The notes under the pieces were generated by a model that was not told the origin of the DNA, did not search any database, and saw only the letters and a list, made by a program, of their open reading frames with translations. The position numbers were made by a program, and so were the translations under genes. Below, one piece after another: positions 1 to 64,000 of a stretch of 64,000 bases of DNA. This DNA is from an uncultured Nitrospira sp. (GTDB lineage Bacteria > Nitrospirota > Nitrospiria > Nitrospirales > Nitrospiraceae), in NCBI GenBank assembly GCA_902500825.1, contig CABVRX010000015.1, positions 1-64,000 of the forward strand, given 5' to 3'. Each line of letters starts with the position of its first letter. Positions within the stretch are counted from its first letter, which is position 1.

Positions 1-70
1 GAACCGGTACGGGCCTTTTGAGCCCGAGGGATTTTAAGTCCCTTGCGTCTGCCTGTTCCGCCACTCCGGC
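1..70 (-). tRNA. tRNA-Leu (anticodon UAA), 3' end cut by window edge
   Basis: Read on the minus strand, the 5' acceptor strand GCCGGAG starts at 70 and is followed by a D-arm, an anticodon stem GGGA/TCCC with loop CTTAAAA (anticodon UAA, leucine), a long variable arm (CGGGCTC/GGCCCG) typical of class II tRNAs such as tRNA-Leu, and the start of the T-arm (GGTTC). The T-loop, 3' acceptor strand and any CCA lie outside the window. Confidence 0.93.
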
Positions 71-260
71 GAGAGGCGGATTTTAACACAGCGACTACGG
101 TGTACAGCCACTTTTCTCGGAGCCCTTTACTTACCCATGACCATGTAAATGATGACGAGACTGGGCTACAATGCGACGGCTGATAGGGCATCAGCGAAGC
201 GGCGAAAAATAGTGAGGTGGCCAGCTGCGGACACACGTTTCACGTTATGCGGTTGCTCTT

Positions 261-830
261 TTGGTGCTCGCCATGGCGATGCCCAGTGAAGCGGTAGGTC
301 AAGAAGCGGTTCTCGATATTCTTCCGCTTCGTCCGTTCAGTTTCGACGTGTCATTCAACGATCGCTCCTTTGGTCCCACTCGCAGAATCATCGCAGTTCA
401 AGCCGGAATCACCGCTCTACGCTATGGCCCCCTCGAATTGAGAGGCATCTACCAATATTACAGCCACCATACGCCTACGTTTATCACCGACCAACATTCT
501 TTGTACACGAACCCGCGTTGGAATAATTTCATCGATCTATTGGATTTCCCAAGCGGCAAACCGATTAATCGCATCCTGCGACACATCCTGTTCGGGCCGC
601 TGGAGCATAGGGCGGTGCCGTACGTCGGCGCGATCCTGGGAGGCACTCTGCCGGGGAGAGGAGCTCTATCGCCAGGCTATCTGTACGGGGGACAGATCGG
701 TGTGCGATTCCCTGTCGCTCAGGGGTTTTCCGTCGATATGGGCCTTCAGTACACACGCTTCGAAGTTGATTTTCAGGGCAAGTCCGACTTGTCACGACAA
801 TGGCTCTTCACCATCGGCGTTCGGTTTTAA
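261..830 (+). CDS. Outer-membrane beta-barrel protein, unassigned family
   Basis: About 190 residues, rich in alternating aromatic and polar stretches, ending in a Phe after a final amphipathic strand (LFTIGVRF), which is the usual C-terminal signal of outer-membrane barrels. The TTG at 261 gives a chopped signal peptide. Extending in frame to CTG 225, 5 bases after a GAGGTGG ribosome site, gives a well-formed leader: basic RTHVSR, a hydrophobic run through about residue 18, then AVG-Q. The true start is therefore probably 225, although CTG is rare. The barrel size resembles small acyl-hydrolase or porin-like proteins such as lipid A deacylases, but I see no convincing catalytic pattern and do not assign an activity. 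It lies 51 bases before the next lipoprotein gene and may share its transcript. Confidence 0.7.
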   Translation: MVLAMAMPSEAVGQEAVLDILPLRPFSFDVSFNDRSFGPTRRIIAVQAGITALRYGPLELRGIYQYYSHHTPTFITDQHSLYTNPRWNNFIDLLDFPSGKPINRILRHILFGPLEHRAVPYVGAILGGTLPGRGALSPGYLYGGQIGVRFPVAQGFSVDMGLQYTRFEVDFQGKSDLSRQWLFTIGVRF

Positions 831-881
831 GCCGATGATGCGTGCTCTTTGCGACATATCAAGCCATGGAGGAGATGAGGC

Positions 882-1913
882 GTGAGCCTTAGTGCCATCA
901 AGAAATTCTGTGGTTCGCTTGTCCTAGCGACGCTGAGCATGCTTCTGCAAGGATGCGGCCTGGTGTACGATGCCGTTGAACTCATCCACCCGCTGACGCA
1001 TGATGAAATGTCGTCGATCTGCTCTCGCGCGCGGCTACGTGTCGGCATTTCCGTCGAGCCGTTTCGCCCGTTTGTCTTTCCAGCCGTGTATACTGACGAA
1101 GGCATTCGCGTCACGGGCCTGGATGTCGAACTCATCCGAGAAATAGCCGACGCGTTGACCGCGCATTGCGGCGGGGCGATGCCTATCGTTCCGGTCCTAT
1201 ACCTCACTCGCTTTCCCGATCTATTCATCAAAATGAACGAAGGACAGCTGGATTTGTTCATCTCGTCCGTCAGCGGAACCGTTCCCGGCGCAAATCCTCC
1301 GGGCTTGTGGTTTTCACCTCCTTATTTTCATGAAGATGGTATCGGAGCCATCATCCAAAAGCCCGAAGTCGCTGAACGTGTATGGGCTCAATTTCGCAAG
1401 CAGAACGGAAAGTTGGATACGCTCGCGGCCGTCCAGGAAGGTTTTGCCGGATTGACCGTCGCCGTTCAGAAGGGACGATCTTCTCATTTGTACGCCGAAG
1501 CCAATCTCAAGCGAATCCGCATGGTCATCTGCGATTCGCTTCCCGCCTCGGTGGAAACGAAGGACCTGAATATCGATGTCATCCTGACCAATCATTCCAT
1601 CCTGGAGTATGTGACGAAACGGGTCTGGCAAGATTGGCGGCTCCTGAGACAGAACGACGGCACCCCCTTGATTCTGACGCATGAGGATCTTTCCATCGTG
1701 ACAAGCGACGACCACAAGAAGTTACAATGGTTCTTGAACAATCTGCTGTTTCGCCTGGAAGAGTCCGGACGGCTGAAGCACATGCACCGGAGATGGGTGG
1801 GCGCAGAATACGCGCCTACTAGGCGGGCGACAGTAGAAGGGCTGCCCCTGGAGATCACGCAAGTTCCCCAGCATTACGATCAAGGGCAGTGTCGTCTGGC
1901 GGGGGAACAATGA
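882..1913 (+). CDS. Lipoprotein, solute-binding protein family 3 type
   Basis: 343 residues from GTG 882, preceded by a strong GGAGGAGATGAGG ribosome site. The signal peptide ends in the lipobox LLQGC (Cys about 25), so it should be lipid-anchored. The body looks like a periplasmic amino-acid-type binding protein (SBP family 3): LRVGISVEPFRPF opens lobe 1, GLDVELIREIADAL and DLFISSVSGT follow in the expected order, and GLTVAVQKGRSS resembles the start of lobe 2. No permease or ATPase gene is adjacent, so it may be an orphan receptor or sensor rather than a transporter part. The next gene starts 10 bases downstream. Confidence 0.75.
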   Translation: MSLSAIKKFCGSLVLATLSMLLQGCGLVYDAVELIHPLTHDEMSSICSRARLRVGISVEPFRPFVFPAVYTDEGIRVTGLDVELIREIADALTAHCGGAMPIVPVLYLTRFPDLFIKMNEGQLDLFISSVSGTVPGANPPGLWFSPPYFHEDGIGAIIQKPEVAERVWAQFRKQNGKLDTLAAVQEGFAGLTVAVQKGRSSHLYAEANLKRIRMVICDSLPASVETKDLNIDVILTNHSILEYVTKRVWQDWRLLRQNDGTPLILTHEDLSIVTSDDHKKLQWFLNNLLFRLEESGRLKHMHRRWVGAEYAPTRRATVEGLPLEITQVPQHYDQGQCRLAGEQ

Positions 1914-1923
1914 GAAAGCGCAG

Positions 1924-2676
1924 GTGTTCATGATCGTTCTCTCGAAAGCATGTCCATCTCTCAGCCTGGCCTTCCTGCTCATATGGTCACAGAGCGTCTG
2001 GGCACAGACCTCACACAGCGAGATTGAACAGACCGCAGAGCTCCTCGCGACATTCCTCAATGCAGGGCGCGTCGTCGTCGAACGAAATCAATCGTTGATC
2101 AACGATCCGGGGAAGGCCGACAAGGGATTCACTCCGGAGGTCTTTGAAGGACTGGTCATCGATGAGTTTTTCCAGCGGACACACATTAACTTGAAACATC
2201 CTCCATCCTCGCTACCTTCCCCGACCAAGGATCTGTTGAGCATGCTGCTTCTGGCAAGCAAAGAGGCGGTGGCGGACGCTCAGTTGGTGATCAACCAACG
2301 GGGCATCGGATACAAGAATTTCATCCCGGCCTCGTTCGGCAGTCAGGCTGCGAGGAAGTTCTCGAAGCGATCGAAGGTCACGATGAAGCAGACGACCCTC
2401 GACCCGAGGAACTTAAAGAATGCTCCGGATACGTATGAAGAAACAGTGCTGAAGCGACTTGCGAACCAGCCGGCCTTGACCACGTCGATTGTCGAATGGA
2501 TCGACGGTGGAAGACTACTCAGAACCATGATGCCGATCTACTATTCAGAGGATTGCCTCACCTGCCACGGGAATCCCAAAGGAATCCTGGACATTTCCGG
2601 CTATCCGAGAGAGGGTGCTCAAGTAGGAGAACTGGCCGGGGCCATCAGTATTCAGATCCCCTCGGACCATCGGTAG
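1924..2676 (+). CDS. Secreted DUF3365-type c-haem protein
   Basis: 250 residues from GTG 1924 (ATG 1930 is an alternative), with an N-terminal signal peptide ending near VWAQ. The C-terminal third carries a single haem-attachment motif CLTCHG followed by the conserved pattern GYPREGAQVGELAGAISI, characteristic of the DUF3365 / Tll0287-like haem-binding family. Those proteins are periplasmic single-haem sensors or electron carriers, often fused to signalling modules. Here the domain stands alone after a helical N-terminal half. It follows the binding-protein lipoprotein by 10 bases, so the two may work together in periplasmic sensing; that link is inference. Confidence 0.8.
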   Translation: MFMIVLSKACPSLSLAFLLIWSQSVWAQTSHSEIEQTAELLATFLNAGRVVVERNQSLINDPGKADKGFTPEVFEGLVIDEFFQRTHINLKHPPSSLPSPTKDLLSMLLLASKEAVADAQLVINQRGIGYKNFIPASFGSQAARKFSKRSKVTMKQTTLDPRNLKNAPDTYEETVLKRLANQPALTTSIVEWIDGGRLLRTMMPIYYSEDCLTCHGNPKGILDISGYPREGAQVGELAGAISIQIPSDHR

Positions 2677-2727
2677 CAGACAGCCCGTGCCGACAGAGGA
2701 GCGCGACGGGGTGACCTGCTACCGATG
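2668..2727. terminator. Long inverted repeat between convergent genes
   Basis: A perfect 12-bp inverted repeat (CATCGGTAGCAG at 2668-2679 and its complement at 2716-2727) encloses a second short stem (CCCGT/ACGGG). It overlaps the stop codon of the plus-strand gene and ends 13 bases before the stop of the minus-strand gene. No T-run follows, so it is a terminator-like or mRNA-stabilising structure for both strands rather than a textbook intrinsic terminator. Confidence 0.55.
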
Positions 2728-2740
2728 ATCGTCGAGAAGC

Positions 2741-3010
2741 TTAGTTCAACACCGCGGTCAGTTGCGGCCGCTCTTCCCCACAACTCTTCCCTTTTGCAGA
2801 TTTGCGGTCCAGCGCTTCCTCCACCCCGGACTTGATCGCCCGGCCCCATCGGCTGGTTTGCACCTGTGCCTTACGGGCATAGCGGCCGATGCTTCGACGA
2901 GTTTCCACACCCGTCTGTGGAGCGAAGAGGAGCCCGAGTCCCGCTCCGATGACCGCCCCACCGGCGATGAATGCTGCTGCCTTGGCGACCTGATTCCCCT
3001 GCTCCGACAT
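2741..3010 (-). CDS. YtxH domain protein
   Basis: 89 residues. The start was set at ATG 3010 because AGGAGGTTCACC lies directly upstream; longer readings lack this. Residues 7-30 form one glycine-rich hydrophobic segment (AAAFIAGGAVIGAGLGLLFAPQTG) followed by a basic helical region with ETRRSIGRYARKA, the usual layout of YtxH-like proteins. These small membrane-anchored proteins are often stress-associated in bacteria; their exact role is not established. It is transcribed alone, convergent with the haem protein. Confidence 0.85.
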   Translation of the reverse strand: MSEQGNQVAKAAAFIAGGAVIGAGLGLLFAPQTGVETRRSIGRYARKAQVQTSRWGRAIKSGVEEALDRKSAKGKSCGEERPQLTAVLN

Positions 3011-3313
3011 GGTGAACCTCCTCATGATGGTGAATGAGCCGGAAGATCGTTTAGGAACTCTTTCGATACCAAAGTCATTGAGCATGCTCTGTGCCAAGAG
3101 AAGAATATTCGTAGGGGAGAGGATTCCCGCGTAAAACAGTAAGGAGCGTTTTTTGGCAATTAAAGGTGACTAATTTTTGGTCTCTTTTTCTCGACAGACC
3201 AAACCACAGTCGTTTCAGAAAACCAACACTTTCGATTCGTACATGCTTGTCAATCAGCCATGGAAGCCGATTTTCCGGAGTCAAACTTTAACCGGTTCTA
3301 ATCTTTGGCGCGC
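3011..3313. other. Intergenic region, no gene recognised
   Basis: Divergent spacer between the YtxH gene and lgt. It is AT-richer than its surroundings. A 69-codon minus-strand reading frame at 3075-3284 has no ribosome site and no family features, so I do not call it. The lgt promoter lies at its right edge. Confidence 0.6.
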
Positions 3314-3342
3314 TTGCATTGACAAGTGAGCCACCGTATGAT
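3314..3342 (+). promoter_or_regulatory. Candidate sigma-70 promoter for lgt
   Basis: TTGCAT (3314-3319), a 17-base spacer and TATGAT (3337-3342) match the -35/-10 consensus at 4/6 and 5/6. The predicted transcript would start near 3349, leaving a leader of about 100 bases before lgt. Confidence 0.5.
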
Positions 3343-3365
3343 CCTGCGGCAAGTTTTGCCGCAGG
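3343..3365 (+). promoter_or_regulatory. Perfect 10-bp hairpin at the predicted lgt transcript start
   Basis: CCTGCGGCAA (3343-3352), loop GTT, and TTGCCGCAGG (3356-3365) form a perfect stem that abuts the -10 box and spans the predicted start site. It has no T-run, so it is not a terminator. It could be an operator dyad or a 5' mRNA stabiliser. Confidence 0.4.
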
Positions 3366-3450
3366 TCGCAAAGGGCACTGCGTATGTTAGATCGGGTTCC
3401 TTTCAAGCTATGAGCACCCTCTCAAGAAGGACGATTCGGAAAGCGCTGTA

Positions 3451-4269
3451 ATGGGTTCCCCAGCCGCCATTCCCTACCCAAACATCGACCCGGTTCTTGT
3501 GGCTCTGGGTCCCATTCAACTGCGGTGGTACGGGCTGATGTACCTGATCGGCTTGACCGCGGCGTACTTCCTTATTCAACACAAAGTCGCCCGTAAAGAG
3601 TTGGCGATCAGGAAGGACCAGATCTATGACATGGTCGTTTACGCGGCGTTCGGCGTGTTTCTCGGTGGACGGATCGGCTATACGCTCTTTTACAACTTCT
3701 CCTACTACAGCCAAAACCCTCTGAAACTCCTCGCGGTCTGGGAAGGAGGCATGTCCTTCCACGGTGGGCTCCTCGGAACCATCCTGGCGCTGATCTGGTT
3801 CAGCCGCAGGCAAGGAATTCCTGCCTATACCATCGCCGACTTGGCTGCCTGCGTCACACCGATCGGCTTAGGGTTCGGTCGGATCGGGAATTTTATCAAT
3901 GGTGAACTCTTCGGAAGGTCGACCGACGTGGACTGGTGCATGGTCTTTCCGGCAGGGGGGCCTGTTTGCCGCCATCCCTCGCAATTGTATGAGGCCACGT
4001 TGGAAGGCGTTGTCTTGTTCACAACGTTGTGGTGGATCGATCGACGTCCGACCCCGCCCGGCACAGTCTTTTGGAGTTTCATCACCGGGTACGGCATCAG
4101 CCGACTGATCATTGAACTCTTCCGTGAACCTGATCAGCACTTGGGGTTTATCTTGGGACCGGTCACCATGGGCCAACTCCTCTCCTTGCCCATGGTGCTG
4201 CTTGGAGCCGTCATGCTTCTCTTGGGCTACCAAAGAGCAAGGCAGAAGGTCGCGCGCGCTGGACAGTGA
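3451..4269 (+). CDS. lgt: Prolipoprotein diacylglyceryl transferase
   Basis: 272 residues, normal length for Lgt. This inner-membrane enzyme moves diacylglycerol from phosphatidylglycerol to the lipobox cysteine of prolipoproteins, the first step of lipoprotein maturation. Visible signatures are SFHGG (102-106, with the conserved His) and the Lgt motif GRIGNFINGE (143-152, with the essential Arg), plus seven or so hydrophobic segments including GLMYLIGLTAAYF and the C-terminal LLSLPMVLLGAVMLLLGY. Start ATG 3451 fits the family N-terminus (PYPNIDPVLVALGPIQLRWYG). The window encodes many substrates and also Lnt, which acts at the end of the same pathway. Transcribed alone from its own promoter. 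Confidence 0.97.
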   Translation: MGSPAAIPYPNIDPVLVALGPIQLRWYGLMYLIGLTAAYFLIQHKVARKELAIRKDQIYDMVVYAAFGVFLGGRIGYTLFYNFSYYSQNPLKLLAVWEGGMSFHGGLLGTILALIWFSRRQGIPAYTIADLAACVTPIGLGFGRIGNFINGELFGRSTDVDWCMVFPAGGPVCRHPSQLYEATLEGVVLFTTLWWIDRRPTPPGTVFWSFITGYGISRLIIELFREPDQHLGFILGPVTMGQLLSLPMVLLGAVMLLLGYQRARQKVARAGQ

Positions 4270-4270
4270 T

Positions 4271-4314
4271 GAGTGCTGAGCGAAGAATTTCCTGGCATTT
4301 TCAGCTCAGCACTC
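4271..4314. terminator. Bidirectional terminator-like inverted repeat
   Basis: GAGTGCTGAGC (4271-4281) and GCTCAGCACTC (4304-4314) form a perfect 11-bp stem with a 22-base loop, sitting between the convergent lgt and metallopeptidase genes. AATTCT follows on the plus strand; no strong T-run. Confidence 0.5.
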
Positions 4315-4332
4315 AATTCTCGTCACTGAACC

Positions 4333-4716
4333 TTAGTAGGGCATGTCATCATCGTCTAATCCGACATGGTGGCCCAGTTCGTGAACGACCGTGTCGCGCA
4401 CTTCCCGCACCACTTCTTCCGGACTCTCACACAGTCGGAGGATCGGTCCGCGATAGATGGAAATCCGTGGCGGGGATTCCCCTCCCGTTCTGAAGAATGA
4501 ATCAGATGCCAACGATTGACCTTGATACAAGCCGAGCAAGTCGTCTCCGCGGTCCAGATCCAGATCCCTCAACACCTCTTCCGGCGGTTCCTCCTCTACC
4601 ATGACGGCGATCGCTTCCATCAGCTTGGCATATGGGGGCGGCAAATCAGCAATTGCCTGTTGAACCAGCTGTTCGAACGCGTCGGGTGAAATGTCTCGGC
4701 GTCGATTGACGGCCAT
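4333..4716 (-). CDS. Minimal zincin-like metallopeptidase family protein
   Basis: 127 residues, last gene of the addBA cluster and 15 bases downstream of addA. The C-terminus carries HELGHHVGLDDDDM (112-125), an HExxH zinc site with a third ligand region, characteristic of the small metallopeptidase family PF06262 (formerly DUF1025) that is fused to or neighbours diverse genes in many bacteria. The first 60 residues are acidic and helical (PDAFEQLVQQAIADLPPPY), also typical. No signal peptide, so it should be cytoplasmic. Substrates of this family are not known, and placement beside the recombination genes may be simple co-transcription. Confidence 0.88.
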   Translation of the reverse strand: MAVNRRRDISPDAFEQLVQQAIADLPPPYAKLMEAIAVMVEEEPPEEVLRDLDLDRGDDLLGLYQGQSLASDSFFRTGGESPPRISIYRGPILRLCESPEEVVREVRDTVVHELGHHVGLDDDDMPY

Positions 4717-4731
4717 GTTCAGATCGCTCCT

Positions 4732-7700
4732 CTACAGCTCCACCCGCACGCCCGGCCGCAAAAAGACGAACTCGAACGAGGCGGTTTCGCCCCCGAAGCA
4801 CCGCGCGACTGCGGCTCGATAGGCCGTCGCCTGCGGCTCGTACTGTAGCGCTCGTGCCGGAGCTTCCTCAGCTGCAATCCGATCGGTTTTATAGTCCGCG
4901 ATCCAGAGTTTCCCTTCGCGGCGGTACATCAGGTCGATGACACCCTCCATAACCTGTCCATCTCCCCATGGAATGACGAAGGGAATTTCCCGTCCCAGGA
5001 TGGCGGCGTTCCGCATGCGCCGATAGAATTCCGACGACTGGAACGAATCGACGATCGAGGCCAACTCATCCCGCACGATGTCCAAACAATTTGTTCCGGT
5101 CGGGATATACGAACGACAGACCGATTCAATGTCCGTCTTGAACGGCGGCGTGGCACTGGTGAAGTCCCAACGTTCAAGAAGCGCGTGGGTGCAGATGCCG
5201 ATGAGTCGCGCATGATCATTTGCGACCGACTCCCGGCTTCGCGGCACACGAACAAGCGGCCGGCCATGCCCTGTTAACGATGGGGTCACCTTCCGTGGCA
5301 TGCTGCGGAGTTCGGTGCGGCGCCCACTGCGATCGGCATACCGATCGACCAACGGCGGTGGCGACGGTGCCGCAACAGGCGACACGGCCTTGCGGGGTCT
5401 CCGGCGGCCGGCTGTTGCTGCCGGAACGATGGTGCACGTCAGGCGGGCGGTTCCGATATCCACACCGGCGCTGCATTCGATGATGGACTCGCTGCCGACC
5501 GCCTCATGCAGGAGCGCCAATACCGTATCCCGTCCCGGCTTCCGTACAAGACCTCCCGACAGCATCAGCGCATCACGAGCTCTCGTCATCCCCACATACA
5601 GCAGCCGCCGTTGTTCCGCTTCCTCACGCGCAGCCATCTTGCTCCCGACCAGAACCGAGCCCAGGTTGCAATATGGACCGACCGTGATCCCGTAACACCG
5701 GCTCGACCAATCATGTTGCACAGCCGGCCCTTGGCGCGGCGTACGCGCCCCTTGATGCAAGCCGGGGAGGATAACCACTGGGAACTCGAGCCCCTTGGCC
5801 TTATGGATCGTCAAAATGCGCACCGCGTCAAGCGACGCTTCGGACAATGCGCTCTCCGCTTCGTCCGGCTGATCTTCGAGCCGCTGCATCATCAGATCCA
5901 CGAAGCCGGTGAGCATGAGATGGGGGCGATCGGCCATCTCCTCGGCCATGTCGCGCACTTTCAAAAGATTCGCCACAGCCTGTTCGCCATGCAGCGACGC
6001 AGCCGCCAGTTCGAGGATCGGCAGCCGCTCGAAGAGCAAATCGAGCACCTCCGGCACCGGTCGAAGCGGCGCAAGCCGGCGGAGCGAGGCCAGGCGCTCG
6101 TACAGTGTTTTTACGGTCTCTGCCTGCGGATGAGACCAGCCCGAAAGCGCCTCCGGTCTCGTGATGTCCAAGGCACCTAATCGGTGCAGGGCGAGCAGTT
6201 CTCGATCCTCAAGGCCTCCGAGCGGCGACCGTAACAGGCCGACCAGCGCGATGCGGTCATGCGGATTGTCGAGGACACGCAACAGATTCACCAGGTCGAC
6301 GATTTCCTGACGCCGGTAAAAGTGCTTCTCACCGTCCGTCAGATACGCGATGTCGTAGCGGCGGAGCGCGTCGAGATAGTCCTGGGCCTGCGTCAGCTTT
6401 CTGAAGATCAAGGCAATGTGGCCCGGCTGCAGAGGGCAGGCCTTCCGGTCGCGGTCAAAGACCGTCGTGCCGCTCAGCAATTCCTCTTTGATCCAGCGCG
6501 CCAACTGTTCGGCCTCTGCGCGCGTGGCGGCGGCCGCGTCGAACTCTTCCTCGTCCGGCTCAGCAGTGACCAGCCGGATTTGCACGCCGGGGGCCGACAG
6601 CTCCCGGTTTCGTTGAGGGGACACATCCAGTCGCTCGTTCGACGACTGGATGTGCGCTTGAGCGACGAACAGCCGATCGAACAGGTTGTTGACCACCGAG
6701 AGCACGGCGGCGTCGCTGCGAAAGTTCGTCACGAGCGAGTGGACGATCCCGCCGCCCGCGACGACTTTTGCAACGACCCGCTCAAAGGCTTCGATGTCGG
6801 CGCGGCGAAAGGCATAGATCGATTGTTTGGGGTCGCCGACGATGAATAACTTGCCGGGCTCCAGCTCGAGATCCTGCCACGCGGTCTTCGAACTGTTCAG
6901 CTGCTCAACGAGATAGAGAATGATTTCATATTGCACCGGATCGGTGTCCTGGAATTCATCGACGAGCACAGCGCGATAACTGCGCTTGATCCTGGCTCGC
7001 ACCGAGACATGATCGCGCAACAGCGTCTTGGCCCGTGTGAGGAGCCCATCGAACGAAATCCATCCGGATGTCAGAAACGAACGCCGAACCTCTTCCAGAA
7101 ACGGGCGCAGAAGCGCAAGCAGGTCGCCGACGAACGACTGATCGACCGACAAGAATCTCTGCGCAACAGATACCACGGTTTTGGCCTCGGCAAATGCCTG
7201 TTGATCCCAGCCCAAAGGCGGCTTCCCAAAGTCTCTTTCCAATTGCGCACGGTCGTCGTCGCCTAGCCGAGCGACTCCCGGCGCGCCTTGCTCCAGCACC
7301 AGAACCACGCAGCGAAGGGCGGCGGCCAGCATCTGATCCGCCTTCAACTGCTTAGCCTTGGCACGACCGGCCAGAAGCCCGGTGGCTTTCTCCAGGAGAC
7401 GTGTCAACCAATCGCGAACGGAGTCATCGATCAAATCCGGCCGGCACTGGTTTTCAAGCTCATCGAGATCCAACGAATCTCCGGCCAGCACCGTCGCTAA
7501 GCCCCGCAGGTCGTCGAGGCTCGTTCCGGCCAACACCCGCCGCCACTGCTCATGGCGCCGGCCCGTTTTCCCAAGTTCCTCAGCCAGCCAGATCTGCCAC
7601 CGGGAGTCGAACAGCTCCGTAAACCGGGTCCCGTCGTCTTCTTGAAACGAGGGATCGAGGCCGGACTCCAGGGGGTGCAATCGCAAGAGGTGCGCGGCGA

Positions 7701-8076
7701 AACTGTGCAAGGTGCCGATCTGCGCTTTCTCGAATTGCGAGAGCGCCGCCTCAGCCCGCTCCGTCACCTGGCCCGACGATAATTGATAGCGCGCGCGAAA
7801 GACTGCAGACGACTCGTCAGTCGGCTCCACGAGTTTGACCAATTCCCGACGGAGCCGCTGCTTCATCTCCGACGCGGCTTTGTTGGTGAAGGTCAAGGCG
7901 ACAATCTCGGTGATCGCCAGTGGTTGCGGTTCCCGCATCAGAAGATTGAGCATCCGATTGACGAGAATCGTCGTTTTGCCGGTACCGGCTCCCGCGATCA
8001 CGACCACGTTCCGATCCCATGTGGTCTGCGCCAGGAACCGATCACGAGCATCGGACAGCGCAACCTGTTCACTCAT
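4732..8076 (-). CDS. addA: UvrD-like helicase/nuclease, AddA-type
   Basis: 1114 residues. Superfamily 1A helicase with a C-terminal RecB-family nuclease, the large subunit of an AddAB-type double-strand break resection machine. Motifs in order: Walker A AGAGTGKTT (28-36), TLHSFAAHLLRLHP, Walker B VLVDEFQDTDPVQ, motif III IVGDPKQSIYAFRRAD, VTNFRSD, TIHKAKGLEFPVV, motif VI RLLYVGMTRARD, then the nuclease GVIDLMYRREGKLWIADYKTD with the D and D-x-K catalytic residues. It overlaps addB by 8 bases, so the two are translationally coupled. The complex would unwind and degrade broken ends to produce 3' tails for RecA, and would also attack linear foreign DNA. Large antisense reading frames across this gene are G+C shadows. 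Confidence 0.93.
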   Translation of the reverse strand: MSEQVALSDARDRFLAQTTWDRNVVVIAGAGTGKTTILVNRMLNLLMREPQPLAITEIVALTFTNKAASEMKQRLRRELVKLVEPTDESSAVFRARYQLSSGQVTERAEAALSQFEKAQIGTLHSFAAHLLRLHPLESGLDPSFQEDDGTRFTELFDSRWQIWLAEELGKTGRRHEQWRRVLAGTSLDDLRGLATVLAGDSLDLDELENQCRPDLIDDSVRDWLTRLLEKATGLLAGRAKAKQLKADQMLAAALRCVVLVLEQGAPGVARLGDDDRAQLERDFGKPPLGWDQQAFAEAKTVVSVAQRFLSVDQSFVGDLLALLRPFLEEVRRSFLTSGWISFDGLLTRAKTLLRDHVSVRARIKRSYRAVLVDEFQDTDPVQYEIILYLVEQLNSSKTAWQDLELEPGKLFIVGDPKQSIYAFRRADIEAFERVVAKVVAGGGIVHSLVTNFRSDAAVLSVVNNLFDRLFVAQAHIQSSNERLDVSPQRNRELSAPGVQIRLVTAEPDEEEFDAAAATRAEAEQLARWIKEELLSGTTVFDRDRKACPLQPGHIALIFRKLTQAQDYLDALRRYDIAYLTDGEKHFYRRQEIVDLVNLLRVLDNPHDRIALVGLLRSPLGGLEDRELLALHRLGALDITRPEALSGWSHPQAETVKTLYERLASLRRLAPLRPVPEVLDLLFERLPILELAAASLHGEQAVANLLKVRDMAEEMADRPHLMLTGFVDLMMQRLEDQPDEAESALSEASLDAVRILTIHKAKGLEFPVVILPGLHQGARTPRQGPAVQHDWSSRCYGITVGPYCNLGSVLVGSKMAAREEAEQRRLLYVGMTRARDALMLSGGLVRKPGRDTVLALLHEAVGSESIIECSAGVDIGTARLTCTIVPAATAGRRRPRKAVSPVAAPSPPPLVDRYADRSGRRTELRSMPRKVTPSLTGHGRPLVRVPRSRESVANDHARLIGICTHALLERWDFTSATPPFKTDIESVCRSYIPTGTNCLDIVRDELASIVDSFQSSEFYRRMRNAAILGREIPFVIPWGDGQVMEGVIDLMYRREGKLWIADYKTDRIAAEEAPARALQYEPQATAYRAAVARCFGGETASFEFVFLRPGVRVEL

Positions 8077-11000
8077 CGCTCACCCCCACTTTTCGCAACC
8101 GGCGCAAACCTCTGGCTTCCGGTGACCGATAGGACCGCCACCAGGCCGACGTATCGCGATGCCGACACGCAGCGGCGAACGAACACTGGGCGCAATACGC
8201 GTCCGGAAGAATGAAAAATTCCTGCCGCTCGACGCCCTGTACAAGAGTCCTGAGCGTCTGCGTGATGGCCTCTCCGGCCTTCCCCGTCAATCCGGCCCGT
8301 TCAAAGATTGATCGCGCGACCGGCGGCTCCCAACGTGGGGCAAGATACAGGAACTGCACTTGGTCCGGCGAAGGCAGTGACGACAGTCTCATAGAAGCAT
8401 ACAGTGGAGCTTGCAATCGCAACCCCCTCGCCGCACCGAGAACCAAGTTGCGATCCTCCGTTTTCATGCCGCCGCCTTGCTTGAACTTATAGTCGACGAT
8501 GCGAAGGCCCGGCGGATTCGTCCGCACGTCGACCCGATCCAACGTGCCTCGAATGCTGAGGCCTGGTGAGCCATCCCCCAAAGACATCTGTCCTTCTGCA
8601 TCGGTTTCAAATCCCTGGGGGCGGTAACCGGTCGTCCGATAATCCTCTTCATCGGATGCAACGGCAAGAACGACCAATTGCACAACCTGCTCCTGCGCCA
8701 AGGTCCACAGCAGCGCATGTCCTGTCCCGCTCACGGCCGCATGGGAGGCAAAGACCTCGGCAGCGGCATCGGCGATTGTCGCCCGCACTGTCGATACGTC
8801 GAGGTCATCATCAGGCCATCGCAAGGCCGTCAACCGCTCGTAAGATAGTCGCAACGTGTGATGGAGAAGCGTACCCAGAATGGGCGCCGGAAGGTGATCT
8901 TCCCGCTGAGCGCGAATCGGCTCCAGACTCAGCCGTTTTTCCGCGAAGTACTGGAAGGGACAGGTCGCATACCGCTCCAGCGACGTAGGCGACAACCTCT
9001 GATGATCGGGCGGCGACAACGGGCCTGAGCCTATACCCACCATCCCATCGAAAGGCCCCAAGTCTTGCGCGTCCCGCTCCAGAATCTCCTGCACCGACAG
9101 GCCATGATCAAATAGCGATCGATCCCGCCCAAGGTGTTCGAGAAGGGGCCCTACATCCTGTCCACGCAGCACCATGGTCACGGCGAGATCTCGCGCAGAG
9201 AGAACATCCTGAATGGCCGGGTGCGCTGCGACCCGCTCGGTCAAGCGGAGTGGGATCATGCGTTCGGGGCCGTCCACGAAACGAGGATCTCGCTGCGCCA
9301 CCGCCACGAAGGGTGACGGGATCATCATGCGCCCGGCTTCGTCCGCTCGCTGGTACGAAAGATAGAGTCGATTCGACGCAGCACCGCTCAGAACCTCGAA
9401 CAGCAGGCGCTCTTCTTCATGGCCTGCCAATTTCTCCTCGAGTAAAAATCCCAGCGTGGACCCCAGTATGAGACGCTGTCGGTCTCGCAAAAACGGATCT
9501 TCGCGGACCACGCGCGGAAATATCTGTTCGTTGAGACCCAACACGAAGAGCGCGCGAAAGCGAATCCCTCGGGCTTCCATCGCATCAAATACCCGTACCC
9601 CTCGATGGGGATCGCTTTCGATGGGAGATGCAGTTTCCTCCAGCGCCAGCCGAAACAGTTCCACCCACTCTTCCCACGAGAGCTCGGCGTCGAGCAGATC
9701 CAGTTCCAACAGCCGGTCGATCGCCGCCTTGACCAACAAACCGACGGGGGCCGATGCCGCTTCCTCATCAGATAATGGGAACTCCGACTCCATCCATCCC
9801 GGAATAATGAAATGGGTGAGGACCAACTCACAAAACGCCTTAGTCAGCCAGCTGATCGATCCTCGCTGCGGCAGCTGCTCACAGTCGTGAATCAGAGTCG
9901 TCGCCAATTCTGACAGCAGGACCGCTTGCATCGGATCGGAGCCCCCCGGATTTCTTCCGCTTTCTTCCGCTTGACCAGCCGCAGCTTCCTGAAGAATCGT
10001 TTGGGTGGTCGGAGCCTTCAATCGGGCCCATTCTTCGGCTCCTTTGGTGATACCCAGCGTCAAGACAGCCATGCGCCATACATCCGGTCGACGTTCGACT
10101 GCCGGGTGATCGGCCGATCTGATTCGGTAGAAGGGGGAGGCGATCACGTCCAGGAGCGCGGTCTGCTCGAAGTCATTCACCGCCAGCGACGCCAGCCGCA
10201 GCAGCGCCTTCACCAGCGGTTCACGCAAAAGCGGCTGTTCCGCCGTGGAGGTGAACGGGATGCAATGCCGATCGAATACCGACTGCAGTTTGGCCCGGTA
10301 GGGGTCGAATGACCGCGACACCACACCGATGTCATCAAACTGATATCCGTGGATTTCGACGAGGGTCAAAATCTCGCGGCACACGGCCGCCAGTTCCTCT
10401 TCGGCTCCGATCACGCTCGTGACGGACAACTCGACTCGGCCGAATAAAGAATCGGGAGCGGAGTCCGCACTCCGATCCTCGTGAGTTTCAGCAAGCGGCA
10501 GGAGATGCCGCTCAAAGAACCGTCGCGAAAAGGCATAGGCCGGACCGGACCCTAAGGGGATATAGAGCGTCACCGGCGCGCACCGTACGACGGATTCAAA
10601 GAACGATAATTGGGCTTGCAGAAGGTCGTAGAACCCGTAGAAGAATAGATTCCGCAGCCCGTTCAGAAAGACGGATCGGGAAAAGTCCCGCCCGAGCGAT
10701 ACGGCAAGATCATCCGGCGAGCCGACCGCGAGCGATCGGCTTCCTTCGATCATGGCTGCTTGCAACGTGAACAACGCCTGAAGCCAAGGGCGGTCGTCCG
10801 CTTCGAAAAGACCTTCCTCCACGGCCTTCAGCGCGATGGCTGGGTCCACCACCGCATCCTTCAGGTCTCGGACTGTCGCCCAGAGTCCTTTCCAGGTTCC
10901 GGGCGAAGACGGCAGCCTGGCCAGTGGTTCCAAGCCGGGAAGCGTTCGATGTACCACTTGCCGGAGAAATTGCTCGAAATAAAAATCGTCGACCAGCTGC

Positions 11001-11260
11001 ATGGGAGACAGGGATAGGCCGCTTCGTGCAAGATCTTCCCGCAGCCGCAACACAAACTGATGCAATGTCAGCACATGGACATTAAACAGTGGAAACCCTG
11101 ATTCAACGGCCAATAACCGTTTCAGGTGGTCTGCCAACGAAGCGGTGGGCACGACCAAAGCGGTCGGCGCGAAGGGGTCTTCGGATTTTGCGCGGTGAAA
11201 ATGGTCGACGAGAGCAGATTCAAGATCAGGATGAAATCGACCGGTGATGATCCGCAACAT
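8069..11260 (-). CDS. addB: AddB-like PD-(D/E)XK nuclease with iron-sulfur cysteines
   Basis: 1063 residues. Partner of AddA. The N-terminus (MLRIITGRFHPDLESAL) resembles the AddB/Cas4-linked family but lacks a clear Walker A lysine motif, so it is probably a dead helicase fold. The C-terminus has LSPTSLERYATCPFQYFAEKRL, which supplies the first cysteine, then the nuclease core GTLDRVDVRTNPPGLRIVDYKF, then YCAQCSFAAACRHRD with three more cysteines. That arrangement is the 4Fe-4S staple of AddB-type nucleases. The gene starts 16 bases after a small zinc-ribbon gene and its end overlaps addA. Bacteroidetes and Nitrospirota versions are divergent from B. subtilis AddB, hence the AddB-like label. 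Confidence 0.9.
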   Translation of the reverse strand: MLRIITGRFHPDLESALVDHFHRAKSEDPFAPTALVVPTASLADHLKRLLAVESGFPLFNVHVLTLHQFVLRLREDLARSGLSLSPMQLVDDFYFEQFLRQVVHRTLPGLEPLARLPSSPGTWKGLWATVRDLKDAVVDPAIALKAVEEGLFEADDRPWLQALFTLQAAMIEGSRSLAVGSPDDLAVSLGRDFSRSVFLNGLRNLFFYGFYDLLQAQLSFFESVVRCAPVTLYIPLGSGPAYAFSRRFFERHLLPLAETHEDRSADSAPDSLFGRVELSVTSVIGAEEELAAVCREILTLVEIHGYQFDDIGVVSRSFDPYRAKLQSVFDRHCIPFTSTAEQPLLREPLVKALLRLASLAVNDFEQTALLDVIASPFYRIRSADHPAVERRPDVWRMAVLTLGITKGAEEWARLKAPTTQTILQEAAAGQAEESGRNPGGSDPMQAVLLSELATTLIHDCEQLPQRGSISWLTKAFCELVLTHFIIPGWMESEFPLSDEEAASAPVGLLVKAAIDRLLELDLLDAELSWEEWVELFRLALEETASPIESDPHRGVRVFDAMEARGIRFRALFVLGLNEQIFPRVVREDPFLRDRQRLILGSTLGFLLEEKLAGHEEERLLFEVLSGAASNRLYLSYQRADEAGRMMIPSPFVAVAQRDPRFVDGPERMIPLRLTERVAAHPAIQDVLSARDLAVTMVLRGQDVGPLLEHLGRDRSLFDHGLSVQEILERDAQDLGPFDGMVGIGSGPLSPPDHQRLSPTSLERYATCPFQYFAEKRLSLEPIRAQREDHLPAPILGTLLHHTLRLSYERLTALRWPDDDLDVSTVRATIADAAAEVFASHAAVSGTGHALLWTLAQEQVVQLVVLAVASDEEDYRTTGYRPQGFETDAEGQMSLGDGSPGLSIRGTLDRVDVRTNPPGLRIVDYKFKQGGGMKTEDRNLVLGAARGLRLQAPLYASMRLSSLPSPDQVQFLYLAPRWEPPVARSIFERAGLTGKAGEAITQTLRTLVQGVERQEFFILPDAYCAQCSFAAACRHRDTSAWWRSYRSPEARGLRRLRKVGVSDE

Positions 11261-11276
11261 GGCGGGTCATTGTACG

Positions 11277-11432
11277 CTACCCGGTCTCGGGGCCCAAGAG
11301 CTCACCATTGCAATCGACGCAGGCCCAATCGCCGTCGATGAACGACATTGGATCGCCGCAGATCGGGCAATCGGGCGGAGGGCCTTTATCGAGCAGGGGA
11401 AGATCCGGCAATTCAAAATCGTCTTCGTCCAT
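11277..11432 (-). CDS. 51-residue zinc-ribbon protein
   Basis: A very short gene from ATG 11432. It begins with an acidic stretch (MDEDDFELPDLPLLDKGPPP) and then has two CxxC knuckles: CPIC at 22-25 and CVDC at 38-41, with PMSFIDGDWA between them, a compact zinc ribbon. It lies 6 bases after the thioredoxin-like gene and 16 bases before addB, all on the same strand, which supports it being real. No specific family is recognised. It could bind nucleic acid or act as a protein adaptor. Confidence 0.75.
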   Translation of the reverse strand: MDEDDFELPDLPLLDKGPPPDCPICGDPMSFIDGDWACVDCNGELLGPETG

Positions 11433-11438
11433 GACTCG

Positions 11439-11705
11439 CTATCCTTCCCGCTGTTTGATCTTCAATTGAATGGCCTTTTCCGCGCTCTCCCGGCTCGGCA
11501 CTCCGACAAACGTCAGCCGTCCGTCGATGATGGTCGCTGGTACTGCGCGCACGGAATGGCGATCGGCCAGTTCCTGCCCATCTTTCGTCGTAATATCGAC
11601 TTCACGATAGGAAAAACTGTACTTCACACGCAACTGCTTCCAGAGGCTTTTCGCCGAGGGGCAGGCTCCGCAACTGGGCGACACAAGTAACGTAATGTTT
11701 GGCAT
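11439..11705 (-). CDS. Thioredoxin/glutaredoxin-like protein
   Basis: 88 residues from ATG 11705 (MPNITLLVSP). A small thioredoxin-fold protein with redox motif CGAC (about 12-15), the cis-proline loop VRAVPATIIDG and a C-terminal amphipathic helix. Length and motif resemble glutaredoxin-like or archaeal-type mini-thioredoxins used for disulfide exchange in the cytoplasm. It appears to be the first gene of the operon that continues with the zinc ribbon, addB, addA and the metallopeptidase. A link to the iron-sulfur cysteines of AddB is conceivable but is only inference from position. Confidence 0.85.
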   Translation of the reverse strand: MPNITLLVSPSCGACPSAKSLWKQLRVKYSFSYREVDITTKDGQELADRHSVRAVPATIIDGRLTFVGVPSRESAEKAIQLKIKQREG

Positions 11706-11842
11706 GATGTTTCCGGAACAAATCTCCAACCATTCGACGTTCAGATCTTAGCACCCGCTGAAAAGATGGCGCAAGGACGACACCGAGCTCAACTCCGATC
11801 ACCGAGCCACGTCGCTATATATTCAAGGTGGAAAGGCGAGGG

Positions 11843-11866
11843 ATGAAAGCGTATCGTATACGCTGA
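11843..11866 (+). promoter_or_regulatory. Seven-codon leader peptide and hairpin at the EEP gene start
   Basis: ATG 11843, preceded by GGCGAGGG, reads MKAYRIR and stops at TGA 11864-11866, which shares its A with the ATG of the next gene. The same bases hold an inverted repeat AGCGTAT (11848-11854) / ATACGCT (11858-11864). Together they suggest translational coupling, or hiding of the downstream start in a stem. Confidence 0.35.
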
Positions 11867-12843
11867 TGATGGCGAACCGCGTCTTGTGCATCCTCCCGTG
11901 GCTGGCCGGCATACTGTTGCTCTCTAATCCGGCAGTTCGTGCTGAAGAGAGCCGAGGTGACCAGTCCGCGCTGCGTGTCTTGACCTACAACCTGCTGCAC
12001 GATGGACCATGGTCTGGATTCTTCGAGAGCGGTACTCATCTCGCCGAACGACTCGACATGACCATCCAGGAACTGCAACGGTTGCAGCCTGACGTGATCG
12101 CCCTTCAAGAAGCGTCAGACAGTCGGAAGCATGGCAACGTGCCGCAACGGATCGCCGATGCGCTTGAGTATCAGATGGTGTTCGCTCCTGCAACCGAACA
12201 TATCTTCGGGATCAGCCCCTTAGATCGGCTGATCACCGCAGCCATCGGCTTCAAAGAGGGACCGGCCATTTTGAGCCGATATCCGATCGTCGCCTCGGAG
12301 GTCTACGACCTGCCGCGCTGCCAACGTCGCCTGGACCCTCGAATTCTATTGCGGGTTGAGATCAATACGCCGACCGGACCAGTCCAGGTCTTTTCCGCCC
12401 ACACGTCGAAAGGAGACGAATGCCAGCTCCAGCGCGTCGGAGAGTTGTTCCGTGAGCATCGAGGAACAGGTCGGGCCATTCTCATGGGCGACTTGAATAC
12501 GGGTGAGCAATCCCCGGTCCTCACCGGATGGCAGAAAGAATCTGGATTCATCGACGCCTTCCGGGTCGCGAATCCAGGAGTATCCGGCGGGACCGTTTGG
12601 CAAAACATCTACGTCGAATGGCCTACCGCCGATCGCCGTGTTGATTTCATTTTTCTGTTTCATGGAAACAGCGACGAAAGTCTGGTCGTGCGCTCAAGCC
12701 GTCTGGCATTTGACCAGCCCGGTCGCCTCCCGAACGGCGACGCACTCTGGCCGTCTGATCATCGCGGCGTGTTGGCCGATATTGAGTTGGCACCTGTCGA
12801 CAAGCCACGGATGAGCCGGCTATCCGACACGAGCACTCGTTAA
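11866..12843 (+). CDS. Secreted endonuclease/exonuclease/phosphatase family protein
   Basis: 325 residues with a signal peptide (LCILPWLAGILLLSNPAVRAEE), so exported. The EEP fold signatures appear in order: LTYNLLHDGP, PDVIALQEAS (metal-binding Glu), FSAHTSKGDE, LMGDLNTGEQ (Asp/Asn) and WPSDHRGVLADIEL (catalytic Asp-His). Members of this fold hydrolyse phosphodiesters of DNA, inositol phosphates or sphingolipids. Sequence alone does not tell which. Secretion and the lipid-phosphodiesterase-like spacing favour an extracytoplasmic phosphodiesterase. Start ATG 11866 is next to another ATG at 11869. Confidence 0.88.
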   Translation: MMANRVLCILPWLAGILLLSNPAVRAEESRGDQSALRVLTYNLLHDGPWSGFFESGTHLAERLDMTIQELQRLQPDVIALQEASDSRKHGNVPQRIADALEYQMVFAPATEHIFGISPLDRLITAAIGFKEGPAILSRYPIVASEVYDLPRCQRRLDPRILLRVEINTPTGPVQVFSAHTSKGDECQLQRVGELFREHRGTGRAILMGDLNTGEQSPVLTGWQKESGFIDAFRVANPGVSGGTVWQNIYVEWPTADRRVDFIFLFHGNSDESLVVRSSRLAFDQPGRLPNGDALWPSDHRGVLADIELAPVDKPRMSRLSDTSTR

Positions 12844-12873
12844 AAAGGTCCCAAACTCACATACTGTCGCCAT

Positions 12874-12896
12874 TGCACGATTCAAGATCCGACCTT
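12874..12896 (+). repeat. Short dispersed repeat, copy 1
   Basis: A 23-base unit with core CAAGATCCGACC, starting TGCAC. A near-identical copy in the same orientation lies at 14199-14221, and a diverged copy lies at the 3' end of the transposase fragment (minus strand, 40118-40140). See findings. Confidence 0.5.
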
Positions 12897-13053
12897 CACT
12901 CTGCCTGGGGGACCTATGGGTTTTTGTTTTACACGCGGGGCAACCTGCAGAACGTGAAGCAAAAATGAGAACACTCCTTCCTACGATGGCTCGTGCTAAA
13001 GGAAGCGGCGGCGCGCGCTTGATCTCTCCATCGAACAGGCGCATCCTTCAAAC

Positions 13054-14022
13054 ATGTATTCATCGAGCGCGGCCGCCTTGCTGGCATTTTTTCTTCCCTT
13101 CTCGCCAAGTGCTGACTGGGCTCCCCCGCAGTTAAGTTTGTCTCAGCGCGTATCCACGAACCACACACTCAGCGGCCAGGAGTTGTTGCGAATCGGCGAG
13201 ACGCACGAGTTTCAACGGCACTTTCCCGAATCGCTCACGTACTACCAACTCGCCTTGTCGAGCTTTCGCGACAAGAAACAGACGCGAGGCATTGCCGTCG
13301 CATTGGTGAAGATCGCTCGGGTCTACGAACGCCAAGACAAATTCCGAGATGCCGATGTTGCGTTGCAAGAAGCCGTTCCCATTCTGGCTCGGTCCTCCGA
13401 TCAACCCGCCCATGCACGGGCGCTTTTGGTGGCGGGGCGCGTCTCAGCTCGATTGGGATACCTGGAGGAAGCCCAGGTGTCGCTCGCTCGAGCCGTGACA
13501 TTATTCGATCGAGCCAAAGACCAAGCTGGGCGGAATGAGGCACTGATTCAATTGGGGCTGCTGCAAGTGGGTGACGGATCGAGCGAGCCAGGTCTGTCGA
13601 CGCTCCAGCAGGTCCGTCAGCAGGCAGCCGCGCACCTGGATCGCCGGCAGGAACTGGCCGCTGTCGTGGCGCTGGGAACGGCTTCGTGGCTGTTGGACCG
13701 AGCCACCGAAGCGCGCCGGTATTACGAAGAGGGACTCCAGCTTGCCGAACAGGAACGGGACGCGCAGGTCGGAGCCGTGCTACGACTCCGGCTTGCGTAT
13801 CTCTATGCGGAAAATGACCGGCTGACCGACGCTGTCGAGTCAGCGAAGCGCGCGCTCATGCTCTCTCAAACTCTGCGTGATGCCGCTGCGGAGGCGGCGG
13901 CGTTGTCACTGCTGAGCCACCTCTACCGGAAGGCGGGACAACCTGCCCAGGCGGATGAGGCCGAGCAGCGCGCGCTGTTGCTCTACAGCCACCGCCAGAT
14001 CCTCGTCCATGGCGACCGGTAG
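13054..14022 (+). CDS. Tetratricopeptide repeat protein with signal peptide
   Basis: 322 residues. A hydrophobic N-terminus (AALLAFFLPFSPSADWA) suggests export. The rest is helical repeats of about 40 residues: QELLRIGETHEFQRHFPESLTYYQLALSSF, VALVKIARVYERQDKFRDADVALQEAVPIL, ALLVAGRVSARLGYLEEAQVSLARAVTLF, EALIQLGLLQVGDGSSEPGLSTLQQV, then VVALGTASWLLDRATEARRYYEEGLQL, LRLRLAYLYAENDRLTDAVESAKRALML and a final LSLLSHLYRKAGQPAQADEAEQRALLLY. TPR arrays are protein-binding scaffolds; no partner or enzyme domain is attached. It stands alone between two direct copies of a short repeat. Confidence 0.85.
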   Translation: MYSSSAAALLAFFLPFSPSADWAPPQLSLSQRVSTNHTLSGQELLRIGETHEFQRHFPESLTYYQLALSSFRDKKQTRGIAVALVKIARVYERQDKFRDADVALQEAVPILARSSDQPAHARALLVAGRVSARLGYLEEAQVSLARAVTLFDRAKDQAGRNEALIQLGLLQVGDGSSEPGLSTLQQVRQQAAAHLDRRQELAAVVALGTASWLLDRATEARRYYEEGLQLAEQERDAQVGAVLRLRLAYLYAENDRLTDAVESAKRALMLSQTLRDAAAEAAALSLLSHLYRKAGQPAQADEAEQRALLLYSHRQILVHGDR

Positions 14023-14253
14023 CCATAGGCCAGCCGCTTCCGACTCTTGAAGCTCTTTCAGATATTGCTGCTCAGCCGCGACAAATTCTCGTAGAGCGCT
14101 CTGCACCCGCGCGTTGGTCATACGACCTCGCCAAGAAGTATCGAGCGCCGCGTTGATCTTGTCCTGTGCATCGAACCCGTGGTTCGACATGATGCCCGTG
14201 CACAGCTCAAGATCCGACCCTACTATTTCCTCGCGACCACTAACGGCATACAT
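13906..14253 (-). CDS. Doubtful 115-codon reading frame overlapping the TPR gene end
   Basis: This frame runs antisense to the last 117 bases of the TPR gene and through the spacer before the pirin gene. An internal stretch (TNARVQSALREFVAAEQQYLKELQESEAAG) looks protein-like, but there is no clear ribosome site and part of its N-terminus is just the complement of a dispersed repeat. The plus strand also has an open stretch here (QLKIRPYYFLATTNGIHSLIEAA) ending at the TGA near 14298 without a start. Either may be a decayed gene. I cannot decide. Confidence 0.2.
   Translation of the reverse strand: MYAVSGREEIVGSDLELCTGIMSNHGFDAQDKINAALDTSWRGRMTNARVQSALREFVAAEQQYLKELQESEAAGLWLPVAMDEDLAVAVEQQRALLGLIRLGRLSRLPVEVAQQ
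14199..14221 (+). repeat. Short dispersed repeat, copy 2
   Basis: Direct copy of the 12874-12896 unit with the same core CAAGATCCGACC and the TGCAC start; roughly 19 of 23 bases agree. Confidence 0.5.
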
Positions 14254-14291
14254 TCGTTGATCGAGGCAGCTATCGGGCGACGCAACACCAT

Positions 14292-15164
14292 TCAGTGAGC
14301 AACCTGCCCGAAACGGCCGTGGTTGAAGTCGTCGATGGCTTGGCGGATTTCCGCCGCGCTGTTCATGACGAAGGGGCCTTGGCCGACAACCGGCTCTTGG
14401 ATCGGTTCACCCGTCAGCACCAGCAAGATGCTGTCTCCATCGGCATGCATGCTGACCTTCGAGCCATCCCGCTCGAAACGGATCACCTCCGCTTCCCCTG
14501 CCTGTTCGCTGCCATTGATCGTCACTTGACCGGACAGCGCCGCGATCATCGCAGTGTGACCTTCAGGCAAGTCGAGGACCATGTCAGCGCCTCGATTGAG
14601 CCGCATATCCCAGACATTCACCGAGCTGAACGTGCGCGCTGGGCCATGCGTGCCTGCGAAGTTTCCCGCGATGACACGCACGCGGCCGGCGCCCTGGTCG
14701 AGATCGACAACCGGAATGTCAGCGTCGGTAATCGCCTGGTAGCCGGGAGGCACCATTTTGTCCTTCGCCGGCAAGTTCACCCACAACTGGACCATCCGGA
14801 ATGGGCCACCGGTCTTGGTGAAGGCCGGGGAATGAAACTCCTCGTGAATAATGCCGCCTGCGGCCGTCATCCACTGCACATCGCCGGGGCCGATCGTGCC
14901 GCCTGCGCCCGTCGAGTCACGATGTGACACCTCACCGTCGTACACGATGGTGACGGTCTCAAAACCGCGATGAGGGTGCTGCCCGACGCCGCGCGGCCTG
15001 TCTGCCGGCTCAAACGCGTGGGGTCCGGCGTAATCAAAGAGTAGAAACGGGCTGATAGCCTGCGCATCGCCGCCATAGAAGAAGAGCGAGCGGACGGGGA
15101 AGCCGTCGCCGACCCAGTGGCGGCCATTGGCACGCATGATCTGTGCGATCTTCTTCATGTTCAT
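14292..15164 (-). CDS. Pirin family protein
   Basis: 290 residues, normal for bacterial pirins (bicupin proteins with one metal site, some acting as quercetin dioxygenases or redox-linked regulators). The N-terminal cupin has the pirin signature HPHRGFETVTIVYDGEVSHRDS and AAGGIIHEEF, which supplies the three His and one Glu metal ligands. The region RMVQLWVNLP follows as expected. ATG 15164 has GGGAGGTATGAAC immediately upstream. Divergent from an HxlR-family regulator gene 119 bases away, an arrangement commonly seen when the regulator controls its neighbour. Cytoplasmic, substrate unknown. Confidence 0.93.
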   Translation of the reverse strand: MNMKKIAQIMRANGRHWVGDGFPVRSLFFYGGDAQAISPFLLFDYAGPHAFEPADRPRGVGQHPHRGFETVTIVYDGEVSHRDSTGAGGTIGPGDVQWMTAAGGIIHEEFHSPAFTKTGGPFRMVQLWVNLPAKDKMVPPGYQAITDADIPVVDLDQGAGRVRVIAGNFAGTHGPARTFSSVNVWDMRLNRGADMVLDLPEGHTAMIAALSGQVTINGSEQAGEAEVIRFERDGSKVSMHADGDSILLVLTGEPIQEPVVGQGPFVMNSAAEIRQAIDDFNHGRFGQVAH

Positions 15165-15283
15165 ACCTCCCAGTTACACGCCGAAATGAAGACGCGCGCG
15201 CTGAGGGAATTCTCCGACGCGCCTGTGTAAAATACTAAACACGGTACACACACTTCTCAAGTACGGTCTTCGAGGATACTGTC
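15165..15283. promoter_or_regulatory. Divergent promoter region of pirin and hxlR genes
   Basis: A 119-base spacer that must hold both promoters. GTGT at 15225-15228 and ACAC at 15239-15242 form a weak dyad around TACTAAAC, the kind of spaced TAC/GTA arrangement that HxlR-family repressors bind. The match is weak, so this is a candidate operator only. Confidence 0.35.
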
Positions 15284-15634
15284 ATGACCAAACAAGTCGG
15301 TTGCCCGACTGAAATCACGCTCGATGTGATCTCGGGCCGTTGGAAGGTAATGGTTATTTTCTGGCTGCTCCAAGACAAACGGCGGTTCAATCAGCTCCAA
15401 CGTGATCTGTCCGGCATCACGCATCGGACGCTGGCCAAGCAGCTCAAGGAGATGGAGGCCGACGGCTTGGTGGAGCGAGAGGACTTCGGTGAGATCCCTC
15501 CCCGCGTCGAGTATCGGCTGACACCGCTCGGGCGGTCACTGGAGCCGGTGCTAGCGGCCATGCATGAATGGGCGCTACAACACGGCGGCGAGATCCGTCG
15601 TTCGGTGAACGAAAGCGGAAGAGCCAGCGAGTGA
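15284..15634 (+). CDS. HxlR family winged-helix regulator
   Basis: 116 residues. The whole protein is one HxlR domain: CPTEITLDVISGRWKVMVIFWLL, RFNQLQRDLSGITHRTLAKQLKEMEADGLVERE (recognition helix and wing) and RVEYRLTPLGRSLEPVLAAMHEWA. A cysteine at position 7 matches the redox-sensing cysteine of YodB/HypR-type members that respond to quinones or hypochlorite. Divergent pairing with the pirin gene suggests that it represses that gene and itself, and that pirin acts in an electrophile or oxidative response. The regulatory link is inference. Confidence 0.93.
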   Translation: MTKQVGCPTEITLDVISGRWKVMVIFWLLQDKRRFNQLQRDLSGITHRTLAKQLKEMEADGLVEREDFGEIPPRVEYRLTPLGRSLEPVLAAMHEWALQHGGEIRRSVNESGRASE

Positions 15635-15728
15635 CAGCGGTAGGGACTACAATCGTCAAGATACCAATGCATGATCCCACACCCAAACTTAACCGGATGC
15701 AGCTATCTACACGTCTAAAAATTAAATC

Positions 15729-15757
15729 TTGACGTAGAGCGCGTGATTTTATATTGT
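15729..15757 (+). promoter_or_regulatory. Candidate promoter of the methyltransferase gene
   Basis: TTGACG (15729-15734), 17 bases, then TATTGT (15752-15757), set in an AT-rich spacer (15640-15812). The predicted start near 15764 precedes both possible translation starts (TTG 15813, ATG 15867). Confidence 0.5.
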
Positions 15758-15866
15758 AACCGTCGGATACATTATTGAATCTATCGGTCAGTTCGATCTA
15801 TACAACGACATATTGGATATTAGTTCCTTGACCACTACTAAATGCTGCGTTAGACTCGCGCCCGCA

Positions 15867-17198
15867 ATGCCTACCGTTTCCCGATCAACCAAACCAAAGC
15901 CTATATTTCGAGACCCTGCGTTCATGGGAAACCGTAGGGCGCCAATACATAGATGGGTGCCATGGATCGCTGGGTTTAGTGGACAATTCATTCAAGATGC
16001 TTTCCGAGAGTTCCTCCCGAAGCAAAGCAAACTACGCCGCCCACTAGTTCTAGATCCGTTTGCCGGTGTGGGCACAACTCTTGTTGAAGCACTTCTTCAC
16101 GGGTATGACACCGTCGGCTTCGAGATCAATCCCTACGCATCTCTTGCAGCGCGTGTAAAGCTCTCTGCTACTGAACTCGCGCCCGCTAAAATAGCCGAGC
16201 TGATACAGGTCATTCGGCAAGAATCTAAGCTATGGAAGGATCATCAGCTAAACCTTAAGCGCTATCGACCAAGCGAATTCGTTTCACGAATTCCTTTCTT
16301 TTCTGAACGAATAGAGCCGCAAATTCTGAATATCCTTCGGCTTCTCGATACCTACTCTCCCAGAGAGGTAGCCGACCTTGGCAGAATTGCGCTTGGTGCA
16401 GTGCTTGTTGGAGTTTCAAACTATAGTTACGAACCAAGCCTATCCTCGCGACCGGGGGCAGGCAAGCCTTTATTAGAGGACGCTGATGTTGCGTCCATAG
16501 TTAACGAAAAACTGGAAGAGATCCTAGCTGATGTGCGATGGTTACATTTACATCAAAAGGACATAGGCAACGAGAGACGGGAGGTTTACACAAAGAATTT
16601 CCTCACGGTCAATGGAGAACTGCCTAGTGGATCGGTGGATCTAATGATTACCTCTCCGCCGTACATGAACAACTACCACTATATTCGCAATACGAGGCCT
16701 CATTTGTTTTGGCTCTCTTTAGTAACATCGCCCAGAGAGCTTCATCGTCTTGAAGAAGATAATTTTGGCAAGTTCTGGCAGACAGTGCGCAATGCCGATC
16801 CTATTTCACTCACTTGTGAGCACCATGGCCTGAAATCTCTCATCGCGGAACTTCGAGAGATTCGAACCGATGCCGGAGCATATGGAGGAGAGGGGTGGGC
16901 TAACTATGTCACCACCTATTTTAATGACTGCAATCGGTTCGTGCAGATCCTTAGAAGAGTACTTAGAAGAGGTGGCGCTGGAGTCGTAGTTATCGGAAAT
17001 TCTATTATCCAGGGACTCAACATTGCCACGGATCGAATTCTTGCCGATATTGCAGAGACAAATGGGTTACGTCTTGAACGTATTGTCCCTCTCCGAGAAA
17101 AGCGTGTAGGGGCAAGCATTACGAAATCGTCAGTGAGACGCGGCCTGCAGAGTTTGGGGTCACTCTATGAAAGTGCGGTCATTCTCAGGAAGCGTTAG
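15867..17198 (+). CDS. DNA amino-methyltransferase of a type II restriction system
   Basis: 443 residues from ATG 15867 (TTG 15813 would add 18; neither has a good ribosome site). SAM-binding motif I is DPFAGVGTT (63-71) with the acidic residue in GFEINPY (84-90). Catalytic motif IV is TSPPY (262-266), which is typical of N4-cytosine or N6-adenine methylases and not of C5-methylases. The 190 residues between the motifs would hold the target-recognition region. Codon use and base composition are AT-richer than the flanks, suggesting transfer. The 3' end overlaps the endonuclease gene tail to tail by 14 bases. Its role is to protect host DNA at the sequence the neighbouring nuclease cuts. Confidence 0.88.
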   Translation: MPTVSRSTKPKPIFRDPAFMGNRRAPIHRWVPWIAGFSGQFIQDAFREFLPKQSKLRRPLVLDPFAGVGTTLVEALLHGYDTVGFEINPYASLAARVKLSATELAPAKIAELIQVIRQESKLWKDHQLNLKRYRPSEFVSRIPFFSERIEPQILNILRLLDTYSPREVADLGRIALGAVLVGVSNYSYEPSLSSRPGAGKPLLEDADVASIVNEKLEEILADVRWLHLHQKDIGNERREVYTKNFLTVNGELPSGSVDLMITSPPYMNNYHYIRNTRPHLFWLSLVTSPRELHRLEEDNFGKFWQTVRNADPISLTCEHHGLKSLIAELREIRTDAGAYGGEGWANYVTTYFNDCNRFVQILRRVLRRGGAGVVVIGNSIIQGLNIATDRILADIAETNGLRLERIVPLREKRVGASITKSSVRRGLQSLGSLYESAVILRKR

Positions 17199-17628
17199 GA
17201 TTGCGCAACGGAAAGTCCTTATCCCATTTGCTCACTCGAATACCCGGACGCCCTTTCCCAGGTACGTGGCTACCGAAACCGCTTAAGTTCCATAATGGCT
17301 TATAGTTGGTTATCAGAGCATCCTCGGCAGCTCTCACAAACCAATCACTATCTATTGTCAAAAATCTACACGTAATTTCGCCTAGAGATAGGTTGCTCCG
17401 GCCTGCTATTTTTCTTGCATGTTCTGCCAAACGCCTCCTGAGCGTAGTGTGCAAAGCTTTTCCGGCGTAGATAAGCTTGCCTTTCCAGTAAAGAACATAC
17501 ACTCCCTTAAGCTGCGGAGCTACGCTTTCACTCAGTTTCAGCTCAGGTGATGCTTCCAGCTTTTCAACAACCTGCGTACGGATGGCGCGATCAATCTCAA
17601 AAACGAAGTGGTGGGAGTCGTGTGGCAC
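17185..17628 (-). CDS. GIY-YIG restriction endonuclease, Eco29kI family
   Basis: 147 residues from GTG 17628. The GIY-YIG core is KGVYVLYWKGKLIYAGKA (41-58). It is followed by R66 and H70 in RRRLAEH, E102 in AAEDALI and N114 in PLWNLSGFG, a set whose order and R-4-H and E-12-N spacing fit the Eco29kI-type active site as I know it. The tail GFGSHVPGKGRPGIRVSKWDKDFP is the family signature. Eco29kI and close relatives cut CCGCGG, but specificity cannot be read from this sequence. It is shorter than Eco29kI, mainly in the insertion between the two tyrosines. Convergent with the methylase gene; no controller protein gene is visible. Confidence 0.88.
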   Translation of the reverse strand: MPHDSHHFVFEIDRAIRTQVVEKLEASPELKLSESVAPQLKGVYVLYWKGKLIYAGKALHTTLRRRLAEHARKIAGRSNLSLGEITCRFLTIDSDWFVRAAEDALITNYKPLWNLSGFGSHVPGKGRPGIRVSKWDKDFPLRNPNAS

Positions 17629-17634
17629 TTGTGC

Positions 17635-17663
17635 GTTTTAACACCACGTCATCTTGAGGTCAA
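17635..17663 (-). promoter_or_regulatory. Candidate promoter giving a leaderless endonuclease mRNA
   Basis: On the minus strand TTGACC (17663-17658), a 17-base spacer and TAAAAC (17640-17635). Counting seven bases on from the -10 box puts the transcript start at 17628, which is the G of the GTG start codon. Confidence 0.45.
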
Positions 17664-17680
17664 CTTACACGTGCATTTAA

Positions 17681-17910
17681 GCAACCAGGCTCCCTTCCAT
17701 CGCGGCTCATGTTCGAGGCAAGATCTGGGAGTTGCGTCCAGAATGGGCTGGGAATGAATACCGGTTCTTTTATGGGGCCATTGTGGGTCAGCGGTTTGTC
17801 ATTCTCCACACGATTCAGAGGAACGGCAGAAGCTTCGTGCTCGAGACATCATGATCGCGGAACAACGGTACGAGGACCTGAAAGGAAGGATGCACCATGA
17901 AAACACATAG
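17681..17910 (+). pseudogene. Broken HigB/RelE-type toxin gene
   Basis: From 17681 one frame reads ATRLPSIAAHVRGKIWELR, continuing through EYRFFYGAIVGQRFVILHTIQRNG to a stop after LETS. This is the core of a phage Gp49/HigB-like RelE-superfamily mRNA interferase (RGKxWELR, YRxFY, LHxxxR). The family C-terminus then continues in another frame from 17842 (RDIMIAEQRYEDLKGR) and stops at TAG 17910, overlapping the antitoxin start by 14 bases as in intact higBA loci. So there is a frameshift near 17840, and the N-terminal third is missing: a stop at 17678 and the restriction gene lie directly upstream. Inactive toxin. Confidence 0.8.
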
Positions 17911-18220
17911 ACAATACATCAACGAGCAGATCAAGAAAGACCCGAAATTCGCCGATGCGGTGGCGAAGGCGGAGCAAGAGGTCGGAATCGCCGTGGTGCT
18001 GGCCAATTTGCGCGAACGACGTGGGTTGAGTCAGATGGAGTTGGCAAAACTCACCGGTATGAAACAGCCGCAGATTGCCCGTCTGGAAAGTGGTGCCTAT
18101 TTCCCTTCCTTTAGCACCCTACAGAAGCTGCTGGACGTACTTGGTGGCAAAATGGAACTGACGGCGGACGCTTGCCACCTCACTCCCGTGCGAGGAAAGG
18201 TCGCTAGCGCGCGGCGGTAG
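17897..18220 (+). CDS. higA: XRE-family antitoxin, HigA-like
   Basis: 107 residues. A helix-turn-helix at 44-65 (LSQMELAKLTGMKQPQIARLESG) is followed by FPSFSTLQKLLDVLGGKMEL, the standard XRE/HigA fold. The N-terminal helix (MKTHRQYINEQIKKDPKFADAVAKAEQE) matches HigA-type antitoxins that pair with Gp49-like toxins. Ribosome site AAAGGAAGG precedes the ATG. It is intact although its toxin gene is broken, so it can only serve as a DNA-binding repressor of its own promoter or as an antidote to related toxins elsewhere. Confidence 0.88.
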   Translation: MKTHRQYINEQIKKDPKFADAVAKAEQEVGIAVVLANLRERRGLSQMELAKLTGMKQPQIARLESGAYFPSFSTLQKLLDVLGGKMELTADACHLTPVRGKVASARR

Positions 18221-18325
18221 ATTGCCCTCAAGCATTCAGGACGCATGACGCTTCTTCACGCTCCAAAGCAATGTGGGCTCAGATCGAAGACAAATGGGGG
18301 GCCTGTCTTGTCTTATACATTCCGG

Positions 18326-19885
18326 TCACCGTTTTCCGTCATACCCTCGCTCTTTCCACCGCTCTAGTAATTGAATGCGCTTGCGAAGCTGTTCAGTCGT
18401 CGCCTGGTCGACACGGCTCCCGGTGCGCGCGATCAGTTCCGCGTTGAGCCTTCGATGATCGATTCCGCTCGTTCGTGCGACGCCGGCAACCAGCAGCCGA
18501 TGAAGATCTCGCAGATTTTGCTTCTGCTCATGGAGTGAGACAGCCGGTTCGGAAACGCCGGCCACATCGCTCTCCCCTCGTGTCTCGTCTTCACCGATCA
18601 GGCTATCTACCCTGGCCACAGCCATCAACGGCATGTATTCGTTCGTCGAGACTGTGACGCGGCCGAAGAGGTCCCGTTGCCCCGCCGGCATGATGTCTTC
18701 CAACACATGATCGCGCTCTGCCTTGATCTGCTTGGCGTAGTGCACCAGGACCGGATCTTTGGGTAGATACAGCCAGGCCCGTTGTGGTTTAGGCAGCCCC
18801 TCCTGCATCCGAACGAACCGGCCGACGACCTGTCGGAAGTACATTTCCGTGATCACGTTGGTGCCATAGACGCCGACACGGAGTCGCGGAATATCCACGC
18901 CTTCGCTCACCATGTTGACCGCCACTAGCCACTGCTGCTTTTTGTGATCGGCGAACTCTTCAATCGTGCGTGAGGCAGCGGGATCGTCCGACACGGCAAC
19001 GGCTGCTTTGGCGCCGACGATACGACCGACGAGGTCCGCCACCCACCGTGCGTGTTCCTGATCCATACACACGATCAGTCCACCGGCATCCGGTTGTTCC
19101 TGCTTGCGAAGACGGGTCAATTGGGCATGGGCATCAGTGATCACCGGCCCCAGCCAGGTTTCCTGAAGCAATGCTGTCTTCAGCCGTTCCCTCTGCCGAT
19201 TGAATGTCAGTCCATCCTCAAACGTCGCCTGATGCTCACGGCCATCAGATAACCAGCTGAGCTCGCCTTCGTAGCTCGGGAAGACGATCGGCCGACAGAC
19301 GCTGTCCCGAATCGCATCGGTATAGCCATAGGCGAAATCTGCGCGGCTTTCTCCATGTTCATACCGAATAAACGGAATCGGATTGTTATCTGAACGAAAG
19401 GGCGTGCCCGAGAGAATCAACCGGAACACCGCCGGGTCAAACGCTGAACGCAGCGCCTTTCCCCAGTTCTTGCCGTCGCCGGCGTGATGCAGCTCGTCGA
19501 AGACGAGCAGTGTCTTCTTGCTCTTACAGATTCGCTGGAAGCTCACCGGGGCCAGACAGACCTGCTGGTAGGTCACCACGGCGCCGTGATAGTCCGGCGC
19601 TTCCGCCACCTGTTCGTTGGTCAGGGTCGGATCAAGCTGCAAGCCGATCTTCCCCGCTGCATCCGACCATTGCGTGCGAAGATGATTCGTCGGGCAAACA
19701 ACCAGCACCCGGACCGCAGCCTGTTTCGCCATAAATTCATGCGCGACGCGTAGCGCAAAACGCGTCTTGCCTGCGGCAGGAGTGGCCATCGCCAGAAAGT
19801 CTCTGGTCTGATGTGTACAGACCGCCGACAGAGCTCGTTGCTGCCAGTCACGAAGGGGCGCGGTCCAGACAGGCAATCTCTTCAT
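18326..19885 (-). CDS. Superfamily 2 DEAD/DEAH-type helicase
   Basis: 519 residues. Helicase motifs in order: LRDWQQRAL (Q-like), Walker A TPAAGKTR (35-42), VVCPTNHLRTQW (Ia), VFDELHHAGDGKNW (II, DELH), LSGTPFRSDN (III), VNMVSEGVDIPRL (V) and QVVGRFVRMQ (VI). This is the ResIII/UvsW-like branch, double-stranded DNA translocases and helicases. The C-terminal 130 residues have no recognised domain. It follows topoisomerase VI A by 34 bases on the same strand, so the three genes are probably one operon. A shared role in untangling or remodelling DNA is inference. It might also be a defence-type helicase. Confidence 0.88.
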   Translation of the reverse strand: MKRLPVWTAPLRDWQQRALSAVCTHQTRDFLAMATPAAGKTRFALRVAHEFMAKQAAVRVLVVCPTNHLRTQWSDAAGKIGLQLDPTLTNEQVAEAPDYHGAVVTYQQVCLAPVSFQRICKSKKTLLVFDELHHAGDGKNWGKALRSAFDPAVFRLILSGTPFRSDNNPIPFIRYEHGESRADFAYGYTDAIRDSVCRPIVFPSYEGELSWLSDGREHQATFEDGLTFNRQRERLKTALLQETWLGPVITDAHAQLTRLRKQEQPDAGGLIVCMDQEHARWVADLVGRIVGAKAAVAVSDDPAASRTIEEFADHKKQQWLVAVNMVSEGVDIPRLRVGVYGTNVITEMYFRQVVGRFVRMQEGLPKPQRAWLYLPKDPVLVHYAKQIKAERDHVLEDIMPAGQRDLFGRVTVSTNEYMPLMAVARVDSLIGEDETRGESDVAGVSEPAVSLHEQKQNLRDLHRLLVAGVARTSGIDHRRLNAELIARTGSRVDQATTEQLRKRIQLLERWKERGYDGKR

Positions 19886-19919
19886 CGCCGATGCGTCGTT
19901 GCCGGTTCGAGGGAAAAGG

Positions 19920-21023
19920 TTAATCGAGCCAATCCCGTTCCTGAAGTTTTTTCGGCAGGTATTTCTTGGTGAGATACTGGAAGTCTTTATTGGCCAACGC
20001 GTCGAGTTCGTATTTCAATCCGCTCGTCAGCATGCGCTTGATCTCCGCTTGCCAAGCTGGTTTTTTGAACCACTCATAGTTCATCAACTCTTTTGCGCGC
20101 GCGATGTCTTTGTCGTTCAATTTGATCCCGACGTTACGGGGCAGCTCGTACTGCTCCGGGTCGGCACTCGATAAGCCCATGAACTTGGCTTTGGGAATCG
20201 CCATCCGCTGACTTTCAAAGGCCAGGTTGATCGAACCCTGTTTGATGACCGAATAGATGTAGTACCCCCAGGGATCGTTATCGACCAACACATACACCGG
20301 CAGCTTGTATTCTTCATGGAGCCGTCTTGCAAGGCGACGGACGCCGCGGGGTGGCTGGCCGTTACCCGTCAGTAACACGCAGTTATAGCGCCGCCAGAAC
20401 TTATCCTCCGACAGCCGATTCCACTGGGTGCCCTTTTCGACAAGCAGCACGAAATCTGCCGTGCATCGCCTGATCTCCAAATACTCCGGCTCAACGATTG
20501 ATGGGACAGAATATCCACCTTTGCCCAGCTTGGCACAATCGACGCGATCGCCGTCATCACCGAAGACCACCGGCCCGACGATGCTGCCGCTGTTCTCTGC
20601 ACGCACATGGAGCTCTTCCCGAAGCGCGGCAAGAGAGACTTCCAAATCTTCGATCACCGGGTCGGACTCATCCTGCGTATCGAACGTGTTCTCGTGTGAA
20701 TCTTGAATCGTGTGTTTCGTCCGGTAATAAATTTCTCGAAGCGAGGTCGTGAGATCGGCCCGCTGCAATTCGGAGAGGGCATCGGCGACGAGCACCGTCT
20801 GCATAAATTTCTTCGCCATGCCGACGTTGAAAAATGACCGCTCCTGTTTCTTGCTCCCCATCTCGATCAGGCCCTTCCGTTCATTGAAGGACACATTCGA
20901 GAGGGCACGGATCGGGATCTGAAACGTCGGGTCTTTTGATCGATCGGCCGCCTGGATCACGATGTCCGCCAGGCCGATGAGCTTCTTCTCGACCAGGGTC
21001 GTCTTCTTCGTCTTGGTCGTCAT
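19920..21023 (-). CDS. top6A: DNA topoisomerase VI subunit A (Spo11-like)
   Basis: 367 residues, usual length. This subunit cuts and rejoins both strands in the A2B2 type IIB topoisomerase. The winged-helix domain carries the catalytic tyrosine in TSLREIYYRTKH (about 93-104, Y99/Y100). The Toprim domain follows with VLLVEKGTQWNRL (metal-binding Glu) and VLVDNDPWGYYIYS (DxD). Subunit B starts 6 bases upstream in the same operon. Topoisomerase VI is general in archaea and plants but sporadic in bacteria, so the pair was probably acquired laterally at some time. Codon use is now like its neighbours. Confidence 0.95.
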   Translation of the reverse strand: MTTKTKKTTLVEKKLIGLADIVIQAADRSKDPTFQIPIRALSNVSFNERKGLIEMGSKKQERSFFNVGMAKKFMQTVLVADALSELQRADLTTSLREIYYRTKHTIQDSHENTFDTQDESDPVIEDLEVSLAALREELHVRAENSGSIVGPVVFGDDGDRVDCAKLGKGGYSVPSIVEPEYLEIRRCTADFVLLVEKGTQWNRLSEDKFWRRYNCVLLTGNGQPPRGVRRLARRLHEEYKLPVYVLVDNDPWGYYIYSVIKQGSINLAFESQRMAIPKAKFMGLSSADPEQYELPRNVGIKLNDKDIARAKELMNYEWFKKPAWQAEIKRMLTSGLKYELDALANKDFQYLTKKYLPKKLQERDWLD

Positions 21024-21029
21024 AATGTC

Positions 21030-23123
21030 CTACTTGGGTTTGCGCGGAGCCACTGACTTAACCGGTTTAGTGGATCTTCCACCAGGTTTCTTCTTTGCCC
21101 CAGACTCACCGGCAAAGAGCGCGATTTGACCAGATTTCGTGGCTGTCTTCGGCAATTTTTTCGCGCGGTTCTCCTTGGCGGCTTTTTCTTTCGGAGCCGG
21201 CTCATCTGTAGACGCTGTCTTCCCCGGCAGATCCGGCTCCGCAGTGGGTGCGGCTGTCGCCTGATCGGCTTCAACCTGAGTGGCCAATTCAGTCTCTCCC
21301 TCGACTCCCTCTGCCGTGACGATAATTGAATGCGGCAATCCTTCAGGCCCTCCGCCGGTCTTCCCCAGCGCGTCATCGGTTTTCTGACCGCCTGTCCTGG
21401 CGGAGGCGATCTTCTGGAGCTGCCCTTTTAGTTTTTCTTTCGGCAGCGTGCCGCCCTTCAGCCGGTTACAGGCCTCGACGACTTCCTCGATATACAATTC
21501 AAAGATATTTCGGCGCCGAAATTCACTCGCCGCCCGTTCGCGCCGACGAACGAAGAGGCCCAACCGCCTGCCGCACTCGCGAAGGGCCAGTGTGATCTCT
21601 TTTTGGATCTCATCATAGTCCGCGATGGCTTCTTTGGATTCACTCGTAAACGGCACCCAGACCGACGCCATATGGACGAAGATCACCAGCGGTCCACCCG
21701 GCAACGCCCCGCGTGATTGGGTCAAGCCGTAGTTTTTCCAGGTTGTGCTCAGGACAGCCTTGAACGTCGAACAGGCCGATTGCTGGTAGAGCAGCGGCAC
21801 CCGATTTGCGTAACGGATTACACGCGCGAGTTCGGAGTCTTCCTCCTCGTGCTCGCCTTCCGCCTTCGGCATAGCCGGCTGCTGCGGCTTATGTTGATCC
21901 TGAGGTCTATTCCCGTAGGCGAGCCCGGCTTCGATGATGAACGGATTGCCGCGATAGACTGCCGGTGGCCGGCTGACTGCCGTGTAAAACTCTCCCTTGA
22001 TCTGTTTGTAGAGCCCGGAGAGGATCGCTTTTTCGCCGATCGGTGAAATGCAATTGGTCGGGGGCGCCATGATCTTTGTTTCTTGCAATGTCTTATACAG
22101 CGTTTCCGCCACAGGCCCTTTCAGCTCACGAGGCTTTGCGCTAAGCGACACCTTGGCCGTCTTGCAGATCTCCTCAGCCAATTGCAGAGAGATGCGGCAA
22201 AAATCGCCGGCAAGAAAACCGGAGAGCGTGTGGCTCTTCGTATCCTGTAACATCTTGAGCAGCATGCCGAATTCGATGCCGTAGGGATGCGGCTTGATCT
22301 CGCGCGGCTGCGGCGGCAGTTCGTGATAGGTCCGGGGGTACTCTTTCGTTTCCCGTTCCGGCGTCAGGTAGATCAGTTTGACATGGGGATTGGCGATCGA
22401 GGTCTGCTCCAGCCATTCATCGACCGAGGCACGGCCCTTCTGATACTTGCCTTCGACTTCCAGCGTGACTTGAGTCCCTCGCGGCTGCTCCCAGTCGATC
22501 TGTTTGTTCTCGTGGACCAGCGGCTCGTTCTTCTTTGTATCGATCTGGACTTCAAAGAAATGCGCGGCGGCTTTGGGGCCGATGCGGGAAATAATTTTCA
22601 CCGGCTTGCCGGTGGTCAGTTGTCCGTACATTCCGGCTGCGGAAATGCCGATACCCTGTTGCCCACGGCTCATCCGCAGCCTATGGAACTTGGACCCATA
22701 GAGCAGCTTCGCGAAGATCCTGGGAATCTGCTGACGGACGATGCCGGGTCCGTTGTCGGTCACCGTGATGCGAAACCTGCTTGCTTGGCTGGGCGCTACC
22801 GGCTCCCCATTCGGCACAACCTCCAGCTTGACCGTCACATCCGGAAGAATCCCGGCCTCCTCGCAGGCGTCGAGCGCGTTGTCGACCGCCTCTTTGACGC
22901 AGGTCAGCAGCGCTTTGCGCGGATTATCGAAACCGAGCAGGTGCCGATTCTTCGTAAAAAACTCTGAGACGGAGATTTCCCGCTGACGCGCGCCCATCTC
23001 AACCGCAGTCACCCGCTCCGCCGGTTTGGCGGCGGCTTTCGTCTTTGCAGCTGGTTCAGGGGTTAATCGAGGAGCGGAAGATTTCGATTCAGTCTCTGAT
23101 GCGGATTCTTTCTTTTGTGCCAT
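21030..23123 (-). CDS. top6B: DNA topoisomerase VI subunit B
   Basis: 697 residues. ATPase subunit of topoisomerase VI. The GHKL fold shows VKEAVDNALDA (76-86), TDNGPG (122-127) and SRGQQGIG (152-159), followed by the helix-two-turn-helix region and the transducer with its lysine-switch region. It is longer than archaeal subunits (about 530). The extra length is a 40-residue Ala/Lys/Ser-rich N-terminus and a C-terminal tail from about residue 590 rich in Ala, Lys, Glu and Pro, probably disordered and DNA-binding. ATP binding dimerises the subunits and gates strand passage by subunit A. First gene of the topoisomerase-helicase cluster. Confidence 0.95.
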   Translation of the reverse strand: MAQKKESASETESKSSAPRLTPEPAAKTKAAAKPAERVTAVEMGARQREISVSEFFTKNRHLLGFDNPRKALLTCVKEAVDNALDACEEAGILPDVTVKLEVVPNGEPVAPSQASRFRITVTDNGPGIVRQQIPRIFAKLLYGSKFHRLRMSRGQQGIGISAAGMYGQLTTGKPVKIISRIGPKAAAHFFEVQIDTKKNEPLVHENKQIDWEQPRGTQVTLEVEGKYQKGRASVDEWLEQTSIANPHVKLIYLTPERETKEYPRTYHELPPQPREIKPHPYGIEFGMLLKMLQDTKSHTLSGFLAGDFCRISLQLAEEICKTAKVSLSAKPRELKGPVAETLYKTLQETKIMAPPTNCISPIGEKAILSGLYKQIKGEFYTAVSRPPAVYRGNPFIIEAGLAYGNRPQDQHKPQQPAMPKAEGEHEEEDSELARVIRYANRVPLLYQQSACSTFKAVLSTTWKNYGLTQSRGALPGGPLVIFVHMASVWVPFTSESKEAIADYDEIQKEITLALRECGRRLGLFVRRRERAASEFRRRNIFELYIEEVVEACNRLKGGTLPKEKLKGQLQKIASARTGGQKTDDALGKTGGGPEGLPHSIIVTAEGVEGETELATQVEADQATAAPTAEPDLPGKTASTDEPAPKEKAAKENRAKKLPKTATKSGQIALFAGESGAKKKPGGRSTKPVKSVAPRKPK

Positions 23124-23211
23124 TCACCCTCTCAGAAAACAAACGTACCCTGTTGGTACCATAAAACTTTTCGAGAAACAAACCAAATCCGTCTGTGCTG
23201 AATGGAGAGTT

Positions 23212-25452
23212 CTATCGGGCTACTGAAGGATCGCGCAGATAGTGCGCCGGCTCCATGGTCTCGGCTGACCAAACGAGGATTTTTCGGTCGAGGGTGGCAA
23301 CGATCAAATAGTTGCCGTCGCTTGTCCAATGAAGATGGTACGGAGTTTTGACGTGGAACGTCTTTCGTTTCGCTTGTGCCGAAAGATCCCAAACGGAAAT
23401 ATGTTCTCCGACTCTGGTGGCAGCCCATCGATGCGATGGGTCGACGGCCATGGTTGTCCCTAACGCCACGGCCGGCCCATGATCGATTTCTGTATCCCGT
23501 TGAGTAAAAGTATCCAAGTTCGCCAACACTGTATTGTTCTTGGTGTCCCAGACGGCGAGGGTAACGGCGTTCGGAACACCGGCGCGAGTGGTCGTCCAGA
23601 CAAATGGACGTTTCCAGCCAAGACCGGACCAGGCGTCCGGGAGACCGGCCGGCTTCACAACCTCGCGCCAGGTTGTGATGTCCCAGACGGCAGAGCCGGA
23701 TTGCGAGGTCGTCAAAAGAAACGAACTTCCATCTAGGAAACTCAGACTGTCTACGACCTCTCTTCGTACTGCTCGCTTTTTTATACAGCCTTTCTCGTCG
23801 CAGCCCGGATAACGGCTGGTATGCCCAAGCTCTTTCACGACCGTCCGGGTGACGAGATCCACGACCGAAGCTTTTTGTCGCTCCCCTGCAACGACCAAAA
23901 ATCGATTGCCGGGAATGAATTGCAACGCGTTGATCCGACCTTGCCTATTTGAATAGGGTGAGAACTCACGCCAAGTCTGGGTTTCCCACAAACGTACGTC
24001 TCCTTCCATGGTCCCGGCCGTCAAGATTGCGCCGTCGGCGCTGAACGCAAGCGCATGTGCCGGAGCAGACAGTACCAGTTGACGCAAGAGAGTCCCCTGC
24101 CCCGGATCCCATATTTTCAGCAGCCCATCGTCGCCGCTCGTGACGAGCAGATTCGCACTGGGAGACGTCGCCACTGCGCGCAAAGCCCGTGCATGGACGA
24201 AAGCCGGCGCAACCGGGGGTGAAGATGTCATCGTAATAAATGTCGGTAGAGTCGCTCGTTTGGCCAATACCTTGGCCTGAGATTGGCCGGGGTCCAACAC
24301 CAATTCTGGGGAACGTGAGGGAACATCCCAGACCGATAGCTTCCCATCCACATCAGGGTTGCGGCCTCCTTGCATCCCAACCACGATCTTCGAACCGGTC
24401 GGCGACCATTTGAGTAACGACACGCGGGGGCCCATATTGCGGCAATCCTCTCCGCACAGGTCCGGCAGCATCGCACCAGTTTGTAGATCCCAGATCTGTA
24501 ACGTATGGAGATGCTCCGGTTGCCCGACCAAGAGATCTGCATCGGCAGCAATGTCGACAGCACGAAGCTGTGTCGGTGAGCGCATCCCGCGCCCTGGAGC
24601 TGCATAGGTGAACTCGGTCAAGGTTACCAGCTCGCCCGTATCGGTATTGAAAAGCGCATAGCTCCATTCCCCGTTGGCTGCCACCAAGCGATGACCGTCC
24701 CGCGAGAAGACATCGGGAACCAGAGAGCCTTGTGCCCCTTCGGCACTCGTCACAGTGGCGCGCGCAGATATTGATGCTGTTCCCGTATCAATGAAGAGAA
24801 TCGTCTTGCCCACACTCACCGCCAAACGAGAACAGTCGGGGGCAAAGAGCAGATCACGTGGCTTTCCTCCCTCAACGGCGAGATCGCGGATGCTTGTGCC
24901 GGTGAGGTCGTGCAGATGAATGGTATGGCCTTGCGCAATCGCCAGCAGCTTCGTATCGGGAGAGGCAGCCACCGAAGAAACTTCCTTCTTCTGATCCAGC
25001 GCGATATGTTTGAGCGGTATCAACTTTTTCCCTAGCTGCCAGACCGAGACGGCGTCGTTCCCGTGACGGAGAATCATCCGGTCGGTCTCCTTCGAATAGG
25101 CAAGCAGGTTGTAGGGCTGCCGCGACTCCGATGGAATGGTGGCCACTGAGACTCCGTTCTTCCAATCGTAAATGGTAACGCTGTGCTCCACACACAGCAC
25201 CCACCCCTCTTGTTTCAGCAACGCGATCTGCTGGCAGTGCAGGCCTGGAATCTTCGCCACGCGCGTCTTCGTCTCAAGATCCCAGACAACCAGCTCCTCC
25301 GTCTGGACCAATAGGATCCGTCCATCCTCAGAAAAGGCAGTAGGAGTTTTGGAGAGGTACGCCGCCGCATCCTGAACCGTTGAGGTGGCAAGGAAAGGGA
25401 CAGCCGCAAGTAGGGTCCATGCAATCCTTTTATACTGTTTCCAATGAATCAT
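23212..25452 (-). CDS. Exported WD40 repeat protein
   Basis: 746 residues from ATG 25452, chosen because a signal peptide begins there (RIAWTLLAAVPFLATSTVQDAAA). The protein is a series of beta-propeller blades, with units ending in VWDLETKT, VWQLGK, IWDLQTG, VWDVPSRS, IWDPGQG, LWETQTW, VWDITTW and VWDLSAQ: enough for two seven-bladed propellers. Export implies a periplasmic or outer-membrane scaffold role. It is 88 bases upstream of top6B on the same strand and 10 bases after the DUF4124 gene, which is its likely operon partner. No enzyme motif seen. Confidence 0.88.
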   Translation of the reverse strand: MIHWKQYKRIAWTLLAAVPFLATSTVQDAAAYLSKTPTAFSEDGRILLVQTEELVVWDLETKTRVAKIPGLHCQQIALLKQEGWVLCVEHSVTIYDWKNGVSVATIPSESRQPYNLLAYSKETDRMILRHGNDAVSVWQLGKKLIPLKHIALDQKKEVSSVAASPDTKLLAIAQGHTIHLHDLTGTSIRDLAVEGGKPRDLLFAPDCSRLAVSVGKTILFIDTGTASISARATVTSAEGAQGSLVPDVFSRDGHRLVAANGEWSYALFNTDTGELVTLTEFTYAAPGRGMRSPTQLRAVDIAADADLLVGQPEHLHTLQIWDLQTGAMLPDLCGEDCRNMGPRVSLLKWSPTGSKIVVGMQGGRNPDVDGKLSVWDVPSRSPELVLDPGQSQAKVLAKRATLPTFITMTSSPPVAPAFVHARALRAVATSPSANLLVTSGDDGLLKIWDPGQGTLLRQLVLSAPAHALAFSADGAILTAGTMEGDVRLWETQTWREFSPYSNRQGRINALQFIPGNRFLVVAGERQKASVVDLVTRTVVKELGHTSRYPGCDEKGCIKKRAVRREVVDSLSFLDGSSFLLTTSQSGSAVWDITTWREVVKPAGLPDAWSGLGWKRPFVWTTTRAGVPNAVTLAVWDTKNNTVLANLDTFTQRDTEIDHGPAVALGTTMAVDPSHRWAATRVGEHISVWDLSAQAKRKTFHVKTPYHLHWTSDGNYLIVATLDRKILVWSAETMEPAHYLRDPSVAR

Positions 25453-25462
25453 GGTCTTGGCT

Positions 25463-26017
25463 TCATTCACCAGATCGATGGCGTGAACGAGATACAGCAG
25501 TCGTCTGCTCCTTGGTTCTCTGTGCAGAGGGTGAAGCAGAAACGTCTTCAGACTTCGGCGCAGTTTCCGGTCTACCCAGAATCGCCGGCAAAACATCGAC
25601 GAAGTGATCAAGCCCCTGCTTATCTTTCCACTGCAGAACGGGAGCCTTGGCATTCACTTGGTTACCGTCGAAGACTTGCCACAAACTCGTCAACGTGGCC
25701 TGGCTCGGACTCAAACCTTCCAGGGGCCGTTGAGTAAAGACTTCCTCGCTTGTGGAAGAAGGGCCGATGGGACCAGGTACAGGATGAATCTCAGCTTGGG
25801 GTCGCCCGGGCAAGGTCGGCTGACCTGCGGCCTTCTTCGGCGAGGCGGGTTGAGGAACCGGCGCCACAGTCGTCGCCGCCTTCTTTTTCATCCCGGAAGG
25901 CGGCGTATCGGTTATATGGAGATTTCCTTGACCATCAGTCCATTTATAGAGTTCAGCGGACCCGATAACCGGCCAGCACAAGAGACCGCTCATGAGGCTC
26001 AACATGAAGACTTTCAT
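25463..26017 (-). CDS. Secreted DUF4124 domain protein
   Basis: 184 residues from ATG 26017. A signal peptide (MKVFMLSLMSGLLCWPVIGSAE) is followed at once by LYKWTDGQGNLHITDTPPSG, the DUF4124 motif that occurs just after the signal sequence in many periplasmic proteins of Proteobacteria and Nitrospirota. A proline/alanine-rich linker (VAPVPQPASPKKAAGQP) leads to a second similar strand pattern, LQWKDKQGLDHFVDVLP, near residue 140, which looks like a second degenerate DUF4124-type hairpin. Function unknown. Co-transcribed with the WD40 gene from an extended -10 promoter near 26065. Confidence 0.85.
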   Translation of the reverse strand: MKVFMLSLMSGLLCWPVIGSAELYKWTDGQGNLHITDTPPSGMKKKAATTVAPVPQPASPKKAAGQPTLPGRPQAEIHPVPGPIGPSSTSEEVFTQRPLEGLSPSQATLTSLWQVFDGNQVNAKAPVLQWKDKQGLDHFVDVLPAILGRPETAPKSEDVSASPSAQRTKEQTTAVSRSRHRSGE

Positions 26018-26493
26018 GTTATCCGATTCCCTCAGTACCAAAATGATGCTGTTATTGCCCAAAGTATAGCAGGCAGTCCCGTTTATGCCCGGACATACCC
26101 GGGCATCCGCACATGCCGGCACTGGGTCGGAACCGGAAAAGAAGTCCGGAACTTGGAGTGGGAGTTGGATTGGACGTTAGGGTGGGAGGAGCACGCACCT
26201 AACCGAGGACGATTAGGTACGGCGGAGATCTTGGGAGAACTTTAGGCTTCCCAGTACAAGCTGGTCCTGCACACCGTCCCCACACTCGACCCCCTTATGA
26301 ACCATATTCCCTCGGGGCGTTAACTCCCCCCACAAGGGTACGATAGGCTTCACACCGAGGTGAGTCAAGTGGTAGAGCGAATTCGTCTCGTCGGCACTCA
26401 CCATCTGGCGATTGCCTTTAGCGGATGATATGTTGTCGGCGAGCTTGTCAACGAGTGAGGCTTCGTTATGCCCACTCTGGAGCAAGATGGACA
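26018..26493. other. Divergent intergenic region with hairpin and -10 site
   Basis: 476 bases between the DUF4124 and PPOX genes. On the minus strand TGCTATACT (26071-26063) is an extended -10 box about 46 bases before the DUF4124 start. An 8-bp inverted repeat, ATGCCCGG (26085-26092) / CCGGGCAT (26099-26106), lies just upstream of it and could be an operator. From 26110 to 26493 I find no convincing gene; reading frames there lack ribosome sites. Confidence 0.45.
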
Positions 26494-27012
26494 ATGGCAG
26501 TAACATTGACAAGTCAGGAGATACAGGGCGCGTGGTCGGCACTGGTGAAGGGTGTTCGCACAGCTGTGCTGCTCACGATGCGAAACGGACGGCCGTTTGG
26601 ATCACACGTGCCCTATGTGTTTGGAGAAGATTGGTCACGAGCGTATCTGCACCTCAGCCAACTGGCGCTCCATACGCAGCATCTGCTGGCTGATCCCCAC
26701 GTGTCGCTGTTTATCGCCGAACCGGACGGACCAGAGAAAAACCCTCTCGCGCTAAGAAGAATAAATCTTATGGGTCAAGCGGCACCGTTGACACCCGATG
26801 CACCGTCCTATGACGCGATCAAGGAGCGATACCTGTCGCGGTTTCCTCAAGCCGAGATGATGTTTGGCTTTGGTGATTTTGCCCTCTGGGAATTGCGGCT
26901 TGAAGACGCCCACTTTGTACTGGGCTTCGGTCAAGCCTTCGTCTCCACCGCAGTCACCCCAGCCAGATGGGTGCATCAAAAAGTGGAACGACTATCTGCG
27001 AGGAAAGACTGA
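26494..27012 (+). CDS. Pyridoxamine 5'-phosphate oxidase-like (PPOX) protein
   Basis: 172 residues from ATG 26494. A split-barrel flavin or haem-binding fold: residues 12-60 (LVKGVRTAVLLTMRNGRPFGSHVPYVFGEDWSRAYLHLSQLALHTQHLLADPHVSLFI) match the N-terminal strand order of HugZ/PPOX-like proteins, and NLMGQAAPLT plus the acidic stretch with RYLSRFPQA complete the barrel. FGDFALWELRLEDAHFVLGFGQA is the dimer strand region. Members bind FMN, F420 or haem. The ligand here is not decidable, but similarity to HugZ-type proteins without the C-terminal His tail is plausible. Confidence 0.82.
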   Translation: MAVTLTSQEIQGAWSALVKGVRTAVLLTMRNGRPFGSHVPYVFGEDWSRAYLHLSQLALHTQHLLADPHVSLFIAEPDGPEKNPLALRRINLMGQAAPLTPDAPSYDAIKERYLSRFPQAEMMFGFGDFALWELRLEDAHFVLGFGQAFVSTAVTPARWVHQKVERLSARKD

Positions 27013-27121
27013 TCGTCGGAAGAGCAGCGTTCGCTAGTACACACAGCTCAATCTACTGTAAACAACCTACAAAAACCTCAGCAGATATATAACGCGCTGC
27101 CTGCTTCAGGAAGAGAAAGCA

Positions 27122-27511
27122 ATGATTTGTTTGCCCGCTCTATCCCATCGGTTGACACAAGTTGTCAGAATCATGACGTGTGTGTCGGCTGTCTGGCTCT
27201 TCGCATCCTGTGACACGATGAACCGGAATGCGACAGCGACACATGCCCTAGAACCCTCTATGAGATCTCCGGCACCGCGATTCGTCCCGCGTGAAGCGTT
27301 GGTCAAGTTCAAGGACGGGGTTTCCCCAGAGCGGATTGCGTCCATCCTGAGGAATAACCGGGTCGACGTGATCGCTGAAATCAAACGGGGCCGCCTCTAT
27401 CACGTCAGAATTTTGGACGATCGGTCGGTGGAATCCGCGATCACCCAACTCACTTCATATCAGGAGATCGAGTATGCAGAACCCAATTATCGGTACGAAA
27501 CGCAGAAGTAG
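27122..27511 (+). CDS. Free-standing subtilase propeptide-like lipoprotein
   Basis: 129 residues. The N-terminus holds a signal sequence ending WLFASC-D, a lipobox-like site with Asp at +2. The body, FVPREALVKFKDGVSPERIASILRNN through SYQEIEYAEPNYRYE, matches the fervidolysin-type prodomain found at the front of secreted S8 proteases. The S8 protease next door carries its own copy of this domain (YVPGEVLVKFRDETSS through VEYAEPNYLY). A separate lipid-anchored copy could act as an inhibitor or folding helper for the protease in the envelope. That role is inference. The protease gene begins within 5 bases of this stop codon. Confidence 0.82.
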   Translation: MICLPALSHRLTQVVRIMTCVSAVWLFASCDTMNRNATATHALEPSMRSPAPRFVPREALVKFKDGVSPERIASILRNNRVDVIAEIKRGRLYHVRILDDRSVESAITQLTSYQEIEYAEPNYRYETQK

Positions 27512-27515
27512 CGTG

Positions 27516-29831
27516 ATGAGAATTGTGCTCTGTTCGGGCGAGACCATCCTGGGGGTAGCAACCGTCGTGATCACATTGTCGGGACTCATGCAGGGAGATC
27601 GCTTGGTTCATGCGGAGCAGAAACAGGCATCTGGTGGAATAACCGCGTTATCACGGGACACGCGCTATTCGGCGCAGTATGTCCCAGGAGAGGTGCTCGT
27701 CAAGTTCAGGGATGAGACGTCTTCATCAGGAATCATGTCTCTGAATGTCGATATGGGTGCCAAAGAACTCAGAGCGCTATCGGTGAATGCCAGGGTGATT
27801 CACCAGTACAAATTGGAAAGTGCCATGTCGGTCGACGAAGCGGTCTTGAAGTACCGAAGCAATCCCGCCGTTGAGTATGCCGAACCGAACTATCTCTACT
27901 GGCTTAAAACCATTCCCAGCGATGCGCAGTTCGGCACGTTATGGGGCCTCCATAACGTCGGGCAAGCGGTAAATGGAACAGCAGGAAGGGCAGATGCCGA
28001 CATCGATGCGCCGGAAGCCTGGGATATCAGTACGGGAAGCCCAAACGTGATTGTCGCGGCCATTGACACAGGCATTGCCTACGACCATCCGGATCTCGCA
28101 CCCAATATCTGGACGAATCCGGGAGAAATCCCTGGAAACGGAGTCGATGACGATGGAAATGGACTGATAGACGATGTGCATGGATGGGATTTTCACATGA
28201 ACGACAGTGAGCCCATGGACCCTGTCGATCTCAATCCTGGTGGTAATCCGGGGCATGGCACTCATGTCGCGGGAACCATCGCTGGAGCTGGGAACAATGG
28301 AACTGGGATCACAGGAGTGATGTGGACCGCGAGACTGATGGCTCTGAAAGCCGGAGGGGCGAATCGATCCTTATCCACCACCGCCATTGTCAGCGCGATC
28401 CACTATGCCGTCGACAAGGGCGCACGGGTGATCAATGCGAGCTTTGCCGCACCTGACTGTAGCCGGGCTCTCTATGATGCGGTGAGTGCCGCGAATGCGG
28501 CAGGCGTACTTTTTGTTGCAGCAGCAGGAAACGAAGGATCGGATAACGACAACGTCCCGAGCTTCCCCGCAAATTTCAGCGCTCCTTCAGTGTGTAGCGG
28601 GCAACAGAAGGCCGCGCTGTCGAACGTGATCGCCGTGGCCGCCACGGACCAGAATGACGAACTGGCTATTTTCAGTCCCACTGCGGCGTCCAATTTCGGG
28701 CCTACTACCGTCCAGGTGGCCGCACCGGGAGTCAGCATCAACAGCACGAGGCCTACGTCGAACGTGAGGACTGTGCTCCTCCATAATTTTGATTCCAACC
28801 CATCCGGCCTCGGGTATGTCTTTGGAGGAAGCAATTCTACCTGGGGGTTTACCAATTCCGCATCATTCAGCCGACCGAACAGTCTGTCCGACAGTCCGAA
28901 CGGAAACTATCAGGACAACACCGATTCTTTCGCGATGGGACCAGTGTTCACTACCGAGGGACAGCGGGGGTGCCGGCTCGACGGCCGCGTTCGCCTGCAA
29001 ACCGAGCAAAGTATAGATGGAGTTCTTGTAGAAACATCAAGAAACAGCGGGACCAGTTGGCAACCCATGCGTGGGATGACAGAAAGTAGCAATGCCGAAT
29101 TTGTTCCTTTCACCTGGGGAGACGTCGCAGATGGTGTGGCTGGTTCACGATTTCGCTTTCGATTCATATCGGATGAGAGCGTGGCCTTCGACGGTGTGTA
29201 TTTAGACGATATCCGCGTCGCCTGTGTTGCAGGTCCTCCGTCGGGAACGACGGACTACCAGTTTCTTCAGGGTACGTCGATGGCTACTCCGCATGTGGCG
29301 GGACTGGCCGGCTTGTTGCTCTCGGTTAACCCCACTCTCACCGTGTCCCAACTTAGAAACGCAATCCTCAGCACTGTGGACCGAAAGGCTTCCTTGAGAG
29401 GAAAAGTGTCGACCGGTGGGCGCATCAATGCTCGGGCCGCGTTGGCTAGCGTCGTGACAAATTTCACCGTCACCGTCAATAAGGCCGGTGCCGGCACCGG
29501 CACCGTTACGTCCGATTCATCCGGGATTGACTGCGGCGCGACATGCAATGGACGATTTCCTGAAGGTCGCACTGTCAACCTCTCCGCAGCACCTGATCCT
29601 GGGTCTACCTTCGCAGGGTGGAGTGGAGATTGTAGTGGACCTGATCCCTGCTCGCTCACTCAAAATGCGACTGTCACCGCGACCTTCAATATCGCGCCAC
29701 CCCTACCAGCTTCCAGCGATACCGCTGGAGGAGGCTGCGCTCTCGCCCCTGGTACAACTGGAGACATGTTGCTACCCGCCATGCTAATCATATCTCTAGT
29801 TCTCTTGTTGTGGAGAGTAAGACGCCGATGA
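27516..29831 (+). CDS. S8 subtilisin-like protease with C-terminal sorting signal
   Basis: 771 residues from ATG 27516 (GTG 27513 is possible). Order: signal segment, fervidolysin-type propeptide (about 55-128), then an S8 catalytic domain with Asp184 (AAIDTG), His247 (GHGTHVAGT), the AAGNEG oxyanion loop and Ser588 (GTSMATPHVAG). Between the oxyanion loop and the serine is an insertion of roughly 150 residues (LLHNFDSNP to DDIRVAC), a beta-sandwich-like module. After the catalytic domain comes a repeat with GTGTVTS and FAGWSGDCSG, like bacterial InlB_B-type repeats. The end, GGGCALAP then a hydrophobic span and WRVRRR, is a Cys-containing C-terminal sorting signal. The next gene is the matching type of intramembrane protease. 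Confidence 0.93.
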   Translation: MRIVLCSGETILGVATVVITLSGLMQGDRLVHAEQKQASGGITALSRDTRYSAQYVPGEVLVKFRDETSSSGIMSLNVDMGAKELRALSVNARVIHQYKLESAMSVDEAVLKYRSNPAVEYAEPNYLYWLKTIPSDAQFGTLWGLHNVGQAVNGTAGRADADIDAPEAWDISTGSPNVIVAAIDTGIAYDHPDLAPNIWTNPGEIPGNGVDDDGNGLIDDVHGWDFHMNDSEPMDPVDLNPGGNPGHGTHVAGTIAGAGNNGTGITGVMWTARLMALKAGGANRSLSTTAIVSAIHYAVDKGARVINASFAAPDCSRALYDAVSAANAAGVLFVAAAGNEGSDNDNVPSFPANFSAPSVCSGQQKAALSNVIAVAATDQNDELAIFSPTAASNFGPTTVQVAAPGVSINSTRPTSNVRTVLLHNFDSNPSGLGYVFGGSNSTWGFTNSASFSRPNSLSDSPNGNYQDNTDSFAMGPVFTTEGQRGCRLDGRVRLQTEQSIDGVLVETSRNSGTSWQPMRGMTESSNAEFVPFTWGDVADGVAGSRFRFRFISDESVAFDGVYLDDIRVACVAGPPSGTTDYQFLQGTSMATPHVAGLAGLLLSVNPTLTVSQLRNAILSTVDRKASLRGKVSTGGRINARAALASVVTNFTVTVNKAGAGTGTVTSDSSGIDCGATCNGRFPEGRTVNLSAAPDPGSTFAGWSGDCSGPDPCSLTQNATVTATFNIAPPLPASSDTAGGGCALAPGTTGDMLLPAMLIISLVLLLWRVRRR

Positions 29832-30427
29832 GACTAGGTTTTGGAACGCGAGGAATGTCGTCACAGCAGAACCTGGGCCCCGACCAGGCGGTAGGGGTAC
29901 AAAACTTCTCCTCTGGTGAATTTTCTAGATCAAGAGACTCGGCGCAAATAACGGCATTACTGGGCCTTCACTACCATCATCCTTTTCATAGGGATTTTGT
30001 ATTTCTCTTCTTGTTAGCCCTTGGCCCGATGGTATGGCTTTTCATGATGGAGTTCTTTGGGTTTCAACCACTGCCTCGGCATGCCATATGGTCACCGGCT
30101 TTTCTCTTCATCGCCCTATGGCAGCCTGTATTCGAAGAATTGCTGTTCCGCGGCATCATCCAGGGGCAGTTGCTGCAAACCATGTATGGAGGGAAGACAT
30201 GGTTTGGCCTATCTGTCTCCAACCTCCTGACCTCTCTCTTGTTCGCATGTGCCCATCTCGCCAGCCATTCCATTTCATGGTCCTTGCTCGTGTTCGTTCC
30301 TTCCCTCTGTTTCGGCTTCGTACGAGAGCGCTTTGGATCTGTGTACCCCTCCATCGCTCTGCATGTCTTCTATAATACCGGTTACTTTCTTCTCATCGAT
30401 GGTGTCACTCTTCTAAACTCCCGTTAA
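29828..30427 (+). CDS. CPBP-family intramembrane glutamic protease, probable sorting enzyme
   Basis: 199 residues from ATG 29828, which overlaps the S8 stop codon as ATGA, so the two are translationally coupled. Multi-spanning membrane protein with the CPBP/Abi motifs: FEELLFRG (EExxxR), FACAHL (His) and HVFYNT (HxxxN), together the active site of Rce1-like glutamic proteases. Small CPBP proteases encoded next to a single protein with a GGGCA-hydrophobic-RRR tail are the pattern described for JDVT-CTERM/MrtJ systems. The likely role is cleavage of the adjacent S8 protease at its C-terminal signal. Family assignment to MrtJ is by eye and needs a profile search. Confidence 0.85.
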   Translation: MRLGFGTRGMSSQQNLGPDQAVGVQNFSSGEFSRSRDSAQITALLGLHYHHPFHRDFVFLFLLALGPMVWLFMMEFFGFQPLPRHAIWSPAFLFIALWQPVFEELLFRGIIQGQLLQTMYGGKTWFGLSVSNLLTSLLFACAHLASHSISWSLLVFVPSLCFGFVRERFGSVYPSIALHVFYNTGYFLLIDGVTLLNSR

Positions 30428-30641
30428 GATGCTTCCCCCATACCCGTTGCTTGAGCTGAATCGTTCAACCTATGTAACGGCTGCGCAACTTCGTGCTTGC
30501 TGTGCGAAGGGTGTCAATGCCGAGCCTATCGATTTTCAGATAACCGCATCCTGTTGTCAGTACGGTTTCCCACTTCCGAGTGCTGATCAGGACTTCGCGC
30601 ACATTGCCAAACATTGCGATCTCGTTCCCGTCTCGGCTTAG
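30417..30641 (+). pseudogene. C-terminal fragment of a VapC-type PIN domain protein
   Basis: An open stretch with ATG 30429 reads LELNRSTYVTAAQLRACCAKGVNAEPIDFQITASCCQYGFPLPSADQDFAHIAKH, which follows the second half of VapC toxins (DRxTYxxAAELRxxLRxxGxTxxxxDxLIAATAxxxGLPLLTxDxDFxxIA). A stop codon at 30414 and the upstream gene leave no room for the N-terminal acidic residues of the active site, so the remaining 70 residues cannot be an active nuclease. No vapB lies nearby. Confidence 0.75.
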
Positions 30642-30693
30642 TGCTTGAACCTCTGGTTGAGGTAGTTCAACTCTCAGGCTGGTAGTAAAAGCG

Positions 30694-30909
30694 CTACTCG
30701 TTCTTTGATCGACAGAGCAGGCCGAAGGTGCTACCGAGGGCGAGGCCGCTGAGGAAGGTCAGGCCGAGGATCACGCCAAGAAGCGAGGTCGGTGGTCCCG
30801 CTTGGCGCCTGACATATTGGCGGGCAGGGGAACCGACGGTGGCTTCGCCGCCGATCCAGGTACGCGGGTCGTCAGTCGGGGTCTCAATTGGATGACTCAC
30901 GGGTTTCAT
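30694..30909 (-). CDS. Small single-span membrane protein
   Basis: 71 residues from ATG 30909. A hydrophilic N-terminal half is followed by one membrane span (LLGVILGLTFLSGLALGSTFGLLC) and a short charged tail. No family recognised. Its start codon overlaps the stop of the PilZ gene (ATGA), which is good evidence that it is translated and works in the same unit. Confidence 0.65.
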   Translation of the reverse strand: MKPVSHPIETPTDDPRTWIGGEATVGSPARQYVRRQAGPPTSLLGVILGLTFLSGLALGSTFGLLCRSKNE

Positions 30910-31235
30910 ACGTCTCTCCCTTCATCAAGCGCGATGCATTCATCGATCAGCCGCTCCAATTCATCCATCTCTTGCTGTCGCACGTCCACAAACCGAACTC
31001 CGAATGTTCGATCGACGGTCCATTGTACCCGAGCTTGCTCAATCAGAATCGGGGTGTCGTCTCCTGGGACAATCAGCTTCACAGCGATCTGCTTTCCCGG
31101 TTGGACCTCAAGAGCGCTTTTGATCCTGGCGCCGCCAGGCGAGAGATCGAGAGCCTCCCCTTCTACTTCATGCGAATTTGCGCGAAGCCAGCTCCTGACT
31201 TGAGCTGGAACTCGGCGGTGCCGACGTCGCTCCAT
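30906..31235 (-). CDS. PilZ domain protein
   Basis: 109 residues from ATG 31235 (MERRRHRRVP). RRRHRRVPAQVRSWL provides the RxxxR cyclic-di-GMP binding motif, and LDLSPGGARIKS is the D/NxSxxG motif. VQWTVDRTFGVRFVDV is the closing strand of the barrel and a C-terminal acidic helix follows. This is a stand-alone cyclic-di-GMP receptor of the usual size. It is translationally coupled to a small membrane protein, which could be its output partner or anchor. Confidence 0.92.
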   Translation of the reverse strand: MERRRHRRVPAQVRSWLRANSHEVEGEALDLSPGGARIKSALEVQPGKQIAVKLIVPGDDTPILIEQARVQWTVDRTFGVRFVDVRQQEMDELERLIDECIALDEGRDV

Positions 31236-31350
31236 ACAAGGTAGAATACCTCTTTCACCGTGGAAAAGCACCTAGCCCGGCCTCCCAAGTCGCTGATTGT
31301 TCGGGCATTCTCTTGCAAGTCATCGAATCTTTTCGATAAGGTACGGCACG

Positions 31351-32967
31351 ATGGACCGAGCTCGTCCGCGTCAGATCCTCTTCGCCTGCGCGAGCGGACT
31401 GCTGTTGCCTCTCTGCTTTCCGAAATTTGATCTGGGATTACTGGCCTGGATCGTCCTGATTCCCCTCCATCTCGCGCTCGATCAATGTTCCAGACAACGA
31501 GCCTTTTGGGTCGGCTGGCTGAGCGGTCTCGTCGGATTCACCGGTATCATGGCCTGGGTTGTCACCGCCATGACGACCTATGGCAAGGTTCCCGAACCCG
31601 TTAGTTACGCCATTTTGTTGTTGCTGACCACCTATCTCGGACTCTATATCGGGCTTTACAGCCTTGCCGTCGTCTGGTTGCGTGAGCTCATCCCACGCTA
31701 TGGGATTTTCTTTGCGCCCTGCTTCTGGGTCGCACTCGAGTTGTTCCGAACCCACCTGCTCTCCGGTCTTCCGTGGTGTCTCCTCGGCTATTCGCAATAT
31801 CGCGAACTGGACCTGATTCAGGTGGCAGACCACACGGGCGTGTACGGCATTTCTTTCCTCATCGTCCTAGTGAATGTGGCGTTCGCCGAGCTGTTCTTGT
31901 GGATCATGCCGTTTTTCCGAGGCTTTCACCCGGTCAAGCTTCCGTGGGAACTCCTCACGACCGCGGCAGTCTGCATGCTGCTGTCGTGGTTCTATAGTAC
32001 AGCGGTCCTGAGCGATAGAGATCTGAAACCCTCCACACCCTCTATCATCGTAGGTGTCGTTCAACCGAATATCGATCAGGCTGTGAAATGGGATGCGTCA
32101 TTCCGCGATGAGACGATGCGGCGGTTCGACCACCTGACGGCCCAACTGGGAACCAGTACCGACTTGGTCGCATGGCCCGAGGCAGCCACGCCGTTTATTT
32201 TCGAGCGGGAGAAAGAGTATCAATTGCAGTTGATTGCGTGGGCGGAACGTGCGCAAGCACCGATCCTTCTCGGCAGCCCCGCCTTGCGATTCTATCCCGA
32301 TCGCCGCCCCTACCTTTTGAATAGCGCCTATCTCCTGGGAAGAGACGGTACAGTCCTTGGCCGTTACGACAAGCATCATCTCGTGCCGTTTGGAGAGTAC
32401 ATTCCACTCAAATCATCGCTGCTGTTCTTCCTCGATAAACTCGTCGAAGGGATCGGCGATTTCGAAGCAGGACCGGGGCCGACGACTCTCTCGTTCAGTC
32501 CAAAATCCTGGAATACGGTGCGGACGACCGGCACCCGATCGGTCAAGTTCGGCGTGGCGATCTGCTATGAAGTGATCTTCCCGGATTTGGTTCGTCAGTT
32601 CGCAGCAAACGGCGCGGAGTTTCTGGTGACGATCACGAATGACGGATGGTTTGGACCGTCATCGGCCCCCGCCCAGCACTTTGCCATGGTCGTCTTTCGG
32701 TCAGTAGAAAATCATTTGGCTTTCGCGCGAGCCGCCAACACGGGAATTTCCGGCTTCGTCGATCCATATGGACAGATTATCGAAGCGACCGCGCTTTTTA
32801 CGGAGCAAGCATCGTATGCAACGATCCCGACCAGACAAGCCCGCACGTTCTACAGCTATTACGGCGATGTGTTTGCCCATGCCTGTGTTATAATCTGCGC
32901 GCTTTTGATTCTGTTCGGGTCTTTCCGCGCGAAGGAACCAGCCCTGACGGCAATCACACCGGCATGA
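31351..32967 (+). CDS. lnt: Apolipoprotein N-acyltransferase
   Basis: 538 residues from ATG 31351. Inner-membrane enzyme that adds the third acyl chain to the lipoprotein N-terminal cysteine, needed for Lol export. The first 220 residues contain six or so membrane spans (LLLPLCFPKFDLGLLAWIVLIPLHLAL and following). The periplasmic nitrilase domain carries the Glu-Lys-Cys triad in WPEAATPF, YDKHHLVPFGEY and AICYEVIFPD. The NDGWFG motif and RAANTGISGFVDPYGQI are also as expected. It heads a cluster lnt-prfB-lysS-lolC/E-lolD on one strand, linking lipoprotein maturation and lipoprotein export. Confidence 0.95.
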   Translation: MDRARPRQILFACASGLLLPLCFPKFDLGLLAWIVLIPLHLALDQCSRQRAFWVGWLSGLVGFTGIMAWVVTAMTTYGKVPEPVSYAILLLLTTYLGLYIGLYSLAVVWLRELIPRYGIFFAPCFWVALELFRTHLLSGLPWCLLGYSQYRELDLIQVADHTGVYGISFLIVLVNVAFAELFLWIMPFFRGFHPVKLPWELLTTAAVCMLLSWFYSTAVLSDRDLKPSTPSIIVGVVQPNIDQAVKWDASFRDETMRRFDHLTAQLGTSTDLVAWPEAATPFIFEREKEYQLQLIAWAERAQAPILLGSPALRFYPDRRPYLLNSAYLLGRDGTVLGRYDKHHLVPFGEYIPLKSSLLFFLDKLVEGIGDFEAGPGPTTLSFSPKSWNTVRTTGTRSVKFGVAICYEVIFPDLVRQFAANGAEFLVTITNDGWFGPSSAPAQHFAMVVFRSVENHLAFARAANTGISGFVDPYGQIIEATALFTEQASYATIPTRQARTFYSYYGDVFAHACVIICALLILFGSFRAKEPALTAITPA

Positions 32968-32999
32968 CCGAAGCATGGTCGAAGAAGGAGGATCCTGGC

Positions 33000-34146
33000 A
33001 TGTTAGAGGAAGTAGAAGTTCGTGTTCGCGCCCTGGCGGAACAAGTCTCTGAACTACGGGGGCATCTTTGACTTCGCTCATATGACGGCCGACTTACAGG
33101 AACTCGAAGCGCAAATGGGCCAGCCTCACTTCTGGAACGATGCCCGTGCCGCCGCGGTAGTGAGCCGGAAAAAGGCGACGATCGAGCGAGAGCTCCAGCA
33201 GTGGCGCGACATCGAGACCAAAATGGGCGATTTGGATGCGCTGCTGGAGCTTGCCCACGAGAGCGGCGACTCGGCTCTGGAGACCGAGCTGGCTAGTGAA
33301 CTGAATCAGCTGGAGCCGCGCCTTGCCACACTGCGTGTCGAGCTTCTCCTCTCTGGAGAACTGGACCCCAATAATGCCCTTGTGGCGATTCATCCCGGTG
33401 CAGGCGGCACGGAATCGCAGGATTGGGCGCAAATGCTCCTTCGGATGTATGTGCGGTGGGCGGAACACAAGAAATTCAAGGTGGAAACACTGGACCTGTT
33501 GCCAGGCGACGAAGCGGGTATCAAGAGCGTGACCGTCTCCATTACGGGATCGCATGCCTATGGATACCTGAAGGCGGAAGCCGGGGTGCATCGCTTGGTG
33601 CGCATTTCTCCGTTCGACTCCAACAAGCGACGACACACCTCATTCGCATCGGTCTTCGTGTACCCTGAGTTGAGCGAAGACATCGATGTCGTGGTCGAAG
33701 AAAAGGATCTCCGGATCGATACCTTCCGTTCGGGCGGCGCCGGCGGTCAGAATGTCAACAAGGTCGAAACCGCCATCCGCATCACTCACTTGCCGTCCGG
33801 TATCGTCGTGCAATGCCAGAATGAGCGGTCCCAACTCCAGAATCGAAACGGGGCGATGAAAATCTTGAAGGCGCGCCTCTTCGAATTGGAACAGAAAAAA
33901 AAAGAAGCGGAGTTCAACGCCATCGTCGGCGAAAAGAAGGACATCGCGTGGGGCAGCCAAATTCGATCCTACGTGTTCCAACCTTACCAACTGGTCAAAG
34001 ATCACCGAACAGGTCATCAAATCAGCAACGTCTCATCCGTCATGGACGGGGATCTTGATGGATTCATCGAGGCCTTTTTGAAGAAGAAACTGGGGAAAGG
34101 AAGCGATCAACTCTCACCGGTGGGCGGACCGGAAGACGACCTGTAA
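33000..34146 (+). CDS. prfB: Peptide chain release factor 2, with programmed +1 frameshift
   Basis: Begins at ATG 33000 after GAAGGAGGATCC. The first 23 codons end at CTT 33066-33068, then an in-frame TGA; translation continues in the +1 frame from GAC 33070. This is the classical autoregulatory RF2 frameshift: low RF2 lets the ribosome slip at CTT-TGA-C. The joined product is about 381 residues with the peptidyl-hydrolysis motif GGAGGQNVNKVETA and the codon-recognition region. RF2 releases peptides at UGA and UAA. Annotators that call only the second frame will miss the N-terminus. lysS follows 20 bases later. Confidence 0.97.
33057..33072 (+). promoter_or_regulatory. RF2 +1 frameshift site
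   Basis: CGGGGG (33057-33062) acts as an internal Shine-Dalgarno-like element, followed by CAT and the slippery CTT TGA C (33066-33072), as in E. coli prfB. The stop codon is TGA, the one RF2 itself reads. Confidence 0.95.
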
Positions 34147-34166
34147 CAGGATTGCCGAAAGGTAAG

Positions 34167-35651
34167 ATGGACGAACTGAACGAACAGCGGCAGCAACGGA
34201 TCAAGAAACTCGAGCTTCTACGGGAGGCCGGTGTTGCTCCGTACGGAAGCCGATTTGAAGTCAAAGATCGAGCCGAACAATTACTCAAGCTGCATGGCGA
34301 GAAGACCAAGGAAACTTTGGAGCTGGAAAAGGTCTCGTGCACAGTCGCGGGGAGGATCGTCGCCTTGCGACGTTTCGGGAAAGCCGGATTTGCCGTGCTG
34401 CAGGACGGGTCCGACCGTCTCCAAGTGTATCTCAAAAAAGATCTCCTCTCCGAACAGGCCTACACCATCGCAGAGCAGCTCGATCTTGGCGACTGGATCG
34501 GCGTTACGGGAACGGTGTTCAGGACCAAGACGAACGAATTCACGGTCGAGGTCCACCACTTGACGTTTCTCAGTAAAGCCCTCCGGCCGCTCCCGGAAAA
34601 ATGGCACGGGCTGACGGACGTCGAAACCCGGTATCGACAGCGCTATGTCGATCTGATCGCCAATCCCCAGGTCCATCAGATCTTTTCCACCAGAAGCCGG
34701 ATCATCGCCGGCATCAGGAACTTTCTCATCGAACGAGGATTCCTTGAGGTTGAAACCCCGATGATGCACCCGATTCCCGGGGGCGCGGCGGCCAAGCCTT
34801 TCGTCACGCACCATAATGCGCTCGGCGTGGACCTTTACTTGCGTATCGCGCCGGAGCTGTATTTGAAACGCCTGATCGTCGGCGGATTTCCGCGCGTGTT
34901 CGAGATCAACCGTAACTTCCGCAACGAAGGTATCTCGACGATCCACAACCCCGAATTCACGATGCTGGAGTTCTACGTGTCGTACGCGGATTATCAGGAC
35001 TTGATCGCGCTTACCGAGGAACTGGTCTCGACCTTGGCTCAACAGATTCTCGGCAAGACGGTCATTCCGTACCAGGGGAAAGAGATCGTTCTCACGCCTC
35101 CGTGGCGACGATGGTCTTACCACCAAGCCATCCTGGAGGTGAATAATCTCGATCCATCGGTACTCCACGATCGAGAGAAAGCTTTGGCAGCCGCCAAGCG
35201 GTTGAACGTGCCGGTGGATCCGAAGGCATCGCTGTTCGCGATCGTCAACGAGATTTTTGAGGAGACCGTAGAACCGAATTTGCAACAACCCACGTTTATT
35301 ACCGATTATCCGATCGAGATTTCTCCGCTTGCAAGACGGAAGGATACGGACTCCAGCCTGACCGATCGATTCGAGCTGTACATTGCCGGGCGAGAAATTG
35401 CGAATGCCTTTTCCGAGTTGAACGATCCGTTGGACCAACGTGAACGATTCGAAGACCAGACGGCTCAGCGGGAAGCGGGTGACGAGGAAGCCCATCTCGT
35501 TGACGAAGACTTTCTCCGTGCCCTTGAATTCGGGATGCCGCCGACCGCCGGAGAAGGGATCGGGATCGACCGATTGATCATGCTGTTTACCGATCAGGCC
35601 TCCATCCGCGACGTGGTCCTCTTCCCCCAGCTCAGGCCGGAGAAGCCATAA
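34167..35651 (+). CDS. lysS: Lysyl-tRNA synthetase, class II
   Basis: 494 residues from ATG 34167, with GAAAGGTAAG as ribosome site. Joins lysine to tRNA-Lys. The N-terminal OB-fold binds the anticodon (VAGRIVALRRFGKAGFAVLQDGSDRLQVYL). The catalytic core shows class II motif 1 (FLIERGFLEVETPMMHPIPGGAAAKPF), motif 2 (FEINRNFRNEGISTIHNPEFTMLEFY) and motif 3 (EFGMPPTAGEGIGIDRLIM). Length is typical. The lolC/E gene starts 2 bases after its stop, so it is in the same transcript as prfB and the Lol genes. A 404-codon antisense frame here is a shadow. Confidence 0.98.
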   Translation: MDELNEQRQQRIKKLELLREAGVAPYGSRFEVKDRAEQLLKLHGEKTKETLELEKVSCTVAGRIVALRRFGKAGFAVLQDGSDRLQVYLKKDLLSEQAYTIAEQLDLGDWIGVTGTVFRTKTNEFTVEVHHLTFLSKALRPLPEKWHGLTDVETRYRQRYVDLIANPQVHQIFSTRSRIIAGIRNFLIERGFLEVETPMMHPIPGGAAAKPFVTHHNALGVDLYLRIAPELYLKRLIVGGFPRVFEINRNFRNEGISTIHNPEFTMLEFYVSYADYQDLIALTEELVSTLAQQILGKTVIPYQGKEIVLTPPWRRWSYHQAILEVNNLDPSVLHDREKALAAAKRLNVPVDPKASLFAIVNEIFEETVEPNLQQPTFITDYPIEISPLARRKDTDSSLTDRFELYIAGREIANAFSELNDPLDQRERFEDQTAQREAGDEEAHLVDEDFLRALEFGMPPTAGEGIGIDRLIMLFTDQASIRDVVLFPQLRPEKP

Positions 35652-35653
35652 GC

Positions 35654-36931
35654 GTGACCCTCCCCTATGAAATCTTCGTCGGCCTCCGCTACCTGCGCGC
35701 CAAGCGCCGCAACCGGACCATCTCGCTGAACACCTTCGTATCGGTTGCCGGGATTACCCTTGGGGTGGCCGCGCTGATCGGCACGGTCGGCATCATGACC
35801 GGCTTCCGGGAAGACATTCAGAGCAAGATCCTCGGCGCAACCGCACACATCGTTGTCCAAGAACGAATGAAAGAGCATATGACGGACTACGACCGTCTGA
35901 CCGACAAGATCCAGATGGTGCCCGACGTCGTCGCGGCCACGCCGTTTGTATTCCGTCAAGTATTGCTCACCGCGCAGAGCGGGGTACAAGGAATCATCCT
36001 CCGCGGGATCGATCCAAAACGAGAAGCCAATGTCACCGAACTCGCCAAGAATATCACGGCGGGACAGCTGCTCGATCTACTCACCCCGGTCAAAGTGATG
36101 CAGGCTCCGACCGATGACCCTCAAGGCGATCTCCGCCCCGTTGAAAAACCTGGCATCATCCTCGGCAAAGAGCTGGCGCTCAAGCTGGGAGTGTTTGTCG
36201 GCGATACGGTCAACGTAGTCTCTCCTGTCGGCCCGATCAGCGCGATGGGAATGGTGCCCAAGATCCGGACGTTCGCCGTGGTCGCCTTGTTCCATTCTGG
36301 AATGTTCGAGTACGATTCGTCATTTGCCTACATCGAACTCGGCGAAGCACAGAAATTTTTCAACCTGGGGGCGAGCGTCACCGGAATCGAAGTTAAGGTC
36401 ACGGATGTATTCCGTGCCGGAGAGATCGCCCACAATATCGAGCAGGAACTGGGATTCAGTCATGGAGCCAGAGATTGGATGCAGATGAATCGCAATCTCT
36501 TCTCGGCCCTGAAGCTGGAGAAGACGATGATGTTTCTCCTTCTGGTCTTGATCACGATTGTGGCCTCTTTCAACATCGTCAGCACCCTGACGATGATCGT
36601 GACGGAGAAACAGAAAGAAATCGCGATCCTCAAAGCGATGGGTGCCACCAAGCGCAGTATCCGGCGCATCTTCATGCTGAACGGATTGATCATCGGATTT
36701 GCGGGAACCGGCATCGGTATCCCCTTGGGCTACGCGTTTCTCTGGCTGATTCAAACATTTTGGACGTTCGACCCGAGCGTATATTACATCTCGACCATTC
36801 CGGTTCATGTGCTGGCCGAAGATGTGTTCCTTGTGGCGGGCTCCGCCATCTTGATCAGCTTTTTGGCGACGGTTTATCCGGCCAATCAGGCCGCGAAGCT
36901 GGAACCGGTCGCTGCATTGCGGTATGAATGA
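35654..36931 (+). CDS. lolC: Lipoprotein-releasing ABC transporter permease LolC/LolE family
   Basis: 425 residues from GTG 35654. Membrane subunit of the Lol exporter that extracts mature lipoproteins from the inner membrane toward LolA. Start MTLPYEIFVGLRYLRAKRRNRTISLNTFVSVAGITLGVAALI is the family N-terminus with the first span; a large periplasmic MacB-like domain follows; then three C-terminal spans of the FtsX domain (MFLLLVLITIVASFNIVSTLTMIV, IFMLNGLIIGFAGTGIGIPLGYAF and the last span before YPANQAAKLEPVAALRYE). Only one permease gene is present, so the transporter is probably a homodimer (LolF-like) rather than a LolC-LolE pair. lolD follows by 56 bases. Confidence 0.93.
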   Translation: MTLPYEIFVGLRYLRAKRRNRTISLNTFVSVAGITLGVAALIGTVGIMTGFREDIQSKILGATAHIVVQERMKEHMTDYDRLTDKIQMVPDVVAATPFVFRQVLLTAQSGVQGIILRGIDPKREANVTELAKNITAGQLLDLLTPVKVMQAPTDDPQGDLRPVEKPGIILGKELALKLGVFVGDTVNVVSPVGPISAMGMVPKIRTFAVVALFHSGMFEYDSSFAYIELGEAQKFFNLGASVTGIEVKVTDVFRAGEIAHNIEQELGFSHGARDWMQMNRNLFSALKLEKTMMFLLLVLITIVASFNIVSTLTMIVTEKQKEIAILKAMGATKRSIRRIFMLNGLIIGFAGTGIGIPLGYAFLWLIQTFWTFDPSVYYISTIPVHVLAEDVFLVAGSAILISFLATVYPANQAAKLEPVAALRYE

Positions 36932-36987
36932 CCGCCGTTCGTCAAGCGTGATCTCGATCGTGACGATGAGCGGATGACGATGGTTCT

Positions 36988-37653
36988 ATGATTAAAGTCA
37001 CCAATCTCCATAAATCCTTCTCAATGGGGTCCTATGAGTTGCCCGTCCTCAAGGGAATCAATCTTGAGATTCAGCGCGGTGAGCTCGTGGCCATTGTGGG
37101 AGCTTCGGGAGCCGGCAAGAGCACCCTGCTCCATATTATTGGGACCCTTGATAAACCGACCGACGGGACTGTGACGTTCGATGGGCACGATCTCTTTCGG
37201 ATGACGGAGACACAGCAGGCTGAATTCCGGAATCGGCGCATCGGATTCGTGTTTCAATTCCACCATTTGCTTGCCGAGTTCACCGCATTGGAAAATGCCT
37301 GTATGCCGGCACTCGTACAGCGTCGTGACCCCGCTTCGGTCGAGACCGACGCAACAACCTTGCTCACGGAAGTCGGATTGGGGCATCGTCTCCATCACAA
37401 GCCGGGAGAGCTTTCGGGCGGCGAGCAGCAACGCGTCGCGATGGCACGCGCGTTGATGCAGAGTCCGGACTTGGTCTTGGCCGATGAGCCGACCGGGAAC
37501 CTCGACACGCACAGCGGGGAGGGGCTGTTCGGGTTGATGCGCACCTTGAACAAGACACGCCAAACCACCTTCGTGATCGTCACCCATAACGACAAACTCT
37601 CCGCCCAATCCGACCGCATTATTCATATGCAGGATGGACAAATCGTTTCATAG
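36988..37653 (+). CDS. lolD: Lipoprotein-releasing ABC transporter ATPase
   Basis: 221 residues. ABC ATPase of the MacB/LolD type: Walker [11 protein letters not shown]-loop [21 protein letters not shown], signature [15 protein letters not shown], Walker [13 protein letters not shown] and H-loop VTHN. The sequence [15 protein letters not shown] is characteristic of LolD. Supplies ATP energy to the LolC/E permease encoded just upstream. Together with lgt, lnt and many lipoproteins in this window, it completes the inner-membrane part of the lipoprotein pathway. Confidence 0.95.
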
Positions 37654-37770
37654 TCTTGCGCACCGCTTCACCTGCATTCCCTCCCGACGGTTGAACAGCC
37701 TGTGATTTCTTGACGAACAACCATTCCTTCTCTAGACTCGCTAGACTGTTGACTTGATCAAGGATCCGAC

Positions 37771-38916
37771 ATGCGCTGTTCACCATGGCTCCGAATAGCC
37801 AGTTTGCTGGTGGCCTCAGCGTGGCCGTCCCATGGTTCAGCAGCCGAGTTTGTGATCGTGGGTCCTCGCGCGATGGGCATGGGAGGCGCCGGAGTCGCCG
37901 TCACAACCAATGCGCTCGCAACCTATTGGAATCCCGCCGGCTTGGCCATGACCCAGACTGTGGATATCCGCCTCCAGGGGGGCGGACTGGCGATCGATCG
38001 CCGCGGCTTGGGCGATGCCCTGAATGACCTGGAAAAATTCAATACCAGCGATACATCTCCGACCAATCTGGCAAGGGCTCAAGATATCGCTGGTCGCATC
38101 AATCAACCAGGCGCTACAGTCTCAGTCAATGGTTCCGCCGGTCTCTATCTGAAAGGTCATCTTGGCGAGCATGCCTTTGGATTCAACGTGTCCGACGTTG
38201 CAACCGGCGGTGGGTTCGTCTCAACTCCTGTACAAGCCTCCCAGGCAGGCGGGCCGGGGACGCCCATTAGCGTGGCGGGCCAGATGGCGCTTCGCGGTCT
38301 CGAAGCAAGACAGCTGGCCTTTTCCTATGCCTATGCCTTTTCCGATAAATCCTTTTCGATCGGCATTACCGCGAAAGTCATCCAGGGCGCCGCGTACAAC
38401 GGCTCTACTGATCTCCAAGGCGGAAGCGGTGTCAGCACGACCGATCATTTCGGAAAGCCGAATATCTCGACGACCTATGGCATTGACCTCGGAGCGATCT
38501 ATCGCCCATCTTCATGGGTTAGATTTGCAGTCGTCGCCAAAGACATCAATAAACCGACCTTCGATGCCGCCGGTGGAGGCGAGTTGACACTTGAACCGCA
38601 AGTTCGAGCCGGCGTCGCAGTCAACCCCTACTCTACCCTGACGTTGACAGCCGACGTGGATGCGACCTCGAACAAGACCTTTGTCCCTGGTGTGAAAAAC
38701 CAGCTTTTGAGTCTGGGAGTCGAACAAACGATCTTGTCAGAATTTCTTTCGTTTAGGGTCGGCACCTTCAAAAACATGCAGGATGCGTCCACCCCCTTCG
38801 TTCCCACGGCAGGGTTAGGCCTGCGGTGGTTTTCCTTCCGTGCGGATGCCGGAGGAGGGTATGACTTTCGTGCAAAGGGTGCCCTGGTTTCTGCCTCCAT
38901 TTCATTGACATTCTAA
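37771..38916 (+). CDS. TraF-like/FadL-like outer-membrane protein
   Basis: 381 residues with signal peptide (IASLLVASAWPSHGSAAE). Immediately after it comes GPRAMGMGGAGVAVTTNALATYWNPAGLA, the plug motif shared by FadL/OmpP1 transporters and the conjugal TraF_2 family. Alternating beta strands run to the C-terminal SISLTF, ending in Phe. The overall pattern fits the chromosomal TraF-like family rather than true FadL. No conjugation genes are nearby, so the conjugal name should not be read as function. It is followed after 15 bases by a GNA1162-like lipoprotein gene, probably in the same transcript. Confidence 0.82.
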   Translation: MRCSPWLRIASLLVASAWPSHGSAAEFVIVGPRAMGMGGAGVAVTTNALATYWNPAGLAMTQTVDIRLQGGGLAIDRRGLGDALNDLEKFNTSDTSPTNLARAQDIAGRINQPGATVSVNGSAGLYLKGHLGEHAFGFNVSDVATGGGFVSTPVQASQAGGPGTPISVAGQMALRGLEARQLAFSYAYAFSDKSFSIGITAKVIQGAAYNGSTDLQGGSGVSTTDHFGKPNISTTYGIDLGAIYRPSSWVRFAVVAKDINKPTFDAAGGGELTLEPQVRAGVAVNPYSTLTLTADVDATSNKTFVPGVKNQLLSLGVEQTILSEFLSFRVGTFKNMQDASTPFVPTAGLGLRWFSFRADAGGGYDFRAKGALVSASISLTF

Positions 38917-38931
38917 TGGTATACTAGACCC

Positions 38932-39534
38932 ATGCCTCGATCATCTGTGCCCATAGTATCCATAGTGGCGCTCGTCGCGCTGCTCGGCGGCTGCGGCGGC
39001 TTGCAGGAAGTATGGGAAGGCCCAGGCGCCAAGGTCTTTCGACCTCAGACCATCGCCGTGTTGCCGCCGATGGCGAGCCAGTACGACAGCGCCCGCGAAG
39101 ACATTCAAGATGTCTTGGCCGGAGCCCTCAACCGTCAAGGCAATATCGAACGGGTCGTTTCGCCCGAGAACGTGACGGATATCTTTCAGGCCTCGAAAGA
39201 GGCGTTTGATTCGCTCGTGTTTTATTTCTCTCGCCTTGAAATGACGGGGCAATCCGATAAAGAGTCAGCCATCAAGCTCGGGAAAGCGCTCAACGTCGAT
39301 TCCTTCCTCGTGGTCCGGATCAATTCGTGGGAATACGTGCGAAAGGAAGGAGACAATGTCGGGCGGGTCGGACTGAGCCTACGGCTGATCGATGCCACGA
39401 CCGGCACGACGGTCTGGAAAGCGCGCCACGAACGTTCTAACAGCTATATGTTCATCAAGCCGAGCCTGAAGGACATCGCCAAAGAACTCGCCGACGAGAT
39501 GATCAAATACATGCCTCCTCAGGCCAAGCGCTAG
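38932..39534 (+). CDS. GNA1162/DUF799 family lipoprotein
   Basis: 200 residues. Signal peptide with lipobox LLGGC (residues 18-22). The body (QTIAVLPPMASQYDSAREDIQDVLAGALN, FYFSRLEMTGQSDKESAIKLGKALNVDSFLVVRI, VGLSLRLIDATTGTTVWKARHE) follows the GNA1162/DUF799 and related CsgG-like lipoprotein fold that places beta strands around a nucleotide-free Rossmann-like core. Members are outer-membrane periplasmic lipoproteins of unclear function, some linked to peptidoglycan or secretion. TATACT lies 7 bases before the ATG, but I see no matching -35 box; co-transcription with the TraF-like gene is more likely. Confidence 0.8.
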   Translation: MPRSSVPIVSIVALVALLGGCGGLQEVWEGPGAKVFRPQTIAVLPPMASQYDSAREDIQDVLAGALNRQGNIERVVSPENVTDIFQASKEAFDSLVFYFSRLEMTGQSDKESAIKLGKALNVDSFLVVRINSWEYVRKEGDNVGRVGLSLRLIDATTGTTVWKARHERSNSYMFIKPSLKDIAKELADEMIKYMPPQAKR

Positions 39535-39622
39535 CCAAGAGTTCAGAATCTTCTCAGCTCACTCTCTTTTGTTCGTCATCCCACCACATATTCCAGTGCA
39601 TGGAGCTTGAGGAGAAATAGCT

Positions 39623-40042
39623 TCATTGTCGGTCGTTTTTACCCTGCCGCACCAGGACCTTCGCTCGAGTGTCGATGCTGACAAGCAGCTCGTGGAGACT
39701 AAAGAGCAGAATGGCTCCTTCGCACATCATGCGCCACACCAGATTCCCTACCAGTAGGACGAAGATTCCTCCGAGGCGAGTGAGAAGCGGGCCAGCCTCA
39801 TACTCATTCAAGGTCTCCGGGGATAGAATCGACAAGAGTCCTGCCGCGGTAATGAAGCACGCTCCTACGACATAGACCATTTTAATGAGCTGCGGGGTCA
39901 CCAATTCACGAAAGGCAAAATACTCGGCATAGAAGCTCGTGTACCTCACAGGCTTACCTTGCTGTCGGGCAAATGCATGTTCACATATCGAGCATTTCGT
40001 GGCCGAGACGTCATTTTCCGTCAAACATTGCGGACATTTCAT
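39623..40042 (-). CDS. Zinc-ribbon membrane protein with DUF4282-like domain
   Basis: 139 residues. An N-terminal zinc ribbon (CPQC at 3-6, CSIC at 17-20) precedes a two-span membrane domain: LIKMVYVVGACFITAAGLLSIL and LGGIFVLLVGNLVWRMMCEGAILLFSLHELLVSI. The second part, with the FRELVTPQLIKMVY start and RMMCE motif, resembles DUF4282 proteins. Function unknown. It lies alone, convergent with the GNA1162-like gene. Confidence 0.75.
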   Translation of the reverse strand: MKCPQCLTENDVSATKCSICEHAFARQQGKPVRYTSFYAEYFAFRELVTPQLIKMVYVVGACFITAAGLLSILSPETLNEYEAGPLLTRLGGIFVLLVGNLVWRMMCEGAILLFSLHELLVSIDTRAKVLVRQGKNDRQ

Positions 40043-40117
40043 AGGCTCTCCCTTCAGTCAGCGGTTCAAATAAGATATGTGATGACGCTTGTTACGTCTC
40101 ATATGATCTTGAAGCAT

Positions 40118-40140
40118 GGGGTCAGGTCTGGTTCTGTGCA
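40118..40140 (-). repeat. Short dispersed repeat, copy 3 (diverged)
   Basis: Minus-strand unit starting TGCACAG and ending GACCTGACCCC, overlapping the last codons of the transposase fragment. It aligns with the units at 12874 and 14199. Such motifs are common at the ends of REP-associated transposase genes. Confidence 0.45.
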
Positions 40141-40442
40141 TCTTCACCAGCCTGAGGATTCACGAGGCGACTGATCGTCAAATAGTGCAGGCCCACAACT
40201 CGACCAATTTTAGACAGACTGTAGCCATGTTCCAGATGTGCACGACGAATGACCTCAATACGGCGCGCGTGGTCCGCACAGGAACTGGCGGGGAAGAGGT
40301 GGCGTAGCGGCGGTCGGGCCGCAAACCGTTGTTGCCGAGGAATTGTTTTGAAGGGACGCTTGTCCTGGAATTCACCCGTCAGCCGCTCAATGAACCGCCC
40401 CCTACCGAGCAGCACTTGTCCTTGGCTTTCCTGGCGCATCAA
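40122..40442 (-). pseudogene. C-terminal fragment of a REP-associated tyrosine transposase
   Basis: About 106 codons: GQVLLGRGRFIERLTGEFQDKRPFKTIPRQQRFAARPPLRHLF, then ARRIEVIRRAHLEHGYSLSKIGRVVGLHYLTISRLV. The second part is the helix-turn-helix tail typical of IS200-like/RAYT (Y1) transposases. The catalytic HUH and tyrosine region is absent, so this is a remnant. A matching N-terminal piece lies at 40895-41085, on the far side of hicBA. Confidence 0.8.
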
Positions 40443-40471
40443 GACCAGCCCCCCTATGCCCTCTCGAAGGG

Positions 40472-40657
40472 CTAGAGCTTAGGTATCTTTAGATCCTTAC
40501 AGATCTTGCCTGCCAGATGATTGGTAATTTCAGTGTGGCGAGGGACTGCTGAACGGGTATTCAGAGAAGGATGATGCCACCAGGAGTGCTTCGCTCCCTC
40601 TCGCAACAACTCGCAACCATGTTGTCGTAAATGCCGAAGCAGCGCCTCACGCTTCAT
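40472..40657 (-). CDS. hicA: HicA-type mRNA interferase toxin
   Basis: 61 residues, a normal length for HicA. The dsRBD-like fold shows MKREALLRHLRQHGCELLREGAKHSWWHHP, with the catalytic histidine in the G-x-K/S-H region, and the ending RHTEITNHLAGKICKDLKI. It cleaves mRNA when free. Its start overlaps the hicB stop by 4 bases (ATGA), giving the less common antitoxin-first order. The sequence looks intact. Confidence 0.92.
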   Translation of the reverse strand: MKREALLRHLRQHGCELLREGAKHSWWHHPSLNTRSAVPRHTEITNHLAGKICKDLKIPKL

Positions 40658-40866
40658 ACCGCGATGGAGGCTTCCTCAAAATTTCCACCGGCGGCCCCTA
40701 ACGCTTCCTGGCGATTGAGTTCCAGTGCTTCTCGTAGCGTGACTCGGAGCGTCTCAACTAACTCTTCGCGGCTACGTTCCTGACAGTTCACACCCGGTAC
40801 CTCCTCAATCCAGCCTATCCACCACCCGGCATCTTCTTTAATCACAGCCGTATAGTTCTGTGGCAT
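40654..40866 (-). CDS. hicB: HicB-type antitoxin
   Basis: 70 residues from ATG 40866 with GGAGGACGACTC before it. NYTAVIKEDAGWWIGWIEEVPGVNCQERSREELVETLRVTLREALELNRQEAL is the partial RNase H fold of HicB. The short C-terminus lacks an obvious helix-turn-helix or ribbon DNA-binding domain, so this is the small HicB form. It neutralises HicA. The pair sits between two fragments of a transposase gene. Confidence 0.92.
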   Translation of the reverse strand: MPQNYTAVIKEDAGWWIGWIEEVPGVNCQERSREELVETLRVTLREALELNRQEALGAAGGNFEEASIAV

Positions 40867-40894
40867 GAGTCGTCCTCCAAACCATGGGCAGCGC

Positions 40895-41085
40895 ATGTGT
40901 CGTATGGAACGGTACGAGGATTGCTCGTGACTTGTCAATGCAGCTTCAACCCTGTAAGACCTGGCCGACCTGACCATGACGGCGGTTGAAGGTTTGGGTG
41001 TAGACGCCGTTGAGTTGACGCATGGCCCTCGACAGATTGGCGACGGGCGTCTCCACAACCAGGTGAAACGCGACCAGTTAGGATG
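40895..41085 (-). pseudogene. N-terminal-side fragment of a REP-associated tyrosine transposase
   Basis: On the minus strand from about 41085: FHLVVETPVANLSRAMRQLNGVYTQTFNRRHGQVGQVLQG, which matches the HxLxxETPxxNLSRxMRQLNGxYTQxFNRRHxxxGHLFQGR segment of RAYT transposases. After a frameshift near 40951 it continues VEAALTSHEQSSYRSIR. The true N-terminus and the tyrosine region are missing. Together with 40122-40442 it brackets hicBA. Confidence 0.75.
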
Positions 41086-41139
41086 TTGGCCGTGACCATC
41101 CCGGCGTCCTTCCTTTTGAATTAGAAGAGCTACCCTTAG

Positions 41140-41943
41140 CTAGGCCGGCGCCATCGCAGCCTTGAGAGATCGGACGAACTCGGCGACGTGCCCGATCATC
41201 GCCGGATCCTGCTGGTAGGATGCGATGCGTTTGACGATGGCGCTGCCGACGATCACCCCGTCCGCTATCTTTGACACCTGCGCAGCATCTTCGGGCGTCG
41301 CCACACCGAAGCCGACGGCGATCGGAGATGCTGAGACTTTCTTGAGTTTTTGAACATTCTGCTGGATGTTCGTTACATTGCTGAGCTTCGCCCCGGTAAT
41401 GCCGGTCAACGAGACATAATAGACAAACCCGTGTGATTCTTCCGCCACAAGTTTTCGCCGACTGGGCGTGCTTGTTGGTGCGAGCAGGAAAATAAGCGGC
41501 AATTCGGCTGCATCTGCCGGACCCTTGAGCGGTCCTGCTTCGTCCGGCGGCATATCCGGGACAATGAGTCCATCCACTCCGGCAGTTTTTGCTGCTGTGA
41601 AAAATGTCTCGTACCCCATGGCATGGATCGAGTTGTAATACAACATGAGGACGATCGGGATCTCCGTCCGTTGCCTGAGGGACTTCACGGAATCCAAGAT
41701 CTTGCGCAGTGATGTGCCGTTCTTTAGCGCCCGCTCGGCAGCCTGCTGAATGACCGGCCCATCTGCAATCGGATCGGAGAAGGGCACACCCAATTCAATG
41801 ATATCGGCACCTGCCTGTTCTAAGGCTACAACCAGTTGTTCTGTTTCAGCCAACCCAGGGTCTCCTGCCATGAGGTAGGCAATGAGCGCTTTCTCTTTCT
41901 TGTCACGCAATCGCTTAAACGTGGTTTCCAGCCGTCCGCTCAT
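41140..41943 (-). CDS. trpA: Tryptophan synthase alpha chain
   Basis: 267 residues. Splits indole-3-glycerol phosphate to indole and glyceraldehyde 3-phosphate; indole passes through a tunnel to TrpB. The signature [49 protein letters not shown] contains the catalytic Glu and Asp, and the phosphate-binding loop is near [10 protein letters not shown]. Last gene of the trp operon; overlaps trpB by 4 bases (ATGA). Confidence 0.98.
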
Positions 41944-43133
41944 AACTCGACCCCTCGCATTCTCGCGACTTGCTGCACGTCTTTGTCGCCGCGACCGGAC
42001 AGGTTGGCGATGATCATCTGTGACTTTTTCAGCTTTGGAGCCAGCTTGATGACTTGCGCAATGGCGTGAGCGCTTTCCAGAGCCGGTACAATGCCTTCCT
42101 CACGCGCCAGGAGATCAAAGGCGGTCAACGCTTCATTGTCTGTCGCATAGGTGTATTCGATCCGGCCTTGATCATGATAGAGACTGTGCTCTGGTCCGAC
42201 CGCGGCATAGTCCAATCCAGCTGAGACGGAATGGGTCAAGTTGATCTGCCCATTCTCGTCCTGCAACAGATAGGTCATGGTCCCTTGCAAGACACCCGGC
42301 TTCCCACCGGAAAACCGCGCCGCATGTTTCCCACTTACAATCCCGTTCCCTCCGGCTTCCACGCCGATCATCTTGACCTTGGGATCACGAAGGAACGCAT
42401 GAAAAAGACCGATCGAATTGCTTCCTCCCCCGACACAGGCCACGAGATAATCCGGCAACCGTTTTTCAACAGAAAGAATTTGTTTCCGAGCTTCCCGTCC
42501 GATGATCGCCTGAAAATCGCGGATCATCATGGGATACGGATGTGCGCCAAGAACCGACCCCAACACATAGTGCGTGGTCTGCACGTTGGTCGTCCAATCT
42601 CGCATCGCCTCGCTGATGGCGTCCTTGAGAGTCCGACTCCCGGCATCGACGCCGGTCACAGTCGCACCAAGCAGACGCATGCGGAAGACATTCAGCGCCT
42701 GTCGCTGCATATCTTCCGTACCCATGTAGACTTCGCACTGTAGCCCGAACATGGCGGCTGCTGTTGCAGTGGCAACGCCATGCTGACCGGCACCAGTCTC
42801 AGCGATAATTCGTCGCTTTTTCATTCGTAGGGCCAGGAGGACTTGGCCGATCGCATTGTTGATCTTGTGCGCGCCGGTATGACAGAGGTCCTCCCGCTTC
42901 AGATAAATCTTGGCACCACCCAACTTCTTGGTCAGCCGATCGGCACGATACAGACTCGTCGGCCGTCCTACATATTGCTTGAGGTAATAGGCGAGGTCAG
43001 TTTGAAATCGGCGGTCTTTTTTTGCCTTGGCGTACTCGTCTTCCAACTCCAAAAGCGCCGGCATGAGGGTTTCAGGAACATACCGGCCACCATAGGATCC
43101 GAACCGGCCATGGCTGTCTGGAAGCATGGGCAT
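41940..43133 (-). CDS. trpB: Tryptophan synthase beta chain
   Basis: 397 residues, normal length. PLP enzyme joining indole and serine to form tryptophan. Visible: [12 protein letters not shown] at the start, the PLP lysine in [18 protein letters not shown], the monovalent-cation and COMM-domain region, the phosphate-binding loop [10 protein letters not shown], and the C-terminal [13 protein letters not shown]. TrpB1 class. 45 bases after trpF; overlaps trpA. Confidence 0.98.
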
Positions 43134-43178
43134 CTGATCAACCCCTCCTCAACGAATATGTGAGTATAGCGATGGCGA

Positions 43179-43805
43179 TTAGACTGACACAAGTCTGGCC
43201 GCATCGATAAAGGCTTTCACCTTAGCTGGATCTTTTTTGCCAGGGCTTAATTCCACTCCGCTGCTGACATCCACTCCATAGGGGCGCACCATCTGGATCG
43301 CTCCAGCCACATTTTCAGGGGTCAAACCACCGGCCAAAATAATGGGGGTAGATCGCGCCGCTTCCTCGGCTAGCGTCCAATCGACTGTTTGTCCCGTGCC
43401 TCCATAGGCTTGGTCGGAGAATGCATCGATAAGCACTCCGCGCACGTTCGCGCGTCCATGAAATTCTGCCAAGGCGAGAAACGTACCTCGGTCCTTCAGT
43501 CGAAGAGCCTTCAGAGCCGGACGGCCCAGGTTCTGACAATACACCGCTGATTCACCTCCATGGAGTTGGGCCAAGACCAAACCACATTCATCCATGAGCG
43601 CTCGAACTCTTTCGACCTCCTCGTTGACGAACACACCAATCGGCAGCACAAAAGGCGGAAGGCCGGCTATGATGGATCTCGCTACCGCCGGCTCTACCCA
43701 ACGCGGGCTTTTGCGGTACATAACAAACCCCAGCGCATCCGCACCGGCTGCCACTGCAACTTCTGCGTCTTCTGGACTGGTGATCCCGCAAATTTTTATC
43801 TTCAT
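43179..43805 (-). CDS. trpF: Phosphoribosylanthranilate isomerase
   Basis: 208 residues, TIM barrel. Starts MKIKICGITSPEDAEVAVAAGADALGFV, where the KICGIT motif carries the catalytic Cys. VQLHGGE-like AQLHGGES and the phosphate site near LAGGLTPENVAGAI follow. ALRLKD and the terminal VDVSSGVELSPGKKDPAKVKAFIDA are also standard. It opens the ring of phosphoribosylanthranilate for TrpC. Separate from trpC, not fused. Confidence 0.98.
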   Translation of the reverse strand: MKIKICGITSPEDAEVAVAAGADALGFVMYRKSPRWVEPAVARSIIAGLPPFVLPIGVFVNEEVERVRALMDECGLVLAQLHGGESAVYCQNLGRPALKALRLKDRGTFLALAEFHGRANVRGVLIDAFSDQAYGGTGQTVDWTLAEEAARSTPIILAGGLTPENVAGAIQMVRPYGVDVSSGVELSPGKKDPAKVKAFIDAARLVSV

Positions 43806-43815
43806 GACGAACGTG

Positions 43816-44643
43816 CTATCTGGACCGAGTATCGCGCGATGCGTGACCGAGCAATTCCCGAACCTTGTCTGCCGTATGTTCTGCGCGAATGAGCGACTCT
43901 CCGATCAACATCGCGTGCACGCCGGCCTCGGTCAGCTTTGTCACGGCATCGCGATCATGAATTCCGCTTTCACTAATGATCAGTTTGTCGGAAGGAATTC
44001 TTTTCGCCAGGCGAAACGTCACATTGAGATCGGTCGTGAACGTATTCAGATCCCGATTGTTGATCCCGATCATCCTCGCAGTGGGAATCCACTCAAGAAC
44101 CGTATCCAACTCCCTCTCGTGATGGGTTTCGAACAGGCTGTCCATCCCGAGCTCGGTGGCCAAGGCATGGAAATCCATCAATTGCCGCCGCTCCAATGCC
44201 GACACAATCAGTAATACGGCATCGGCTCCGTGAGCGCGCGCTTCATAAAACTGCACGTCGCCGACCATGAATTCCTTATTGAGCGCAGGGATCGGGAGGG
44301 CACGTTTGATCTCTTCAAGATACCGGAGGTCGCCTTGGAAAAATTCCTTGTCGGTCAAGACGGAAACAGCCGATGCCCCATGCTCATGGTAGGTGCGCGC
44401 AAGCCCCAGATAATCGAACTGTTCCGAAAACTCTTCCCGCAATAGGCCCAGGCTCGGCGACGCTTTCTTAATTTCTGCGATCAAGGCCGGGCTGGTGGGA
44501 AGCCTTGTCGCGTCCAAGGTGACGGCAAACCCAAGAGCCGGTGGAGCATCTCGAATCGCCGCCTTGAGGTCGGCCAGATAGGAGCGGCTCTGTTTGTGTC
44601 TGAGTTCTGCCCGCTTGCGCTCAAGGATGCGATCGAGAATCAT
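43816..44643 (-). CDS. trpC: Indole-3-glycerol phosphate synthase
   Basis: 275 residues, TIM barrel. MILDRILERKRAELRHKQ is the usual N-terminal helix. LIAEIKKASPSLGLLRE holds the catalytic lysine, followed by AVSVLTDKEFFQGDLRYLEEIK, LNKEFMVGDVQFYEARAHGADAVLLI, IGINNRDLNTFTTDLNVT and ISESGIHDRDAV, all in order. Closes the indole ring by decarboxylation. 10 bases before trpF. Confidence 0.98.
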   Translation of the reverse strand: MILDRILERKRAELRHKQSRSYLADLKAAIRDAPPALGFAVTLDATRLPTSPALIAEIKKASPSLGLLREEFSEQFDYLGLARTYHEHGASAVSVLTDKEFFQGDLRYLEEIKRALPIPALNKEFMVGDVQFYEARAHGADAVLLIVSALERRQLMDFHALATELGMDSLFETHHERELDTVLEWIPTARMIGINNRDLNTFTTDLNVTFRLAKRIPSDKLIISESGIHDRDAVTKLTEAGVHAMLIGESLIRAEHTADKVRELLGHASRDTRSR

Positions 44644-44656
44644 GAGTCAATCATGC

Positions 44657-45676
44657 CTACCTGCACGCCTTCGTGGTAAACGCAATGAGCCGATCCAGCT
44701 TCTCTGCGGCGGCCCCTGAGTCGATCGCTTGTTGCGCCAGATGGAATCCATCCTTGAGCGTTTTCGTTTTTTGGCCTACGACCATCGCTGGGGCCGCGTT
44801 CAGGCACACGATGTCCCGTCTCGGGCCTTTCCGACCCTGGAGAATCTCTTTCGTCATCCGTGCGTTTTCATCCGGCGAGCCTCCAACGAATTCTTTTCGC
44901 GCCATACGCCTGACCTCGAACTCCTCAGGTGCGATAAAATAACTCGACACGACACCACCCTTCCCCTCGGACACTTTCGTCCGGTCCGACAAGGTGATCT
45001 CATCCAGGCCATCCAGACCATGAATCACGAAACAATGTTGCGATCCAAGCTCCATAAGAACACGCCCAAGGATATCGGTCCACTTCGCGTCATAGACCCC
45101 GAGCACTTGGTGCGTGGCACCGGCCGGATTCGCCAGCGGGCCGAGCACATTCAGAATGGTCCTGATTCCCATCTCCTGTCGGACCCCGAAACACTGTTTC
45201 ATCGCGCCGTGATAGAGCGGTGCGAACAAGAAGCCGATACCGACTTCGTCGATACAATCGGCCACACAGTTCGGTTCGAGATCGATCTTCACACCGAGCA
45301 TGCTCAGCACATCCGCGCTGCCGGACCGGGAGGATACGGAGCGATTCCCGTGCTTGGCCACGGTAATGCCGGCTCCTGCGACCACGAACGCCGCGGTCGT
45401 GGAGATATTAAACGTATCGGCCCCATCCCCACCCGTTCCGCAGGTATCGACCACGATCGACGACCCGACCCTGATTCGAGTCGCTCGTGACCGCATGGCG
45501 TTGACCGAACCGACGACTTCAGCGACTGTTTCACCTTTTTGCCTGAGTCCCATGAGATAGGCTGCCATCTGAGCCGAGGTTGCAACCCCGTCCATAATTT
45601 CCAGCATGACCGTCTCGGCCTCTTGCGCCGAAAGGTCCGCTCGGTCGGCCAATTTGGCAAGCACGTCTTTGATCAT
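44657..45676 (-). CDS. trpD: Anthranilate phosphoribosyltransferase
   Basis: 339 residues from ATG 45676 (GTG 45682 adds two). Transfers phosphoribosyl from PRPP to anthranilate. Key sites: VDTCGTGGDGADTFNISTTAAFV (PRPP/metal loop GTGGDG), KHGNRSVSSRSGSADVLSMLGVKIDL, HYHG-like APLYHGAMKQ, RTILNVLGPLANPA, and HGLDGLDEITL. Length is typical and it is not fused to trpG. 13 bases before trpC. Confidence 0.97.
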   Translation of the reverse strand: MIKDVLAKLADRADLSAQEAETVMLEIMDGVATSAQMAAYLMGLRQKGETVAEVVGSVNAMRSRATRIRVGSSIVVDTCGTGGDGADTFNISTTAAFVVAGAGITVAKHGNRSVSSRSGSADVLSMLGVKIDLEPNCVADCIDEVGIGFLFAPLYHGAMKQCFGVRQEMGIRTILNVLGPLANPAGATHQVLGVYDAKWTDILGRVLMELGSQHCFVIHGLDGLDEITLSDRTKVSEGKGGVVSSYFIAPEEFEVRRMARKEFVGGSPDENARMTKEILQGRKGPRRDIVCLNAAPAMVVGQKTKTLKDGFHLAQQAIDSGAAAEKLDRLIAFTTKACR

Positions 45677-45695
45677 GGCCACAGAACTGAAGCGA

Positions 45696-46259
45696 CTAGA
45701 GTTTTAAGAAATTGCGGAGCAGATCTTTTCCGACGGTCGTCAGAATCGATTCGGGATGGAATTGGACCCCTTCCACACCAAGTGTTTTATGGCGGAGCCC
45801 CATGATCTCACCCTCGGCGGTCTCGGCAGAAATCTCACAACAATCCGGGAGATTGCCTCGATTCACGATCAAGGAGTGATAGCGCGTCGCTTCAAACGGA
45901 TTGGGCAGCGACTGAAAGATGGTCTTGCCGTCGTGCGTGATCTGCGATGTCTTCCCATGCATCAAACGAGGAGCGCGGACGACCTGTCCTCCGTAAGCGA
46001 CGGCCATCGACTGATGACCCAAACACACACCGAGTATGGGCAGCTTCCCTCCAAATCGACGAATGGCATCGACCGAAATACCCGCTTCTCTTGGTGTGCA
46101 CGGTCCCGGCGAAATCACAAGACGGCTCGGATGCAACTCCTCGATCTGGTCGAGCGTAATCTTGTCGTTGCGAAATACCTGTACGCCCTCACCTAACTCT
46201 CCGAGATACTGGACGAGGTTATACGTGAAGGAGTCGTAATTATCGATAACAAGCAGCAT
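45696..46259 (-). CDS. trpG: Anthranilate synthase glutamine amidotransferase subunit
   Basis: 187 residues. Class I glutamine amidotransferase giving ammonia to Trp[36 protein letters not shown], the nucleophile Cys in [10 protein letters not shown], and the His-Glu pair in [10 protein letters not shown] complete the triad. Sequence is that of the TrpG/PabA dual-use type, so it may also serve folate synthesis; no separate pabA is visible here. A 103-base gap with a hairpin separates it from trpE. Confidence 0.96.
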
Positions 46260-46288
46260 GATGATGTCGATGGGAACTTATAGCTGAT

Positions 46289-46356
46289 GCCTAATGGCAC
46301 GAACAGCGAAAAGCGCCCTGCGTCCTCTCGCCTCCCATATGCCATTCGCCATAGGC
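46289..46356 (-). other. Hairpin-forming spacer between trpE and trpG
   Basis: AATGGCA (46293-46299) pairs with TGCCATT (46340-46346), and flanking GCCT (46289-46292) with AGGC (46353-46356). It is the only long gap in the trp operon. It may modulate mRNA processing or be a remnant intergenic repeat; no T-run follows. Confidence 0.35.
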
Positions 46357-46362
46357 TCTCTC

Positions 46363-47859
46363 CTATTCCAAGCCCTGTTCCGCCAGTTCGATCGCTTTCA
46401 TCATGGCACGGGCCTTATTGCACGTTTCTTCATACTCGTGTTCCGGCTTTGAATCGGCCACGATGCCGGCACCGGCCTGGATGAACGCCCGATGCCGAGA
46501 GACGACAACAGTGCGGATGTTGATGCACATGTCCATATTGCCTGAGAAGCTGAGATATCCGACGGCGCCGGCATAGGGCCCGCGTCTAGTCGGCTCAAGT
46601 TCCTCGATGATTTCCATCGCTCTGATTTTCGGAGCACCGGACACAGTCCCGGCTGGAAAACATGCCTTCAGCACGTCGTACACCGTCTTGTTCGGACACA
46701 GCTTGCCTGTAACGTTCGAGACCATATGCATGACGTGCGAGTACCGCTCGACATTCATCAATGACTCGACCTGGACGGTTCCCCATTCAGCCACACGACC
46801 GACATCGTTGCGTCCGAGATCCACCAGCATGATGTGTTCGGCCCGTTCCTTGGCGTCGCCAAGCAGACGTCGCTCCAATTCCGCGTCCTCCTCCATCGTC
46901 GCACCCCGCCGTCTGGTTCCGGCAATCGGACGTACCGAGACAAGCCCGTCCTCACACCGCACAAGAATTTCTGGAGACGAGCCCACAAGTTCAACCCCTG
47001 CGATCCGAAGGTAATACATGTACGGCGACGGATTCACGAGGCGCAGAGCTCGATAGAGTTGAAACGGAGGAGCCTGTAGATTCGTTTCCCAACGCTGTGA
47101 CAGAACACACTGAAAGATGTCTCCGGCCTTGATGTATTCCTGAGCACGAGAAACAATCTTCTCAAAATCCGCCTTGCTCATGTTGACGGTGAAACGAATC
47201 GGAGATCGCCTCCGCCTCGGCTTCACACGCCGAAGCGGTCGACGGATTCTGGCAATCATCGCCTCAATCCTGCCCGTCGCCTCACGATAGGCCGAACGAA
47301 TAGCTCGTTCCGACGAAGACTTCACGTAGGCATTGGCGACGACCTTGATCTTCTGCGACACGTTGTCGAAGATGAGCAGCGTCTCGGTCAAGAGAAAGGC
47401 AAAGTCCGGAATATCGAGGTGTTCCTTCCTTTGAACGGGAAGATCCTCGAACGTCCGCACCATATCATAGCCGAGGTAACCGACGGCTCCACCGACGAAA
47501 CGAGGCAGGTCCGGAACTGTGACCGGGCGATACGCCTCCAAAATCTCCCGCAGACGGTCCAGCGGCGCGCCTCGGCTGGGGATGCGCCGACGATCTGCCC
47601 CCTTCTTCACACACAGATCGCCGCGATCTTCATAGATGACGAGGGGGGAGCCACTCCCAAGAAAGGAATATCTGGCCCACTTTTCTCCACCTTGAATACT
47701 CTCCAGCAGATAGGCCGAAGGACCGTGATCGATCTTGGCAAAGGCCGAAACCGGCGTATCGTGGTCCGCCAGGATTTCACGGAACAACGGAATGAGATTG
47801 CCCTGCTTTGCGTACGAGCGAAACTCATCAAGAGTGAGTGAATAGGTCACACCCCGCAT
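46363..47859 (-). CDS. trpE: Anthranilate synthase component I
   Basis: 498 residues from ATG 47859 (MRGVTYSLTLDEF), with GGCGGAACGGC before it. Converts chorismate to anthranilate. The N-terminal part includes YLLESIQGGEKWARYSFLG, the tryptophan feedback region. The chorismate-binding core shows DIFQCVLSQRWETN, GSSPEILVRCEDG, RPIAGTRRRGAT, DLGRNDVGRVA, FPAGTVSGAPKIRAMEIIEELEP and GAVGYLSFSG. The presence of the LLES element suggests feedback inhibition by tryptophan. Starts 10 bases after a LysM lipoprotein gene, so the two probably share a transcript. Confidence 0.97.
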   Translation of the reverse strand: MRGVTYSLTLDEFRSYAKQGNLIPLFREILADHDTPVSAFAKIDHGPSAYLLESIQGGEKWARYSFLGSGSPLVIYEDRGDLCVKKGADRRRIPSRGAPLDRLREILEAYRPVTVPDLPRFVGGAVGYLGYDMVRTFEDLPVQRKEHLDIPDFAFLLTETLLIFDNVSQKIKVVANAYVKSSSERAIRSAYREATGRIEAMIARIRRPLRRVKPRRRRSPIRFTVNMSKADFEKIVSRAQEYIKAGDIFQCVLSQRWETNLQAPPFQLYRALRLVNPSPYMYYLRIAGVELVGSSPEILVRCEDGLVSVRPIAGTRRRGATMEEDAELERRLLGDAKERAEHIMLVDLGRNDVGRVAEWGTVQVESLMNVERYSHVMHMVSNVTGKLCPNKTVYDVLKACFPAGTVSGAPKIRAMEIIEELEPTRRGPYAGAVGYLSFSGNMDMCINIRTVVVSRHRAFIQAGAGIVADSKPEHEYEETCNKARAMMKAIELAEQGLE

Positions 47860-47869
47860 GCCGTTCCGC

Positions 47870-48514
47870 CTACTCTGCTCCCACCAGGAGTTTCTGTCCG
47901 ATCTCGACGATATCATCCGGCAACTTATTCAGCTTTTTCAACTTATCGACCTCGACTCCATACCGCCTGCCGATGCTGAAGAGAGTCTCCCCAGGCTTCA
48001 CGACGTGCACCGTTCCCTCTGGTACCTTCGCAGCGGAAGGCGGTTCCGTCACGGCTGCCGTACTCTTGTCTGAAAGACGTCCCCCACTGCGACCGCCGGA
48101 AGCAACTTTCGGCAATTCGACTTTTTTAGGTTTGGCGGGGAGAGAATGGCCTTTCCGCTGCATATCTTCCAAGGCTTTTCGTTCCAGCACGGTGGCTTCC
48201 CGGATCGCTTCCGCCTCTTCTTGGAGGCGTCCCATCTGCTCTCGTGCCACTTGCACCTGTGCAGCCAGCTCACGATTCCTCGCCTCAAACTCAGCCAGTT
48301 CAGCCCTGGTATGCCTGATTTCGCTGTCGAGCTCAGCCGTTCGCTTCTCTTCCTGAGCCAGAAGGCGCTGAAAATTCAGGCTTCGCGCTTTTTCCGCGTT
48401 GTATTTTTCCTCTAACACAACGCACCCGCTGGCCAGTAAACCACTACAGAGCAGTATCCCTAAGAAAGGAATTCTCCTTGCTCGTTCACAGACCTGCTGC
48501 TCTCCCTTCTGCAT
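47870..48514 (-). CDS. LysM lipoprotein with coiled coil
   Basis: 214 residues from ATG 48514, which has AAAGGAGGATGT before it. Lipobox LLASGC (Cys about 30) indicates an outer-membrane-type lipoprotein. Residues 35-125 are a charged coiled coil (EKYNAEKARSLNFQRLLAQEEKRTAELDSEIRHTRAELAEFEARNRELAAQVQ). A basic/proline linker leads to a LysM domain (HVVKPGETLFSIGRRYGVEVDKLKKLNKLPDDIVEIGQKLLV), which binds peptidoglycan. It looks like an envelope tether between outer membrane and cell wall. It appears to be the first gene of the trp transcript, an odd functional neighbour. Confidence 0.88.
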   Translation of the reverse strand: MQKGEQQVCERARRIPFLGILLCSGLLASGCVVLEEKYNAEKARSLNFQRLLAQEEKRTAELDSEIRHTRAELAEFEARNRELAAQVQVAREQMGRLQEEAEAIREATVLERKALEDMQRKGHSLPAKPKKVELPKVASGGRSGGRLSDKSTAAVTEPPSAAKVPEGTVHVVKPGETLFSIGRRYGVEVDKLKKLNKLPDDIVEIGQKLLVGAE

Positions 48515-48569
48515 ACATCCTCCTTTGCTCAGGCTTTCCGGCGACTTCAAACCTGCCGAAGAGACGCTT

Positions 48570-48598
48570 AGAATAGTGGTCACTGATGCGAAAGTCAA
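48570..48598 (-). promoter_or_regulatory. Promoter for the LysM-trp transcript
   Basis: On the minus strand TTGACT (48598-48593), 17 bases, then TATTCT (48575-48570), 56 bases before the LysM start. No tryptophan-rich leader peptide or terminator/antiterminator pair is visible, so attenuation is not indicated. Confidence 0.6.
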
Positions 48599-48722
48599 AG
48601 CGGGACCGGGCTTGTCCGGTTTGACCGTTTCAGCAGCCCTATGCTAGGGTCAGCGAGGGTTCAGGCCTCTCTCCTTTCATGCCGAGCGTCACCTGTCAAG
48701 ACACCCTGACGATGACCGTTGA

Positions 48723-50807
<2,085 letters not shown>

Positions 50808-52073
50808 TCAGACCGTGACTTCGACCGGAACAGGTATTTTCTCATCCTTGAAAATGTGCACGCTTCGTATCGATCGAGGATCCGCCTCATGGACCACCAG
50901 ACGGCAATTCTCGATGCGGAGTTCTTCTCCTGCCTGAGGGATGCGACCAAGATTTTCCTGGATCAGTCCTCCGATGGTCAGGGCTTCATCTCCAAGCTCG
51001 ACTTTCAGGAAGTCGTTCACCTTTCGAACTTCCGTCCGTCCGTGGACCAGTATTTGGTTCTTTCCGATACGCTTGATGAGTTCCTCGGTAATATCCGTTT
51101 CATCGACGATTTCACCCACGACTTCCTCGACGAGGTCTTCAAGCGTCACCAGTCCCATGACCCCGCCGAATTCGTTGACGACGACTCCCATATGCCGCTT
51201 TTCCTGCTGAAACTGCTTCATCAAGTCGTCCGCCGTTTTACCCGCCGGGACAAAGAGCGGAGGATGGGCGATATCTCGAAGGCGCAAATCGGTGCTCCCT
51301 TTGGCCAACTCGGTCAGCGCCTTCGTCTTGTAGAGAATTCCCGTGATGTTATCGAGCATCCCGTCATAGAGCGGAATCCTGGAATACTTAGAATTATAAA
51401 GCAGCTCTTGCGCTTCCCTGAGTCGAAGGTTCCCATCGAGAGAAAATACATAAATGCGCGGCGTCATCGCATCTTCCGCCGTAATATCCTTCAGTTGAAA
51501 CACGTTCTTGATCATTTTGACTTCTTCCGATTCCAATTCCCCGGCCTTCCCTCCTTGGTCCAACATGATTTTCAGCTCTTCCTCCGTCACCAAGGGAAGC
51601 GTCAACCCCTTTCCACCCGTCAAGCTGTAGATCAGGGGGACGATCAGAAAAAGCAGGGGCGTCAACACGACCTGAACCCAATAGATGGGGTACGCCATGT
51701 TCAGCGTCACGGGTACGGAGAACTTTGCCGCCAGAGTCTTTGGAACGACATCCACCGACACTAAGAGAACAAAGGTCAGGATACCGACCATGACCGCGAT
51801 CGCTTCTTCAAACGCGCTCTTACCCCCATAGGCATTCAATGTGATGAAGGCGGCGAACATCGGTGTCGCGGTACTGACGAGGCGGTCACCTACCAGAATG
51901 GTCGACAAGAGCTTTTGGGGATCACTCCTCAATTGAAGAGCTTTGGCTGCCCGTTTACTGCCGTTCTGCGCCAATGCTTTCAGTCGTGTTTCGTTGACTG
52001 AGAAGAAGCCGATCTCCGCTGTTGAAATAACAGCGGATAACCCTATCAATCCTAAAAGGATGAGGATGTCCAT
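50808..52073 (-). CDS. CNNM/CorC-type membrane protein (DUF21, CBS pair, CorC_HlyC)
   Basis: 421 residues. N-terminal DUF21 membrane domain (LILLGLIGLSAVISTAEIGFFSVNETRLKAL with three or four spans), then a CBS pair (AMTPRIYVFSLDGNLRLREAQELLYNSKYSRIPLYDG and DIAHPPLFVPAGKTADDLMKQFQQEKRHMGVVVNEFGGVMGLVTLEDLVEEVVGEIVDE), then the CorC_HlyC transporter-associated domain. This family, once annotated as hemolysin, includes bacterial Mg2+ exporters related to CNNM; CBS domains usually sense Mg-ATP. Mg2+ efflux or homeostasis is the likely role. Confidence 0.9.
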   Translation of the reverse strand: MDILILLGLIGLSAVISTAEIGFFSVNETRLKALAQNGSKRAAKALQLRSDPQKLLSTILVGDRLVSTATPMFAAFITLNAYGGKSAFEEAIAVMVGILTFVLLVSVDVVPKTLAAKFSVPVTLNMAYPIYWVQVVLTPLLFLIVPLIYSLTGGKGLTLPLVTEEELKIMLDQGGKAGELESEEVKMIKNVFQLKDITAEDAMTPRIYVFSLDGNLRLREAQELLYNSKYSRIPLYDGMLDNITGILYKTKALTELAKGSTDLRLRDIAHPPLFVPAGKTADDLMKQFQQEKRHMGVVVNEFGGVMGLVTLEDLVEEVVGEIVDETDITEELIKRIGKNQILVHGRTEVRKVNDFLKVELGDEALTIGGLIQENLGRIPQAGEELRIENCRLVVHEADPRSIRSVHIFKDEKIPVPVEVTV

Positions 52074-52327
52074 TGCAGTCGTATATTAGGGACGTTGGAC
52101 CAGTATGGCTGGCCTGATGAGAACTCGGACGTCTTCCAGAGGATACCCCTTGGTCAACCCTTCAGAGGATCGCAAGATTAGAATAATCTGACCGTTTAGA
52201 ATAGAGCTCACAGCTGATACATCTATCACAGGGACCAAACGCAGGCAAGTGATTCAAGAAATGTCACTTAAAAATCAATCGGTTCCAAATAAATCACCAC
52301 TGGATGATGTCGATGTTCCTCCGCCAT

Positions 52328-53002
52328 TCAGCCGTCATCCCGAACAACAAAGGATTGCAGGCTAAAGGTACGATCGAGACGAGTCACAGCCGTCTGAGCC
52401 TCCGGTTCGGTCATGAATCGACCAATTTGGACTCGATAACGGCGCCCTTCCGGGAGGTCTACCTGACTGATACGCCCATCGGGAAAATCCCGCTGAACTT
52501 GCGCAAACAGCGATCGAGCATTCTGAAGGTCCGTGAAAGCGCCGACTTGAACCCGCAACACTCCCATCCCTTCGGGACGAGCGTTATAGCTGACAACTCG
52601 AAGTTCGACCTGGTCGGTCCCGTTACCGACCATCCCAAGCGCTTGTGCACCGGCCAACGAAAGGTCCAAAATTCGTCCCCTGGCAAACGGGCCTCGATCA
52701 TTAATCCTGACCGTAACATGGCGACCCGAGGTCAACGAGTAAACCACTGCGACGGCCCCCAGCGGCAGCGTCCGATGAGCAGCCGTCAGTTTGTACATGT
52801 CGTACCGCTCCCCATTAGCCGTCTTGTTCCCATGAAAACCAGGGCCATACCACGAAGCCATCCCCCGCTCTACAAATCCAACAGGATACCCGGGGAAGCG
52901 GTCGATAGGATGAGGAGCTGTGGTGCAGCCATAATGAAGAACGGCGCCCAGTCCGATCACGATGAGGAATAGAAGAAGTTTCGTGAGCGGCATCGGCCGC
53001 AT
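52328..53002 (-). CDS. rlpA: RlpA-like septal lytic transglycosylase with SPOR domain
   Basis: 224 residues from ATG 53002 (ATG 52993 is in frame too). A lipoprotein-type leader with HYGC (Cys about 26) is followed by the RlpA double-psi beta-barrel: GMASWYGPGFHGNKTANGERYDMYKLTAAHRTLPLG and VTVRINDRGPFARGRILDLS, with the catalytic Asp-containing DRGPF. Residues 150-220 are a SPOR domain (VLRVQVGAFTDLQNARSLFAQVQ, YRVQIGRFMTEPEAQTAV) binding denuded glycan at the septum. RlpA cleaves naked glycan strands during cell separation. It starts 3 bases after the ACT gene. Confidence 0.92.
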   Translation of the reverse strand: MRPMPLTKLLLFLIVIGLGAVLHYGCTTAPHPIDRFPGYPVGFVERGMASWYGPGFHGNKTANGERYDMYKLTAAHRTLPLGAVAVVYSLTSGRHVTVRINDRGPFARGRILDLSLAGAQALGMVGNGTDQVELRVVSYNARPEGMGVLRVQVGAFTDLQNARSLFAQVQRDFPDGRISQVDLPEGRRYRVQIGRFMTEPEAQTAVTRLDRTFSLQSFVVRDDG

Positions 53003-53005
53003 CGA

Positions 53006-53416
53006 TCAAAACTCGTCAAGCGACTGATTGCGGAGAATGGTCAAGGCTTTGTCGGTGTTGGAAACGGTCAGAACGACGATCGCCCGCTTCCCTTCCCGTG
53101 AAGGCGTGCAATAGCCACATTTGATGTTGATCCGGTTCTTCATCAAGAAATCCGCCACCTTCCTTAACGCACCGGGTTTATTTTCAAGACTCAGGAGGAG
53201 TGCGGTTTCTTCGCCGAACTTAATCTTCGCCGCCCTAAGGGCCGCACGGGCGCTTTCCAGGTCCGCAACCAGCAGACGCAACTTGCCCGTCCCCATTACT
53301 TCCGGAGCGGAGAACGCCTTGATATTGACCCCGGCTTCACCGAGAACCGCCGTCACTCTGGCAAGGGCACCCGGCTTACTCTGGCTACTGATGACAAGCT
53401 GCGTCGTAGTCGGCAT
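53006..53416 (-). CDS. Tandem ACT domain protein
   Basis: 136 residues from ATG 53416 with AAGGAGTACTGAC before it. Two ACT folds in a row: TQLVISSQSKPGALARVTAVLGEAGVNIKAFSAPE and LLLSLENKPGALRKVADFLMKNRINIKCGYCTPS. Each has the KPGAL ligand loop. ACT pairs bind amino acids and regulate metabolism. No enzyme domain is fused and no target is obvious; amino-acid sensing is inferred from the fold. Confidence 0.9.
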   Translation of the reverse strand: MPTTTQLVISSQSKPGALARVTAVLGEAGVNIKAFSAPEVMGTGKLRLLVADLESARAALRAAKIKFGEETALLLSLENKPGALRKVADFLMKNRINIKCGYCTPSREGKRAIVVLTVSNTDKALTILRNQSLDEF

Positions 53417-53664
53417 GTCAGTACTCCTTAGTGACTCTTCGGCGTCAAAGCTTTTTTCGCCTCGCTGAGCGAGCGGCTCGCAACGGAGACCACGACCCGT
53501 AATGATTCGACATGATGCCAAAAGACGCCGGTCTCACGCAAAGCTTTCGAGCCCGTACCCGTAACGGAAAGAAAACTTTGGCGCCCGATCGAATTCGCAG
53601 GAACCGCCGCTTCCTACACCGGAGACATGATGACGGCTGCTTGCTCTGCATCCTTGGTCTCCTC

Positions 53665-56600
53665 TTATGAGCATCCACTCGTTGCGCCGCATGTCACACA
53701 CTTGAGACAAGTTCCGTTGCGAACCATGGTGAATTGTTTGCATTCTTGGCAGGGGTCGCCTTCGTAGCCCTTGACCTTGGCCTCTTTCGCGCTTTGGACC
53801 TCCGTCAGTGTGAGCGTTTCGCGCATGATTTCCACGTGTCGGGCGACACTGTGCCCGTTTCCGTGGCCATTTCCTTTTCCACCGTTCCGGCGGATGGGAA
53901 GATGTTCCGTAAGAACGGAAGATTTGGCCAGTGCATCCAGGTCCGCTTCTTCATCGAAGCACTCAGGATCCATATTGTCCTTCTTCACGGAATCCATGCG
54001 TAGATCTTCTTCTTTCACCTGCGCGAGGTCATAGCGATCGAGATACGTCACGGCCAATTCACGGAAGATATAATCGATGATCGAAGTGGACATTTTGATT
54101 CGATCGTTCAATTTGACGGGACCGTTCGGCTCAAACCGGGTAAACACAAACGCTTCGACGAATTCTTCCAGCGGCACGCCGTGTTGAAGGCCAAGAGAGA
54201 TGGCGATCGCAAAACAATTCATGAGGCTTCTGAACGCCGCCCCCTCTTTGTGCATGTCCAAAAATATTTCCCCGACCGTCCCATCTTCATACTCACCGGT
54301 GCGTAGGTAGAGCTTATGTCCTCCGACAATTGCCTTTTGAGTGTATCCGCTTCGTCGACTCGGTAGCGGGCGTCGCTTGGCGAGGTACCGAACGAGCACC
54401 CGTTCGGTGATTTTTTCCGCCAGCTCCATCACACCGGTGGCCGCCTCGACAGACTTTCCACTGTCCGTCGAAGCACTCAACGGCTGACTCAGCTTGGACC
54501 CGTCACGATACAGCGCAACCGCTTTGACCATACTCTTCCAGGCAAGCAAATAGGCGGCCTTGACGTCTTCGAGCGTGGCATCAGCCGGCATGTTGATGGT
54601 CTTGCTGATCGCCCCGCTGATGAACGGCTGCGCCGCGGCCATCATGCGGATATGCGCATCGACGGCAATGGAGCGTTGTCCGATTCGACCGCACCGATTG
54701 GCACAGTCGAATACCGCGAGGTGTTCGGCCTTCAAATACGGCGCGCCTTCCACTGTCATCGTCCCGCAGCAGAAATCGTTTGCGGCGGCGATCTCTTCTT
54801 GCGTAAAACCGAGCGCCTTCAGCATGTTGAAGTTCGTTTCATTCAGTTGGGGCTCGGTCAAGCCAAGTTTTTCGATGCAGAACGCGTCTCCCAGCGTAAA
54901 CTTGTTGAAGGCAAACTGAATTTCGAACGCTTGCCCCAAACCGCTCTCCAAACAACCCAGGGCTGCGTCGTCGAATCCCTTTTGGCGTAGGGTATCGTGA
55001 TTGATGAACGGTGCGCCCTTGAGCGTCTGAGCGCCGACACAGTACCGGACGATTTCCTGCGCTTGCTGGTCCGTATAGCCGAGGTTGGCCAGCGCAATCG
55101 GCAAGCTTTGATTGATGATCTTGAAGTACCCTCCACCGGCCAGCTTCTTAAACTTCACCAAAGCAAAGTCCGGCTCAATCCCCGTGGTATCACAGTCCAT
55201 AACCAGCCCTATTGTGCCGGTCGGAGCGATGACGGTCACTTGTGCATTGCGGTACCCATACGCCGTCCCTAATTCAAGCGCATGATCCCACGCTCGTCTG
55301 GCCGCGAGGAGCATGTCGGGAGGACAATGCTCGGGGCGGATTCCCGCCGGAGCGATCGTCAGGCCTTCATATTCCCCGTGAGGCATCTGATACGCTGCCC
55401 GACGGTGATTCCGGATGACCCGCAGCATGTGTTCTCGATTTTTTACGTACCCAGGAAAGGGCGACAATTCGGCTGCCATTTCAGCCGATGTCCCGTAGGA
55501 TTCCCCGGTCATGATAGCCGTGATGGCGCCGCTAATCGCGAGGGCCTTGGGCGAATCATAAGGAATCCCTTGTCGCATGAGCACGGTCCCCAAGTTCGCA
55601 TACCCCAACCCAAGCGTCCGGAACTGATAGCTCTTTTCAGCGATGGCGCGGCTCGGGAAGGACGCCATCAACACGCTGATCTCCAATGCGATCGTCCACA
55701 ACCGAACGGCATGGCGGAAGTGTTCCAGTTCGAACCGCCCGTCGGCGGTGTAAAACTTTGTGAGATTAAGGGAAGCGAGATTACAGGCCGTATCATCCAA
55801 AAACATGTATTCGGAACAGGGGTTTGATGCGTTGATGCGGCCGTCTTCCGGACACGTATGCCACTCATTGATGATAGTATCGTACTGAGTCCCCGGATCG
55901 GCGCAAATCCAAGCCGCCCACGCGATCCGATCCCACAGCTCACGCGCCTTGATGGTCTTACAGACCTTGCCGTTCGTTCGGCGTTTGAGATGCCAATCGC
56001 CGTCTGTTTCGAGCGCGGCAAAAAACTCATTGGGAATCCTGACGCTGTTGTTCGAATTTTGGCCGGAGACGGTCTGATAGGCCTTCCCGTCCCAATTCGT
56101 GTCATACTCGTGAAACACAAAGTGTGTGAAACCTTGCTGCGCATAGGAAAACATGCGTTGAACATACGCCTCCGGCACCATATCCCGACGGGCCGATGTC
56201 AGGGCCTCGCGCAAGACCGGATTGGTCTTCTGATCGAGATCCAGCCTGAGAGCGCCCTCGCCATCGACCGTATGACACGCTTTCAGCACGGCGTTGAGGC
56301 GCTGCGCACAAATCTTTGAGCCCGTCACCATCGCCGCGACTTTTTGTTCTTCGATGACTTTCCAATCGATGAATTCTTCGATATCCGGATGATCGAGGTC
56401 CAAACAAACCATCTTGGCGGCACGGCGCGTCGTCCCTCCGGACTTGATCGCTCCGGCGGCTCGATCCCCGATCCTCAGGAAGGACATAAGGCCTGAAGAC
56501 CTTCCGCCGCCGGAGAGCCCTTCGCCATCCCCGCGCAGTTTCGAAAAATTAGTCCCGGTCCCGGACCCATACTTGAACAACCGCGCCTCTCGGACCCACA

Positions 56601-57201
56601 GATCCATGATCCCGTTTTCATTCACCAGATCATCCTCGATTGATTGAATGAAACAGGCATGGGGCTGAGGATGTTCGAAAGCATTGGCGGCTTTGACAAC
56701 TTCTCGAGTCTGAGGATCGACGTAATAATGCCCTTGTGCCGGTCCCGATAACCCATAAGCATAATGAAGGCCTGTATTGAACCATTGGGGAGAATTGGGT
56801 GCGGCCATTTGATGGGCCAGCATGTAGCACATTTCATCGTGAAACGACTCGGCATCTTCCGGCGTCTTAAAATAGCCATAGGACTTGCCCCAGTGGGTCC
56901 AACACCCGGCCATGCGCTCGAAAACTTGACGGGCATCTCGCTCGCCACCGAACACTTGCTTGCCATCCGGACCAATGACCGACTGCCCACTCTGATCGCG
57001 CTGTGGAACTCCGGCCTTCCGAAAGTATTTCTGGGCCAATATGTCGACGGCAAGCTGAGACCATGCCTCAGGAACATCGATATTTTCGAGCTTGAATACG
57101 GTGGACCCGTCTGGATTCCGAATCTCCGACGAACGCTTCACAAACGTGACCCCCTCGTAGGGATTCTGCCCGCGACGGGTAAATCTTCGATCAATTTTCA
57201 C
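53665..57201 (-). CDS. nrdJ: Adenosylcobalamin-dependent (class II) ribonucleotide reductase
   Basis: 1178 residues from GTG 57201, with TTAGGAGGTCTACC before it. Makes deoxyribonucleotides with a radical generated from coenzyme B12, needing no oxygen. Visible: [73 protein letters not shown] (catalytic Cys-Glu region), [21 protein letters not shown]. The C-terminus has a Zn-ribbon-like cysteine cluster, [28 protein letters not shown], that relays reducing power. The large type II form. No cobalamin riboswitch is visible upstream; NrdR-like sites overlap the promoter. Confidence 0.97.
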
Positions 57202-57264
57202 GGTAGACCTCCTAAGAGAGGAAAAGGAACTGTGGCCATGTAGAACTGTTTAACTTCAATGCAC

Positions 57265-57311
57265 AGCTACATATAGCTATCACGATTTTTTGTCAACACC
57301 AAGTATTGTGG
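57265..57311 (-). promoter_or_regulatory. nrdJ promoter with two NrdR-box-like sites
   Basis: Minus-strand TTGACA (57296-57291), 17 bases, TATGTA (57273-57268). A 16-base site at 57296-57311 (ACACCAAGTATTGTGG on the plus strand) agrees with about 12 of 16 positions of the NrdR box. A second palindrome AGCTA-CATA-TAGCT (57265-57278) is weaker, but centred 32 bases away, which is three helical turns as in NrdR tandem operators. The sites cover the -35 and -10 regions. Confidence 0.55.
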
Positions 57312-57391
57312 CTCTTTGGGAAATAAGAGGAAAGGCTGTGAATAGTCGCAACGTGAATCTCATAGCCTATTTTGATCGCTTATGAACGAGG

Positions 57392-57400
57392 TTATCCACA
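57392..57400 (+). promoter_or_regulatory. Perfect DnaA box upstream of nrdJ
   Basis: TTATCCACA matches the DnaA box consensus exactly, about 100 bases upstream of the nrdJ promoter. A lone box could couple nrdJ expression to replication, as known for E. coli nrdAB, or be chance. Confidence 0.45.
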
Positions 57401-57453
57401 GAAATAAGCAGTGGAATCGGGCCCGTCCAAATTACCCTGGCCTTTTTTTCTTT

Positions 57454-57825
57454 TTAGAAGGCCATTCGCCCGATTTTCAGCGTCGCTTCCTCGACACCTT
57501 GAAGGGGAATGAACCGACCGCCGAGACCGAGAACGATGACTTTCGTATCCGCCACCTGTGTTTCATACCGGCTCGCAATCCCCCAGTTCTGTCGCATCGT
57601 ATTCGGCCTCACAATGGATTCGAGAAGCTTCCGACTTTGCGACTGAAACACCTGCCGAATAAATTGTTGCTCTCGAGTCTGTGTACCCCGGTCCATTCGG
57701 TCTATTGCTTTGCTCAACTCCTGTTCAACGAAGCGTAAATAATCGTCCATGGTCGGATTCGATAAGACCAGACCGATCGCTCCCCCAAGCACAACCACCA
57801 CCACACTCAAACGAAGAAGGCTCAT
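57454..57825 (-). CDS. DUF4359-like small exported protein
   Basis: 123 residues. An N-terminal hydrophobic anchor (LLRLSVVVVVLGGAIGLVLS) then NPTMDDYLRFVEQELSKAIDRM, the typical DUF4359 opening, and a beta-rich end (VADTKVIVLGLGGRFIPLQ) including the family pattern in which the domain ends with a glycine-rich strand. Likely periplasmic or anchored; function unknown. Confidence 0.78.
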   Translation of the reverse strand: MSLLRLSVVVVVLGGAIGLVLSNPTMDDYLRFVEQELSKAIDRMDRGTQTREQQFIRQVFQSQSRKLLESIVRPNTMRQNWGIASRYETQVADTKVIVLGLGGRFIPLQGVEEATLKIGRMAF

Positions 57826-57956
57826 ATCGTTCCCGCAGCAACCTTTCTTCTAAGCCGACACGATGCCGACTGGCTTCATCTCATTTGACAAAGGAAGAGC
57901 GCCCCAATTAGCTTAGCCGAACTCCGTTTACATTCTTCTTGAGTCGGGAGGAACCT

Positions 57957-58250
57957 ATGTTCGTCTGGAGCAAAAAACTCGTCGCGGCCCTGCTAAGCGC
58001 ATTCGTTCTGCTGTTAGGAATCTTCCTCTTCCAAGGCCCTTCGGAGAGCACGAGCGTCCTCAAGATTCACACGACCCAGTGGATCATATTGAACTATGCC
58101 TGTCTATTGGTCTGGCTTTTTGTCTGGATGATCGACCAAGCGCGGGTGCGCGGCAAAAATGTCTGGTTATGGTTGGTGCCGTTTGTGCTGGCCCCGCTGC
58201 CTACATTGATGCTCTTCGTGCTTTTCCTTCAACGGCGATTATCTTCTTAG
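57957..58250 (+). CDS. Small membrane protein with three spans
   Basis: 97 residues from ATG 57957, which has GGGAGGAACCT before it. Three hydrophobic stretches: AALLSAFVLLLGIFLFQG, IILNYACLLVWLFVWMI and LWLVPFVLAPLPTLMLFVLFL. The rest is short loops with charged residues. It resembles generic small membrane proteins rather than a named family. Its stop abuts the stop of the convergent AmpG-like gene with no gap. Confidence 0.7.
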   Translation: MFVWSKKLVAALLSAFVLLLGIFLFQGPSESTSVLKIHTTQWIILNYACLLVWLFVWMIDQARVRGKNVWLWLVPFVLAPLPTLMLFVLFLQRRLSS

Positions 58251-59537
58251 TCACTTGAAAATCGGCGAAGCCGCTGGTTCCATGGCAGAAGAATTCGCGA
58301 CAGCCTTCTGTTCTGTTTCAATAGAACGCCGGACCCGCCACACGGCCCAAAGACCCGGCAACGCCACCACCACGGTCAAGACAAAAAATTGTGTCCATCC
58401 GACCAGAGTCACAACGTCCGCCGACGGGCGACCGGCAAAGACCCTTCCCAACGCCTCTAACGACGACAGCAGCGCGAACTGAGTCGCCGTATACCGGGGA
58501 TCGCAGAGCGACATCACCAACGCGACGAACGCAGCAGTACCCATTCCTCCTGTCACATTTTCAATCACGACTGCCGCCGTCAGTACGCTCGTATTTTTTC
58601 CCACTACGGCCAATGCGACAAATCCCAGGTTTGAGACCGCTTGAAAGGCACCGAAGATCAAGAGGGAGCGCACCAGTCCTGACCTGGTCATCAAAAGTCC
58701 CCCAATAAAGGCGCCGAGCAATGTTGCAAAAACCCCTAGTCCCTTCACCGCGCCGACATCCGTAGCGGAAAAGCCGAGTCCTCCGATCAGGAAAGCCGTC
58801 TGGAGCGCAGAGGCAAAGGCATCTCCCAGTTTATAGAGGATGATCACGGCCAACAAGCCAAAGGCGTGAGGTCGTCCAAAGAACTCCACGAGCGGTGCGC
58901 CGACTGCCTCCCTCATATTTTTTGGAGCCTCGGCGGCGAATGTGGGGTCTGGGCTGATCAGGACAATACATACCCCGGCCAGCATGACGGCTGCCATCGC
59001 CAGATACGTCATCTGCCATCCCACATAATCGGCAAGGACCAACGCGCCGGCTCCGGAGGCTAAAAGAGCGATTCGATACCCGTTCACCCACACGGCGGCG
59101 CCCAATCCGCGCTCATGAGAATGGAGCGTTTCTGTTCGATAGGCATCAAACACAATGTCCAACGAAGCGGCAAGAAACGCGACGAGCACGGCATAGGCCG
59201 CCATCCATCCAGGATGAATCCGTGGATTGGTCGCGGCCATAAGCACCAAGCCGATCGCAACACAGAGTTGCGTCATGACCATCCAGCCGCGCCGCCGGCC
59301 GAGCCAGGGAGGAATCACACGATCCATCACGGGAGCCCATAGAAACTTGAGCGTATAGGGAAGGCCGACCATCGTGAAAATGCCGATGGTCTTGAGGTCG
59401 ACTCCTTCCACCGTAAGCCAGGCCTGTAAGGTCCCTGATGTGAGCGCCAGTGGAAGGCCGGACGCAAAACCCAACGGCAGCATCACGAGGATGCGCCGAT
59501 TCATAAGACCTGCGAGATCAAACGCGCCTTGTTTCAC
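58251..59537 (-). CDS. ampG: AmpG-like MFS transporter
   Basis: 428 residues, about 12 membrane segments. The opening RRILVMLPLGFASGLPLALTSGTLQAWLTVEGVDLKTIGIFTMVGLPYTLKFLWAPVMDRVIPP is characteristic of AmpG, the permease that brings anhydro-muropeptides released from the wall back into the cytoplasm. GRRRGWMVMTQ and ASLDIVFDAYRTETL also match. In other bacteria AmpG feeds cell-wall recycling and beta-lactamase induction. The AmpG family also includes transporters of other solutes, so the exact substrate is inferred. Confidence 0.85.
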   Translation of the reverse strand: MKQGAFDLAGLMNRRILVMLPLGFASGLPLALTSGTLQAWLTVEGVDLKTIGIFTMVGLPYTLKFLWAPVMDRVIPPWLGRRRGWMVMTQLCVAIGLVLMAATNPRIHPGWMAAYAVLVAFLAASLDIVFDAYRTETLHSHERGLGAAVWVNGYRIALLASGAGALVLADYVGWQMTYLAMAAVMLAGVCIVLISPDPTFAAEAPKNMREAVGAPLVEFFGRPHAFGLLAVIILYKLGDAFASALQTAFLIGGLGFSATDVGAVKGLGVFATLLGAFIGGLLMTRSGLVRSLLIFGAFQAVSNLGFVALAVVGKNTSVLTAAVVIENVTGGMGTAAFVALVMSLCDPRYTATQFALLSSLEALGRVFAGRPSADVVTLVGWTQFFVLTVVVALPGLWAVWRVRRSIETEQKAVANSSAMEPAASPIFK

Positions 59538-59691
59538 AGGAACTTACTCGCGCGAGGGTGGTCCGAATAGGTAGACCAGCACACAACGTCGGAACATTCT
59601 TAATTGCAACGCAGAATACCACTCCCTCCCGGCTCTGACTCAGCAGAATCACGAAATATGCGGGTTGGACTGTGCGGATCGGCTCATCAAC

Positions 59692-60105
59692 TTAACAGGG
59701 TTGTCCGTTGAACACACAGGGTTTGTAGCGCGAGATATCGAAGTCGGTATTTTCCTGGTAGACCTTTTCGTTGCCGTTGACCCCGTCCTGCTCCGGATCG
59801 TTCCACATGATGTGGTTCCACCAATAGAACAGCGGTTGGGCCTCGGTCTGATAGATAGGATTACCATAGGTACTGCGTGAATACTCATGAACCAGCCGAG
59901 CCGTGACATAGTCGATCTGACCGTTGCCCTTGAGTGAATAGAGCATGATAAAGAGACGGGCCTCATGGTCATAGAGTTCATCGACGCGTGTGTTGAGTTC
60001 GGGCTCCATGGGAAGCGAATCCATGCTCCATCCCGGCACAGAAGGGCTCCAGAACAACCCTGTAAAAACGAAAAAGATGAGAGCACGCAGATACACGATC
60101 TTCAC
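59692..60105 (-). CDS. Secreted protein of unknown function
   Basis: 137 residues from ATG 60105. Signal peptide (IVYLRALIFFVFTGLFWSPSVPGW), then a soluble acidic region ending in CVFNGQPC with two cysteines close together. ELNTRVDELYDHEARLFIMLYSLKGNGQIDYVTARLVHEYSRSTYGNPIYQTEAQPLFYWWNHIMWNDPEQDGVNGNEKVYQENT has no family that I recognise. An aromatic-rich WWNHIMWNDPEQDG motif is distinctive, with an acidic Asp-rich loop that could bind Ca2+. Confidence 0.65.
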   Translation of the reverse strand: MKIVYLRALIFFVFTGLFWSPSVPGWSMDSLPMEPELNTRVDELYDHEARLFIMLYSLKGNGQIDYVTARLVHEYSRSTYGNPIYQTEAQPLFYWWNHIMWNDPEQDGVNGNEKVYQENTDFDISRYKPCVFNGQPC

Positions 60106-60196
60106 GCTCTCCTCCGATGACTCGGATGTGATCCAATCATGCGCTTTTCCGGAAGTTAGCAGACAATCCCCGGAACCCTCGTCGCAACAGACAACC

Positions 60197-60226
60197 TTGC
60201 CGGAACACGCATGATCTCCCTATAAT
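60197..60226 (+). promoter_or_regulatory. Promoter just upstream of mtaB
   Basis: TTGCCG (60197-60202), 18 bases, and a perfect TATAAT (60221-60226). The predicted start near 60233 leaves only about five bases before ATG 60238, and no ribosome site is visible. Confidence 0.55.
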
Positions 60227-60237
60227 ACCCTCCGTCC

Positions 60238-61572
60238 ATGAATACCCGTGCATCACTTCATACGCTCGGCTGCCGCCTGAATCAAGCCGAAACCTCGATT
60301 CTCGGCGAAGGCCTTCGACGGAAAGGGTTTGAACTCGTCGAGTTCGGCCAACCGACAGATCTGCTTGTGCTCAATACCTGTGCGGTTACGGAAGACGCCG
60401 AACGGACATCGCGATATCTGATCCGGAAGACCCTGAAACACTCTCCCCATGCCTTTGTCGCTGTGACAGGGTGCTATGCCCAGACGGGACTGGAATCCTT
60501 GAAGCAGCAAAACGGAATCGACTTGATCGTGGGGCACCAATTCAAGCTCGATCTGCCGGCCTACCTTCCTCCAGCCCAGGAGCTGCGGAAGCGATCCGCC
60601 GTGGAAGTTCACCATACGAGAACAATGTCGCGCGGAGACTTCGATCTGCCGCACTTTGCGGAGCCGGACTCCACCCGCGCCTTACTCAAGATACAGGACG
60701 GCTGCAGCGCGATGTGCAGCTTCTGCATTATTCCGTTCGCACGAGGGCATGAGCGAAGTCGGACATTTGAGGACATCCAGCGTGAAGTCGAAAGTTTGGT
60801 CGCCTGCGGATACCGGGAGGTCGTGCTAACCGGCGTGAACATCGGACAGTACGCCTACCAAGGACGGGACTTTTGTTCGTTGCTTCGTTGGCTCGATCAA
60901 GCGGCGGACTTCGAACGCGTCCGGATCTCTTCAATTGAACCCACAACCGTCAACGAGGAATTGCTTGAACTCCTTGCTTCATCGAAGAAAATCTGTCCCT
61001 ATCTCCATATCCCTTTGCAAAGCGGAGACGATCAGATTTTGCAGGCTATGAACCGCCGCCATACTCTCAAGAGCTATGTCACACTGATCGAAAAGGCTTG
61101 TGTCACCATCCCCGGGCTCGGCCTTGGAACTGATCTCCTAGTAGGATTCCCTGGAGAAACAGAGAGCGCTTTTCAGAATACGCTGGCCGTCGCCGCTGAT
61201 CTTCCATTCTCCTACCTCCACGTATTTCCATACTCCCCTCGTCCGGGGACGGCTGCAATGCGCCTGAACCAGCGGATCTCGTCGGCATCGATGAAGAAAC
61301 GAGCAGATCTCCTCCTGGCTGTCGACCGAGCCAAGCGACTCGCCTTTCACAACAAACAAATCGGCAAAACGGTCTCGGTCCTTTTTGAAGCCGGGACTCG
61401 GGATTCCTGTCGCTTCGGTACGGCTCCGAACTTCACACGAGTGGGAATCACAGACTCCGGAGATTTCCAGAATCAAATCCTGCCGGTCACGATCACGGCC
61501 GCAACTGACCGATGTACTTTTGGCAATATCGCTTCTGCTCAAACAGCGCGGCCTTCCATGGTATCGCTATGA
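60238..61572 (+). CDS. mtaB: tRNA t6A37 methylthiotransferase
   Basis: 444 residues. Radical-SAM methylthiotransferase that converts t6A to ms2t6A at position 37 of tRNA. The UPF0004 domain begins RASLHTLGCRLNQAETSILGEGLRRKGFEL with one cluster cysteine and continues LNTCAVTEDAERTSRYLIRKT and VAVTGCYAQT. The radical-SAM CxxxCxxC is DGCSAMCSFCIIPFARGHERSR. TIM-barrel parts such as VLTGVNIGQYAYQGRDF and LQSGDDQILQAMNRR follow, and a short TRAM-like end closes it. It differs from MiaB in the CRLNQ motif. Overlaps miaB by 4 bases. Confidence 0.95.
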   Translation: MNTRASLHTLGCRLNQAETSILGEGLRRKGFELVEFGQPTDLLVLNTCAVTEDAERTSRYLIRKTLKHSPHAFVAVTGCYAQTGLESLKQQNGIDLIVGHQFKLDLPAYLPPAQELRKRSAVEVHHTRTMSRGDFDLPHFAEPDSTRALLKIQDGCSAMCSFCIIPFARGHERSRTFEDIQREVESLVACGYREVVLTGVNIGQYAYQGRDFCSLLRWLDQAADFERVRISSIEPTTVNEELLELLASSKKICPYLHIPLQSGDDQILQAMNRRHTLKSYVTLIEKACVTIPGLGLGTDLLVGFPGETESAFQNTLAVAADLPFSYLHVFPYSPRPGTAAMRLNQRISSASMKKRADLLLAVDRAKRLAFHNKQIGKTVSVLFEAGTRDSCRFGTAPNFTRVGITDSGDFQNQILPVTITAATDRCTFGNIASAQTARPSMVSL

Positions 61573-62900
61573 TTCTAAAGCTCGCTCCACAAGTTCATAT
61601 TGAAACCTTCGGCTGCCAGATGAACGAGTCCGACAGCGAACTCGTTCGCTCGATGCTGAAGCGTGAAGGATTCGTTTTTACCGAAGATCGCGAACGGGCC
61701 GACGTCGTATTGGTCAACACCTGCGCCATCAGAGAAAATGCACATAAGAAGATCTATGCCCATCTTTCTGAATTGAAAGCACTGAAAAAACAGCGTCCGC
61801 TTGTCGTCGGCGTCCTCGGCTGCATGGCCCAGAATCTGAAAGGCGCTCTGACGGAAAAGGAACCGCTCATCGACGTGTTGGCCGGCCCGGATGCGTACCG
61901 TCAACTTCCTTCGTTGCTGACGACTGCGCTCGAAACCCAGGAGCAGGGACTCTCCCAGAAAGGGTTTGCCCTCGACCTGTCGGAATATGAAACCTATGAA
62001 GGGATCATGCCGGACCGTGACAGCGGGGTAAACGCCTGGATTACCGTGATGCGAGGCTGCGATAACTTCTGCTCCTTCTGTGTCGTCCCCTATACCAGGG
62101 GACGCGAACGGTCGCGTGATCCGAGGTCCATTCTGCTCGAAGCTCGTGACGCTTCCTCCAGAGGCTTCAAGCAAATCACGTTGCTCGGCCAGAATGTCAA
62201 TTCCTATCGTCACGAAGACTGGGACTTCGCCAAACTGATCACCGCCGTGGCGGATACAGTAGGGATCGATCGAGTACGGTTTACCTCTCCACACCCGAAG
62301 GACTTTCCCGCCGCGCTCATCGAGGCCATTGCCGTACACCCAAAAGTCTGCAAGCACATTCATCTTCCCCTGCAGGCCGGGAGCGACCGGATTCTCGAAC
62401 TGATGGGGCGAACCTATAGGGGAGTCGAGTATCTGGCGCTGGTCGATCGCATTCGAAGCACCGTCCCCGATGTCGTCTTGACGACGGATATTATCTGTGG
62501 TTTCTGTTCCGAGTCGGATGAGGACTTCCGGACCACAGCGCTCATGGTAGAACAGGCCCAGTTCGACTCAGCCTATATCTTCAAATACTCGGAACGGAAG
62601 CATACAATCGCGGCTAGAAAGTATGCCGACGATGTCCCTGATCAAGTCAAAGGCCTGCGCGTCGCTCAACTCGTAGAAGCTCAACGCCGCATTACCTTGG
62701 AACGCAACCGTCGATACATCGGTAAGGAGATGGAAATCTTGGTCGAAGGGGATGCAACCCGCTCGCCGACTCAGGGGATGGGAAAAACAGACGGTAATAT
62801 CACGGTGGTTTGGGATAAGGGGACCGGCCACTCTGGACCCGGCACCCTCATCACGAAACATATCTTTGATGCCTCCGCTGCGACCCTTTATGGCGAATGA
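61569..62900 (+). CDS. miaB: tRNA i6A37 methylthiotransferase
   Basis: 443 residues from ATG 61569, which overlaps the mtaB stop as ATGA. Adds the methylthio group to N6-isopentenyl-A37. It opens with VHIETFGCQMNESDSELVRSMLKREGF (MiaB-type CQMN), then VLVNTCAIRENAHKKIYAHL, GVLGCMAQNLKGAL and the radical-SAM motif RGCDNFCSFCVVPYTRGRERSR. LLGQNVNSYRHED, LPLQAGSDRILELMGR and a C-terminal TRAM domain (KEMEILVEGDATRSP) complete it. Tandem mtaB-miaB means one transcript for two sister tRNA modifications. Confidence 0.97.
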   Translation: MILKLAPQVHIETFGCQMNESDSELVRSMLKREGFVFTEDRERADVVLVNTCAIRENAHKKIYAHLSELKALKKQRPLVVGVLGCMAQNLKGALTEKEPLIDVLAGPDAYRQLPSLLTTALETQEQGLSQKGFALDLSEYETYEGIMPDRDSGVNAWITVMRGCDNFCSFCVVPYTRGRERSRDPRSILLEARDASSRGFKQITLLGQNVNSYRHEDWDFAKLITAVADTVGIDRVRFTSPHPKDFPAALIEAIAVHPKVCKHIHLPLQAGSDRILELMGRTYRGVEYLALVDRIRSTVPDVVLTTDIICGFCSESDEDFRTTALMVEQAQFDSAYIFKYSERKHTIAARKYADDVPDQVKGLRVAQLVEAQRRITLERNRRYIGKEMEILVEGDATRSPTQGMGKTDGNITVVWDKGTGHSGPGTLITKHIFDASAATLYGE

Positions 62901-63278
62901 CCCAGGCAAATCCTGACGTCGTATTCTTTCTGAGACATCTGTCTCAAGCTTTCGGAACAATTCTGCACGCCCAATGGTTGAAATGAACATTTTTTGACCG
63001 ACTCCATTGGCCATCTTCGGATGGTTCTTCGGCTACACCTTCTTTGTCTTCGCTCCCCATCTGACCTCGATTGTGACCAGACTCGCTGCCGATTGGCCGA
63101 ATCTTTCCCACTGTTCGGTCACTTGGCACCGCTAACCCCATGATTATCAACGTACCCCCCAAAGGCCTCACTTCTAAGCTTGGCCATCAGTCCTCAGCTT
63201 TTAACTTTGAGTTTTAATCAGCCGCGTCTCTCGCGCGTTGAATGATAATACAACCCGTTATCCAAAAAATGAGAAGGC
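62901..63278. other. Intergenic region, palindrome but no gene
   Basis: 378 bases between miaB and a small membrane protein gene. A perfect palindrome-like repeat TGAGACA-TC-TGTCTCA spans 62931-62946 and could be an operator or a weak terminator. A minus-strand 75-codon frame at 62944-63171 has no ribosome site and no family features. Confidence 0.5.
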
Positions 63279-63476
63279 ATGAACCTTGCTCACGTTTCGG
63301 CGTCCATCGGTTCGGTAATCACGGATTTGTTTCTCGTTATGAAGTCCGCCGACTCCGAGTCAAAACCCAATCCAAACCCGTCCGATTCCGGCATCACACT
63401 CGAAACGATCATTTCAGCCGGGGTAGTCGGATGGTTGGCGGTCGGCATGATACTCATGGCCTTAGGCATCTGGTAG
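63279..63476 (+). CDS. Small single-span protein
   Basis: 65 residues from ATG 63279, with GAGAAGGC immediately upstream. A hydrophilic N-terminal part (DSESKPNPNPSDSGI) and one C-terminal membrane span (IISAGVVGWLAVGMILMALGIW). No family recognised. It lies 36 bases before the next, same-strand lipoprotein gene. Confidence 0.6.
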   Translation: MNLAHVSASIGSVITDLFLVMKSADSESKPNPNPSDSGITLETIISAGVVGWLAVGMILMALGIW

Positions 63477-63512
63477 TTCTCAGCCACAAGACCACACGTG
63501 AGGAGATCCCAT

Positions 63513-64000
63513 ATGCATACATATTTCACTATCCGCGGTTCCCAATATGTCGGTGCGTTGATGTCCCTCAGCCTGGTAGTGGCCGGATGCTCGATGTTTT
63601 CCGGGGAGGCAAAGCTCCACAAAAGTGCCACAGGGCCGATCTATCTCAAGGAGATCGCTGATTGGTCATTTGAAGCCAGCCACCCGGCCACCATTGACCA
63701 GATGACGATGCTGAAAATAGTTAAAGGTGTTGTGACTGATGACGTTCAGAAAATGTCAGGCAATATGCCCGCCAGTGGCAGCAAGCCGATGAGAGTGTTC
63801 AGCGATGAAGACGCCGAGTATCTTGCTCCCCTGCTAGCCCAAGGCTTGTCGCAAGCGAAACCGGAGCAGATTGTCGGTTTCAAGGTGTCTCCATCGGCAG
63901 GGTCAGGCGCTGAACCCACAGCGGGCACCCTCTATATGCATAAAGGATCGATCTACCTGACAATCGTTCCTTCTCAAACCAGAAAGACTTTGGGATTCAC
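63513..64000 (+). CDS. Lipoprotein of unknown family, 3' end cut by window edge
   Basis: ATG 63513 follows GAGGAG by 8 bases. Signal peptide with lipobox LVVAGC (Cys about 26), then a soluble region, including LYLKEI-like IYLKEIADWSFEASHPATIDQMTMLKIVKGV, YLAPLLAQGLSQAKPEQIVGFKV and TLYMHKGSIYLTIVPSQ. The strand pattern before the cut resembles lipoproteins of unknown function that bind nothing obvious. At least 162 residues are present; the C-terminus lies beyond the window. Confidence 0.72.
   Translation, partial: MHTYFTIRGSQYVGALMSLSLVVAGCSMFSGEAKLHKSATGPIYLKEIADWSFEASHPATIDQMTMLKIVKGVVTDDVQKMSGNMPASGSKPMRVFSDEDAEYLAPLLAQGLSQAKPEQIVGFKVSPSAGSGAEPTAGTLYMHKGSIYLTIVPSQTRKTLGF

Follow-up and report, generated by a model that had tools for sequence, protein, structure and literature searches.

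A probable DraI-type restriction-modification cassette in Nitrospira: a compact Eco29kI-family nuclease gene convergent with a predicted N4-cytosine methyltransferase gene

In a Nitrospira chromosome segment of 64,000 nucleotides, referred to below as the window (contig C15 of genome G000; 3.79 Mb, 99.8% complete), a nuclease gene and a methyltransferase (MTase) gene meet tail to tail. The question raised by this arrangement is whether the two genes form a working restriction-modification (R-M) system and, if so, of which kind. As argued below, the locus is probably a mobile and functional Type II R-M cassette of the DraI kind, in which an Eco29kI nuclease is combined with an N4-cytosine methylase. 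The initial annotation, which spanned 15729-17663 and took in both genes plus two outer -35-like boxes, implied that the pairing of an amino-MTase with an Eco29kI nuclease was new. It had already been published in 2024 for DraI and two Roseiflexus systems (PMC10855626). The locus is of value for the orientation rule, the exchange of partners and the small size of the nuclease rather than for the pairing itself.

The two gene products and their likely recognition site

The MTase frame is open from a TTG at 15813 to 17198 on the forward strand. The likeliest start is the ATG at 15867, from which the N-terminus MPTVSRS... is common to all five Nitrospira copies, and the gene so delimited (15867..17198, +) encodes 443 aa. 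Both motifs cited in the initial annotation, DPFAGVGT (residues 63-70, with FxGxG at 65-69) and TSPPY (262-266), are present, and the protein matches the Pfam family N6_N4_Mtase above the cut-off (1.8e-10), in agreement with an amino-methyltransferase. FxGxG stands ahead of SPPY with about 190 residues between them, which is the order of the alpha class. M.DraR1 of D. radiodurans is its best characterised relative, with 43% identity over 435 columns, nearly the full length. Identity to M.DraR1 is 47/119 (39%) across the stretch presumed to recognise the target and 43/63 in the block around TSPPY, and common blocks include one like SNYSYEPSL...AGK..IEDADV and TSPPYxNNYHYxRNTRPHL. That the overall identity is just 43% is a point against the main R-M reading. 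The structure model of the MTase (pLDDT 45) is unusable.

The nuclease gene (17185..17628, -) encodes 147 aa. Its sole possible start is the GTG at 17628, the open frame being just 150 codons long. The protein matches Pfam RE_Eco29kI (PF09517) with E 1.5e-21 and 77.3 bits (cut-off 30.8), over residues 61-140 only. Its best PDB sequence matches are Eco29kI chains (2.6e-14), and its ColabFold model retrieved in Foldseek eleven R.Eco29kI chains first, followed by UvrC GIY-YIG domains; the mean pLDDT of the model is 74, with 77-93 for residues 10-110 and less than 50 after residue 113, where it is unreliable. These profile, sequence and fold matches bear out the assignment to the Eco29kI type made earlier. 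Residues Y44, Y54, R66, H70, E102 and N114 align with Y49, Y76, R104, H108, E142 and N154 of Eco29kI, the six residues assigned to its active site, of which five were mutated in that study (PMC1952068).

In the nuclease, the GIY strand is joined to the YIG strand, and the YIG strand to the RLxxH helix, without the loop that Eco29kI has at each place, and the C-terminal extension of Eco29kI is absent. It does not have the full-length architecture of PF09517 (about 200-240 aa, two inserted loops and a C-terminal extension), an architecture common in the Eco29kI family but perhaps not strictly defining. The span from GIY to RLxxH is 24 residues, where most full-length relatives have 52-57; about 30 aa of loop sequence are absent, and the length of 147 aa compares with 193-262 aa for the full-length relatives. 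The GFGxHxPGxGR motif is retained. The compact form also occurs in the Acidobacteria contig L006, with 65% identity. The window protein is a candidate minimal GIY-YIG restriction enzyme. As a single-protein query in the viral scan it gave no match. A second short-loop group of Eco29kI-like nucleases was seen on Rhizobium, Ruegeria and Methylocaldum plasmids (L127, L128 and L129), accompanied by a C5 methylase and Vsr; in these proteins the WN motif is followed by about 130 residues, which form a different C-terminal domain, and the nuclease profile did not reach them.

M.DraR1 is an N4-cytosine enzyme acting on the second C of CCGCGG, as established by SMRT, deletion, binding and protection assays (PMC6712171), and its Eco29kI-like partner, R.DraR1, cuts CCGC/GG (PMC10855626). 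By analogy with M.DraR1, the site of the window pair is most likely CCGCGG, with N4-methylation of the second C. Site frequencies were estimated with a maximum-order Markov model for all 4- and 6-base palindromes, using 464 kb of the window's genome. The observed/expected ratio of CCGCGG is 0.76 in this genome and 0.86 and 0.77 in two other carriers, versus 0.77-0.91 in four Nitrospira relatives without the R-M genes and 0.65 in one carrier of a C5-type system. The CCGCGG count suggested as a check in the initial annotation therefore does not discriminate; no carrier-specific avoidance of CCGCGG is seen in the Markov comparison of genomes with and without the R-M genes, and no inference on the site is drawn from the counts. 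Dinucleotide shuffling of the window gave a larger deficit (15 sites versus 32), which was set aside because higher-order composition is ignored by this method.

It is possible, though less probable than not by a clear measure, that a system of the same architecture has drifted to another site, perhaps a shorter or degenerate GC-rich palindrome. Such a drift would be consistent with the missing loops and C-terminal extension of the nuclease, with the different C-terminal domain of the second short-loop group, and with the lack of specific CCGCGG avoidance in carriers; a nuclease without loops and tail may have a recognition site that is shorter or otherwise altered. On the other hand, the MTase retains the blocks that it has in common with M.DraR1, and the nuclease retains GFGxHxPGxGR. 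Judged from the MTase, CCGCGG remains the preferred site.

Among the other palindromes counted, CTCGAG is strongly under-represented relative to the Markov expectation, at 0.35 in the G000 samples (the window and L045-L064), 0.31 in G108 and 0.48 in G220, a depletion that far exceeds that of CCGCGG in these genomes.

Conservation, selection and mobility

The pair is found in five Nitrospira species (the window and L002-L005), always in the same tail-to-tail order and with the same 14-bp overlap. The copies in L002-L005 are 94-96% identical to the window in the MTase and 90-96% in the nuclease. Contigs JACOEH010000048, JAICWG010000027, JAFEBM010000010 and JAICUC010000098 come from carrier Nitrospira. 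Between the species, NG86 dN/dS, calculated with the overlapping 3' end left out, ranges from 0.06 to 0.09 in the MTase and from 0.05 to 0.16 in the nuclease. Both genes are intact and under strong purifying selection and, given these values of omega, the short nuclease is regarded as a maintained protein. It is improbable that the pair is a decaying or inactive relic, with a nuclease that truncation has left dead and an MTase that alone still matters. The nuclease is indeed shorter than every full-length Eco29kI relative in this survey, and one relative (G185) has lost the nuclease and kept the MTase, but the length of 147 aa, the six catalytic residues and the low omega are constant across the five species, and the compact form is shared with the Acidobacteria contig. 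A functional pair remains the preferred reading.

Close relatives of the MTase were found in 15 of the 235 genomes of the order, and an Eco29kI-like nuclease adjoins the MTase in 13 of these; in the other two the nuclease has been lost (G185) or the contig ends (G227). The pair is also present in two Nitrospirota species outside the order (G226 and G449). Altogether, the two genes are adjacent in 15 Nitrospirota species, being convergent in 14 and co-directional in one (G393). A viral contig (L100) carries a convergent pair with the identical 14-bp overlap, and a convergent m4C-type MTase and Eco29kI-like nuclease are found in Haloarcula virus HJTV-2. More distant MTases, matching only at about 1e-40, have no Eco29kI-like neighbour.

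Two incomplete copies may be described here. In G185 (L111) the MTase is intact and only the last codons of the nuclease gene are left beside other sequence, which resembles a solitary MTase in the making. In the Acidobacteria contig (L006:3513-5579) the compact nuclease relative, which has an altered C-terminus, is followed by an HNH endonuclease gene and then by a truncated MTase; this is a degraded or interrupted copy on a contig with a coverage of only 1.2x.

The right edge of the cassette was placed at 17680..17690 by comparison of genomes with and without the R-M genes: those with them agree up to 17679-17686, and at least nine without them agree from 17688-17696 on. At this edge lies the remnant of a Gp49/HigB-type toxin gene (17688..17880, +), whose 5' half has been replaced by the cassette and whose remainder is frameshifted. 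The intact form of the toxin in relatives matches Pfam Gp49 (2.8e-22) and is followed by an HTH antitoxin. In the window, the intact HigA-type HTH gene beside the broken toxin gene (17897..18220, +) is regarded as an orphan antitoxin, because the first half of the toxin is absent and the rest frameshifted. This HTH gene was considered as a controller of the R-M genes and rejected, since the Gp49/HigB-HigA locus occurs without R-M genes in at least nine relatives; it is not beside the R-M pair in L002-L005. The interval from the HxlR gene, which ends at 15634, to the orphan antitoxin contains no C, V or H element. The nearest HTH gene being the antitoxin of a broken toxin-antitoxin locus, the earlier statement that the pair has no controller gene stands.

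In G220 (C1:70830-71172 and L178) the cassette occupies a second site, to which it has carried the last ~65 bp of the HxlR gene. The pirin-HxlR locus of G220 itself runs straight into the sequence found 3' of the cassette in L002 and L003, and so represents an empty site relative to the insert of roughly 2.35 kb in those two. The second site and the empty site together indicate that the cassette has changed place within the genus; neither an integrase nor a repeat that could account for the movement was identified. The GC content is 48-50% over 16-18 kb versus about 55-57% around it, so that the AT-rich island described initially corresponds to a real but modest drop. Beyond the antitoxin gene, at 18326-23123 on the reverse strand, topoisomerase VI (subunits A and B) and a ResIII/DEAD helicase are encoded in a row, which is unusual for a bacterium.

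Overlap, candidate promoters and proposed working

The 3' ends of the two genes overlap by exactly 14 bp (17185..17198), as the initial annotation reported, and they do so in all five Nitrospira copies. In convergent relatives outside these five, the stop codons mostly lie 1-4 bp apart without overlap, the viral contig L100 being an exception.

At either outer end of the cassette lies a candidate promoter, so that each gene may have one to itself. For the MTase, the candidate TTGACC-17-TAGACT (15828..15856, +) has hexamers that are nearly invariant in the five species and ends about 10 bp ahead of the ATG, so that the mRNA would be nearly leaderless. A second candidate lies upstream (TTGACG-17-TATTGT; 15729..15757, +), with a -35 box invariant in the five species. 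For the nuclease, a weak candidate (TTGACC-17-TAAAAC; 17635..17663, -) lies 6 bp ahead of the GTG and would give a leaderless transcript; its -10 box is invariant in the five species but off consensus, and it fails the consensus rule of the promoter scan. Because the numbers of matches in the promoter and terminator scan are not above those in shuffled sequence, these promoters are proposed on conservation only.

In the proposed working of the cassette, the 443-aa alpha-class MTase would methylate N4 of a cytosine within a GC-rich palindrome, the second C of CCGCGG being the likeliest target, and the 147-aa GIY-YIG nuclease would cut the same site when it is unmodified. Incoming unmodified DNA would thereby be destroyed, and loss of the cassette would be punished. 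Nearly leaderless transcripts starting at the outer edges would converge in the 14-bp overlap in a system lacking a controller gene. A MTase promoter stronger than that of the nuclease, together with collision of the convergent transcripts, could delay the nuclease when the cassette enters a new cell. Mutual antisense control through the overlap is possible and remains putative. A more elaborate proposal, that Nitrospira and Acidobacteria share a 147-aa minimal nuclease with a specificity other than CCGCGG, regulated through transcriptional interference by the overlapping m4C MTase gene in place of a controller protein, is considered unlikely.

Partner chemistry and gene orientation

The choice between N4-cytosine and N6-adenine, left open in the initial annotation, may be narrowed: on its 43% identity to the proven M.DraR1, the MTase is probably of the alpha-class N4-cytosine type. 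An N6-adenine enzyme or an RNA methylase is very unlikely, for although Pfam N6_N4_Mtase cannot tell the chemistries apart and there is a weak similarity to the RNA-methylase-like family UPF0020, that match is under the UPF0020 cut-off in the Pfam search, so that the MTase does not score as the non-R-M RNA methylase envisaged earlier, and against these readings stand TSPPY, the full-length identity to an m4C enzyme, the PADLOC assignment to Type II MTases (MTase_II, 8.2e-30) and the fact that close relatives almost always adjoin a restriction nuclease.

Among the published systems for CCGCGG, three are of the m4C type (DraI of D. radiodurans and the two from Roseiflexus) versus 310 of the m5C type (PMC10855626). 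The DraI system, on plasmid CP1, resembles the window pair in combining an alpha-class SPPY N4-cytosine MTase with an Eco29kI-like GIY-YIG nuclease and in being without a C, V or H element. However, R.DraR1 has 217 aa and both loops, the window nuclease being 31% identical to it over the shared part, and the DraI genes are divergent and ~10 kb apart, with transposase and integrase genes between them, whereas those of the window are convergent and overlapping. The Eco29kI system of small E. coli and Salmonella plasmids (PDB 3NIC, 3MX1, 3MX4) has a nuclease of the same family, with the same fold and catalytic residues, but differs in its C5-cytosine methylase partner, its co-directional adjacent genes and its 214-aa nuclease. 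Cfr42I (CCGC^GG, tetrameric; reviewed in PMC4081073) resembles the window nuclease in being a GIY-YIG enzyme and in its site CCGCGG, which for the window nuclease is a prediction. In HJTV-2 (gp103/gp102/gp101), a N4C-type MTase (30% identity) is convergent with an Eco29kI-like nuclease as in the window; the differences are a full-length nuclease, an archaeal virus as carrier and a Trm112-like gene between the two (L044:4814-5032).

What is new here is the compact nuclease and the overlapping convergent genes within the published DraI type. The m4C/Eco29kI type is also more widespread than the literature says: the three published systems are joined by members from at least two more bacterial phyla, Nitrospirota and Acidobacteriota (the latter as a degraded copy), and from an archaeal virus.

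Pairs of a C5 methylase with an Eco29kI-type nuclease are co-directional in 12 of 12 cases, several of them with Vsr (Nitrospirota L009, L012 and L013, and nine plasmid or phage loci, L127-L135). The window pair, being convergent and having an N6_N4_Mtase partner, does not belong to this C5 type. In this survey, gene arrangement tracks the mark, C5 partners being co-directional and N4 partners almost always convergent, and a single nuclease family has two cytosine marks of different chemistry as its safeguard. In the nuclease tree, m4C- and C5-partnered nucleases interleave. The best tree has five partner changes, of which the exact number is uncertain, as the tree has 24 rows and many weak forks; at least two changes are forced by well-supported branches, and on these sequences the history of the family needs more than one. 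Such exchange may be viewed as a small natural experiment, in which R-M systems swap their protective half while expression is kept safe. Eco29kI itself, with its C5 partner, groups with the m4C-partnered L016 and L017 and the viral contig L100 (support 94/81).
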